Positions 1 through 45,448 of a stretch of 45,448 nt of DNA are shown piece by piece. Each line of letters opens with the position of its first letter. Positions within the stretch are counted from its first letter, which is position 1. The notes under the pieces are model-generated. The model had not been told where the DNA came from. It ran no database searches and was given only the letters and a program-made list of their open reading frames with translations. The DNA comes from an uncultured Elusimicrobia bacterium (lineage in GTDB: Bacteria; Elusimicrobiota; Elusimicrobia; Elusimicrobiales; UBA9959): assembly GCA_903873295.1 (NCBI GenBank), contig CAIQNV010000146.1, forward strand, positions 1 to 45,448, written 5' to 3'. Made by a program: the position numbers and the translations under genes.

Positions 1-88
1 CCCGAAGCGGGGCCCCCCTCCCCAAAGCGGCTCCAGAGCAACCCCATGCCCGGCCCCGGCCACCCTACTGGTCCAAATAACAGTTTCT

Positions 89-484
89 TTAAAGCAGGTC
101 TTTGATTGTTATGCCCTCTATTTCCGCCAGCAGGCGGGTTTCTATGGCGGCTATTTTGTGCCGCATTTTACAGGTGCCGTGGTTCTGGCAGAGTTTATTC
201 CGCAGGACGCAGTCGTTAAGTTTTATCTGGCCTTGTAGGGCCTTTACCAGATCGCCGAGTGTGATATTTTCGGGGTTCCGGGCCAGAGCGAAGCCGCCGC
301 CTTTGCCTTTTACGGCCTGCAGGATGCCGGCCTTGTGCAGTTTTTGCAGGATTTTACGAAGGAAGGGGCGCGCGACTCCCACTTCTTCCTGCATCTGGGC
401 CACGGAGATGGTCGGTTTATTTGCCTGGGCCATAAAAACCAGGGCCCGAGCAGCGTAATCCACATTCCGGTTCATAAGCTTCAT
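89..484 (-). CDS. Rrf2 family [Fe-S] transcriptional regulator
   Basis: A 131-residue winged-helix DNA-binding protein of the Rrf2 family (IscR, NsrR and RsrR relatives). The N-terminus MKLMNRNVDYAARAL is the typical family opening, followed by the helix-turn-helix and the wing around KGKGGGFALAR. Three cysteines, C92, C99 and C105 (C-x6-C-x5-C), lie close to the spacing of IscR and suggest a cluster ligand set, so it probably senses Fe-S status, NO or redox. The open frame extends ten codons upstream to 514, but those codons fall in the promoter and operator, so I start at 484; an in-frame ATG at 475 is an alternative. The target genes are unknown. nifU-nifS lies 11 kb away and shows no copy of this operator that I could find. 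Confidence 0.9.
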   Translation of the reverse strand: MKLMNRNVDYAARALVFMAQANKPTISVAQMQEEVGVARPFLRKILQKLHKAGILQAVKGKGGGFALARNPENITLGDLVKALQGQIKLNDCVLRNKLCQNHGTCKMRHKIAAIETRLLAEIEGITIKDLL

Positions 485-493
485 AGCGTTTAT

Positions 494-522
494 ATGATAC
501 CAGATAGGTATCATTTTGTCAA
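494..522 (-). promoter_or_regulatory. Rrf2 gene promoter with overlapping palindromic operator
   Basis: On the minus strand a consensus -35 TTGACA (517-522) is followed by a 17-nt spacer and a -10 TATCAT (494-499). A perfect inverted repeat, arms ATGATACC (494-501) and GGTATCAT (507-514) around a 5-nt centre, covers the spacer and the -10. A bound dimer would block RNA polymerase, which is the usual autorepression design of Rrf2 regulators. The predicted transcription start near 487 lies only about 3 nt before the chosen ATG at 484. Confidence 0.75.
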
Positions 523-592
523 GGGCCTATATTCGGGGCCTTTTTTCGTTTTTGCGGCTTTCTTTTGTAGAATAAGGACATCAGGAGACTTT

Positions 593-1753
593 ATGAAATT
601 TTTACTTTACCTTTCTTTCCTCTTACTGCCCGGCTTCTGCCAGGCCGATATTTTTATCCTGCAGGATGGCACCAGGCTCGAGGGCGAGCTGACCGGCGAG
701 ATGGACGGCATGCTGCTGGTCAAAACTAAATACGGCTCGCTCACCATAAGCAAAGCGGAGGTCCGGGAGCGGCAGGCCGCACCCGCGCCGGCGGCGCCCG
801 CGGCTGTCCCCCCCGCCGCCCCTGTGGAGCTCTCCAGCGCCGCGCCGGAAGCCGTCACGGCCTCTACGGCGGCGCCGGTAATAGCGCTCTCGACCGCGCA
901 GCCGGAGGGGCTCGGTATTTCCACGGCCGCCCCGGCGGTGGAAATTTCCACCGCGCTGCCCGAAGCGGTCGTAGGCGCGGCGCCGAAATTAACTTTCAAT
1001 ACGGTCCTGCCGGACACAGCGACGATCCAGCTGGTCTATCTGGAGAACGGCGCGGCGGTAGCCACTGAGACCTATGACGCCGCCGGCGCGCTGCTTCGGT
1101 CCGAAGGAACAATGAGCGACGGGACCTACACCGAGTATTATCCGGACGGCGGCCGTAAAACGGCGAGAACCATGCTGAGCGGCAAGGCCAACGGCACGGT
1201 GAAGGCTTTTTTCCCCGGCGGCGCGCTGCAGATAGAGGCCTCCTACCTGGCGGGCGGCAAGGAAGGCCCGTTCAAATACTACACAGAGGACGGCAAGCTG
1301 CTGATGGAAGCCTCCTATAAGAACGATCTGCTCAACGGCTGGCGGAAGGAATACGGCGCCGACGGGACCGTGAGCGCCGAGACCTTCTATGTCGACGGCC
1401 GCCCGGCAGCGCCTCTCAAAACGCAGGCCGCGGCGGTAGCGGCCAAAGAGCCCGCAGCGGAACCCGGGCCTGTGGTCACCGTCAAGTCAACGAGCCTGGC
1501 GCGCGGCGAGCTTTTTTCCTTCCGGCTTAACGGGAAATATGTAGGCAAAGCCCGCCTGGACAGGGACTATAATGTCATAAGCCGGGAAGGTAAAGTGCCG
1601 GACGGCGCCGTGAAGGTCTACACGGAGGGCGGCAGCCTGGAGAAAGAGCTGGTTTTTGAGAAGAACGCCCTCAAAGTGCTGCGCGTCTATGAGCCCGGCG
1701 GCCCGCTGAAAGCCGAATATACCTACGCGGCGGATAAAGCGGTGAAGAGGTAG
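593..1753 (+). CDS. Secreted protein with YwqK/MORN-like repeats
   Basis: A 386-residue exported protein. The ATG at 593 is preceded by AGGAGA and opens a clear signal peptide (MKFLLYLSFLLLPGFCQA, then DIF). An early segment, FILQDGTRLEGELTGEMDG, is followed by an Ala/Pro-rich linker with imperfect repeats containing STAAP. Residues about 175-268 hold YwqK/MORN-variant repeats (for example EYYPDGGRK, KYYTEDGKL, KEYGADGTV). Such repeats form small beta-hairpin ladders; in YwqK-type proteins the role is often unknown and the label antitoxin is inherited from one family. It is divergent from the Rrf2 gene and ends in a terminator at 1778-1813. The frame is open further upstream, but that part overlaps the Rrf2 gene and lacks a signal peptide. 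Function unknown. Confidence 0.85.
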   Translation: MKFLLYLSFLLLPGFCQADIFILQDGTRLEGELTGEMDGMLLVKTKYGSLTISKAEVRERQAAPAPAAPAAVPPAAPVELSSAAPEAVTASTAAPVIALSTAQPEGLGISTAAPAVEISTALPEAVVGAAPKLTFNTVLPDTATIQLVYLENGAAVATETYDAAGALLRSEGTMSDGTYTEYYPDGGRKTARTMLSGKANGTVKAFFPGGALQIEASYLAGGKEGPFKYYTEDGKLLMEASYKNDLLNGWRKEYGADGTVSAETFYVDGRPAAPLKTQAAAVAAKEPAAEPGPVVTVKSTSLARGELFSFRLNGKYVGKARLDRDYNVISREGKVPDGAVKVYTEGGSLEKELVFEKNALKVLRVYEPGGPLKAEYTYAADKAVKR

Positions 1754-1777
1754 CGGCGCGGCGAGCTCCGGTTACGC

Positions 1778-1813
1778 AAAAAGGCCGTCCCCTTTCAGGA
1801 GGACGGCCTTTTT
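1778..1813. terminator. Bidirectional intrinsic terminator
   Basis: A perfect 13-bp stem, AAAAAGGCCGTCC (1778-1790) pairing with GGACGGCCTTTTT (1801-1813), around a 10-nt loop. The A-run and T-run at the base let it work on both strands, for the YwqK-repeat gene on the plus strand and the tRNA on the minus strand. Confidence 0.9.
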
Positions 1814-1819
1814 AAATAC

Positions 1820-1893
1820 TGGGCCCGGTAGGACTTGAACCTACGACCCAGCGATTATGAGTCGCTTGCTCTAACCAACTGAGCTACGGGCCC
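1820..1893 (-). tRNA. tRNA with CAU anticodon, probably tRNA-Ile2
   Basis: The minus strand folds as a 74-nt tRNA: acceptor GGGCCCG pairs with CGGGCCC and the discriminator is A. The D-arm is GCTCAGTTGGTTAGAGC, the anticodon stem AGCGA/TCGCT with loop CTCATAA, and the T-arm GTAGGTTCAAGTCCTAC. The anticodon is CAU. The anticodon arm and the bases after it match the tRNA-Ile2 that TilS modifies to lysidine better than elongator tRNA-Met, from memory of E. coli and B. subtilis sequences. CCA is not encoded, so it must be added enzymatically. Confidence 0.9.
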
Positions 1894-1981
1894 GAAAATC
1901 ATGTTACTGCGGCTGAATAATCATTCTAGCACTTAAACCGCCCGCATACAAACATAAACGCGGAGCCCTCCCGCCCGCTCT

Positions 1982-2827
1982 TCAGCCCATCTGGCTGTAG
2001 ACCTTCGGCAGCGAGGCGTTCTCCGGCACGACGCGGTTGTACATTCTGACCAGAGTGATCACCGGCTTCATCCCGTACTTTTCTGTCAGCGCGCAGGCGC
2101 TTTTGTTCGGCATGGGAATGTTGAGATAGACCGGAGCGCCGGGCTCCACGCCGCCGACCAGCGCCATAAGGAGGTCATCGGCGAGCCCGGGGCTGTCGGC
2201 GTAGAGCGGCTCCAGGCGGTAGCCGTGGCACGCTTTGCGGATGACCCCGTAGGCGGCGAGCTCGCCGTTCACCAGAAGCCCCAGCGCCGCGCCCGTGGGC
2301 TTCTGCTTCAGCCATTCCCCCATTAATTTGGAGCGGTCGGCGGGGAAGAATCTGCCGTCGTAGGCGTTGAATTTATCGAAAGGATATTCGGTGAGGTCGA
2401 CCGTCTCTATCTTCTTCCCCGCGGGGCGCGCGAGCATTTCATAGCGCACTATTTTGTAGGCGGGGAGGAACCCGAAGAACCGATAGTTTTTCACCTTGTG
2501 CTCTACCGCGTCGATGCCGATAGTTCTGTTGCCGGCGTGCTGCGCCGCTCTTTTGGCAAGCTCGACGCCTATCCGGCCCCCGCGGTATTCCGGGTTCACG
2601 ATGAAAACTCCGCCCATGCACAGGTCGGCGCTGAAATTTATCCCGAAAAGGCAGCCGGCCGGCTCGCCGTCGGCCTCCGCGATAAAATAGCCGCTCGAGT
2701 CTTCGGCCAGGAAGCACTTCGCGTCGAGCAGGCCGGGGTTCCAGCCCTCGCGCGCCGCCCAGCTTACGACAAAATCCATCTCGGCGGGAGTAATGTTGCG
2801 GATCACCAATTTGTCCGGTTTTTTCAT
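1982..2827 (-). CDS. GNAT family N-acetyltransferase, two-domain YitH/HolE type
   Basis: A 281-residue GNAT acetyltransferase. The acetyl-CoA binding segment is visible at about 65-90 (GGVFIVNPEYRGGRIGVELA), and the following helix-strand-loop ends in YRFFGFLPAY. The C-terminal half (about 140-265) resembles the extra domain of YitH/HolE-like proteins and ends with a beta-rich IPMPNKSACALTEKYGM segment. The ATG at 2827 has AGGAG four bases upstream and sits 10 bp after the barrel gene stop, so it is probably the last gene of the same operon. The substrate cannot be told. Its link to the transporter genes may only be co-transcription. Confidence 0.88.
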   Translation of the reverse strand: MKKPDKLVIRNITPAEMDFVVSWAAREGWNPGLLDAKCFLAEDSSGYFIAEADGEPAGCLFGINFSADLCMGGVFIVNPEYRGGRIGVELAKRAAQHAGNRTIGIDAVEHKVKNYRFFGFLPAYKIVRYEMLARPAGKKIETVDLTEYPFDKFNAYDGRFFPADRSKLMGEWLKQKPTGAALGLLVNGELAAYGVIRKACHGYRLEPLYADSPGLADDLLMALVGGVEPGAPVYLNIPMPNKSACALTEKYGMKPVITLVRMYNRVVPENASLPKVYSQMG

Positions 2828-2836
2828 AAGCTCCTG

Positions 2837-4294
2837 TTAGAATAAGTAAGCCAGCCCGGTTTTCGCCGCGTTCCACTTGTTCACACTGCCGTATTCGCTG
2901 CGCTCCGTGCCGCTGTAAAAATAAAGCGTCAGGTTCCAGACCAGCTGGTCGCTCAGGTTATACTTCGCGGAGGACTGCAGAAAAAAACTGGAGTCGTCGG
3001 TGTTAAGCTGCAAAAGATTCGTCAGGTCGAGCTTCTTTAGAAAAGCCTCCTGCCACTGGTTGCGGATAAAAAGCTGCCGGCGCGTAACCGGCTCCATGCT
3101 GCGCTGGGCGTAGTCGCGGATCGACCAGAGCGCCGTGTTGACCTGCGCGTAGACCGGGGCGAGCTCGGGGAAGTTCAGCAGCTTCTGCACCTGCCCGGCC
3201 AGAAACCAGTTTTTCCAGTCCCCGTCGGCCATCCCGGCCTCGTTATAGTGGAACTCCACAAAAGTGCTGCGCTTATTTTCGCTCTCTGTGAAGGAAAAAC
3301 CGGCCGCGGCCTGGCTGCGGAACCGCCGCCGCGAATCCCCCGGCACGGCATAGTCGTATTTCAAGGCGTCCACGCCGTATAATTTCGCGTCGTAAACGAG
3401 CGCGTCAGCGGTGAGGCTGTGCCGCCTGCCGCCGCTCCACTCGCCGTAAACCACGAACCTGTCCCCGAGGGACCGAGAAATATCCGCTCCGAAGGAGGTG
3501 CCGGGCCTCTCGCTGTAATACAGCAGGTCGGAGCTGATCCCCTTATAGGAAGAGCTTATTTTGGCGAGGTAGCGCGGATAAGCGTTGGTGCGCTGGAGGG
3601 AGAGCGCGAAGCTCGTTTTGTCGGTGATGAACCGGCCGAGCTTGTCCGAGATCTCCGGGGCGGCGGCCAGGGTCAGCGAGCCGAAAGGAAGAAGGCTCTG
3701 CGCCCTGGCCATCACGGTGCCGAGGCGGTTTTCCCGCAGCACCAGGGGATCCTCCGAGGTCCTGAGGCTCACCGAGTTCTTCCTGAAGTAATCGACGGGG
3801 TTGAACCCGATGGCGACGCCGCTTTTCAGGTTAATCCGGCCCGCGTCCAGATAATTTTCGCGGCCGGCGTTCCAGCTCAGATAAGCCTCGTTCAGATCGT
3901 TCTGCACCTTACCCGAGGGGAACTCGGAGTTGGCGTCCGACAGATGGTTGACCCGGTCGGCGAGCGTCAGGCTCAGGGACGGGGCCAGTTTAATATCAGC
4001 CCGGCCGTAAAAGGTGAACCTGTTCGACCAGCCGGGAAGATATTCGGCCGGCAGGGGAAGCACCGTGCCGCGCCGCAGGGCATTCGCCTGGGCTTCATCT
4101 TCGAAAAAGAATCTGAAGGAATTACCGCTCTTTCCGGCGCGGGGAGGCGGCGCCGGCTGCGCGGAGGAAACGGAATCGGGGATCAGGTCCAGGTCCTCGT
4201 CCTGCCCGGCGGCGCCGCTCTGCGGACACAGCCCCAGCGCCGCCGCCAGGATCAATCCCCTTTGAACCGGGGCAGATATTCTTTTTGGAACCAT
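2837..4294 (-). CDS. Outer-membrane beta-barrel protein of the ABC/LolA-like operon
   Basis: A 485-residue exported protein with an N-terminal signal (VQRGLILAAALGLCPQSGAAG) and alternating short amphipathic strands to the end, closing on GLAYLF with a terminal aromatic residue as in Omp85-inserted barrels. Segments such as DAGRINLKSGVAIGFNPVDY resemble porin or alginate-export-like barrels. It lies directly after the LolA-like gene, overlapping it by 43 nt if the ATG at 4294 is used. A TTG at about 4255 overlapping the upstream stop is an alternative start but would lose the basic signal-peptide head. From context it is the outer-membrane partner of the FtsX-type transporter. The substrate is unknown. 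Confidence 0.75.
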   Translation of the reverse strand: MVPKRISAPVQRGLILAAALGLCPQSGAAGQDEDLDLIPDSVSSAQPAPPPRAGKSGNSFRFFFEDEAQANALRRGTVLPLPAEYLPGWSNRFTFYGRADIKLAPSLSLTLADRVNHLSDANSEFPSGKVQNDLNEAYLSWNAGRENYLDAGRINLKSGVAIGFNPVDYFRKNSVSLRTSEDPLVLRENRLGTVMARAQSLLPFGSLTLAAAPEISDKLGRFITDKTSFALSLQRTNAYPRYLAKISSSYKGISSDLLYYSERPGTSFGADISRSLGDRFVVYGEWSGGRRHSLTADALVYDAKLYGVDALKYDYAVPGDSRRRFRSQAAAGFSFTESENKRSTFVEFHYNEAGMADGDWKNWFLAGQVQKLLNFPELAPVYAQVNTALWSIRDYAQRSMEPVTRRQLFIRNQWQEAFLKKLDLTNLLQLNTDDSSFFLQSSAKYNLSDQLVWNLTLYFYSGTERSEYGSVNKWNAAKTGLAYLF

Positions 4295-5025
4295 TCTTCG
4301 GGTATTTTCCTTTCGGTGTAATCGGTGAAAAGCATCTTGGTCACGAGCTTCGGGTCGACGCCGTCGATGATCACGGCCTCGGTGGGGCGCTCCCGGCCCA
4401 GTTCGGCCTTATAGCCGCCGAAATACACTATCTTCAGCAGGCGGCCGCTGTCCGAATAGAATTTCCCTTTTACCGGGCGGGAATCGGCTTTCTCCACCCA
4501 GTATTCCGCGCGGTAATAGTTAGATTCCCCGCGGGAGGTCAGCTCCAGCTTATAGCACGCCGCCTTTTTTTTGGAGGAATCGGTAATCGTCTCCTCGCCG
4601 GCGATAGCGGCCTTGTAATCCTTGCGCATGTTCACGGTCATCACGTCGCCGTTCGAGGCCTGCCCCATCAGCCGCTGCTGGGGCGAGATGCGCACGCTCG
4701 CCTTGGAGACGGGATCGTAGAACCAGAGCTCGTTCCCGTTCTTCAGCATCACTTTACCCTCGTCCTTCGGCGGGCTCAGGAAAAGCGCCAGCGTGCGGTA
4801 TTGCCCGGTCGCGGTATTCTCTTTGGAATAAACGTTCAGCGACATCGCGTTCTCTTTTTTCCCGCCGCGGTATTCCGCGATGGACACGATTATGCTGAAG
4901 GGCTTGTCCGGGTTGCGCACGGCGTCGGCCTCGGCGATGATGACATCGGCCGTTTTGGCCTCCTCCGCCGGACAGGCCGGCAGCGCGAGGAGGGTCAGAA
5001 CCGCGGCTGAAAGAAGTAATTTCAT
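4252..5025 (-). CDS. LolA-like outer membrane lipoprotein-sorting protein (TP0789 type)
   Basis: A 257-residue periplasmic protein with signal peptide MKLLLSAAVLTLLALPACPA. The LolA/LppX-like half-barrel is recognisable from ALFLSPPKDEGKVMLKNGNE, then ELWFYDPVSKASVRISPQQRL, a YKLELTS strand, YYRAEYWVEK and KIVYFGGYKAELG. This is the pattern of the TP0789-type relatives of LolA usually found beside FtsX/LolD-like ABC genes. The likely role is to carry a lipid or lipoprotein across the periplasm between the ABC transporter and the outer-membrane barrel. The ATG at 5025 has GGAG upstream; the FtsX gene ends 13 bp before. Confidence 0.87.
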   Translation of the reverse strand: MKLLLSAAVLTLLALPACPAEEAKTADVIIAEADAVRNPDKPFSIIVSIAEYRGGKKENAMSLNVYSKENTATGQYRTLALFLSPPKDEGKVMLKNGNELWFYDPVSKASVRISPQQRLMGQASNGDVMTVNMRKDYKAAIAGEETITDSSKKKAACYKLELTSRGESNYYRAEYWVEKADSRPVKGKFYSDSGRLLKIVYFGGYKAELGRERPTEAVIIDGVDPKLVTKMLFTDYTERKIPEEWFQKEYLPRFKGD

Positions 5026-5038
5026 ATAAGGCTCCAGC

Positions 5039-6430
5039 TCAGTTATGTCTCAGCGCGTCCACGATGGCCATGCGCGCGGCGTTGCGGGCCGGGATCACCG
5101 ACGACAGCGTCGCCACCGCGATGAGCCCCAGCCAGCAGGCCGGCAGGAAGAACGGCTGCAGGAACATGTGGATGGAGAGAAGGATGGGATTGGCATAATC
5201 CGGCGGGGTCCAGGTGATCTCCAGCAGGTTGACCCCGAGGCTCACCGCCAGCGCGGCAACGACCCCCAGCGTCGAGCCCAGCGTGCCCAGCAGGAAACCC
5301 TCGCCCACGAACTGGCCGATGATGGCGGAGCGCCTCAGCCCAAGCGCGCGGGAAGTGCCGATCTCGCTGATGCGCTCCATCACGCTCATGGACATCGTGT
5401 TGATGGTGGTGAAAAGGACGATCACGCCCATGATGAGCGCCACGAACCCGAAGATGGTCAGGAACATCGAGATCGTCTGCCCGTACATCGGGCGGACCTC
5501 GCCGAAGGTCTTCACCTCGTAGTCGTTCCCCGGCAGCAGCTGCTCCAGGCGCTTCTTGACCAGCTCCGTGCTGTCGGTGCGGTTCAGCTGCACCATCAGC
5601 CCGGTCACCTTTTTCACGCCCCGGCCGCTGACGAGCTTCTGCGCCAGGTCGAGGTTCATTATTATCAGCCCCTCGTTGAAAGCTTTCGTCCCCATCTTCA
5701 TCGCCTTGCGCAGCTCTACGGAAACCACGTTCGGGGCGCCCCCGGAGGTGGCGGCGAGCAGATCGAGCCGCGCCGCGGCGCCAGCCCCGCCGGCAGCCTG
5801 CGCGGGGAAATCGTCCTTCGTCAGCGCGCTGAAATCCTCGGTGGGCGCGCCGCCCGGAGCCTCTTTCGCCGCCGGCGGCACGGCGCAATCCGTCAGCCCC
5901 ATCTCTCCGCAAAGGTTCAGCCGCTCGGCCATACCGTAGCCGAGGACCCCGCCCGAGAGGTCGTCGTCCTTAAGCCCGATGGAGACGTCGGTCTTCGTCA
6001 CTTTCAAATGGTACTGGTCCCAGACCATCAGCTTTTCGAACAGCGAGGGCACTATCCCCATGCCGAAAAAAGACTGCGAGGTGTCGGCGGTGAAATTGCC
6101 CGCTATCCCCTGAAAGGCCAGGAACGGCATGACCAGGCGCAAATGCGGCTTTACGGCGGGGTCGTCGTTGATGAGCTTTATGATCCTGCCGTAGTCTTCC
6201 ATTCCGTACGCCGCGGGATTAGCGGCGCCGTATCTGGAATAGCCTTTCTTGTAGATATGGATATGCCCGGAGGTCCGCACATAGCCGGTCTGCAGCGTGT
6301 AGATTATCGACGAGATATTCCCGCCGAACAACAGCACGGAGACGCTGCTGACCGCTATGGCGAGGATGGTCATGAGCGACCGCCGCTTATTGCGGCAGAT
6401 GTTCCGGTATGCGATACGGAGGGTCTTCAT
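5039..6430 (-). CDS. ABC transporter permease, FtsX/MacB family
   Basis: A 463-residue inner-membrane permease with the type VII ABC layout. One membrane segment lies near residues 18-45 (MTILAIAVSSVSVLLFGG), followed by a large periplasmic MacB-PCD-like domain, then three C-terminal membrane segments (near FLTIFGFVALIMGVIVLFTT, GTLGSTLGVVAALAVSL and FFLPACWLGLIAVATL). The coupling region SVMERISEIGTSRALGLRR before the second membrane segment is the typical FtsX signature that contacts the ATPase. The start ATG overlaps the ATPase stop, so the two are translationally coupled. With the LolA-like and barrel genes it should extract or export an envelope lipid or lipoprotein, by analogy with LolCDE. 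Confidence 0.92.
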   Translation of the reverse strand: MKTLRIAYRNICRNKRRSLMTILAIAVSSVSVLLFGGNISSIIYTLQTGYVRTSGHIHIYKKGYSRYGAANPAAYGMEDYGRIIKLINDDPAVKPHLRLVMPFLAFQGIAGNFTADTSQSFFGMGIVPSLFEKLMVWDQYHLKVTKTDVSIGLKDDDLSGGVLGYGMAERLNLCGEMGLTDCAVPPAAKEAPGGAPTEDFSALTKDDFPAQAAGGAGAAARLDLLAATSGGAPNVVSVELRKAMKMGTKAFNEGLIIMNLDLAQKLVSGRGVKKVTGLMVQLNRTDSTELVKKRLEQLLPGNDYEVKTFGEVRPMYGQTISMFLTIFGFVALIMGVIVLFTTINTMSMSVMERISEIGTSRALGLRRSAIIGQFVGEGFLLGTLGSTLGVVAALAVSLGVNLLEITWTPPDYANPILLSIHMFLQPFFLPACWLGLIAVATLSSVIPARNAARMAIVDALRHN

Positions 6431-7107
6431 AGTATCACCCCGTCCATTATCATGAACAGGTCCTCGGCGTTGGTGATGAGGTTCTTGTCGTGGGAGGAGA
6501 AGATGAAGGTAGTCTTTTCCCGCGCCTGGATGGTCTGCATCAGCTCTATGATCTCGTTGCCGGTCCTGTGGTCCAGGTTCGCCGTGGGCTCGTCCGCCAG
6601 CACCATCTCCGGGTTCTTGACGAGCGCGCGGGCGATCGCCACCCGCTGCCGCTGGCCGCCGCTGAGCTCGTTGGGGAATTTATCCCGCTGGTCGGCGAGC
6701 CCCACTTTTTCGAGCGTGGCGAGCACGCGCTCCCGGCGCTCGCCGGGCGGGGTCTTATTTATCAGAAGCGGGTACTCGACGTTCTCGTAGGCGGAGAACA
6801 CCGGCATCAGGTTGAAGGTCTGGAAGACGAAACCGATATGCCTGGCGCGGAAATCAGACATCTCATCGTCGGAGAGGGAGGCCACGTTCTTGCCGCACAC
6901 CTCGATGGACCCGCTGGTGGGCGTATCGATGCAGCCGAGGAGGTTTAAAAGGGTGGATTTGCCGCTTCCCGACTGGCCGATGATGACGTTGAATTTATTG
7001 CGGGGGATATCGACGGTGATGCCCTTTAAAGCCTGGATCTCGACCTTGTCGAGCATGTGGGTTTTGGTGACATCTTTGAGGCGCGCGACGAATTCTGTTT
7101 CAGCCAT
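6427..7107 (-). CDS. ABC transporter ATP-binding protein, LolD/MacB-like
   Basis: A 226-residue ATPase with all ABC motifs: Walker A GQSGSGKST (44-52), Q-loop Q96 in VFQTFNLMPV, signature LSGGQRQ (148-154), Walker B MVLADEPT (168-175) with the catalytic Glu, D-loop NLDHRTG and H-loop SSHD. Its length and the QTFNLMP segment place it in the LolD/MacB/FtsE group that powers mechanotransmission permeases. It is the first gene of a five-gene minus-strand operon (7107 to 1982). A GGTGA Shine-Dalgarno lies just before the ATG. A TTGACC/TATAGG pair upstream (around 7130-7160) could be a promoter, but its 15-nt spacer is poor. Confidence 0.95.
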   Translation of the reverse strand: MAETEFVARLKDVTKTHMLDKVEIQALKGITVDIPRNKFNVIIGQSGSGKSTLLNLLGCIDTPTSGSIEVCGKNVASLSDDEMSDFRARHIGFVFQTFNLMPVFSAYENVEYPLLINKTPPGERRERVLATLEKVGLADQRDKFPNELSGGQRQRVAIARALVKNPEMVLADEPTANLDHRTGNEIIELMQTIQAREKTTFIFSSHDKNLITNAEDLFMIMDGVIL

Positions 7108-7230
7108 ATTTTCACCAGGGTCAAGCCTGAAGTCCTATAAAGTCCCGCCAAAGCGGTCAATTCATTGTAGCGAATTTTTGACGGAGCCCGATATCCCCTA
7201 ACCTGCCGGTCTGCGGTTAAATATTAACAG

Positions 7231-9111
7231 TTAAAACGAGAATCTGAGCATTCCGTCGGCGCCGTGCCGGTTGCCGCCCTGACGAGCGAACGTCCCTTCG
7301 CCGTTGAGGCCCAGCGTGAAACGGTCCGACAATTTCACCTCTATGCCTCCGGCCAGCCTGCCATAGGTTTCGAGCGCATTGGCTACCGGGGTGTACACCG
7401 GCACGGCCGAAGCGGGATCCAGCCCGGTAGTAGTGATCACCCGCGCTCCGGCAAGGAGGTCGCGCTCCGCCGTCACATTAACGAAGGCCGTCAATTTTCG
7501 GCCCCAAATATTTATCCCCGGAGCCCGCGCTTGCGCGCCTGCCCGTCCGGTCAGCGTATTGGACCGCTGTCTGCCCACCGCCTGCGCCAGAACGATATCG
7601 CCTGATTCGCTGTAAGGCTCCACCGAGACGCGGGCGTATGAAAAACCGGCGACCGGCCCGACCCGGAGCGCGGCGGGACCGAACAGATAGCCGCCCTGCG
7701 TGCAGGCTACGAAGCTGGCCCCGTCCGGCGAGGCGGAAAGAGTGTCGATGACGCCGGGCCGCGAGAGCTCGTACCGGTTTAGAGCGCGGCTCAACACCGC
7801 GTCAGCGAACCAATGAGGATAACTGAAGGAGGCGTAACCGGCGATTTGAAAGGAGTTGAGGGCGACGGTTCCCATGTCATCGCTCAATTTAGAAACGGGC
7901 CTGACATAGCCGATCGCCAGACCGAGCCGCAGGTTCGGATCCGGCCGGTACTCCGCGCCGGCGGTTCCGTCGCCCTGGTGCCAGTCCATCCCGTTCGCGT
8001 TCGCCCTGTCCTTGACCGTTCCCGCCGCGTAATTTCCGCCCAGAAAAAAGGACCATCGGCTTTCTGCCGGCCGGGGCGCCCCCTCTCCGGAAGCCTCGGC
8101 TAGCCCCACATGTTCGCCGTTGAGCCGCGCCATCAGCGACGAATTGAAGGATCGCGCGCTCAGCTGAGCCAGGTCGGCCTGCGCCGGCACCTGATACGCG
8201 GAATTGAGAAGATTCTGGATGTATTTAGCTATAAGCAGGGCAAAGGAGTCGGAGGGATGACCTCGGTAGAACGCGTACTGGTTCTGGTCAGCAAGCGGGG
8301 CAGAGGGGCAGCCCGCCACGTCGAGACAATCCCCCGGAATAAATCCATACCTTGCCGGATCGTCCAGGACGTGGTCAGTCACTGTATTGATGTCGAGGAT
8401 CCTCAGATGAACGCTGGTGCTTTCGAACGGGGCCAGACTGGCCGGAAGGGCTGCATTGAGGGTTGTGTAATATTCATGGACGTCGCTGTCGGCCACGCCG
8501 TAGTAATAGGCGAGGCTATGGCCGGCGACGGCCTGCCGGTCGAGCGGCATTGCGCCGAACAGCACAAAATTCCTGCCGCCAAGGGCGATCAGGTTCCCGA
8601 CGTCGGCGGTCAAATAGGAAGCGACTGAATATGCCAGGTTAGCTCCCCCTCCGGCGGGGAGTCCGTATCGCAGATCGTTTCCGGCATAAGAAATAGTCAC
8701 AAGATCATCGGGCCCGATGGCGCGGCCGAGCGCCTGAAACTCTGCTATCTGGCCGAACATGTGCGGATAGGTTCCCAACGGGTAATCGGGATAAGGATAA
8801 AGCAGCGGCATTCCGGTAAGGTTGCCCGGGCCGCTGGCGGTGCTGCCGACAGCAAAATCGTTTCCCGGCACAAAGCGGTAACTGGAGATCAAACCGAGCT
8901 GCATCGGGATGTTGCGATAGTTGGTGCAGGCGCCGAGCGGCGTTCCATAATTGCCGCAGACGTAGCCCTTATCCTGGAAGCTGTCTCCGAATTCATATAG
9001 GCTGCCGGGCGCTGCGACCTGCGCTTTCGCCGGCCAGGCCGATCCGGGAATGCAGGCGGCAGCAAATGCTGCGGCGAGAAGATACTTTATTCTTTTTTCT
9101 CCCTGCGGCAT
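7231..9111 (-). CDS. GDSL-family esterase autotransporter (EstA-like, type Va)
   Basis: A 626-residue secreted protein. The signal peptide ends near AWPAKAQ (about 31). The SGNH-hydrolase passenger has block I FGDSF with the nucleophile S44, block II Gly in NDFAVG and block III GND at 144-146 in SYAGNDLRYG. Block V histidine is H285 in YRGHPS, where the Asp normally three residues earlier is Y282. Residues from about 345 form an autotransporter barrel ending in a terminal Phe (MLRFSF). By family it should be a surface-displayed lipase or esterase. The Asp replacement leaves activity uncertain. The ATG at 9111 has no good Shine-Dalgarno, so the exact start is uncertain. It is transcribed alone from an extended -10 promoter near 9202. 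Confidence 0.9.
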   Translation of the reverse strand: MPQGEKRIKYLLAAAFAAACIPGSAWPAKAQVAAPGSLYEFGDSFQDKGYVCGNYGTPLGACTNYRNIPMQLGLISSYRFVPGNDFAVGSTASGPGNLTGMPLLYPYPDYPLGTYPHMFGQIAEFQALGRAIGPDDLVTISYAGNDLRYGLPAGGGANLAYSVASYLTADVGNLIALGGRNFVLFGAMPLDRQAVAGHSLAYYYGVADSDVHEYYTTLNAALPASLAPFESTSVHLRILDINTVTDHVLDDPARYGFIPGDCLDVAGCPSAPLADQNQYAFYRGHPSDSFALLIAKYIQNLLNSAYQVPAQADLAQLSARSFNSSLMARLNGEHVGLAEASGEGAPRPAESRWSFFLGGNYAAGTVKDRANANGMDWHQGDGTAGAEYRPDPNLRLGLAIGYVRPVSKLSDDMGTVALNSFQIAGYASFSYPHWFADAVLSRALNRYELSRPGVIDTLSASPDGASFVACTQGGYLFGPAALRVGPVAGFSYARVSVEPYSESGDIVLAQAVGRQRSNTLTGRAGAQARAPGINIWGRKLTAFVNVTAERDLLAGARVITTTGLDPASAVPVYTPVANALETYGRLAGGIEVKLSDRFTLGLNGEGTFARQGGNRHGADGMLRFSF

Positions 9112-9201
9112 GAATTATTTATCGAGGAGATGAAGCTGCGGGGTGTTCCGCAGATGCGCGATCGTCAGCAGCCGTAAACAAATTCCTCTGACCTTTGTCA
9201 C

Positions 9202-9210
9202 ATTATAACA
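9202..9210 (-). promoter_or_regulatory. Extended -10 promoter of the autotransporter gene
   Basis: The minus strand shows TGTTATAAT (9210 to 9202), a consensus TATAAT with the extended TGn element. No good -35 hexamer lies 17 nt upstream. The predicted leader of about 85 nt contains a small hairpin, CTGCGG (9136-9141) pairing with CCGCAG (9148-9153). Confidence 0.5.
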
Positions 9211-9335
9211 CAATCATGCATAGACTTCTTTTCGCCGGCCGTTTTGAATCGACGACCGAAAGCGCGCTCGTCCCCGGCGATAACCGGAACACAGGAATGA
9301 TGGCCCTGACGAACGCTGTTCGCCGTTTTCCTAAA

Positions 9336-9944
9336 CTACAAACCGAATTTATTGATCAGGTGGAACGTTACCTCCACCGGCGCGGCTCCTATCGTAAACT
9401 TCACGGAGCTCCAGGCCGGATTGCTGCCCAGCTTGCCGGTGTCGAGCATTGAAAAGCCCACCGGCTCTTTCGGGATGCTGAACAGGCCGCGGTCAAGGAC
9501 GCCGTTCTTGTTGATGTCGTTATAGCCGCTTATGGAATACTCTCCGGGCTTAAGCCCGCTGATCTTGTATGTCCGGACGGAGGGGCCGCTCTCGATCAGC
9601 GCGGCCGCAATATTTTTATAACCCTTGTCCTGTAGTTCGTGGCACTTTTCGCTGTCGCAGACCGCGAAAAACACAGGCGCGTCGTTCGGCGAGGGGAAGC
9701 GGTCGACGGTCAGGAACAGGTCTCCGGGCGCGGCGCCGGTTTCACCGCCGGGGTCGGCCGCAGCGGCGCGGGGAAAGGCCATTCCCTCCGGGAACGCGTC
9801 CGCCGCCCTCGGCAGGCTGATGACGCCCCCGGCGCTCCCGCCGAACAGCGAGCCCGAAGAATCCTTCAGGCCTTCCAGCTCCCCCGCTTTGGCCGCGGCG
9901 CCGGCCGCCAACAGCAGCGCTAATATTATCACTGGCTTATTCAT
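9336..9944 (-). CDS. DUF2141-domain exported protein
   Basis: A 202-residue protein with signal peptide MNKPVIILALLLAAGAAAKA. After a low-complexity linker the C-terminal half (from about residue 75) matches the DUF2141 pattern: strands around PVFFAVCDSEKCHEL, then YSISGYNDINKNGVLD, which reads as a calcium-binding-like D-x-N-x-N-G loop, and IPKEPVGFS. The function of the family is unknown; members are usually periplasmic or envelope proteins. The ATG at 9944 has a strong GGAGG upstream. The convergent open frame at 9195-9452 is not credible. Confidence 0.82.
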   Translation of the reverse strand: MNKPVIILALLLAAGAAAKAGELEGLKDSSGSLFGGSAGGVISLPRAADAFPEGMAFPRAAAADPGGETGAAPGDLFLTVDRFPSPNDAPVFFAVCDSEKCHELQDKGYKNIAAALIESGPSVRTYKISGLKPGEYSISGYNDINKNGVLDRGLFSIPKEPVGFSMLDTGKLGSNPAWSSVKFTIGAAPVEVTFHLINKFGL

Positions 9945-10582
9945 ATGTTTTTTTCCTCCCGCGAGCCTCTCCCCGCAACGGCCTTTAATATCATAAGTTT
10001 ACCCGGTTAGCGGCCGCATTCCATGAGGCCGAAGAACCAGGGCGGTCCGATTATTTGACCCAGGAGGCGCGGCTTAGCTAAGCTGCCTTTAGGTAAGCGG
10101 ATGGCTTAATTATTGAAAAATATTTTAGCGGCAATTATTCCGGGCTCAGCCGTTTTCGCGGGCCCAAGCCCTGGCAAAACTACATTGCGGGGTTTATAAA
10201 AATTGACGTGCTGAGCTTGCCGCCACCTGACAAGGAAGCCTGATGGCCTTTGGGAGCGGGACCTTTTGAACCTTTGGAACTTGCAGATCCAGGCAAATGC
10301 GGTAAACTATTAGAGGGAAGTCCTCTTTCCCACCAACACCAGGCTGCGCATAATAGCCGTCCCCAGCCTCCCCCGGGGCGGCAAGGCCGTCTACCCTGAA
10401 GAATTACCCTGACCGCCCTTCTTAATGCTTACAAAGAGACGATAGTTTGAGGCGGTTTTTTTGCCGTCGCGGCAGTAAGGTCCGGAAGGCCAGTTAAACT
10501 ACAGGCCGATCGGTACAAACAAAACCGCCGGGCTTCCCCGGCGGTTTCTGGCCTGCTGCTGCTCCGGCCTTTAGCGGCAGCG
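9945..10582. other. Intergenic region without a supported gene
   Basis: A stretch of 638 bases with no open frame of credible length on either strand. It holds several short GC-rich stems around 10350-10390 and the terminator at 10522-10547. A segment at about 10479-10497 (GGTCCGGAAGG) recalls the SRP RNA core, but the following AAGCAGCC is absent. I see no other structure that I can name. Confidence 0.5.
10522..10547 (-). terminator. Terminator after the zinc-ribbon gene
   Basis: An 11-bp perfect stem, AAACCGCCGGG (10522-10532) pairing with CCCGGCGGTTT (10537-10547), with a 4-nt loop. On the minus strand it is followed by TTTTGTTTG-like bases, 35 bp after the stop of the zinc-ribbon protein. 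Confidence 0.8.
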
Positions 10583-11170
10583 TTATTTTTCCCGGTTAAG
10601 GACGAAAATACCGCCGGCGAAAAGCAGGACGCCGGCTACGGACAAGCCAGCGGACGGCGAATGCGACACTGCGGCCGCCGGGCTGAAATAAAGATACATC
10701 TCGAAACTTACGCCGATGAGCCCAAGTATGGCGCCGGCCGCGGCGACAAGCTTTAACAGCGTGGATTTAACATCCGGCGCCGGCGGCGCGGCCGGGACCG
10801 CGGCGGGCCTGTCCACCGTCACTTCGGAGGGCCCCCCGGAAAGGCCGAGCAGTTTCCTTACGAGCGCCAGTTCGCGCGGGTCCAGCCAGATACCGCCGCA
10901 GGACTGGCATCTGTCCACCAGCAAAAGAGGATTCACCAGGCCTCCGCGCGACATTTTATTTTTGCAGCGGGGGCATTCTAGGCCCTCGGCCCCGGGGTTG
11001 ATAAGAGCAAGGTCCGCCGAGTCCCCGCCCTGTGATTGTTTAAGCAGAGCTTCAAGTTCGCCCTTATCGAACCAGATCCCGGAGCAGCCCGGGCAGACGT
11101 CGAGCGGGATATTTCCCAGTGCAGGGGTCTCAACCAGCGCCTCAGAAGAACATTTGGGACAATTGATCAT
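10583..11170 (-). CDS. Double TFIIB-type zinc-ribbon membrane protein
   Basis: A 195-residue protein with two zf-TFIIB ribbons: C4-x2-C7 with C26-x2-C29, and C66-x2-C69 with C88-x2-C91. Each second knuckle is followed by the family signature GIW(F/L)D and an acidic helix (KGELEALL, PRELALV). A Pro/Ala linker leads to two membrane helices (about 132-155 and 170-190), so the ribbons probably sit on the cytoplasmic face of the membrane. The role of this family is not established. It is monocistronic with its own terminator. The start ATG has a GGATTG-like sequence rather far upstream. Confidence 0.87.
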   Translation of the reverse strand: MINCPKCSSEALVETPALGNIPLDVCPGCSGIWFDKGELEALLKQSQGGDSADLALINPGAEGLECPRCKNKMSRGGLVNPLLLVDRCQSCGGIWLDPRELALVRKLLGLSGGPSEVTVDRPAAVPAAPPAPDVKSTLLKLVAAAGAILGLIGVSFEMYLYFSPAAAVSHSPSAGLSVAGVLLFAGGIFVLNREK

Positions 11171-11363
11171 ATAGTTCGCGTCAATCCTCTTTGGAAGTTG
11201 AGCCTCGGGCCAACCGGCCCAAAGCTCTGCTGCTTTATATTTTAACTTTTAATAACCCTCGGCGTGTCAGTATAGTATCGCGAAAAAACAACCAAGCCTG
11301 CCCCCCCGGTTTCGCGTTAAAGGTTAAAAGTAAAGACCCGCCCCTTTTGCCGGCTGCCCGGCT
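11171..11363. other. Intergenic region with a REP-like motif
   Basis: No gene seen. At 11321-11339 the segment AGGTTAAAAGTAAAGACC can fold with G-U help and closely resembles a segment at 14826-14844, suggesting a dispersed palindromic repeat. No clear nifS terminator with a T-run is visible. Confidence 0.4.
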
Positions 11364-12563
11364 TCAGTGTTTGTGGGGTTCGCAGGATTCCATGCCGAAC
11401 AGCGGCTTGCCGTCGGCGAAGGGGGAGATGGCGCGCAGGCGCTCGATGATGGGCGGGAATTCTTTTATGATGTAGTCCACTTCTTCCCGCGTGTTGTAGA
11501 CGCTCAGGGAGAAGCGCACCGAGCCGTGGGCGTAGGTCTGCGGCACGGCCATGGACATCAGCACGTGCGAAGGCTCCAGGGAGCCGGAGGTGCAGGCCGA
11601 GCCGGAGGAGGCGCAGATGCCTTTTTCGCTTATCATCAGCAGTATGGATTCGCCCTCTATGTATTCGAAGCTGATATTAGTGGTGTTGGGCAGGCGGTCG
11701 GCGCCGCCGCCGTTCACGCGGGAATTTTTTATGGCGAGCAGGCCGTTCTCAAGCCGGTCGCGCAGGTCTTTAACATAAGTGTTCTCTTTTTCAAGATTGG
11801 CCGCCGCCAGCTCGGCCGCTTTGCCGAGGCCCGCGATGTAGGGCACGTTCTCGGTGCCGGCGCGCCGGCCCTGCTCCTGGTGGCCGCCCATCAGGAACGG
11901 CGCGAAGCGGGAGCCTTTGCGCACGTACAGCACGCCTATGCCTTTGGGCGCGTGCAGTTTGTGGCCGGAAAGCGAAAGCATGTCTATCTTGGTGTCTTTA
12001 AGATTTATCGGGAGCTTGCCTACGGCCTGCACGGCGTCGGTGTGGAACATCGCGCCTTTGGCGTGGGCTATGCGGGCGGCTTCTTCTACCGGGAAGATGA
12101 CCCCGGTCTCGTTATTGGCCCACATTATGGACACCAGCGCGGTCTCGGGGGTGAGGGCCGCTTTCAGGTGCTCCAGGTTCAGCCGGCCGGCGCTGTCGAC
12201 GGGCAGGTAGGTGACGCGGTAACCCTGGGTTTCGAGGTGTTTGCAGACGTTGAGGACGGCGGGATGCTCGACTTTGGTGGTGATGAGGTGTTTTTTGTCG
12301 GGCCAGGCGCGGAGGGCGGACCAGACGGCGGTGGAATCGGATTCAGTGCCGCAGCTGGTGAAGATTATTTCAGAGGGCTCGGCGCCGAGCAGGGAGGCGA
12401 CGCGGCCGCGGGCGAGGTCGAGGTATTTCTGGTTGCCGCCGCCGAAGAAGTGCATGCTGGAGGGGTTGCCGTAGAGCTCGTTGAAGAACGGCTCCATCTC
12501 TTTGGCGACTTCGGGCGCTACGCGGCTGGTGGCGTTATTGTCGAAATAATAAACTTTTTCCAT
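11364..12563 (-). CDS. nifS: Cysteine desulfurase, NifS/IscS family
   Basis: A 399-residue PLP enzyme that takes sulfur from L-cysteine for Fe-S cluster assembly. The start MEKVYYFDNNAT is typical. H100 (KVEHPAV) stacks on the cofactor, K202 (SLSGHKLHAPKG) forms the Schiff base, and the loop cysteine C324 (SSGSACTSG) carries the persulfide. The open frame extends 31 codons upstream, but GAGG before the ATG at 12563 and the family N-terminus fix the start there. It lies 234 bp downstream of nifU on the same strand, separated by a large inverted repeat. NifU beside it is the matching scaffold. Confidence 0.95.
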   Translation of the reverse strand: MEKVYYFDNNATSRVAPEVAKEMEPFFNELYGNPSSMHFFGGGNQKYLDLARGRVASLLGAEPSEIIFTSCGTESDSTAVWSALRAWPDKKHLITTKVEHPAVLNVCKHLETQGYRVTYLPVDSAGRLNLEHLKAALTPETALVSIMWANNETGVIFPVEEAARIAHAKGAMFHTDAVQAVGKLPINLKDTKIDMLSLSGHKLHAPKGIGVLYVRKGSRFAPFLMGGHQEQGRRAGTENVPYIAGLGKAAELAAANLEKENTYVKDLRDRLENGLLAIKNSRVNGGGADRLPNTTNISFEYIEGESILLMISEKGICASSGSACTSGSLEPSHVLMSMAVPQTYAHGSVRFSLSVYNTREEVDYIIKEFPPIIERLRAISPFADGKPLFGMESCEPHKH

Positions 12564-12620
12564 AAGATATCCTCGAAAACCACAGGGGAAACCAACAGAG
12601 AGATGTTCAGTCGGGGCTGT

Positions 12621-12737
12621 CGAGGGTATGGGCCCGGCGGGCGCGCTATCGGCCACACCGTGGCCGCGCTCATCACTCGGCCTCGGCGCTTACGCAAGCC
12701 TCGGCCTCCGTGAAGGCCCGCCGAACCCATACCCTCG
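12621..12737. repeat. Large inverted repeat between nifU and nifS
   Basis: Left arm 12621-12642 begins CGAGGGTATGGG and right arm 12716-12737 ends CCCATACCCTCG. The 22-nt arms are complementary except for two positions. The 73-nt interior contains a smaller stem (CGGCCA near 12650 with TGGCCG near 12661) and a direct repeat of CCTCGGC. The transcript would form a large hairpin between the two coding regions. It has no T-run on either side, so it is not a classical terminator. Confidence 0.7.
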
Positions 12738-12797
12738 CCATCCCTTCCGACGGGCTTTTGCTAACCTGCCCACTGCGGTCTCCCCTCCAACAAGCGA

Positions 12798-13631
12798 TTA
12801 TTCCGCTTCTATTTCTATCGCGGGGTCGATGCGCTCGCGCAGTTCTTTTTCGACTACGTTCTTTAAGGTGGCGCCGGAGGAGGGGCAGCCGTGGCACATG
12901 CCGAGGAAGCGGAGCTTTACTTTCTGGCCCTGGATGTCTACGAGCTCCATCCAGCCGCCGTCGGCTTTGAGCTTGGGGTTTATTTCTTCGGCCAGGACTT
13001 TCTCTATCATTTTAATTTTTTCTACTACGGTCATTTTGTCGAAGTGTTTGTGCTCGGCTTCGGCCCAGTAATCCTTCAGAATTTTCTCTATCTCGCCTTT
13101 GCACTGGCCGCAGCCGCCGCCGGCTTTGGTGAAATTGGTGACTTCCTCAACGGTATGCAGCTTGTTGAGCTTGATGGCCTTGAGAATGGCGGATTCGGTG
13201 ACGCTGAAGCATTTGCACACTATCTTCTCGGCCTGGCCGATGATAACTTTTTCCGCCTTGCCGCCGCGGTAGTTCTTGATGGCGGCTTCCAGAGCCTCCA
13301 TGCCCATCACGGAGCAGTGCATTTTCTCGCCGGGCAGGCCGCCCAGGAAGTCGGCTATTTGCTGGTTGGTTATCCTGGAGGCTTCCTCCAGGGTGAGGCC
13401 TTTCACCATCTCGGTGAGGGCGGAGGAGGAGGCGATGGCGCTGGCGCAGCCGAAGGTCTTGAACTTGGCGTCGGTGATCTTGTCGGCGGCTTTGTCTATC
13501 CGGAGCGTGAGCTTCAGCGCGTCGCCGCACACTATGCTGCCGATCTCGCCAACGCCGTCGGGGTTCTCTATTTCACCCACATTTCTGGGGTTTTTGAAAT
13601 GCTCGAACACTTTTTCCGTATAGTTCCACAT
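12798..13631 (-). CDS. nifU: Fe-S cluster assembly scaffold NifU, three-domain form
   Basis: A 277-residue full-length NifU. The IscU-like domain carries C35, C62 and C106 for transient cluster assembly. The central BFD-like domain holds C139, C141, C174 and C177 (C-x-C and C-x2-C), which bind a permanent [2Fe-2S] cluster. The C-terminal Nfu domain has the C246-x2-C249 pair in MCHGCPSS. It builds and hands over clusters using sulfur from NifS, encoded next. AGAGG lies before the ATG at 13631. No nitrogenase genes are in the window, so this is more likely the general assembly system, as in several anaerobes, than one dedicated to nitrogen fixation. Confidence 0.95.
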   Translation of the reverse strand: MWNYTEKVFEHFKNPRNVGEIENPDGVGEIGSIVCGDALKLTLRIDKAADKITDAKFKTFGCASAIASSSALTEMVKGLTLEEASRITNQQIADFLGGLPGEKMHCSVMGMEALEAAIKNYRGGKAEKVIIGQAEKIVCKCFSVTESAILKAIKLNKLHTVEEVTNFTKAGGGCGQCKGEIEKILKDYWAEAEHKHFDKMTVVEKIKMIEKVLAEEINPKLKADGGWMELVDIQGQKVKLRFLGMCHGCPSSGATLKNVVEKELRERIDPAIEIEAE

Positions 13632-13720
13632 GAAGATACCTCTTGAATAACGCTTTTCCGACGGCCCGGCGGGATTCCCGGCCGGCCGGCAGGAGAGAGC
13701 GCCGGCTTGTCTATATTTTA

Positions 13721-14284
13721 TTAAATGCCGGGGGCCCGTTCAACGCCGCTCTTGAATTCTCCTCTGAGCGGCCCGCGGTCCAGCGCCAGCGCCCACCACA
13801 GGCAGAGGCTGCCGGCCAGCAGGGCCGTTATCCTGGCCATGAACGCCGCCGCCCTGACCGCCGCGTTAAATTCGGGCGCCAGAGAGACGCCGCCGTAAAC
13901 CAGCGGGCGCGGTATGGCCAGCCAGGGAAGGAGGAGCAGCAGCAGCGCAGCCGCGCTCAGCAGGTACAGCATCGTGGTCGCGCCGCGGCGGGCCCATTCC
14001 CTGCGGCCCCACACCCCCAGGGCCAGCGCGCAGCCGGAAAGCCAGAAAAAGACAGAAAAGATAAAGACCAGGCGCATATTGCGTACGATAAAGCCGGCCA
14101 GCGGCGGCATTTCCACAGGCACCGTAGAGCGCGCCAGCGCCAGAAAAAAAGCCGGGGTGGAAAACACCTGAAGAAAGGTAAAAAGGTCGGCCGCGGCCTT
14201 CAGCGCCATAAGGCCGCAGACCGCCGCGGCGCCCAGCGCGAGGCCGGAAAGCGCCTTTGATCTGCCTTCGGGAAAGAGCTTCAT
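13721..14284 (-). CDS. Four-helix integral membrane protein of unknown function
   Basis: A 187-residue protein with four hydrophobic segments, near residues 12-40, 68-92, 103-125 and 142-165, and a basic N-terminus (MKLFPEGRSKALSG). No family motif is recognised. A TATAAT lies only 12 nt before the ATG at 14284, and there is no Shine-Dalgarno between, so the mRNA may be nearly leaderless. It sits 90 bp upstream of nifU on the same strand and could be co-transcribed with it. Confidence 0.65.
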   Translation of the reverse strand: MKLFPEGRSKALSGLALGAAAVCGLMALKAAADLFTFLQVFSTPAFFLALARSTVPVEMPPLAGFIVRNMRLVFIFSVFFWLSGCALALGVWGRREWARRGATTMLYLLSAAALLLLLLPWLAIPRPLVYGGVSLAPEFNAAVRAAAFMARITALLAGSLCLWWALALDRGPLRGEFKSGVERAPGI

Positions 14285-14296
14285 AATTCAATTTTG

Positions 14297-14302
14297 ATTA
14301 TA
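14297..14302 (-). promoter_or_regulatory. Possible -10 box of the membrane protein gene
   Basis: TATAAT on the minus strand, 12 nt before the start codon, in an AT-rich gap. The -35 region is not convincing. Confidence 0.35.
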
Positions 14303-14472
14303 TAACTTTTACATTCCCTTTACCGGGAGCCTTAAAAGTTACCTAAAAGCATCGCGCAAGGCGGAGGTCTCGTCGAGACACTTTTCTTCGCCGGTTCATA
14401 ACTGGGCCTCGACGATTTCCGAACTATCGATGACTTTTGCTGGCAGGGTCAGGCTGGGGAGGTAATGATGGC

Positions 14473-14494
14473 GTTTACACAGTTTAGTTTACAC
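14473..14494. repeat. Paired GTTTACAC repeats, possible IS end remnant
   Basis: GTTTACAC occurs at 14473-14480 and 14487-14494, followed by TCCC. Read on the minus strand (GGGAGTGTAAAC then GTGTAAAC) this recalls the termini of IS256-family elements as I remember them. No transposase reading frame is nearby, so at most it is a relic. Confidence 0.25.
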
Positions 14495-14552
14495 TCCCTG
14501 AAAATTAGGAAGTTAGGAAATAACACTCCTCCCTCCATTGAGTATCGCGTCC

Positions 14553-14801
14553 TTACGATGGACATCCATGAACTATTATACGCCTATGGTTAGAGTCAAC
14601 TGTTACAATAAATTTGGAATTGCACCCACGGCATATAGCAGGATTTTCTTCTTTCATCCCCCTTTGATGTTCGCGCGCAATAACCAAAACTGGATATTCC
14701 TGACAATCCGGACACACCAGTGCAATATTATTACCAAACGAATCTGCCTTTAATTTTCTGCCATCCGCAGCAAAGCAATCAAAGTCTGTAATTTTTGCCA
14801 T
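14553..14801 (-). CDS. Small zinc-ribbon-like protein, unknown function
   Basis: An 82-residue protein with two CxxC knuckles, C30-x2-C33 (CPDC) and C57-x2-C60 (CRGC), as in small zinc ribbons. A very good GGAGGAG precedes the ATG at 14801, which is the main reason to accept it as a gene. It is flanked by AT-richer intergenic DNA with a REP-like palindrome immediately upstream (14826-14844). No partner gene is obvious and the function is unknown. Confidence 0.65.
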   Translation of the reverse strand: MAKITDFDCFAADGRKLKADSFGNNIALVCPDCQEYPVLVIAREHQRGMKEENPAICRGCNSKFIVTVDSNHRRIIVHGCPS

Positions 14802-14825
14802 GTCTCCTCCCTCGACTTTGTCAGC

Positions 14826-14844
14826 AGGTCAAAAGTAAAGACCT
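14826..14844. repeat. REP-like palindrome AGGTC/GACCT
   Basis: AGGTC (14826-14830) and GACCT (14840-14844) flank AAAAGTAAA. The near-identical segment at 11321-11339 indicates a dispersed element. The next 200 bases hold another weak stem (GCCTTTTGTT with AACCAAAGGC, about 14871-14891) and no gene. Confidence 0.45.
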
Positions 14845-15056
14845 GGCCTTATTACTGTTACCAATCAAAGCGCCTTTTGTTAAACCAAAGGCTTAAGTAG
14901 ATTCTGGTTAAGCCGCAGGTTTAATTCGAAGCATGTTTGTTCAGCCGCCGCTCCTGGGTCGATTCACTCCGCCGCGCTGGTACTTCGGACTCAGGTGATC
15001 CGTAAATATGCGGTGTAAACTTTAATCAAGCGGGAGTGAGTCAAGGAAAACACAAA

Positions 15057-16127
15057 ATGAAAAAGCTATTATTGGCCGTGGTTATGCTGGGGATGGCGGG
15101 CGGAGCTTACGCGGAGAATGCCGCGTGGGAAGGCCTTATAAAGGCGGCCGGCGGCAACGTGGCGCTCCGGGCGGTTTCCGGAAGCATAATTTCTAAAGCG
15201 GCCCCGGTGATAAGAGCTGACGCGACAGAAGGCAGTGTTAAAAGCGCGACCCTGATCTCCCTTATACCGCTTTTGGTCGAGGGTAAGCCGAAAGTCTATA
15301 CGGCGGACCGCTATCCCGAATTATTGAAGAATTTCAGCGCCAGCGAGTATAAGTTCCAGGATGACCAGAGCAACCAGGGAAAATTCAATTATTTGAATGC
15401 CACCCTGCTCCGGATGCAGATAGAACGCTGCCAGGACCTCGGGCTCAGCAAGTGCTCCATGCTCTGGCAGGGGGACAAGAAAGCGACGCTCTCGATGTTG
15501 GGGTCCGACGCCTGGGTGACAGCGGCGCATGTGATAGATGGTTTCATTAAAGACAAAGCCCTGAAACGGCAGCCGGGTGGAAAAATTCTTTTACAGTCGC
15601 TGGCTGTCATCGAGGTCGGCGACTCGGGCACTTGGGTACGGGTCGACCGCCTCTTTCTTCCTAAGACCGCTACCGATCCGGGTTCCGCTGAGACCGCTTC
15701 GGTCAGAACCGGCCGCGATACCGGCGGCAAGAAGATAATTAATATCGGAGACACGTCCATGACGCTTGAAGTTACGGACTTCGCCGTGATCTCTTTTGAC
15801 GCGAACGCCGCCCGCCGGCAGATCGCGGCGGTTGCAGCCGTAACGCCGGTTGCCGACGATCTTCTGACTATCGCCCTGGATGACGGCGAATTGCGCATTC
15901 CTGCCGGGATAGTAATGCCCGTCCCGGGGCTTGAAGCGAGCGGTCTTAATGCCTGGATCGGGATCACTCAGAGCGCGGGAGCCAAAAGAACGATCGTCCC
16001 CGGCGACTCGGGCCGGGCTGTAAAGGACGCGAGCGGCCGCTTCGCAGGGGTTATAGTCGCCGGCCAGAAGTCAGCCACCGGCATAGTCTTTATCTTGTCT
16101 TTCGACGCCGCGGCGCTTGTTCCCTAA
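15057..16127 (+). CDS. Secreted trypsin-like serine protease
   Basis: A 356-residue exported protein. The ATG at 15057 follows AAGGAA and opens the signal peptide MKKLLLAVVMLGMAGGAYA, with likely cleavage before E20. A chymotrypsin-fold triad can be read: H158 in WVTAAHVID, D241 in TDFAVISFD and S318 in VPGDSGRAV, with the oxyanion-type GDSG and a following FAGVIVAG strand. About 130 residues precede the protease core and have no recognised domain. The H-D-S spacing is longer than in trypsin, so this is a divergent S1-like member. It ends in a strong terminator. Substrate unknown; extracytoplasmic location is inferred from the signal peptide. Similar inserts can be regulatory. Confidence 0.78.
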   Translation: MKKLLLAVVMLGMAGGAYAENAAWEGLIKAAGGNVALRAVSGSIISKAAPVIRADATEGSVKSATLISLIPLLVEGKPKVYTADRYPELLKNFSASEYKFQDDQSNQGKFNYLNATLLRMQIERCQDLGLSKCSMLWQGDKKATLSMLGSDAWVTAAHVIDGFIKDKALKRQPGGKILLQSLAVIEVGDSGTWVRVDRLFLPKTATDPGSAETASVRTGRDTGGKKIINIGDTSMTLEVTDFAVISFDANAARRQIAAVAAVTPVADDLLTIALDDGELRIPAGIVMPVPGLEASGLNAWIGITQSAGAKRTIVPGDSGRAVKDASGRFAGVIVAGQKSATGIVFILSFDAAALVP

Positions 16128-16179
16128 AGTACGGTCTTTAACGGTTCCCCGCTTACCGAGGAGGCAAAAGCGGCAAAAT

Positions 16180-16215
16180 GCCGGGCGAAGCTTTGAAGCT
16201 TCGCCCGGCTTTATT
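16180..16215 (+). terminator. Terminator after the serine protease gene
   Basis: A 14-bp perfect stem, GCCGGGCGAAGCTT (16180-16193) pairing with AAGCTTCGCCCGGC (16196-16209), followed by TTTATTA. Confidence 0.85.
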
Positions 16216-16230
16216 ACTTCACCCGGAGGA

Positions 16231-16413
16231 ATAGAACCCGCACCGGCTGATGATTGAGACAACCGCTTCCGGACTCCGTGACGCCCGCCAACAACCGGGC
16301 GCGGCGGAGCTTATTGAATTACAGGAAACCGCCCCGATTTTTTGTATTATTGAGAAAATAGACGGAAAAGAAGCGCTTTATTGGGAACCCAAAAAGGTGG
16401 CACGCACCTTTCC
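16231..16413 (+). repeat. Duplicated block, copy 1 (shortened by 57 bp)
   Basis: Positions 16231-16384 are almost identical to 17268-17421, with at least two substitutions seen. Copy 1 then jumps to AACCCAAAAAGGTGG, which copy 2 reaches only 57 bp later. The difference is exactly 19 codons. The block ends at the palindrome AAAGGTG-GCACG-CACCTTT in both copies. Confidence 0.85.
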
Positions 16414-16480
16414 TTTTCACTTCGGCTTCCAAGAAGCAGATATATATTTGCGGCTTAGCGTAGGGGACGCTGATGACTAA
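16250..16480 (+). pseudogene. Short ORF inside duplicated block, probable gene remnant
   Basis: A 76-codon frame starting MIETTASGLRDARQQPG. In copy 2 the same frame has ACG instead of ATG but an extra in-frame 19 codons. The ATG overlaps the stop of a second frame ending IEPAPADD, an arrangement typical of coupled genes. The frame runs through the REP-like palindrome into unrelated sequence, so it looks like a broken gene end. No family recognised. Confidence 0.4.
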
Positions 16481-16592
16481 ATGGCTATTGATTAACATGC
16501 ATGAAAAATATAAAAAGGTACCAGGGGAGTTTTTTAGGCTAGTGCTGTAAACTCATACCGCTCCCTTATGCCAACTCTTTTAGGAAATAGAT

Positions 16593-17072
16593 ATGGATAA
16601 GTACTCGATAACGGGCCTTCTATTGCTGTTGACTGCTACTGGTCTGCTGGTCGGGCGCTATATGAGCGCGAAGCGATCCGTTGCGCCTATTGAACGGTCC
16701 GGGCAATATATGAACAAAGAGATCGCATTCGAACACCTGAAACCCTGCCTGAACGCGCTCGCGGCGCCCGGTAACAAAAAGAGTACGTACGATCTGTCCT
16801 TTTTAAAAAACCTGGAGAAGTGGGACGAACCGGTCAAGGGAAGGTTTCAACCGGTCGCGCCGCAGCTTCTTGACGGGGTAGAGATACTTCGATCTTGTTC
16901 TAAAACAGGTGTCACGGAAATTAAAAGTTCAAAACCAGGCATTTTAAAGGATTATAAATACTGGGTTTTTTCCTGGCTGCAGCCGGGTGTCATTGATGAG
17001 AGTTATACGTTTTACGTAAACGCGGCCGGCGGTGAAGTCAGCTTGATAGTCTATTACCAAAGTCCTGATTGA
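16593..17072 (+). CDS. Membrane-anchored or exported protein of unknown function
   Basis: A 159-residue protein. The N-terminus MDKYSITGLLLLLTATGLLVG is a single hydrophobic anchor or uncleaved signal, followed by a soluble domain with a Cys pair (C52 and C101 by my count) and a beta-rich C-terminus. AGGAA lies before the ATG. It sits between the two copies of the duplicated block, as if it entered or was trapped there. No family recognised. Confidence 0.6.
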   Translation: MDKYSITGLLLLLTATGLLVGRYMSAKRSVAPIERSGQYMNKEIAFEHLKPCLNALAAPGNKKSTYDLSFLKNLEKWDEPVKGRFQPVAPQLLDGVEILRSCSKTGVTEIKSSKPGILKDYKYWVFSWLQPGVIDESYTFYVNAAGGEVSLIVYYQSPD

Positions 17073-17093
17073 AAACTCCGCGAAAAAAACCGC

Positions 17094-17294
17094 ATGAATG
17101 GAAAAAGCTCCTGTTACCAAAGCACTGCAGGCCGTATAACCCACCTGGGCCTGCCTGCCGAATACCCGAAGTACAGGCCGGCCCCCCAGGCGTCGCTTTA
17201 TGAACGCGCCTGCGGCCCGCCGGACAAAGACTGCCAGCCGGATCCGAAAGGGGATTTATACGAAGTAATAGAACCCGCACCGGCTGACGATTGA
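17094..17294 (+). pseudogene. Possible remnant ORF ending in duplicated block, copy 2
   Basis: A 66-codon frame ending LYEVIEPAPADD. The same C-terminal codons occur in copy 1 at 16231-16257, which argues that this frame was once a gene end. No Shine-Dalgarno is convincing. It could be chance. Confidence 0.25.
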
Positions 17295-17507
17295 GACAAC
17301 CACTTCCGGACTCCGTGACGCCCGCCAACAACCGGGCGCGGCGGAGCTTATTGAATTACAGGAAACCGCCCCGATTTTTTGTATTATTGAGAAAATAGAC
17401 GGAAAAGAAGCGCTTTATTGGAAATTTTCCGGCAGCGGAAAGAAAAAGACAGAGCAGGAACTGGCGATAACCGCTCTTAAACCCAAAAAGGTGGCACGCA
17501 CCTTTCC
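17268..17507 (+). repeat. Duplicated block, copy 2 (long form)
   Basis: Matches 16231-16413 but keeps 57 bp that copy 1 lacks. Its end, with the palindrome AAAGGTG-GCACG-CACCTTT, abuts the stop codon of the metalloprotease-like gene at 17513. Confidence 0.85.
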
Positions 17508-17512
17508 CACCT

Positions 17513-18106
17513 TTACAACCCGCAGCTATCCGCGTACCCATTGCGATATGGCTCTATGCCTGCGGTTCTAAGCGCGCTCATTGCCAGGCTTGTGGCGTCG
17601 CACTCGTTAGCAAAACCAATGATATGGGCGGTTTCATGAATAAGAGCCTGTGCTGTGGCATTGTCGCTTCCTTCATTTAAAATCAGAGCGCAGATATAAA
17701 TGTCCGGGTCTCCATCAAGTGTGTATGCGGCTTCACCTGGGTTACAACCCCGTCCAGTATTTCCGGACGGCGCCATACGGATTGAGATCCGGGATCTCCA
17801 GGCCCTTTCCATCTCGGCATACGCATATGCAAGGTGAGGTGCGTCCGTGGAATTAATTCTCAGTATGCGGCCGACCAATTTTTTCACCTTGGGTGAAACG
17901 GGGGATACGGAGTCTGAAAGGACAAGTGGCGATTGAACGGGGCTCATTTTATTTCCGGAGGAAAGCGACTGTTCATCGCTCTTCAACGCTACCGGTTCGG
18001 CTTTCGGCGCGGGAAGGTCCGCTGTCCGGTCAATAGCCGGTTCGGGCGCGTTCACATTGACATTGTGATTCTGCCACATAGTGATCGAAATAGAATTCGG
18101 ATCCAT
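17513..18106 (-). CDS. Putative zinc metalloprotease, probably 5'-truncated
   Basis: A 197-residue frame with the zinc-protease motif H157-E158-x-x-H161-x-x-G164 and E168 in the position of the metzincin third ligand (IHETAHIIGFANE). Upstream is a Pro/Ser-rich linker and no signal peptide, although homologous extracellular proteases normally have one. The ATG at 18106 has no good Shine-Dalgarno and an in-frame TAG lies six codons upstream, exactly where the prophage-side sequence begins. I infer the original 5' end was cut off by the prophage or a linked rearrangement. It could still be a short intracellular protein. Confidence 0.5.
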   Translation of the reverse strand: MDPNSISITMWQNHNVNVNAPEPAIDRTADLPAPKAEPVALKSDEQSLSSGNKMSPVQSPLVLSDSVSPVSPKVKKLVGRILRINSTDAPHLAYAYAEMERAWRSRISIRMAPSGNTGRGCNPGEAAYTLDGDPDIYICALILNEGSDNATAQALIHETAHIIGFANECDATSLAMSALRTAGIEPYRNGYADSCGL

Positions 18107-18122
18107 CGGAACGCTTATAACC

Positions 18123-18166
18123 TATCAGGCAGTTTGAGAAAAAGTATCAGGCAGTTTGAGAAAAAC
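18123..18166. repeat. Two tandem 22-bp repeats at the prophage left edge
   Basis: TATCAGGCAGTTTGAGAAAA begins at 18123 and again at 18145. The units are 22 bp each and differ only in the last base. Adjacent 22-bp sites are how MuA transposase binding sites are arranged at Mu ends. The expected terminal TG is not obvious here, so this assignment is tentative. Confidence 0.55.
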
Positions 18167-18226
18167 GTAGGCCTTTAGACCTATATTTAAGCAAAAAATC
18201 GCAAATTGTTGATAACTTTTATTCTC

Positions 18227-18248
18227 AGCCCCGGTTTCGGGGCTTTTT
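18227..18248 (+). terminator. Terminator at the prophage left edge
   Basis: The stem AGCCCCG (18227-18233) pairs with CGGGGCT (18238-18244), has a GTTT loop and is followed by TTTTT. It is oriented for plus-strand transcripts entering the prophage. On the minus strand the trailing sequence is less T-rich, but it may also stop the tail operon, which ends at 18274. Confidence 0.65.
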
Positions 18249-18273
18249 AATTATCAAGGAACAGGTACTTTGC

Positions 18274-19641
18274 TTAATACTTTATGAAGGCCGGCAGTGC
18301 TAAGTTTTTTGGCCTGGTTTCAACACCGCCATTATTAGGCTGCTTGACCCCTTGAGTATCGAACTCCCCCACCCGAGACTGATGCCCTGTGCCATCCACC
18401 CCGTTCGATGCAACATCTCCACGCGCGGGGTGTGTATGGTCTATAATAGCGTCATTCTGAAAGCTGCCGAAAACGCGGCCGGAATCGAGGCCGCGGCCAC
18501 CATCCCAGATGCGCAGGAAGTAGCCGCGGGGGTCTAGGATGTCGAAAGTTGTAAGGCCATTTCCGGGACCAGCTACTGACCAACAGAATAACGTGTGGAC
18601 ACCATCCTGTGCGCCGCTTGTGGCGATAGGCGCACCGATGGGAGTTGTGCTGATCTTAAAGGCGTCAACAGTGAAGCCGGCGGCGAGAATATAATAGTCC
18701 GTGCCAACGGTTATACCAGTAGGGAGCGTGCCGGTTGTGGTGAAGCGGACTCGGTCCCCGATATCAAGGCCGTGGTCGGGTTTGGGAATAATCAAGGGCG
18801 TACCAATAGGAAGCGTTACAGCATAATGCGGGACCATAAAGTCGAACAGTTCCGCATACTGTGCCCTTAATAAAGTTGCGGGCTTATAGGGAATATATCC
18901 CGCCGGAGTCCGGCGAGAAATACGAGTAATCACCGTACCGACCGGCACTCCGTTGGAGAATGCCGGGGTGAGCAACTGGAAGTTGGCACCGTCGTAGATA
19001 ACTACGGCTATCTGGCCGGAAACAATATCTCCGGCATCGAGCGGCAGATTACCGCGTTTTTTTACATCCTTAACACCGCAGCCGTTTACATTTAGCGTCG
19101 CCGGGCCGGTGTTGGTATTGCCGGCAAGAAAAAGGACGGGAGCGCCGATTACATACTCCGCTATGCCAGGCGTCAGGGTGATGGTGTAAGCGTCGGCAGC
19201 GCCGGTGTCGGCAGCGTAATTAACTACCGCATCGACCTGATGCGCCAGGCCGCGGGATAGCAGTTGGAAATTCACTCCGTCATATACCACGCAGACTATC
19301 TGTCCGGCGCGGATTTCTTCAGCGCCGAGCGTGTCAACCCCGTATTTTTTTATTGGCTTAACTCCGAGTCCGTTGATGTTCAGGGTGGCTGCCCCTGTGT
19401 TAGCGGCGGCGGCCTGGAACCAAATAGGCATGCCGGCGGTATACACTTGCAGGGCGGGCGTCAAGGCGATGATATAAGCATTAGCAGCGCCGGTATCTAT
19501 AGCGTAGTCTATGGCCCCGCTTCCGTCCTGGTCCAGTCCCTCGTGCCGGTGATTATTCATCGCGTTCAGCGCTTCGGCAGTAACTATCGTCCCGGCTCTG
19601 CCCTGGCTTTTGTCCGCGTTCAAATAGACTGTCTTGCTCAT
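18274..19641 (-). CDS. Phage tail fibre with Tail-Collar-like C-terminus
   Basis: A 455-residue fibre. An N-terminal segment (KTVYLNADKSQGRAG, then TIVTAEALNAMNNHRHEGLD) is paralogous to the start of the fibre gene at 25665. Two tandem copies of a domain of about 78 residues follow (each with NTGAATLNINGLGVK-type and YDGVNFQLL-type ends). The C-terminal part, GTVITRISRRTPAGYIPY through DPRGYFLRIWDGGRGLDSGR to RPKNLALPAFIKY, has the tail-collar/fibre-tip pattern. It should bind the host surface. A CAGGAG precedes the ATG. It is the last gene of the tail operon. Confidence 0.85.
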   Translation of the reverse strand: MSKTVYLNADKSQGRAGTIVTAEALNAMNNHRHEGLDQDGSGAIDYAIDTGAANAYIIALTPALQVYTAGMPIWFQAAAANTGAATLNINGLGVKPIKKYGVDTLGAEEIRAGQIVCVVYDGVNFQLLSRGLAHQVDAVVNYAADTGAADAYTITLTPGIAEYVIGAPVLFLAGNTNTGPATLNVNGCGVKDVKKRGNLPLDAGDIVSGQIAVVIYDGANFQLLTPAFSNGVPVGTVITRISRRTPAGYIPYKPATLLRAQYAELFDFMVPHYAVTLPIGTPLIIPKPDHGLDIGDRVRFTTTGTLPTGITVGTDYYILAAGFTVDAFKISTTPIGAPIATSGAQDGVHTLFCWSVAGPGNGLTTFDILDPRGYFLRIWDGGRGLDSGRVFGSFQNDAIIDHTHPARGDVASNGVDGTGHQSRVGEFDTQGVKQPNNGGVETRPKNLALPAFIKY

Positions 19642-19682
19642 ACGGTTTCTCCTGGCTTCCTTATATAGTTACATCTCCGGAG

Positions 19683-20120
19683 CTACTGGGGTGAGGCGGC
19701 CGGAGGATCCTGAGGAGCCGGTGCGGCCGGAAGTTCCGGTTTTGCTTCAGGAAATATCACAGGGGTAATTAAAGCGATGTCTGCCAGATCCTGCACAGAG
19801 ATCACTGTCGGTGCAGTAGTGGCCGCTATCATCTTGTCGGCCTTGTGCGCCGCGCCGGCGGCAGCGATGGCAGCGCCTATCTTGAGCACGTAAGGGTTAG
19901 CGGTAAGGCCCTGTCCCCACGTTAAGACCGCCGCCAGGCCATGCAGGGCCGTAAACTGGTCCGCAAGGCCTGCCAGCGCCAACAGCGAGGGCGCTATGAC
20001 CTGGTTGGTGAACATAAGCGCCAGGCCGAAGTAGGTCTTGGAGCCGTTCACTATATCCTGTGCTTTGATCAGCAAGTCCTGGTATTTCTGGGGAATGAGC
20101 AAGTTAATTATCCATTTCAT
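19683..20120 (-). CDS. Small hydrophobic phage protein, possible holin
   Basis: A 145-residue protein with an amphipathic start (MKWIINLLIPQKYQDLLIKA), a hydrophobic stretch around APSLLALAGLA and a second near LKIGAAIAAAGAA, then an Ala/Pro-rich tail. AAGGAGG precedes the ATG. Its size, two membrane segments and position near fibre genes would fit a holin working with the M15 peptidase, but there is no diagnostic motif. It could equally be a membrane anchor for the exported proteins encoded just upstream. Confidence 0.5.
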   Translation of the reverse strand: MKWIINLLIPQKYQDLLIKAQDIVNGSKTYFGLALMFTNQVIAPSLLALAGLADQFTALHGLAAVLTWGQGLTANPYVLKIGAAIAAAGAAHKADKMIAATTAPTVISVQDLADIALITPVIFPEAKPELPAAPAPQDPPAASPQ

Positions 20121-20130
20121 AAATGCCTCC

Positions 20131-20637
20131 TTAAAAGAGCAATGTCCCGCCGGCGAATAGTGTCGGGATGATCTTAGATTCTTTCAGCGATTTAAACACC
20201 CATGATAATTGCGGGCCAACGAATAAAGATAGGTCCGGGGTTGTAGTCTTTGGCGGAGCCAGGATAGTTTTCAGGTTCGAGAACTGACTGTCTGAACTGA
20301 CCGCATTTAAGATCGTCAGCGCGGTGGCTTTTCCGGCCGGCAGCATATTAAGCCCGGAACCGAACGAGACCGAGCGGCCGCCCAAACCGGCCCCGAGTGT
20401 GCCGCCTACAGTCAGCGGCGCCCATCCTTCGCAGATAGAAGGGATAAGGCAGCCATCCACCGGCGAATGCGTCACCAGCGCCAGCACGCCGCCGGTGGCG
20501 CTATGCCCCTTATAATCCGAGAACAGTCCTAATGAGGTCTGCGGGTGCGCGGGATCAATGGCTCTGAAGTACGGCGCAGCCTGGCTTGTGCCGACGGCGG
20601 TGCAGAGTAGCAGCGTTATTAACGTTTTTTTTATCAT
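20131..20637 (-). CDS. Exported small protein of the prophage tail locus
   Basis: A 168-residue protein with signal peptide MIKKTLITLLLCTAVGTSQA. The mature part is Gly-rich with beta-like segments and has one Cys pair (DGCLIPSICEG); the ending LFAGGTLLF, with a terminal Phe, would suit a small outer-membrane barrel. AAGGAGAAAG precedes the ATG. A Sec signal peptide in a phage tail operon is unusual. No family recognised. Confidence 0.6.
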   Translation of the reverse strand: MIKKTLITLLLCTAVGTSQAAPYFRAIDPAHPQTSLGLFSDYKGHSATGGVLALVTHSPVDGCLIPSICEGWAPLTVGGTLGAGLGGRSVSFGSGLNMLPAGKATALTILNAVSSDSQFSNLKTILAPPKTTTPDLSLFVGPQLSWVFKSLKESKIIPTLFAGGTLLF

Positions 20638-20798
20638 ATATCTTTCTCCTTATTGTCTACGGCTAGCAGAATCCGACGGTGCCCTTCACGTTCCTGTAGG
20701 GTGGGGGTCATATTTAAACCCAATTTTTATGCGTCCCATAACAACATATCTGCCCTATTATTAAGAGCGCATAAATAAAAACAACAGACAAAACTAAC
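20638..20798. other. Short AT-rich intergenic gap
   Basis: This gap lies between the LamG gene stop and the small exported protein, and is clearly AT-richer than the tail genes. It may hold a separate promoter for the three distal genes, but no consensus hexamer pair is convincing. Confidence 0.3.
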
Positions 20799-21544
20799 TT
20801 AATAAACATTAGAGTGCCTCCCTAAACCTTCAGTGAATATTCGTTGGATTTCTCCCTGTGGGAGGGGGCGGTTAAAAATTGGCACTTCATCAACTATACC
20901 GTTAAAAAAATAATCCGCCCAACCGGCTTCTCCTATGTCAATAGGTGAGGTGTTGGCAGGCATAGCTGTAGTGGAGTTTGTTGAGGCTTCTAATCTTCCG
21001 TTGATATAAAGTTTAAGTTGTTTCCCGTCATAGGTGCCCGTAAGAAAGAACCACCTATTTGAAGGGAGTCTCCAGTTGGAATTAACTTGTCTGGCTCCCC
21101 CGAGATTTCTATTTAGTTTTGCGCTGTACCAAGTACCTCCGACGTAGTAATGAAAACCAAAGCCTTCTCCTGATAAAGAGCCAAGATAAAAAGGTATTTC
21201 TCCGCTCCAATCTTTAACAACAATTCCTGCGCAGTTGAGGTTATCATCAGAAGTTCCTGTTTGATAAACCCAAGCCGCTACAGTAGGGTGAGCGATATTA
21301 TATACAGCATTATGAGCAACCAAGACGAATTGATTGGCTCCTGTTATTTTGATTCCATTCCCAAATCTTCCTGTTACCCAAGAACCGGAAAAAGAAGCTC
21401 CATTCGTACCTCTTATAGTGTCAAAAGCAGTGCTTCCGCTGGTTTCATTGAAGTGCCAGAGGCTGACTAATCCAGACATTTGCGACGACAATTGGCCTGC
21501 TTTAGCGGGGGCGATTGTTAAAAATATAAGGAAAAAGAGTTTCA

Positions 21545-21545
<1 letters not shown>
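20799..21545 (-). CDS. Secreted LamG/concanavalin-like lectin-fold protein
   Basis: A 248-residue protein with signal peptide MKLFFLIFLTIAPAKAG. It has one LamG-like jelly-roll domain: LVSLWHFNETSGSTAFDT at the start, GNGIKITGANQFV, a TVAAWVYQ strand, WFFLTGTYDGKQLKLYINGR and FNGIVDEVPIFNR at the end. All are classic LamG/Laminin_G_3 signatures, implying carbohydrate or protein binding. The start is the ATG that overlaps the stop of the collagen-like gene as TAATG. The coding DNA is much more AT-rich than its neighbours, suggesting recent acquisition. By position it could be an adhesin or part of the receptor-binding tip. Confidence 0.8.
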
Positions 21546-26261
<4,716 letters not shown>

Positions 26262-26268
26262 AACTCTC

Positions 26269-26811
26269 CTAAGCGGCGTACTCGAAATAAACTATCGTAT
26301 GCGCCGGCTTCAGCTTATTGAAGATGGTCTCTATATTCGCGGAGGATCCGCCCAGCGGCTCCCCGGCGCAGAACTCGCCGGCGCGTGCGAATTCATCCGT
26401 GTCCACCAGCCCTCTCACTACCCAGCGCCACACGGCGTCCGCAATGCAGAGTATATCCCCGCACCTGGCGTGGCCGGCCCTAGGGAGCACATAGTCGGTA
26501 ATGGTGATCAGCTGCCCCGTCAGTGCGGCCAGGTTAATAAAGAATTTCCTATTCAGCTCGCGGCCGAAGAACCTGACCATCACGTTTCTCCGGCGTTCGA
26601 CAACCGTCAGCGCAGGGTTGGTCTGTATCTCCATCATCCGTTCCCACTCAGGCAGCGTTATAAAGGCCAGATCCGGAAGCACTTCCTGCAGGAGCTGGTT
26701 GGCCGCGGCCTCCGCCCTGTCCAGCGCCGCGCCTTCAATAGCGTCGTAATCCTCCATCCCGTCCAGCTGGATAGGCGGGGTTAAAGATTTAAGGATCTCC
26801 GCGTTCGTCAT
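26269..26811 (-). CDS. Baseplate protein, Mu gp48-like (DUF2313)
   Basis: A 180-residue member of the Mu gp48/DUF2313 family that links the baseplate wedge to the fibres. Recognised by ALDRAEAAANQLLQEVLPD, then LPEWERMMEIQ and VVERRRNVMVRF near residues 28-75, and by position between gp47 and the fibre. The ATG overlaps the gp47 stop (ATGA). Confidence 0.85.
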   Translation of the reverse strand: MTNAEILKSLTPPIQLDGMEDYDAIEGAALDRAEAAANQLLQEVLPDLAFITLPEWERMMEIQTNPALTVVERRRNVMVRFFGRELNRKFFINLAALTGQLITITDYVLPRAGHARCGDILCIADAVWRWVVRGLVDTDEFARAGEFCAGEPLGGSSANIETIFNKLKPAHTIVYFEYAA

Positions 26812-27596
26812 GAGATCGTTATCTCCCCGGCGCGGATCACCTGGTAGTCCGTGGCGATCACATTAGCCGCCGGCACAGTCACTTCAGCGTCGATCGCGCC
26901 AAGCTCCAGCGCCAAACCGGCCAGCTGGCTAAGCACCAGGGTGTTTTTAGGATTCAGGCCAAGGCAATAATCCCTGATGCTGGCGCTCAGCGCGTCGTTG
27001 TTCACGCTGCCAGTTACGGTAATGGCAATATCCTCTCTCAGCGCCTGTACCGCTAAAACGCTGAAGTCGCCGGCAGTTACCGAGCGCACTTCGTCTATAT
27101 GAAGCTCCACAGCGTCCAGCAGCGCCTGACTGGGCACGGTGTCCGTTTCGCCTTCAGCCACATAACCTTCCTCGGCAAGCACCACTACAGCTACCGTGCC
27201 GGGGCCAAGTGGAACGGGGATGCAATGCGCGCCGGCTACGCCGTCCACCTCGTTTGCCCATTCCACATAATCATCCTCGTTGCCGCCGGCGTTAGGTGTG
27301 CGCCGCTTAGCCAGCACGCGCGTGGCCAGGCTTTCGGTGGACTCGCCCGCAGCGCGGGTAAGTCCGACACAGAAAGCGTGCCGGTCCACCAACAGCGAGG
27401 TGGACGTGTCTACGAAGATCTGCTTCACAATATTCGCCTGCTTCTTATGCAGCCCCCAGGTTGCGGCCGCCAGGCGCGCAGCCATCACAAAGTGAGGGCT
27501 GCCTTTACTGACATCCACTCCGGGAAATAAGTTCCGGGTGTCGGCCAGGCACTCTTCCAGGATGGTTTCAAAGTCTTTTTCAAAATCGGAATTCAT
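26808..27596 (-). CDS. Baseplate wedge protein J-like, Mu gp47
   Basis: A 262-residue baseplate J/gp47 family protein. It shows the expected LARRNLFPGVDVSKGS-like start, the RAAGESTESLATRVLAKRR segment and NAGGNEDDYVEWANEVDGVA, which in this family precedes the core beta-sandwich. It is shorter than Mu gp47, about 360 residues from memory. GGAGTATAACCTT precedes the ATG and overlaps the end of the gp46 gene. Confidence 0.87.
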   Translation of the reverse strand: MNSDFEKDFETILEECLADTRNLFPGVDVSKGSPHFVMAARLAAATWGLHKKQANIVKQIFVDTSTSLLVDRHAFCVGLTRAAGESTESLATRVLAKRRTPNAGGNEDDYVEWANEVDGVAGAHCIPVPLGPGTVAVVVLAEEGYVAEGETDTVPSQALLDAVELHIDEVRSVTAGDFSVLAVQALREDIAITVTGSVNNDALSASIRDYCLGLNPKNTLVLSQLAGLALELGAIDAEVTVPAANVIATDYQVIRAGEITIS

Positions 27597-27600
27597 AAGG

Positions 27601-27960
27601 TTATACTCCGACCGGGATAAACTTCTCGAATACCACCGGGTCGCCGGCGGCTGGCGTCACTGTCACGGTCCGCACCAGCCCGCCGTTAACGCGCGAAGTA
27701 ACCACGTCCACCGCGGTCGCCCGCTTGGTATCAAGCAGCCATTGCAGCGCTTCCCTGGCGGAAGCCTCGGCTTTCTTGGCGGCCAGCGCCACGTCCTTTT
27801 CCCTGTTCAATTCATGGTCCCGGCTGCCGAAATTAACGTCGAACCACCAGCTCCCTATGGGCATTGCCAGAGACAGGTAGATGTTATTTATCAGCGTTGT
27901 TGTTGTTCCTGTAGTGAGTTTCCCGCGGCCGTTAGTAGTCTCTATTATAAAATCGGTCAT
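27601..27960 (-). CDS. Baseplate protein, Mu gp46-like
   Basis: A 119-residue Mu gp46 family protein (gp25/W-like lysozyme-fold wedge protein). Recognised by GSWWFDVNFGSRDHEL and the alternating helix KAEASAREALQWLLDTKRATA, plus its position between gp45 and gp47. I use the ATG at 27960 that shares its A with the TGA stop of gp45; a GTG one codon earlier is possible. Confidence 0.85.
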   Translation of the reverse strand: MTDFIIETTNGRGKLTTGTTTTLINNIYLSLAMPIGSWWFDVNFGSRDHELNREKDVALAAKKAEASAREALQWLLDTKRATAVDVVTSRVNGGLVRTVTVTPAAGDPVVFEKFIPVGV

Positions 27961-28424
27961 CACATTGTCTGGGTCGTCGCTGTGACCGAGCCTCCCTGTG
28001 GATCCACATGCGTGTGGGAGTTGTACGTTATGCGCATTGCGGCCATGCTGCCGGCGGAGTCGGACACATTACCACCCACTACCAGGTTCCCGGACATCTC
28101 CACCAGCGGGGTAATCAAACTCACTTTAGTCCCCGCGGAGATCTCTAGCACCCGGCCGCGCTTAAAATGCACCTTGTCGCCTTCGTCGCTGTACAGCGCC
28201 ACTTCGCCTTCCTCAACGGCCAGGCGGTAGCGCCGGTCATCCTCAGCCACGCTGAAGAACACATTCCCATCCCGCAGTACCACCGCCTCGGCGCCCGGCT
28301 TCGGCCGGGACGTGAATCCGTAATGCTGGAACAGCTCCCGGCTCTCCAGCGCGCCGTGCGCGGAGCTGGCACTGAAGCGCTTAATAACGCCCTCGGCAAC
28401 GGAAAGGATCAGCGCACGGATCAT
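27960..28424 (-). CDS. Baseplate spike protein, Mu gp45-like
   Basis: A 154-residue gp45/gpV-type spike protein. The OB-fold part includes ELFQHYGFTSRPKPGAEAVVL and the C-terminal beta-helix GNLVVGGNVSDSAGSMA, ending with the HTHVDPQGG motif whose histidines coordinate a metal at the spike tip in this family. It pierces the host outer membrane on sheath contraction. The start overlaps the gpP stop (ATATGA). Confidence 0.9.
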   Translation of the reverse strand: MIRALILSVAEGVIKRFSASSAHGALESRELFQHYGFTSRPKPGAEAVVLRDGNVFFSVAEDDRRYRLAVEEGEVALYSDEGDKVHFKRGRVLEISAGTKVSLITPLVEMSGNLVVGGNVSDSAGSMAAMRITYNSHTHVDPQGGSVTATTQTM

Positions 28425-29431
28425 ATCAGACCAGGAAGCCCGAGACGCAGCTCGGTAAACTTCCCTTCCTCCTTGCTCAGGCAGAACTTCCGGCCGTAGA
28501 TGAAGTACGTGCCGTGCAGCTTATTAACTTCGTCGTCCACCGAGCACAGTTTGTTTATCGCCCAGTTCTTCCCGTTCTGCGTGTGGCCGTACACCTTATA
28601 GGTCAACTGCAATCCCTGCCGGCGCTGCATATCCATTATCATCCGCGCCTGGCGCTGCGGGGTCATAGCGCCGGAGCTCTCTATGACATAGAACGGTTTA
28701 TAGAACGGGAATGTGTCATCCGGCACCGATGCGGCTATAATAAGCTCGCTGGTGGGTGTAGTGTCTATCCCTTGCCCGTTGGAGATCACGTTAACCACCG
28801 AGTACCGCTTGCTTATATCCTTCAAGCAGTGGGAATAAAAACAGTTATTACCTTTCCCGTCCTTGCGCTGCACTATGTTGAAATCTGTTTTGCCGCTGCT
28901 CTTCGGCCGGCCGTAGTAGAATTTCCCATCGGGCATGGCGTAGAAAACAAAGCCATGGGCTTTAGCTTTCTCGTTGAGTACGTCGAAGATACTCCTGCAG
29001 GGCTCAACGTAAATAGATTCCCAGGTGAATTCCGGCGCGTCCTTGGGGATCTGGTAGAAAACATTATTGCGCTGGATGAACGGAACCTTAGAGAGCAGCT
29101 TATCGGTGAGCTGCTTTAAAGAGGTGTTTTTAATATCGCCGTAGCCGTCGGTGTGCGAGTCCACCAGCAGCCCGGCCAGGTCCCGGCCGGAGATATTCAG
29201 CCCGGTCTTTCTTTTCTCAACAGTGAGTCCCGTGCTGTCTATTACCCCGTCCAGCTCCACGGTGCCGTTCACCTTCAACTGCACCCGCTGGCCTTCCTCC
29301 AGTCCATCCACCTCGCCTACCAGCTCCACCTGGAAGGCGTCGGCCGCCAGGTAGAAATCCGCGTCCACGGAATAGGAGCTGAACCGGGACAGCTCTTTTT
29401 TATTCACAAGCAGGGAGATCTGGTCAGCCAT
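28421..29431 (-). CDS. Baseplate hub protein, Mu gpP (gp44)-like
   Basis: A 336-residue hub protein related to Mu gpP and T4 gp27. Signs are the initial GEVDGLEEGQRVQLKVNG strand set, the second domain with ISGRDLAGLLVDSHTDG, the long FDVLNEKAKAHGFVFYAMPDG segment and the C-terminal YKVYGHTQNGKNWAINKL. It sits between gpN and the gp45 spike, and its start overlaps the gpN stop by 8 nt. Confidence 0.88.
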   Translation of the reverse strand: MADQISLLVNKKELSRFSSYSVDADFYLAADAFQVELVGEVDGLEEGQRVQLKVNGTVELDGVIDSTGLTVEKRKTGLNISGRDLAGLLVDSHTDGYGDIKNTSLKQLTDKLLSKVPFIQRNNVFYQIPKDAPEFTWESIYVEPCRSIFDVLNEKAKAHGFVFYAMPDGKFYYGRPKSSGKTDFNIVQRKDGKGNNCFYSHCLKDISKRYSVVNVISNGQGIDTTPTSELIIAASVPDDTFPFYKPFYVIESSGAMTPQRQARMIMDMQRRQGLQLTYKVYGHTQNGKNWAINKLCSVDDEVNKLHGTYFIYGRKFCLSKEEGKFTELRLGLPGLI

Positions 29432-30611
29432 AGATCAGGATCTCCCCGGAAACCCGGTTGGGCTCCGTTATCTGCGGATTAAGCGCCAGCACTCGCGGCG
29501 CGGCGCTGCAGGGCAGCTTGTAGCGCAGGCAGACCAGGTGTATCGGCGTAGGGTTGTTTATCCGCACCTTACGCACATTCTCGGCGCCCTTCTTAAGCTG
29601 CCCGGCCGCGGCGCACAGATCCACCGCCATAAGCTTCAGCGTCAGGTTGTCGCGGTTGCCCTCAAGCGCGGTCTGTATGGCCGTATTGGCCAGCGCCAGG
29701 ATGGTCTCTATCTCGGTGGAGTTCAGACTGTCGTCCGTACTCGCGCTCACGCGGTTTCCGTTCACGTCAAAGCCGGCCGCGTTATCCATGGTTTTATTCT
29801 TACTGCGCAGCTGCTCATCAGCGGAGAAGATCCCCGCGGCTTCCAGCCCCAGCCTTGCTGCCGCGGCTGAGTCCACGTTGGTGCCGAAGCGTTCGAACTG
29901 CGCTTTAAGCTCGCCCAGGGAGGCCGCCAGCGAAGTCATAAACGCCGCCGGCGCACCGCGCAGCGTGTCGTAGGCTATGGCGTAGCGCTCAACCGCCAGG
30001 GCGGCCTCCTGAACGAACCGGCCGGGCAGATCGGTGCCGTAGTCGGTCAGCGAGGCCAGCGTATTCGCCGGGTTGGATATGCCGCTCATAAGCGCGCCGA
30101 ACTTACCTAACTCCGCTTCGCAGTATGCTTGCCCCTTCCGCCCCAGGGCTTTTATACGCTGAAGCACAGAGGCTTTCTGCTCTATCACCAAATCTTCGTT
30201 CCTGCCCTCAAGTGCTATTTTTACGTCCTGCCAGGGTTTCACCTGCAGCTGGGGGATACCATCCTCAACCAGGTTTATTTCTATCTCGGCCGAGCCGGCA
30301 TTATCGTCGTGGCGCACTACCATGCGCTCCATGCGCACTTTCTTCAGCCCATAGACCGGGTGTACCAGTTCCAGCAGTTCGAACCCCTGTGCCAGCGCTA
30401 TCAGCTTCACATGGTCGGGGTAATTCTCGTCGAAGAAGAAACAGCGCAGCCCTATGGTGGGGATTTTCAACCCGAGGTCTTCGGTGGATCCGCCGTTGGT
30501 ATAAGGCATCTCCTGCTTCGAGATAGCCTTCTCCAAGCCGTCCTCAGTGCTTTTGCATTGCAGGGGGACCCCGCCCAGGGTGGCGTTGAAAAGTTTATCT
30601 TCAGAAGCCAT
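29424..30611 (-). CDS. DNA circularisation/tail protein, Mu gpN-like
   Basis: A 395-residue protein with the DNA_circ_N-type N-terminus: FNATLGGVPLQCKSTEDG, then YTNGGSTEDLGLKIPTIGLR, FFFDENYPDHVKLIALAQ and GFELLELVHPVYGLKKVRM. In Mu, gpN is a tail protein that enters the cell and protects or circularises injected DNA. The open frame runs 13 codons further up, but the ATG at 30611 overlapping the tape-measure stop, with GAGGGAA upstream, is the natural start. The C-terminal half is helical. Confidence 0.88.
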   Translation of the reverse strand: MASEDKLFNATLGGVPLQCKSTEDGLEKAISKQEMPYTNGGSTEDLGLKIPTIGLRCFFFDENYPDHVKLIALAQGFELLELVHPVYGLKKVRMERMVVRHDDNAGSAEIEINLVEDGIPQLQVKPWQDVKIALEGRNEDLVIEQKASVLQRIKALGRKGQAYCEAELGKFGALMSGISNPANTLASLTDYGTDLPGRFVQEAALAVERYAIAYDTLRGAPAAFMTSLAASLGELKAQFERFGTNVDSAAAARLGLEAAGIFSADEQLRSKNKTMDNAAGFDVNGNRVSASTDDSLNSTEIETILALANTAIQTALEGNRDNLTLKLMAVDLCAAAGQLKKGAENVRKVRINNPTPIHLVCLRYKLPCSAAPRVLALNPQITEPNRVSGEILIYG

Positions 30612-32349
30612 AGGAGAAATTCCCTCGGTTAAGTTGCAGATCTGTTCCAAGATCTGTCTTAGCCGTCACCCGCCCGTCTTTATCCACGTTGAGGTTGATG
30701 GTTACTTTCGGCGCGGTCTTTTCGGAGACGGTAAATCCTTCGGCGCCTTTCATGTCGTCGTAGTCTATACGACTTGCATGCTCCCCTATATAATTCCCGG
30801 TTTTAATCCCGGAGTAGGCTGCCCCGCCAAAAAGAAGACTTAGGCCGCCGATTATTCCAAGCATGGAAGCTCCGCCTGTAGCTAGGATTCCTCCGGTAGC
30901 CGCAGCCCCAGCGCCGGTGCCTACCGTGCTGGACAATATCTTTTCTGCTCCGGTGTTAAACGCACCTCCGCCTCCGGAGCCGGGCATATTGGTGACGAAG
31001 ACCGGCATAATTCCAGCTGTACTCTCCAGGGCTTTCCCGGCGGCTACTCCTACGGCAGTGTTTGCCAGCATGCCGGATAAAGAAGTGAGATTCCCGATGG
31101 ATTTTGCCATGTGGAATAAACCATAAGCCGTCATTCCGGCGACTGCGGCCCCGCCGGCGCCTACCAATCCGGCCGAGACCTTGGGATGGTTCTCGGCGGC
31201 GGCTCCGAGCCATCCGAATACGTTTTTCCCGCCACGAGCTGTAGCGGAAAGCAACCCGGTGACTGGGGTGAACAGCGACCCCATAAGATTAGTCCCGGAC
31301 CTGGCCATCTGCTCATAAGAAGATGCCAACCCCTGGTTAAGGTTCTTCACCTTCTCCTGGAGTTTTAGCGCGCGCTCGTTCTGCGCGTTTATCTCGGCCA
31401 GGTTCTCGGCCTTTATTAAACCCTCGGCCGCTATGGAGCCCTCTCCGAAGATAGACTCCAGCATCTTTATCCGGTCGCCCTGTACGCCGCCGAACTTCTG
31501 CTTAAGCAGCTTCTGCGTGGCCTCCATGCCGATGAAGCCGCCCTTCGCGTCGTAGAAGTTCAGCCCGGTATCGCGCATACGCACAGCCTGGCTGCTGGTG
31601 GCATCAGGCCGGGTGCTCTTCAGGAACGCGCCTATGGCCCCACCGGAACGCCTGGCGACGTGCTCCAGCATGCTTATGGTGGAGATAGCGTCCTTTACCG
31701 GGATCTTCATGGCGGCCGCCCTGGTGCCCATGCTGGCCAGTCCCGTGGCTAGATCAGGCAGCTTATCCTCCATCCCGCTCTGCGAGATCCAGTCGAACCC
31801 TGCGCCGATCCCGGCCGCGCCGGAGCCGAACTGCTGGTTGAAGATCTCCGCCATCTCGCGCACAGATTCCATGCTCTGCCCGCTCAATTGGCTCATGCCG
31901 GCCACCGAAGCGGCCAGGCCGCCGCTGCCTGCGATCTCTCCCGGAGTAAACCCGCTGTCCTTCAGTAGTTTCTCCGCGTGCAGAATGTCCGGCGCCGCGA
32001 ACGGGGAATGCTCGCTCAGAAAAAGCGCCATGCTGCGCATACTCTTGTACTGCGCGGCCATGAGCTCCGTGCTCTTGCCGCTCTCGTACAGAGAGTTCTT
32101 CATGCTTATCCCCGAGGCTTCCATCGCCGAGGCTGCGGCAATGCCGGGCTTCATGAACTGCATGCTGGTATACGCCATGCCGAAACCCTTCAACCCCTCG
32201 GTGAAATGGCTGCGCATAGCGTCGTACTCCGTGCGCATCTTCTTGCCGGCCTCGCCAAGGGAATCAATGCGGCGCTCCAGGCCGGCTATATAGCCGCTGG
32301 CCGCGTCTATAGCGGTGAACGTCAGCGCCACCTTCATTGTTTCGCCCAT
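30601..32349 (-). CDS. Tail tape measure protein (TP901 family)
   Basis: A 582-residue tape measure protein. The TP901-type core is seen at about 70-330 (for example AAAMKIPVKDAISTISMLEH, GGAIGAFLKSTRPDA), with coiled coil near 325-355 (NERALKLQEKVKNLNQ) and C-terminal hydrophobic Gly/Ala-rich segments that may cross the inner membrane during DNA entry. It is short for a long contractile tail; by the usual rule of about 1.5 angstrom per residue it predicts a tail near 85-90 nm. The start follows the chaperone stop by one base; an ATG four codons later is possible. Confidence 0.9.
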   Translation of the reverse strand: MGETMKVALTFTAIDAASGYIAGLERRIDSLGEAGKKMRTEYDAMRSHFTEGLKGFGMAYTSMQFMKPGIAAASAMEASGISMKNSLYESGKSTELMAAQYKSMRSMALFLSEHSPFAAPDILHAEKLLKDSGFTPGEIAGSGGLAASVAGMSQLSGQSMESVREMAEIFNQQFGSGAAGIGAGFDWISQSGMEDKLPDLATGLASMGTRAAAMKIPVKDAISTISMLEHVARRSGGAIGAFLKSTRPDATSSQAVRMRDTGLNFYDAKGGFIGMEATQKLLKQKFGGVQGDRIKMLESIFGEGSIAAEGLIKAENLAEINAQNERALKLQEKVKNLNQGLASSYEQMARSGTNLMGSLFTPVTGLLSATARGGKNVFGWLGAAAENHPKVSAGLVGAGGAAVAGMTAYGLFHMAKSIGNLTSLSGMLANTAVGVAAGKALESTAGIMPVFVTNMPGSGGGGAFNTGAEKILSSTVGTGAGAAATGGILATGGASMLGIIGGLSLLFGGAAYSGIKTGNYIGEHASRIDYDDMKGAEGFTVSEKTAPKVTINLNVDKDGRVTAKTDLGTDLQLNRGNFSYGF

Positions 32350-32350
32350 A

Positions 32351-32578
32351 TTATTTCGGCTTGCTCTTCAGCAGTTTTCCGCCCGGCTTCTTTACGCCCT
32401 TCAGTTCGTCCCAGGCTTCCAGGTACATATCCGCTATCTCTTCCGGGAGATGCCGGGCTTCGGTATTACTGAAGCCCATCTCCATCAGGATCAGGATCAG
32501 TTTAAGCCGGCTGATCGCCTTTCGGTTCCTCTGAGGGAAGCGACCTCCGGTCGCAGGCCTGCAGCTCCTGCATATCAC
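32351..32578 (-). CDS. Second tail-chaperone reading frame, likely made by frameshift
   Basis: An open frame overlapping the end of the gp41-like gene by 77 nt in the +1 (equal to -2) frame. The useful part, MEMGFSNTEARHLPEEIADM, then YLEAWDEL and KGVKKPGGKLLKSKPK, is helical and acidic-basic as in chaperone T extensions. The apparent ATG at 32578 has no Shine-Dalgarno. A candidate slip site, CTTCCCTCAG (32531-32540 on the plus coordinates), would join P97 of the first frame to this frame, giving a 157-residue fusion. Independent initiation at a weak internal ATG cannot be excluded. Confidence 0.6.
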   Translation of the reverse strand: MICRSCRPATGGRFPQRNRKAISRLKLILILMEMGFSNTEARHLPEEIADMYLEAWDELKGVKKPGGKLLKSKPK

Positions 32579-32825
32579 GGGATTTCATTTTAAGCAGCAG
32601 CTCCGGTGTTATGCTTTCCTTCGGGATCTCGCCCAGCTTCTCCAGGCGGCGCGCATACACGCACACCGCGTAGAAAACGCTGTTCTTGGCGGCGCGCGCG
32701 CCGTGATTAGGATCCTCGAATACCTCGGCTTCGTCCTCCACCAGCTGCGGCCGCAGCTCGTAAGCCTGGTGCAGTCCGCCGGCGAAATCCACGCCTATCG
32801 GCAGCTTTCCTTCGCCGGGCTTCAT
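32502..32825 (-). CDS. Tail assembly chaperone, Mu gp41-like
   Basis: A 107-residue tail assembly chaperone located between tail tube and tape measure, as gp41 in Mu. It begins VDFAGGLHQAYELRP after a short head, and includes a helical core AAKNSVFYAVCVYARRLEKLGE. It binds the tape measure and loads tube subunits. The ATG overlaps the tube gene stop (ATGA). Its end overlaps a second frame in the same phase relation as the Mu frameshift pair. Confidence 0.75.
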   Translation of the reverse strand: MKPGEGKLPIGVDFAGGLHQAYELRPQLVEDEAEVFEDPNHGARAAKNSVFYAVCVYARRLEKLGEIPKESITPELLLKMKSRDMQELQACDRRSLPSEEPKGDQPA

Positions 32826-33184
32826 TCTGTCACCATCTTATCGGCGGCTATCTCTATGTTCTTTACCTGCGCGTCCTGGCCGTTGATGCCAGCGTCGCCG
32901 GTGGAAAGGCAGCTCGCACCTGAGTAGGTGCCCCGGCGGCCGTCCGGGTAGTTCAGCACCACGGTCCCGTTATCAAGCGCCTCCCAGTCGAACTCCGGTT
33001 TGCCCGAGGGCGGCACGTACTCGATGGTAAGCGCGTAGCGCTTGCGCTGCTTGGCTTTCCCCGTCTTGCCCATCAGTTCCACCGTCTTACGGAACGTCAC
33101 GCCTTTGGGGGTTACGGATTTAAAATCCGTTATCTTCTGGCCGTTCACTTCGATGCTGTCTAACTCCGCTATGTATTCGTCCAT
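32822..33184 (-). CDS. Tail tube protein, Mu gpM-like
   Basis: A 120-residue tube protein: MDEYIAELDSIEVNGQKITD at the start, FRKTVELMGKTGKAKQRKRY in the middle and FDWEALDNGTVVLNYPDGRRGTYSG-type strands at the end match Mu gpM. It polymerises into the inner tube inside the sheath. AGGAGGAAAG precedes the ATG, the strong site expected for an abundant structural protein. Confidence 0.87.
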   Translation of the reverse strand: MDEYIAELDSIEVNGQKITDFKSVTPKGVTFRKTVELMGKTGKAKQRKRYALTIEYVPPSGKPEFDWEALDNGTVVLNYPDGRRGTYSGASCLSTGDAGINGQDAQVKNIEIAADKMVTE

Positions 33185-33254
33185 TGCTTTCCTCCTGGCA
33201 CTGTAATTTTATGGCCGGTCCGGGCGGCCGCACGCCGCCCGGACCGGCACGGTA

Positions 33255-34673
33255 TCAAAGCAGGTCCATGCGTCCCGCGAAGACATGCAGCCCTTCTATC
33301 ACGTCAGTGGGGATAGTGGCGTTGAGCTGGCCGGCGTTCTGTTCGTCCGGCTCCACTATCAGCGCGTCCTTATTGGCGGCTACGTTCTCTATCAGTTCCA
33401 GCGCTTCGCACTGTTCCAGCACGTCCAGGAGCTCGGTGCGCACGCTCTTCTTCTTCCCCGCGCTCAGCTTCTGCCTGGGGAACCGCAGCGCTATCCGTGC
33501 GACGGTCGCTTCCCGGACATAGTCCATGGTGGTCAGCTTGGTCACGTCCAGGATCACCAGGTCTTTTATCCCGTCGCCATTCTTGTTATAGTTCGAGATC
33601 GCCCGGACTATGCACACTTCCTCGGAGACGTTCACTTCCAGCGGGGTAAGTCCGCCCTTCAGGCAGTCCTCCTGTTCCTCCCGTGAAAGCCGGTCGGCGA
33701 TCGCCGGCGCCGCTATCCCGGCCAGGGGCAGCCCGTTCAGCGGCCGGGCAGGATCCGGCTCGGAAGCCCAGACGGCCGCCTCGGCCGCCGCCACTTCCCA
33801 GCTCAGGTTCAGCGCGCCGCGCAGGTAGGGGAGATGCAGCCGCGGCTTGTTGAGGTCCGCCGAGAAGTCCAGTTCGTCGGCAATGGCCCCGATCCTGGCC
33901 GCTATGCCGAAGCCGGGCTTCTTCTCTATGGGGCCGCTCATCAGGTTCAGGTGATCGCTCAACTTGCCCAGGGCAGTGTCGCTGTTAACGCAGCTCACTA
34001 TGAAGTGGTACCGCTTACCCCGCACCGCGGTCAGGCTGGCCTCTATGCTCGGGTCTACCAGACCGTTAGCCAACGGGGTGAGTGTGGCGGTGATGCCGGG
34101 CACGGTGCTCTCGGCGGAGAGGGGGATGGTATTGCCCAGCGTGCCCTTAACCTTGGCGGTGAAGTCCACCTCGGCGCCGTTCACGGCCGCTCCCAGCGGC
34201 AGATCCGGGCTGTCGGCCAGCAGGGCAACCAGCGCGGCGGCGGCCTCGGCCGCGGTGTCGCCGGAGGCCACAGCCAGTTCCAGCGTTTCGTCGCCTACCG
34301 CCAGGGTTATCAAGCCGGGACTGGTGGCCGTGCCGGCCAGCACCACCTTGCCGGTGGCCGCGACGGCGCCCTGGCCGTCCTCCGGCGCAATAACAGTGAG
34401 CTCGGCGTACTTGTTAGCGGTCAAAGCCGCTATAGCCATCCGGTGCGCCACGGAGCCCTGGCCGAAGTAAACACCGGCCTCCAGGTCCGAGTAGATCCTC
34501 ACCGGGAGTTCCGGGGTTGCGGTTCCGTCCTCGGTCATCTGCCCTATCAGCAGGATGCTCCTGGCCACGGCCGGCAGGCTGCGCTTCGCCAGCTTTAGGT
34601 TGTACTCTATGTACTGCCCCGGCTTCAGTATGCCCGAGGGTATCGAATCGAAAGAAACGTTTTTAGACGCCAT
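33255..34673 (-). CDS. Contractile tail sheath protein, Mu gpL-like
   Basis: A 472-residue sheath protein. N-terminal FDSIPSGILKPGQYIEYNL is the typical Mu gpL opening, followed by ILLIGQM and, at 90-230, an Ig-like insertion (VVLAGTATSPGLITLAVG, ANGLVDPSIEASLTAV). The conserved C-terminal third (VSEEVCIVRAISNYNKNGDG, LDVTKLTTMDYVREATVARI, ATIPTDVIEGLHVFAGRMDL) is the sheath core. Its presence proves a contractile (myovirus) tail. AGGAGGAG precedes the ATG. Confidence 0.93.
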   Translation of the reverse strand: MASKNVSFDSIPSGILKPGQYIEYNLKLAKRSLPAVARSILLIGQMTEDGTATPELPVRIYSDLEAGVYFGQGSVAHRMAIAALTANKYAELTVIAPEDGQGAVAATGKVVLAGTATSPGLITLAVGDETLELAVASGDTAAEAAAALVALLADSPDLPLGAAVNGAEVDFTAKVKGTLGNTIPLSAESTVPGITATLTPLANGLVDPSIEASLTAVRGKRYHFIVSCVNSDTALGKLSDHLNLMSGPIEKKPGFGIAARIGAIADELDFSADLNKPRLHLPYLRGALNLSWEVAAAEAAVWASEPDPARPLNGLPLAGIAAPAIADRLSREEQEDCLKGGLTPLEVNVSEEVCIVRAISNYNKNGDGIKDLVILDVTKLTTMDYVREATVARIALRFPRQKLSAGKKKSVRTELLDVLEQCEALELIENVAANKDALIVEPDEQNAGQLNATIPTDVIEGLHVFAGRMDLL

Positions 34674-34686
34674 GTTACTCCTCCTG

Positions 34687-35199
34687 TTAGGTTCTTAAAG
34701 TGACTGCATCCTGCGCCGCTGCCGGCTCCGCACCGTTCAGCAGGTAATTCAACGCTACGGTCAACAGCTCCTGTGTGTCCTCTTCGTTCAACTTGCTCAC
34801 GGTGTAGGACGTTTTAAAGTCCACCTGGTAGATCGCCATAGCCGCGGTGCGCTCCTCGTTGTCGGTCACATCTGTGAACCCGGCGTACTTGATCGCTTTT
34901 ATTTCCAGCCCCAGCTTCTGCTTCAGCAGCAACTGCCCTACAGCTTCCACCACCGGGAACGCCCCGTGCCGGCGGTCCTTATCGCTCTTCATGTTCTTGA
35001 ACGCCACCCAGATCGAGAGCTCGATATGCTGCCTGGTTGTTTCCGGGGTGATCTCTTCGGCCGTTCCTTTTGTGATCGCCAGCGTATACGCCACTTTCGC
35101 CGGCAGCACTTCCACGCTCTTGGCTGAAGGCAGATATTTAATCTCCGGCGCTTTCTCGGCCAGCCTGGCTATTACGGCGTTCTCTATTTCGGCGAGCAT
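34687..35199 (-). CDS. Tail completion protein, Mu gp37-like (DUF1834)
   Basis: A 170-residue protein. IENAVIARLAEKAPEIKYLP at the start and the central ELSIWVAFKNMKSD strand match the Gp37/DUF1834 family, found between gp36 and the sheath gene in Mu-like phages. It probably terminates the tail or connects it to the head. It starts 2 bp after the M15 gene stop with AGGAA upstream. Confidence 0.78.
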   Translation of the reverse strand: MLAEIENAVIARLAEKAPEIKYLPSAKSVEVLPAKVAYTLAITKGTAEEITPETTRQHIELSIWVAFKNMKSDKDRRHGAFPVVEAVGQLLLKQKLGLEIKAIKYAGFTDVTDNEERTAAMAIYQVDFKTSYTVSKLNEEDTQELLTVALNYLLNGAEPAAAQDAVTLRT

Positions 35200-35201
35200 G
35201 G

Positions 35202-35645
35202 TTAAGCGTTCCTGTAATTCTTACCGTTATAGATCAGCGCCTGCCCGCACTTACCGGCTTCGCGGTACGGCTCGCCCAGTGAAACATGAATCCAGCCGGG
35301 TTCCAGGATCACCTGGCCGAAATCAAGTCCGGCTCCGCGGATCCATTCGAATACATCAACCAGGTCTCGGCCGGGCACAATAAAATCAGCGGCCTCAGCT
35401 GCGGCATGCTGGCTGGTCTCTACCCCGCCCACCGCGGCGTTAAGCGCCGGGCAGCGGTAGCCGCTTGTTACCACCACCGGGCCGAACTGCGCACGCACAG
35501 GCTCCAGCAGTTTATGGCAGAGCTCGCTCAGCTTAAAGGTGAATACTGAAGCTTCCAGCCGGTTCTTGTCCGCCAGGGCCGGATGTTTATCGCAGCCGGT
35601 AAGCTCATCAAAACTGAAATGCTCGCTCAGCATGGGCGTTTTCAT
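35202..35645 (-). CDS. M15-type peptidase, probable phage endolysin
   Basis: A 147-residue Peptidase_M15_3-like protein. The zinc ligands are H80 and D87 (S78-x-H80 and AEAADF) and H120 (WIHVS), with E115 as probable catalytic base. The fold signature VVVTSGYRCPALNAAVGG is clear. It should cut peptidoglycan cross-links as the lysis enzyme or help build the virion. Unusually it lies inside the head-tail junction genes, between gp36 and gp37, and its ATG overlaps the gp36 stop as TAATG. Confidence 0.85.
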   Translation of the reverse strand: MKTPMLSEHFSFDELTGCDKHPALADKNRLEASVFTFKLSELCHKLLEPVRAQFGPVVVTSGYRCPALNAAVGGVETSQHAAAEAADFIVPGRDLVDVFEWIRGAGLDFGQVILEPGWIHVSLGEPYREAGKCGQALIYNGKNYRNA

Positions 35646-36079
35646 TAAAACTCCTCCAGCTTGCTTTTGTCGAATATCCTATCCGACGGCCGCTTGTTTG
35701 TTTTCATCAGCGGCTTCGGCGGCAGCGCGGCGCCGGCCGCGGTCTCAAGCAGGATCACTCCCGCCTGGATATCCTTCAGCTGCGCCACTGCCTTCTTGTA
35801 CATCAGCTCTTTCGCCTCGTTAACCACCAGTTGGTTGCGGCGCTTGAATAATTTATAGGCGGTCAGGTCGGCGGCTATGTTCTTGATCAGTCCGGGTACG
35901 GATACCAGGGGCACTGTGTAGCGCCCCCGTAAGTACCCGTCGATGGTATCCTGCGCCGCGGAGATCGCCCTGGACACAATGTCCTGATTAACGACGCCGG
36001 TGCCGGCATCATCGGTGAGCTGTATCAGCTCATCGTTAGATAATCGCTCGGTTAGATCTTCCGCGGTGCAGTAAGCCAT
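35645..36079 (-). CDS. Head-tail connector, Mu gp36-like (DUF1320)
   Basis: A 144-residue DUF1320 protein: MAYCTAEDLTERLSNDELIQ at the start, AISAAQDTIDGYLRGRYTVP (family hallmark) and VPGLIKNIAADLTAYKLFKR. It forms the adaptor ring under the portal. It lies right after the gpT capsid gene, as in Mu. Confidence 0.9.
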   Translation of the reverse strand: MAYCTAEDLTERLSNDELIQLTDDAGTGVVNQDIVSRAISAAQDTIDGYLRGRYTVPLVSVPGLIKNIAADLTAYKLFKRRNQLVVNEAKELMYKKAVAQLKDIQAGVILLETAAGAALPPKPLMKTNKRPSDRIFDKSKLEEF

Positions 36080-36101
36080 TTTTGTATTTTCCTAATTCCG
36101 C

Positions 36102-36989
36102 TTATGCCAGGAAAGGCACCACCAGCACTTCGGCGGATCCCATCCAGGGATTGCTTTCGGCGTTGGCCATGTTCTGGCCGTAGCAGATCTTGCGGGCGGC
36201 GGCCTCGTTGGAGGGTCCCACCACCAGCAGCCTGCCGTTCAGCCCGAGCGGAACGCCGGCGTCGTTCTTGAATCCGCCGATGGCCGCCCTGGCCACGGCG
36301 TAGTTAGTGGCGTCGAGCGCTTTCTTGGAACCGAACGCCATCTGCCACAGGCCGTAGCCCACGTTGTCCCGCGACTCCACGCCGTACAGGAACGTCTTGT
36401 TCTTGAAGACATGGTCGGACATCGGGTCGGTCTGCGCGGCGAAGCTAGGCTTCTCCCGGTTCTGGAAGACCAGGGCCTTCACGGCGCGGCTGTTATCCAG
36501 CAGGAACCAGGGAACCTGGACATCCGACTGGGGCACGTCCATATTCGAGACGGTTGTCTTCCCCACTTTATGAGCCGCGTTGAAGAACGACAGCCCGTCA
36601 TAGCAGAGTTCGATGAAGCCGGCCACCAGCTGCGCGTACACCAGCTCATCGGGATGCGAAGCCGCGGAGCGGCCCATCTCGGAGAAGATCGGGTTGAAGA
36701 TGCCGATCTTGTCGTCGTTGATGTTGTCCCTGGGCACTTCCACCGTGGACTCCCAGGGTTTGTTGACGATGGTGTACTTGTTGGCCTTCAGGTTCTTGAA
36801 CTGCCTCTCGCCTATCCACTCGCGCATGTCGGGCCACGCGCCCAGCCAGGCGTAGTTCTCCTCCTCGGCGGTGGAATCCACTTCCATGGCCACCTGTTTA
36901 TAGGTGGGCGTGTAGGCCGCGAAGGCATTCGCGAACAGCACGTTGAACGCTGCAAATATCGCAGCAAGGTTTTCTTTGTTGATTATCAC
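36102..36989 (-). CDS. Major capsid protein, Mu gpT-like
   Basis: A 295-residue major head subunit of the Mu gpT family (HK97 fold). Recognised by the start MIINKENLAAIFAAFNVLFA, then AAYTPTYKQVAMEV, WLGAWPDMREWIGERQFKNL, the long helix, AHKVGKTTVSNMDVP and the C-terminal GNARLLVVGPSNEAAARKI-like segment (here LNGRLLVVGPSNEAA). It starts with GTG after GAGAGG. Slightly shorter than Mu gpT, about 305 residues. Confidence 0.93.
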   Translation of the reverse strand: MIINKENLAAIFAAFNVLFANAFAAYTPTYKQVAMEVDSTAEEENYAWLGAWPDMREWIGERQFKNLKANKYTIVNKPWESTVEVPRDNINDDKIGIFNPIFSEMGRSAASHPDELVYAQLVAGFIELCYDGLSFFNAAHKVGKTTVSNMDVPQSDVQVPWFLLDNSRAVKALVFQNREKPSFAAQTDPMSDHVFKNKTFLYGVESRDNVGYGLWQMAFGSKKALDATNYAVARAAIGGFKNDAGVPLGLNGRLLVVGPSNEAAARKICYGQNMANAESNPWMGSAEVLVVPFLA

Positions 36990-37052
36990 GATCTTTACCT
37001 CTCTTTCTCTCGTTGAGTTTACCGAATGCCTCTCCCCATGGAGAGGAGGAGC

Positions 37053-38198
37053 TTAAGCCGCGGCCAGGGTGTATTCCACCTGGAGCACCATCGCGGGCGG
37101 GTTCGCGGTGGCGCCGTTCGTCACCGTGAAGTGCAGCTTAGTACCGGCCGCCATCACCTTATTCGCCACGCTCAGCGCGCCCAGGGCGCCGGAAGCGTTC
37201 TCCGCCGGCATCCCGTTCGCCGTGTTGTAGGTCTTTGACACTATCGCGTCGGTGTCCCGGAGCAGGGCGATAACGCAGGTGTTGGCATCGTCCACCCCCG
37301 CGGCGGCGCCCTGCATGATTATGCGGGCTTCCGTTATGGTGGCCACCAGCCCGGCAGGCACTTCCAGCACGGCACGGGTGGCTATATCAACCCCGGCCGC
37401 CAGGTCTTCGATGGGCACAGACAGGATATGTTTCTTGGCCGTATCGTGCAGCATAGAGAGCAGCACCTTCGCCGCCCCTATAGCCGTTACGCCGGCTTCG
37501 CTTACGGTAACGTCCCCGGTAAGCGTCTGAGCCGCGGCCGCGCCGTCCGCTCCGCCGATGAATAACTTCCCCTGCGCCAGCGCCACCATAGCGGCGAGAA
37601 CTTTCTTCGCGCCGATGGCTATCACGCCTCCGTTCGTCACAGTAGCGTCGCCGGAAAGCGTCTGTGCCGCGGCCGCGCCGTCCGCCCCGCCGATCAGAAC
37701 TTTCCCGTCTGCCAGCGCCACTTTGCCGGCGGTAACTTTCTTGGCTCCGATAGCCGTGGCGCCGTTGTTGATGGTAACGTCGCCCGTCCAGGGCCCGGCC
37801 ACGTAATCGGCGCCCATCTGCACCCACACCTCGGTGGCCGATACCACTTCTTTGATCACACCGGCATAAACGGCGTTATTGCCCTGCGCCAGCGCCACCG
37901 TGGAATCGTCCACGATGAAACAATCCTTACCCGCGTCGGCGGCAGTCATGCCGGCCGCGTCGTACAGGTATTCGCACTGCTCCACCTCTATCTGTATATC
38001 GCCGTTCTCGCCGGCGGTGTTGTCCACCGTTTTTTCGGCGCGTCCCACTACCACCAGGCCGGCGGCGTCGGCCGCGGCCAGCGCGTAGCCGGCGGCATTG
38101 CGTGCCACTATGGCTCCGGCGAATATCTTTTCACCCGTGGCCACTCCGATTACGATCATCTTCCCTTCGCGTTTCGGTGTATCTCTTTCTTCAGTCAT
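37053..38198 (-). CDS. Head decoration/head-fibre-like protein with internal repeats
   Basis: A 381-residue protein between the protease and the capsid gene, where Mu-like phages encode a small structural cement protein. Residues 1-130 form a beta-rich decoration-like domain (GEKIFAGAIVARNAAGYAL). A repeat of about 44 residues follows at 139-182 and 183-227, plus a partial copy at 228-250, each with GDVT-type start, TAIGAKKV, and LIGGADGAAAAQTL-type end. Such repeats occur in phage head fibres. The C-terminal part is a separate beta domain ending MVLQVEYTLAAA. GGGAGGAAAG precedes the ATG. An exposed capsid fibre is a fair inference. Confidence 0.75.
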   Translation of the reverse strand: MTEERDTPKREGKMIVIGVATGEKIFAGAIVARNAAGYALAAADAAGLVVVGRAEKTVDNTAGENGDIQIEVEQCEYLYDAAGMTAADAGKDCFIVDDSTVALAQGNNAVYAGVIKEVVSATEVWVQMGADYVAGPWTGDVTINNGATAIGAKKVTAGKVALADGKVLIGGADGAAAAQTLSGDATVTNGGVIAIGAKKVLAAMVALAQGKLFIGGADGAAAAQTLTGDVTVSEAGVTAIGAAKVLLSMLHDTAKKHILSVPIEDLAAGVDIATRAVLEVPAGLVATITEARIIMQGAAAGVDDANTCVIALLRDTDAIVSKTYNTANGMPAENASGALGALSVANKVMAAGTKLHFTVTNGATANPPAMVLQVEYTLAAA

Positions 38199-38260
38199 TT
38201 GCTTTCCTCCCGGTTATTTTCAAAAATCTCCTCGGCGTATGCCTGGAGACCGTTCAGGCT

Positions 38261-38785
38261 TTAGGCCTTTTTATTGTGTTTCAGGAAATCTTCCCTGGAA
38301 ATACCCAACTGCTTGCAGGCCACCAGCTCGGCCGCGTTCAGCTCCTCGCCTTCGGCTTTGGGCGCGGGTTCCTTGCTGTTGGCACCAAGCGCTACCACCA
38401 CCGGCGCTTTAGCCGCGAACACCTTAAAGCCTTCGGGGTCGGTGCTGGCGTAGTTCTTCGCCCAGTCGCTCTGTGCGGGTGAGATCTTGCCGGCCTTCAT
38501 GGCCACCTGCACCAGCTCCTCGGCGTCGCGCGCGGCCAGTTTATCGCTCAGGCTTTTAACCTGGGTAGCCAGCTCGGGCGTCTTATCCGAGCCGCTCTTC
38601 ATGGCGATGATAGTTCCCACTATCTCCGACTCGTTCGCTTTCTCCGTAAGCCCCAGGGCGGTGAGCACGCCTTTACAGGCCACCGGTATGTTCCCGGCGG
38701 CAGTCTTCATGGCGCTGATCGCCGCTATCGCTTCCGTCTCCGTCGCCGTGGCGGCAAGCCCCAGCGCTTCCAGTATAGTCTTCAT
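38261..38785 (-). CDS. Internal scaffold protein, Mu Z-like (in-frame start within protease gene)
   Basis: An in-frame ATG at 38785 (MKTILEALGLAATATETEAI) is preceded by GGAGG 11 nt upstream, a strong Shine-Dalgarno inside a coding region. The 174-residue product would be exactly the scaffold half of the protease gene. In Mu, scaffold Z is made from an internal start of gene I, so this nested gene is expected. Confidence 0.75.
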   Translation of the reverse strand: MKTILEALGLAATATETEAIAAISAMKTAAGNIPVACKGVLTALGLTEKANESEIVGTIIAMKSGSDKTPELATQVKSLSDKLAARDAEELVQVAMKAGKISPAQSDWAKNYASTDPEGFKVFAAKAPVVVALGANSKEPAPKAEGEELNAAELVACKQLGISREDFLKHNKKA

Positions 38786-39295
38786 CGTTATAGTTTCCTC
38801 CGTAGTCTTTTGGGTTTCGGCGTTCCCGCCGGGTACTTCCTGCTTGGCTACTATAGGCTGCATACCGTCGAAAGAAGGGGCGTTAGTGAGCGCCGCGCGG
38901 CAGAACTTGAGTATCCGCCCCTTGGCGTCCGCATAGAACACCGGAGATAAGTAGCGGTATTCCCGGTTGCCTACCATATCGGCCGCCCGTTTACACCAGT
39001 TAACCTTCCCCCAGATCCCCGCTTCGCCCTTATTCACAAGTTCCGTTATCCAGCCGGCCGCCGGCGCTATAACGTCATCTTCGGTCTGGTGCTCATAGTC
39101 TATTACGGCGTCGTTCTTGGTGGTTTTATGAAACTGCATCACCATTTCGGCGCCGGGTTTATCCAGGGTAAACGTCCCTTTATCGGTTTTATTTACCCCG
39201 AACGGGAGCAGCTGCACCTCCGCCGGCGGTTTCCCGCCTTCAGTGGCCAGTTCCAGGAACAACATCCCCTTCCCGTCGTCCGCCTGTTTCGCCAT
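38261..39295 (-). CDS. Prohead protease with scaffold, Mu I-like
   Basis: A 344-residue Mu I family protease. The N-terminal catalytic part has VQLLPFGVNKTDKGTFTLD, DAVIDYEHQTED (with the probable active-site His), AAGWITELVNKGEAGIWGKV and YRYLSPVFYADAKGRIL. The C-terminal part, after about residue 170, is Ala/Glu-rich and coiled as in scaffolds. It processes the prohead. The open frame has a GTG at 39334, but GGAG before the ATG at 39295 and the predicted transcription start near 39332 favour 39295. First gene of the minus-strand late operon. Confidence 0.9.
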   Translation of the reverse strand: MAKQADDGKGMLFLELATEGGKPPAEVQLLPFGVNKTDKGTFTLDKPGAEMVMQFHKTTKNDAVIDYEHQTEDDVIAPAAGWITELVNKGEAGIWGKVNWCKRAADMVGNREYRYLSPVFYADAKGRILKFCRAALTNAPSFDGMQPIVAKQEVPGGNAETQKTTEETITMKTILEALGLAATATETEAIAAISAMKTAAGNIPVACKGVLTALGLTEKANESEIVGTIIAMKSGSDKTPELATQVKSLSDKLAARDAEELVQVAMKAGKISPAQSDWAKNYASTDPEGFKVFAAKAPVVVALGANSKEPAPKAEGEELNAAELVACKQLGISREDFLKHNKKA

Positions 39296-39338
39296 GCGTT
39301 TCTCCGTAATCGCTGCTTTTGGTGTGCTGTACACGAAC

Positions 39339-39410
39339 TTTATACCAGATGCCCCGGCGCTGACTCTACTGAACGGTTCAGTAGAGGAAACAGAAGTAAC
39401 CGAGTAAAAT
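39339..39410. promoter_or_regulatory. Divergent late promoters sharing one perfect palindrome
   Basis: A perfect palindrome CTCTACTGAAC-G-GTTCAGTAGAG spans 39364-39386 (centre 39375). On the minus side a -10 TATAAA lies at 39344-39339, on the plus side TAAAAT at 39405-39410. The near edges of the two boxes are 31 and 30 bp from the centre, so the palindrome centre is about -43 and -42 for the two start sites. Neither promoter has a good -35. This geometry is that of a class II activator site and recalls the activator-dependent late promoters of Mu, including the one before gene I. Confidence 0.7.
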
Positions 39411-39446
39411 ATTTCACGTAAAACAAAGTTTTTTCACGGAGGCGGA

Positions 39447-39881
39447 ATGCTTAATGCTGAATTTTGGCTGGAGCTGGCAAAATACTGGGGCCCTGCAATA
39501 GCTGTACTTGGCGCCTGGTACTACCATAACCGGGAGCAGAACAAGCTCTGGGGCCAGATGCTTGAGAATAATAAAGCCCAGTCGGCCGAGATGATAAAAA
39601 TAAACGCCGACCAGGCGAAAGAAGCGCTGGAAAGCAACAAAGTGCAGACCGCCGAGACCATGCGCATGATCACCGCCCAGGCAAACCAGACCCTTGAGAA
39701 CAACAACAAGATCTGGAGCAACGTATTCGACATGTACCGCCAGCAGCAGACCCAGCAGAATGAAGTGCTTAAGCAGATGCTTGAAACTTCCCAGTACCAA
39801 GGCGCGCAGCTGAGCCGCATGGAACAGAAGATAGACACCAATCAATTTTGTCCGCTGGTGAAAAAGGAGCAGAATAAATGA
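39447..39881 (+). CDS. Membrane-anchored coiled-coil phage protein (Mu gp25/DUF2730-like)
   Basis: A 144-residue protein with one N-terminal membrane helix (YWGPAIAVLGAWYYH) and a long coiled coil full of Gln, Asn and Glu (about 30-130). The layout and the position three genes before the large terminase match the DUF2730 protein of Mu, whose role is unknown. A spanin-like lysis role is another possibility. GGAGG precedes the ATG. First gene of the plus-strand late operon. Confidence 0.65.
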   Translation: MLNAEFWLELAKYWGPAIAVLGAWYYHNREQNKLWGQMLENNKAQSAEMIKINADQAKEALESNKVQTAETMRMITAQANQTLENNNKIWSNVFDMYRQQQTQQNEVLKQMLETSQYQGAQLSRMEQKIDTNQFCPLVKKEQNK

Positions 39882-40135
39882 ATCCCGAGATCGTCAAGAT
39901 GCGTAACGACCTGGCCATGCTGCGGCATAAAGCCGCCAGCCTGCGTGAGGAGGCCAGCGGCGCTATCCCGCTTATCCGCCTTTACCTGCCGCCTTACGGC
40001 AACGACGCGGTAATGAGCGCCGACACCGAACAAGCCCTTTCCCTCTGCAAGCGTCTCCATGCGCTGAAGAAAGACCTGGTCAAGACCCTGGCCGACATAA
40101 AAACGCTTGAGGAGGCGCTGGGCGATCATGAGTAA
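39878..40135 (+). CDS. Small coiled-coil phage protein (position of Mu gp26)
   Basis: An 85-residue helical protein (MRNDLAMLRHKAASLREEA, then KRLHALKKDLVKTLADIKTL). The start overlaps the upstream stop (ATGA) and its end overlaps the small terminase start, so it is part of the packaging operon. No family assigned with confidence; it occupies the place of Mu gp26. Confidence 0.7.
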   Translation: MNPEIVKMRNDLAMLRHKAASLREEASGAIPLIRLYLPPYGNDAVMSADTEQALSLCKRLHALKKDLVKTLADIKTLEEALGDHE

Positions 40136-40601
40136 AAAACATCAGCTCGCAGCCGATGCCGAGCGCCTCTACGTGAACGAGCAGATGACCCCCGAGGCCA
40201 TAGCCGGCCGCTTGGGGATATGCGAGAAGACCGTCCGCATCTGGAAGGACGAAGGGCGCTGGGCCGAGAAGCGCGAGGCCTACGTGAAAAGCCGGCAGCA
40301 GTTCCACGAAGAGCTCTACGATTTCGCCCGGCTGCTGATGAAGTCCATGAAAGAGGACATCGCCGGCAATAAGAAGCTGGACGCCGGCCGCATGCACATG
40401 CTGATGAAGATCATCCCCAATATAGCCAAGGTCAAAGACTACGAGGCCGCAGCGGCGAAGCTGGAAGGCAAGACCGCTGGTAAGGACCTGGGCAAAGAAC
40501 TATCCAAGATCATCGAGGAGCAACTGATGGGCGAGCATCCCGATGAGGCGCCAGCCGAGGCGGCCGCTCCGGCCGCGCAGCCCGGCGGTGACGCTGAATG
40601 A
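40128..40601 (+). CDS. Terminase small subunit, DUF1804-like
   Basis: A 157-residue protein with an N-terminal helix-turn-helix: AERLYVNEQMTPEAIAGRLG, then ICEKTVRIWKDEGRWAEKR, typical of phage small terminases and DUF1804 proteins. A helical centre (DFARLLMKSMKEDI) for ring formation and an acidic Ala/Pro tail follow. The ATG at 40128 overlaps the upstream stop region with GAGGAGG in range. It should recognise viral DNA and load the large terminase. Confidence 0.85.
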   Translation: MSKKHQLAADAERLYVNEQMTPEAIAGRLGICEKTVRIWKDEGRWAEKREAYVKSRQQFHEELYDFARLLMKSMKEDIAGNKKLDAGRMHMLMKIIPNIAKVKDYEAAAAKLEGKTAGKDLGKELSKIIEEQLMGEHPDEAPAEAAAPAAQPGGDAE

Positions 40602-42040
40602 AAGCTCCGGCGTACTTTCTCCCGTACCAGATAGCCTGGCTGAAAGACAAATCCAGGATCAAGATCTGGGAGAAGTCACGCCGCATAGGCGCAACCTACG
40701 TCCAGAGTTACGAGGACGTACGCGACTGTATCGAGGGCACCGTCCCCTGCGTCTGGTTCTCCTCTGCCGACGAATCCGCCGGCCGCGAATACATCCTGTA
40801 CTGCGAGAAGTGGGCCAAGATCTTCAACGCCGGCGCGCAGATGCTGGGCGAACTGGTCCTGGACGAAAAGAAAAAGATCAAAGGCCTGGTGCTGGAATTT
40901 AGTAACGGCCGCCGGATCACCGCCCTCACCTCCAATCCCAAAGCGTTCCGCTCCAAGGGCGGCAAGGTAGTCCTGGACGAATACGCGCACCATGACGACG
41001 CCGACGAAATGTGGAAGGCCGCCAAGCCTTGTATCACCTGGGGCTTCCCGCTCCGGATCCTCTCCACCCACAACGGCACCGGCAGCCGGTTCAACCGTTT
41101 CATAGAGAGCATCCGCAAAGGCCGGCTAAACTGGAGCCTGCACACCACGTCCATCTTCCAGGCCGTAGCCGACGGCCTGGCCGACAAGATCCTCGGCCGC
41201 CCGCTTACCAAGGCTGAGCGCGACGCCTGGATAGAAGCCGAGCACCAGGACTGCGACGACGAAGACACCTGGCAGCAGGAATACTGCGTCGTAGCCACAG
41301 ACAGCGCCTCCTCGTTCCTGCCCTACGATCTTATCCGCGCCTGCGAGTTCAAAGACTGCCTGGTCACGGATAAGCGCGACCTACTCACACTGCCCGGAGA
41401 TTTTTACCTGGGCTTTGACGTGGCCCGCAAAAAGCACCTGGCCGCCATCATCCTCCTGCAAAAATACGGCGGCATGCTGTGGCTGCGCTGGATGAGCGTG
41501 ATGCTGAACCAGAAGTTTAAGTTCATGAAAGAGGAGCTCTACTGGCTACTGAAGCTGCCGCAGCTGCGCCGCGGCTGCATAGACTCCACCGGCCTCGGCA
41601 TGCAGATGGCCGAAGAAGCCCAGGACGACTTCGGCAAGTTCAAGGTGGAGCCCATCACTTTCACCGAGTCCGTCAAAGAAGAACTCGCCTACGGCCTGCA
41701 TCCCTACTTCGAGGATGTAGCCATCCGCATCCCGGACCAGTTCGAACTGCGCGAGGATCTGCACTCCATCAAGAAGATCACCACCAAGGCCAACCACATA
41801 CGCTTCGACGCGGATGCCAACGGGGATAACGGGCATGCGGACCGCTTCTGGGGTTTGGGACTAGCCACCCACGCCATCTCCAAAGCCACCGGCCCCATCC
41901 ACGCCGCCTCCGGCTCAGCCAGCCCGGACTCCAAACTTTTAAAGGGCTACGGAGACGGCTTTGAAAAGACCGAAACCGGCCTGTTTTTAATGCGCCCGGA
42001 CCACAGCAAGCGCAAAAGGCCGCTTTTTAGCGGATATTGA
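40598..42040 (+). CDS. Terminase large subunit, Mu gp28-like
   Basis: A 480-residue packaging motor. The ATPase half has the Mu-type Walker A variant EKSRRIGAT (25-33) and Walker B VVLDEYAHH (124-132, with D127-E128), with the coupling motif STHNGTG further on. The RNase H-like nuclease half has D274 in LGFDVARKK, D329 in CIDSTGLG and D415 in GHADRFWGL, which together form the metal site. The start overlaps the small subunit stop (ATGA). All key residues are present, so it should be functional. Confidence 0.95.
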   Translation: MKAPAYFLPYQIAWLKDKSRIKIWEKSRRIGATYVQSYEDVRDCIEGTVPCVWFSSADESAGREYILYCEKWAKIFNAGAQMLGELVLDEKKKIKGLVLEFSNGRRITALTSNPKAFRSKGGKVVLDEYAHHDDADEMWKAAKPCITWGFPLRILSTHNGTGSRFNRFIESIRKGRLNWSLHTTSIFQAVADGLADKILGRPLTKAERDAWIEAEHQDCDDEDTWQQEYCVVATDSASSFLPYDLIRACEFKDCLVTDKRDLLTLPGDFYLGFDVARKKHLAAIILLQKYGGMLWLRWMSVMLNQKFKFMKEELYWLLKLPQLRRGCIDSTGLGMQMAEEAQDDFGKFKVEPITFTESVKEELAYGLHPYFEDVAIRIPDQFELREDLHSIKKITTKANHIRFDADANGDNGHADRFWGLGLATHAISKATGPIHAASGSASPDSKLLKGYGDGFEKTETGLFLMRPDHSKRKRPLFSGY

Positions 42041-42264
42041 ACCATGCCTAAAACGAACAAGGATGCCCCAGGAGCGTTTTAGGCGTATCCATACAGCCGA
42101 GGCGGGGTAGAAATGCGGATTCAACACTATACAAAGCGGATTCAACAGGGTACAGGGGTATGGAACTAGCCCTTTTTGGAGATATCCAAAACCGGCAATC
42201 TTTTGATTTTTAATTAACCTTTACTGGCCCCCGGTCCAAAAACCCGGTAAAAACGGAGAAACCA
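42041..42264. other. Intergenic gap with inverted and direct repeats
   Basis: No gene seen. GCCTAAAACG (42046-42055) and CGTTTTAGGC (42075-42084) form a perfect 10-bp inverted repeat with a 19-nt loop right after the terminase stop. GCGGATTCAACA is repeated at 42115-42126 and 42136-42147, 21 bp apart, on the same face of the helix. The rest is AT-rich. This may be a terminator-like element plus a regulated internal promoter for the portal gene. Confidence 0.5.
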
Positions 42265-43818
42265 ATGACCCCAAAAAAACCAAACCGCCGACCCCTGAAC
42301 CCGCGCAGCTTTCAGCGCCTGGCCTGCAAATCCATGTCCGGCAACACGCAGTCCTTCCTTCCCGGCGAAATAGCCTCCCGCGAACGCGGCCTGGGCTTCT
42401 ACCTCGCCCCCGGCATGCCGCTCCCTAACCCCGACCCCGTGCTCAAGAAGATGGGTAAAGATATCTCCGTCTACACCGACCTGCTAGTTGATGACCACGT
42501 AGGCGGTTGTGCCGACTCCCGCGCCGCCGGCGTGTTGTCACTCAACTGGGCCGTGGACAACGGCAAAGCCCCCAGCCGCGCCGCGGCGTTCTGCCAGGAC
42601 ATGCTGAAAGCCCTCGATATGCCCCGGCTCATGTCCGAGATCCTCAGCGCGCCGCTCTTCGGCTACGCCGTGCTGGAAATAATCTGGCAACTGGGCGCCG
42701 ATAACCTGGTCCGCCCCGTCTCCGTGCAGAAAAAGCCCTGTACCTGGTTCGCTTTCGACGGCTACGATAAGCTCATGTTCCGCAGCCGTGAGAACCCCAT
42801 GGGCGAGATCCTGCCGCCCAGGAAGTTCCTGCTGTCCTCCCATAAAGCCAGCTACGAGAACCCCTACGGCCAGCCTGTTCTCAGCCGCGTCTTCTGGCCG
42901 GCCACTTTTAAAAAGGCCGGCTTTAAATTCTGGGCTGTCTTCATCGAGAAATATGGCACTCCCCACGCCGTAGCCAAAACCCCGCGTGGCACCGGCGAGG
43001 CTGAAGTCGCGGACCTAATGTACATGCTGGATAATATGGTGCGCGACGCCATCGCCGTAATCCCCGACGATTCTTCCGTGGAGATAAAAGACTTCGCTGC
43101 CTCCGGCGGTTCTATAGACGCTTACGAACGCTTCCTGGCCTACTGCGAGAAGTCCATCTCAAAGGGCCTCCTGGGCCAAACCCTCACCACCGACGTAGGC
43201 GACAAAGGCAGCTACGCGGCCGCCAAAACCCACATGGAAGTTCGCCGCGACATCGTGGACGGAGATAAAAAGGTAGTGGAGCGCACCTTCCAGCAACTTA
43301 TTAACTGGACCTGCGAGCTCAACTTCCCGAACGAGCCGGCCCCCGTCTTCAGCCTGTACGCCCCCGAGGATGTGGACATGGCGCAAGCCGAACGCGACGA
43401 ACTGCTCACCAAGATCGGTGTGCGCTTTAAGCCGGCCTACATCCAGCGCGAGTACGATCTGAAGCCCGAGGACTTCGACCTGGTGGACCCCGCCGCCGCC
43501 AGCACGCCGCCCATCCCCGGCGGCCAGCCCGCCACCCAGTTCGCCGGCAAAGCCCCTACCCCAGCCGTACCGGCTGCATCCGTGGATCCTGTTATGGCCG
43601 CGGCCGACAAGCTGGATCCCGCGGCCCTACAGGCCCAGCTCGAAGGCGTGCTGGCCCCAGTGATGGACGCCATCAAGGCCGGCGGCACCTACGAGGAAAT
43701 AGAAGCCGGGCTCATAGCCGCCTACCCCGAGATGGACAGTAAACAGTTCCAGGACACCCTTGCCCGCGCCCTCTACGTGGCTGACATCTGGGGCCGTATA
43801 ACCGCGAACAAAAACTGA
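42265..43818 (+). CDS. Portal protein, Mu gp29-like (DUF935)
   Basis: A 517-residue DUF935 portal. Family segments include DVSVYTDLLVDDHVGGCADS-like text near 65-85 (here DISVYTDLLVDDHVGG), FGYAVLEIIWQL, PVLSRVFWPATFKKAGFKFW, the AVFIEKYGTPHAVAK stretch and SKGLLGQTLTTDVGDKGSYA, which is the strongest hallmark. The C-terminal 100 residues are Ala/Pro-rich with a helical end. It forms the dodecameric DNA gate of the head. CGGAGAAA precedes the ATG. Confidence 0.93.
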   Translation: MTPKKPNRRPLNPRSFQRLACKSMSGNTQSFLPGEIASRERGLGFYLAPGMPLPNPDPVLKKMGKDISVYTDLLVDDHVGGCADSRAAGVLSLNWAVDNGKAPSRAAAFCQDMLKALDMPRLMSEILSAPLFGYAVLEIIWQLGADNLVRPVSVQKKPCTWFAFDGYDKLMFRSRENPMGEILPPRKFLLSSHKASYENPYGQPVLSRVFWPATFKKAGFKFWAVFIEKYGTPHAVAKTPRGTGEAEVADLMYMLDNMVRDAIAVIPDDSSVEIKDFAASGGSIDAYERFLAYCEKSISKGLLGQTLTTDVGDKGSYAAAKTHMEVRRDIVDGDKKVVERTFQQLINWTCELNFPNEPAPVFSLYAPEDVDMAQAERDELLTKIGVRFKPAYIQREYDLKPEDFDLVDPAAASTPPIPGGQPATQFAGKAPTPAVPAASVDPVMAAADKLDPAALQAQLEGVLAPVMDAIKAGGTYEEIEAGLIAAYPEMDSKQFQDTLARALYVADIWGRITANKN

Positions 43819-43819
43819 T

Positions 43820-45133
43820 ATGCCCGACACACCGGACCTGCATTATGCCATCGGCCTGGAGCCCAAGGAAGCCCTGCGCTATCTGGCCGGCAGGACCAAC
43901 TACTTCCCGTCGTTCGACTGGCACACCGTCTGGGAAGACGCCCACGCCAAAGCCTTCGCCGTGGCCAAGGCTATGCAGGTGGACGTGCTGAAAGATATTC
44001 ACGGCGCCGTGCAGGACGCCATGAAGAAAGGCATGACGGTGCAGGAGTTTCGCAAGTCCATGGAGCCCACGCTGCAGGCTAAAGGCTGGTGGGGCCAGAA
44101 GAAGATGGTGGATCCGGGAACCGGCAAAGAGCGGATGGTGCAGTTGGGCAGCCCGCGCCGGCTGGAACTGATCTACCGCACAAACATGGCCACCGCAGAG
44201 AGCGCCGCCCGTTACCAGGACTTTGTGGAGTCCGCCCCGGAGCGCCCGTTCTGGCAATTTATCTGCGTTATCGACGCCCACACCCGCCCTACACACCGCC
44301 GGCTGAACGGCAAAGTGTTCCGCTGGGATGATCCGTTCTGGAACACCTTCTGGCCGCCCCTGGACTGGGGTTGCCGTTGTGGCGTACGCAAACTTACCGA
44401 AGACCAGGTAAAGCGCATGGGGCTGACTGTTGAATCCTCCGCCGGACGCATCACCGAAGAGACGCGCACGCCGAATAGGCGCACTAAGGAAGATCAGCAG
44501 ATCTCGGTATACAAGGATCCTTTAACCGGGGAGAAAGTTTCAACCGGCCTGGGCTGGAACTACAACCCCGGCCAGGCCTGGGCACTGGACGCGCGATCCT
44601 GGCAAAGCGCCCAGGCCTTGCCGCTGGCCGGCCGCCGCACCGTACTGGCGGACCTGGCGAAGAATAATCTGGTGGCAAAAGTATGGCCGGAATGGGTGGA
44701 CGGCATCCTGGCGCGCAAAACCACCAACGGTTTCGTCGCTACCCTAGGCTGGATGAAGCCGGCTGTTTTCGAAAAGCTAACCGAACTTGGACTTAAACCG
44801 GAGTCGCCCTTGATAATCGCTGACGATATAGGCATTCGGCACACGCAGCGCCAGAAAAAACTACAGCGCGGCCAGGCCATAACGATAGAGGAGTTAAAAA
44901 AACTTCCGTCGTACATCTCAAATTACGACGCTGTCCTTTACGATAAGGTGAATAACAACATCCTGTACGTGGTGCGTACCGCCGAGACCAAAGCCGGGAA
45001 AGCCGTTATAGAAGTTAATTATAACCTGCGCGGCCTGCAGCAGCCCGTGAATCTTTTTATAACCGCCGGTGACGTTAACGCCTATAACCTTGCAGAGTCG
45101 CGTTACATTCTGCTAGATGGGAAATTAAAATGA
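43820..45133 (+). CDS. Mu gpF-like minor head protein with C-terminal PBECR-type nuclease domain
   Basis: A 437-residue protein in two parts. The MuF domain is marked by NMATAESAARYQDFVE, then ICVIDAHTRPTHRRLNGKVF (about 148-167) and FWPPLDWGCRCGVRKL. The C-terminal part from about residue 325 (LIIADDIGIRHTQRQKK with H341, EELKKLPSYISNYDAVLYD, NILYVVRTAE, AVIEVNYN) looks like the phage-encoded Barnase-EndoU-ColicinE5/D-RelE-like nuclease domains that are often fused to MuF. A virion protein carrying such an RNase could be injected as an anti-host effector. The ATG follows the portal stop by one base. Confidence 0.87.
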   Translation: MPDTPDLHYAIGLEPKEALRYLAGRTNYFPSFDWHTVWEDAHAKAFAVAKAMQVDVLKDIHGAVQDAMKKGMTVQEFRKSMEPTLQAKGWWGQKKMVDPGTGKERMVQLGSPRRLELIYRTNMATAESAARYQDFVESAPERPFWQFICVIDAHTRPTHRRLNGKVFRWDDPFWNTFWPPLDWGCRCGVRKLTEDQVKRMGLTVESSAGRITEETRTPNRRTKEDQQISVYKDPLTGEKVSTGLGWNYNPGQAWALDARSWQSAQALPLAGRRTVLADLAKNNLVAKVWPEWVDGILARKTTNGFVATLGWMKPAVFEKLTELGLKPESPLIIADDIGIRHTQRQKKLQRGQAITIEELKKLPSYISNYDAVLYDKVNNNILYVVRTAETKAGKAVIEVNYNLRGLQQPVNLFITAGDVNAYNLAESRYILLDGKLK

Positions 45134-45159
45134 GCGCGTCCTTATTTAGAACACGCTCA
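45131..45159 (-). terminator. Hairpin overlapping the gpF stop, T-rich on the minus strand
   Basis: TGAGCGCGT (45131-45139) pairs with ACACGCTCA (45151-45159) with one mismatch. On the minus strand it is followed by TTTTAATTT, so it would stop transcripts arriving from the right rather than those of the gpF gene. Confidence 0.4.
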
Positions 45160-45380
45160 GTTAACAGAGACGGAGGGACGGCTCTTCCCCTCATTCCATG
45201 GATCTCGGACAAGTCCGCTAACCACGCCGTAGGCAGCGCCGATTTTCCTACTGTCGTCTCCTGCATATATTATAGCTCCCGGCCGGCTCGTTTTCAAGGT
45301 CTATTTTTATGGTTCTTCTGGAATTACAGTGCATACCCATGACTATGTCACTATTGACCTCGTGATGAAGTAAAGAAAAG
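45160..45380. other. Intergenic region without a supported gene
   Basis: About 220 bases with no credible gene. A 70-codon plus-strand frame begins inside the gpF end and lacks any signal. No att-like match to the prophage left edge was found by eye. Confidence 0.4.
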
Positions 45381-45381
45381 A

Positions 45382-45447
45382 GGGGCATCCCGCCTTTCTG
45401 GTATAAGTTTGTTGCTTAGACAACTTAACCAGGAGGAGAGATGCCCG
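45382..45447 (+). promoter_or_regulatory. Long imperfect hairpin enclosing a ribosome binding site and start codon
   Basis: GGGGCATC (45382-45389) faces GATGCCC (45440-45446), and CTGGTATAAGTTTGT (45398-45412) faces ACAACTTAACCAG (45420-45432) with two bulges. The right arm contains AGGAGGAG and the ATG at 45441. In RNA the start region of the next gene would be largely paired. Confidence 0.6.
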
Positions 45448-45448
45448 A
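45441..45448 (+). CDS. Start of a gene cut off by the window end
   Basis: Only ATGCCCGA is visible. An excellent AGGAGGAG lies just upstream and the whole start region is in a hairpin, as in several insertion-sequence transposase genes (IS200/REP-associated types are one example). Identity cannot be told from two codons. Confidence 0.4.

Follow-up and report, generated by a model that had tools for sequence, protein, structure and literature searches.

A perfect palindrome between the divergent late operons of a Mu-like prophage as a candidate operator for a single late activator

Can two phage late operons that run away from each other be switched on from one shared site? The question is raised by a contig of an uncultured Elusimicrobia bacterium, hereafter the window, i.e., the entire contig of 45,448 bases from an assembly of 3.49 Mb. 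From about 18.1 kb to its right end, this contig carries a Mu-like prophage in which tail, sheath, capsid, and protease genes form a leftward run, and a small protein, a small-terminase-like protein, the large terminase, the portal, and a minor head protein form a rightward run (Table 1). A perfect palindrome of two 11-base arms around a single base, CTCTACTGAAC-G-GTTCAGTAGAG, has the protease/capsid/tail genes on one side and the terminase/portal genes on the other.

The palindrome and its two promoters

A preliminary description had claimed a perfect 11-1-11 palindrome with -10 boxes 30 and 31 bases away and poor -35 elements, and we confirmed it at the position given in Table 1. Indeed, from the centre at 39375, the first base of TAAAAT on the forward strand is reached after 30 bases and the first base of TATAAA on the reverse strand after 31. 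The leftward box is of the extended TGn type (TG at 39346-39347, full block TGGTATAAA). With spacings of 15-19, the best -35 match is 3/6 on either side, and the listing of a consensus scan has no sigma70 promoter at the palindrome region. With start sites deduced from the -10 boxes, their first base being taken as -12, the palindrome is centred at about -42 of the right promoter and about -43 of the left one. This is the arrangement of a Mor/C-dependent promoter, i.e., a -10 box is present and a dyad lies near -43, where the -35 element would be. The protease likely starts at the ATG at 39295, which is preceded by a GGAGAA ribosome site, and an alternative GTG (39334) lies upstream of the inferred transcript start. 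With this likely start, the palindrome is upstream of both inferred starts and would thus be part of neither transcript.

Table 1. Positions of the palindrome, the proposed promoters, and the genes discussed in the text (window coordinates unless a genome is named)
Feature	Position	Strand	Remarks
Perfect palindrome, 11-1-11	39364-39386		Proposed operator of a single dimeric late activator
Leftward -10 box TATAAA	39344-39339	-	Proposed promoter of the protease/capsid/tail operon
Rightward -10 box TAAAAT	39405-39410	+	Proposed promoter of the small-protein/terminase/portal operon
Inferred tail-side prophage end region	18115..18196		Matches the tail-side prophage ends of G155 and G003 over 74-82 bp at 95-97% identity
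Tail sheath, within the leftward run	33255..34673	-	phrog_165
Major head protein	36102..36989	-	phrog_371
Virion structural protein	37053..38198	-	phrog_1731, match to residues 1-128 of 381
Head maturation protease	38261..39295	-	phrog_328, E 3e-73
Small protein, encoded first in the rightward run	39447..39881	+	phrog_23321 (function unknown), residues 103-141
DNA-binding protein, likely small terminase	40107..40601	+	phrog_756, E 3e-17; weaker small-terminase matches
Large terminase	40598..42040	+	phrog_5909, phrog_2
Portal	42265..43818	+	phrog_113
Minor head protein	43820..45133	+	phrog_220
Mor/C-like gene, near the early operon end, after A, B, and a gene with a sub-threshold Gam match	G155 162.94-163.28 kb; G003 2.25-2.59 kb

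The N-terminal part of the small protein looks membrane-spanning when its sequence is judged by eye. The prophage ends come from terminal matches between prophages, a search for TG...CA ends with 5-bp target duplications having given none.

Long inverted repeats are common on this contig. With arms of at least 11 bases and spacers of 0-12, the window itself yields 12 matches, which correspond to five distinct palindromes at nested spacings, while 60 first-order Markov sequences of the window's dinucleotide content yield a mean of 0.23. Besides the one starting at 39364, these are found at 33214-33248 (15-5-15), 16180-16209 (14-2-14), 1778-1813 (13-10-13), and 10522-10547 (11-4-11), the last three being located outside the prophage. 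Among the five, only the 39364 palindrome has a spacer below 2, and it is the one sited in the divergent promoter region. In a region of 112 bases, its score was reached by 0 of 300 base-composition shuffles. When up to 3 mismatches are allowed, a single copy is found in the host assembly of 3.49 Mb, and the window likewise has one copy when up to 6 are allowed. The palindrome does not recur in the window contig or in the stretches read of two related genomes, G003 and G155. The stronger evidence that the palindrome is real comes from the comparison of relatives rather than from these chance statistics.

Conservation among close relatives

Relatives were collected via homologues of the protease, with the criterion that a homologue of the small gene face the protease gene. 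Five further loci were obtained in this way: L003, an IMG/VR contig (protease 60% identical to that of the window); L013, in the genome G003 of the same genus (58-60%); L178, in the genome G155 of the same family (68-69%); L004 (56%); and L097 (51%). The L003 contig stops in the first codons of the small gene, whose identity there is judged on about 10 residues. A perfect palindrome with a one-base centre lies between the small gene and the protease gene in 6/6 loci, window included, and its arms measure 11 bases in the window, L178, and L013, 12 in L003 and L004, and 15 in L097. The half-site is CTCTACTGAAC in the window and L003, and the other four loci carry CTCTACTAAAC, CGTTATTAAAC, TCCAATCCTGTGAAC, and GGGCTCTTGCAT. 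Thus, its letters vary among loci and the variation is mirrored between the arms.

We quantified this covariation on the five distinct 23-base rows. All 55 of 55 cells are paired, which follows, row by row, from how these sequences were found, the rows being the palindromes themselves. In 9 of the 11 pairs a change is seen on both sides, and in none on one side only. The percentage paired, the number of changed pairs, the number of changed cells, and the covariation score were each reached by 0/500 shuffles, and the number of pair types by 4/500; when the register of the palindrome alignment is slid, only 28-40% of the positions are paired. For conservation, the weight lies on the presence of a palindrome at all six homologous places and on the mirrored changes. 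Compensatory changes would be equally expected of a stem, i.e., of an RNA hairpin or a terminator. We nevertheless hold this explanation to be scarcely credible for the locus, since the palindrome is upstream of both inferred starts, no T tract follows it, and a terminator scan did not return it.

The promoters are conserved in another manner. In the window, L178, L003, and L013, which are the closest loci, the right -10 box is found at 30 and the left TGnTATAAA at 31, ungapped, in 4/4 cases, and the spacer DNA between the palindrome and the -10 boxes is largely variable. On the right side, ACCGAGTA is invariant in the same four loci. The -10 boxes of L004 and L097 are weak, with a loose fit to the 30/31 offsets.

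Two side observations concern this intergenic DNA. The ACCGAG motif directly before the rightward -10 box (39399-39404 in the window) is invariant in the window, G155, G003, and L003; its conservation exceeds the needs of a -10 box, and it has no counterpart on the left side. In L097 and L004, the rightward promoter is separated from the small first gene by GC-rich hairpins (11-2-11 and 10-3-10, respectively).

The palindrome could also be regarded as an element marking the physical centre of the prophage, with a role akin to that of the strong gyrase site of Mu and not primarily as an operator. We know of no description of the Mu gyrase site as a palindrome. It occupies a central position in Mu, upstream of gene I (PMC3820752), and our palindrome misses the midpoint by about 40 bp in the G003 prophage and lies at 0.47 of the length in the G155 prophage, the extents of the two prophages (about 921-39522 of G003:C58 and about 131652-164256 of G155:C18) being inferred from terminal matches. 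However, a central location may just reflect the gene content, and the maintenance of the -10 boxes at a fixed distance on both sides points to transcription, which makes this alternative very unlikely.

Scanning IMG/VR for the exact palindrome returned one contig only, and scanning it for the conserved right promoter block returned the same contig. Searches for relatives with the G003 protease and with the Mor-like protein of G155 found none. A scan with the L097 protease provided 31 new loci; in none of them do perfect arms exceed 10 bases within the stretch searched before the protease gene. In the phages collection, all terminase and protease matches are below 60% identity.

The candidate activator and its proposed action

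Which protein would bind such a site? The window is the whole contig, and the activator gene of its own prophage, being off the contig, is not seen. The 90%-complete assembly of its host has no match to the G155 transposase, and a Mor profile finds in it only two weak matches (E 0.03 and 0.1). The early region is present in two relatives, G003 and G155. Its genes encode a transposase (with a Mu-transpos_C match in G003, and a 74% identical partner in G155), an AAA protein, and a protein with a sub-threshold match to Gam; a c-like HTH_3 gene is divergent from the early operon in both genomes. This operon (155.3-163.9 kb of G155:C18; 1.2-11.5 kb of G003:C58) reads outward to the phage end. The early operon of Mu runs inward.

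Near the end of the early operon, we identified a protein of 113-114 residues, found once per genome when both whole genomes were searched, and 61-62% identical between G003 and G155. When these two are aligned with three further members, 5/5 sequences match phrog_836, a family annotated as "late transcriptional activator", with E values of at most 0.1 (best 1.8e-6), and the G155 member alone matches this family among the PHROGs with an E of 6e-4. Profile alignment (hhalign) to Mu Mor and C extends over 89 columns, with an E of 5.6e-5 and a probability of 66%. The two focal members have no Pfam match above the cut-off, a model of the Mor-like monomer (pLDDT 72) gives a best Foldseek E of 2.4 with no solved relative, and the phages collection contains no relative at E up to 1. 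The protein is thus likely a remote member of the Mor/C group, as judged from these profile matches. The preliminary description had suggested looking for a Mor/C-family or other regulator gene to the right of the window; a Mor/C-like gene is found in both relatives with an early region, the window's own copy lying beyond the contig.

At the Mu promoter Pm, the -35 element is replaced by a 16-bp dyad, centred at -43.5, to which a dimer of Mor binds (PMC4390567; PMC4287176). As the palindrome is centred at -42/-43, a Mor/C-like dimer bound to it would sit in the Mor position for both promoters. We propose that a homodimeric late activator of the Mor/C-like type has its operator in the palindrome and that one dimer activates both late operons, and we give this reading a probability of roughly two in three. 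Following induction, the activator would be produced by the early operon. Its dimer would bind the single palindrome, centred about 42 to 43 bases upstream of both starts, and would replace the -35 element for sigma70 RNA polymerase on each side, so that the protease/capsid/tail and the terminase/portal operons would start together. Each promoter would have its half-site, and the exact two-fold symmetry would provide an identical geometry in both directions. Given the size of polymerase footprints, the two polymerases would probably load alternately, as they would touch at the centre if bound together. That the dimer binds here, that transcription starts at these points, and that both operons are activated at once are predictions made from the DNA. 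The earlier suggestion that a single activator dimer could serve both operons is thus supported in part, by the symmetry and the spacings kept despite changed letters and by the Mor/C-type gene.

Alternatively, the lysogenic repressor (a c-like HTH protein) could use the palindrome as its operator, so that both late promoters would be covered and silenced in the prophage. Since it spans both -35 regions, the palindrome could repress on both sides, and c-like HTH_3 proteins are encoded divergently from the early operon. On the contrary, the c/early region possesses its own operator-like repeat, with different letters, around a TTGACA/TAYACT pair, and the late palindrome is absent there. By inspection, the early promoter of G155 and G003 indeed combines a TTGACA -35 element with this repeat of its own. 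Moreover, promoters without a -35 element require help rather than silencing. A repressor operator is thus improbable in our view.

Somewhat less improbable, though still doubtful, is that the palindrome serves a dimeric activator other than the Mor/C-like protein, such as the cysteine-rich product of the last early gene or another small early protein acting like Ogr. In G155 and G003, the last early gene encodes a cysteine-rich protein (81 and 76 aa, 51% identical), and the genes after that of transposase B encode more small proteins, including one with weak HTH matches; at the late promoters of P2, the zinc-finger activator Ogr is required (PMC3931495). However, the match to a late-activator family belongs to the Mor/C-like protein, and the geometry of Mor suits a centre at -42/-43. 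By inspection, the cysteine-rich protein lacks the CX2CX22CX4C arrangement of Ogr and has only weak zinc-finger matches. This exact spacing was found in none of the early proteins inspected. A 69-aa protein encoded at the end of the packaging operon of G003 has the near-Ogr spacing CX2C-X21-CX4C. The Mor/C-like protein remains our preferred candidate.

Distant phages and known divergent systems

How far does the arrangement extend? We surveyed the stretch upstream of the protease gene in 163 of 169 loci (L011, L017, L068, L070, L102, and L138 were omitted, L017 sharing its contig with G003 and L102 with L007; L178 was added later). Perfect arms of at least 11 bases with a spacer of 0-5 occur in 17/163 loci, and with a spacer of exactly 1 in 5/163, namely L003, L004, L013, L097, and L037, which belongs to an Oscillospiraceae genome. 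For the terminase, the listing of upstream palindromes covers 33 of the 80 loci, and the short weak match in G207 was left unused. Divergence of the protease gene from the terminase or portal gene is rare in the protease set: the portal is on the protease strand in 134 of the portal-matched loci and on the opposite strand in 2, and for the terminase-matched loci the numbers are 41 and 4.

A second set of Mu-like phages comprises 15 loci (L181-L184, L186-L195, and L202) with 33-37% G+C and a terminase that is 54-58% identical. Here, the small gene and the terminase face a leftward gene of 264 residues (cut off) in L184 and of at least 321 residues in the other 14. This gene was not matched by tblastn with the window protease, and it encodes a head maturation protease of phrog_976 in the four loci scanned (L182, L187, L188, and L193), a family likewise found in the G+C-rich L197 and L198. 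None of the 19 loci scored (the 15 plus L197, L198, L204, and L205) exceeds a palindrome score of 9 over the 300 bases that precede the small gene; the shuffle fraction is below 0.05 in four of them (L182, 0.02; L205, 0.04; L197, 0.01; L198, 0.00). In L050 and L215, where the terminase and protease genes are on opposite strands, no perfect palindrome with arms of at least 9 lies between them. Since these distant divergent loci are without such a palindrome, the divergent gene order is possible without it, and the second set is likely under some other late control. Thus, the conservation that the preliminary description expected among relatives with conserved flanking genes is complete in the near group and does not extend to distant phages whose protease and terminase genes are divergent.

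Several repeats met in this survey were set aside. The 14-1-14 palindrome of L182 (4633-4661) lies between a holin-like gene and the protease gene, both on the same strand, and has no T tract. The AT-rich 10-1-10 palindromes of L188, L189, L192, L193, and L202 are inside the small gene, and the 11-4-11 repeat of L215 is inside the terminase gene. By inspection, the L197/L198 repeats (9-3-9 and 8-3-8) have no -10 boxes at matching distance. We also discarded the GTTATAAC repeats near the protease ribosome site of Firmicutes phages. In Firmicutes Mu-like phages and similar viral contigs (L025, L033, L034, L035, L077, L129, L170, and others), head-to-tail GCGTTATAACGC palindromes are found near the protease ribosome site.

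The closest known system is that of Mu, with which the locus shares weak promoters, a dyad that stands in for the -35 element (at about -43 in Pm), and a Mor gene located after the replication genes; the PI promoter of Mu also lies just upstream of the protease gene. We know of no role of momP2 as a second late-operon promoter. In Mu, C acts after Mor and activates four late promoters (PMC4461284). Thus, Mu uses a relay from Mor to C and then four separate late promoters (Plys, PI, PP, and Pmom), whereas here each genome (G003 and G155) has a single Mor/C-like gene, and a single site lies between opposite late operons. The sites differ too: the Pm site measures 16 bp, with a 5-bp arm on either side of a 6-bp spacer, unlike the longer, perfect, odd-centred 11-1-11 palindrome. 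By this comparison, the palindrome would work like a Pm-type site, and we do not class it as the same element.

The late promoters PP and PO of P2 are divergent. They belong to a system in which activator-dependent late promoters serve the PQ and ONMLKRS operons (PMC3931495). The P2 Ogr/delta proteins are zinc-finger activators with a TGT-N12-ACA site at each promoter, in contrast to the one palindrome shared here, and by inspection TGT-N12-ACA occurs in none of the six palindromes. CRP bound at one target reportedly serves two opposite promoters. One activator site likewise serves two divergent promoters in the case of FlhD4C2 at flgA/flgB (PMC12781870) and of CtrA at fliL2p-fliF2p (PMC6180460). 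These three are host regulators with further sites in the cell, whereas the site described here would be a single phage late switch. The preliminary description had called such a bidirectional switch a design not seen described. One-site divergent activation is in fact known in bacteria; as to a Mu-like phage whose late operons share one site, we met no description among the open-licence PubMed Central papers that our searches listed.

In conclusion, the preferred reading amounts to a Mor/C-like regulation rebuilt into one two-way switch. We tentatively extend it to the whole phage group, with clearly less confidence than we place in the operator itself: one symmetric operator would be the sole late switch, one Mor/C-like protein would act on both operons, and the Mor-to-C relay of Mu and its several late promoters would be collapsed into it. 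The letters of the operator would track the recognition helix in mirrored steps, insulating the activators of related phages from each other. If this is true, the late programme of a Mu-like phage depends on a single site of 23 bp, and the parts for the capsid and for packaging are kept in step through geometry alone. The six loci would then offer a natural series of operators, symmetric yet differing in their letters, suited to the study of DNA recognition by Mor/C proteins and of the joint change of a regulator and its sole operator.
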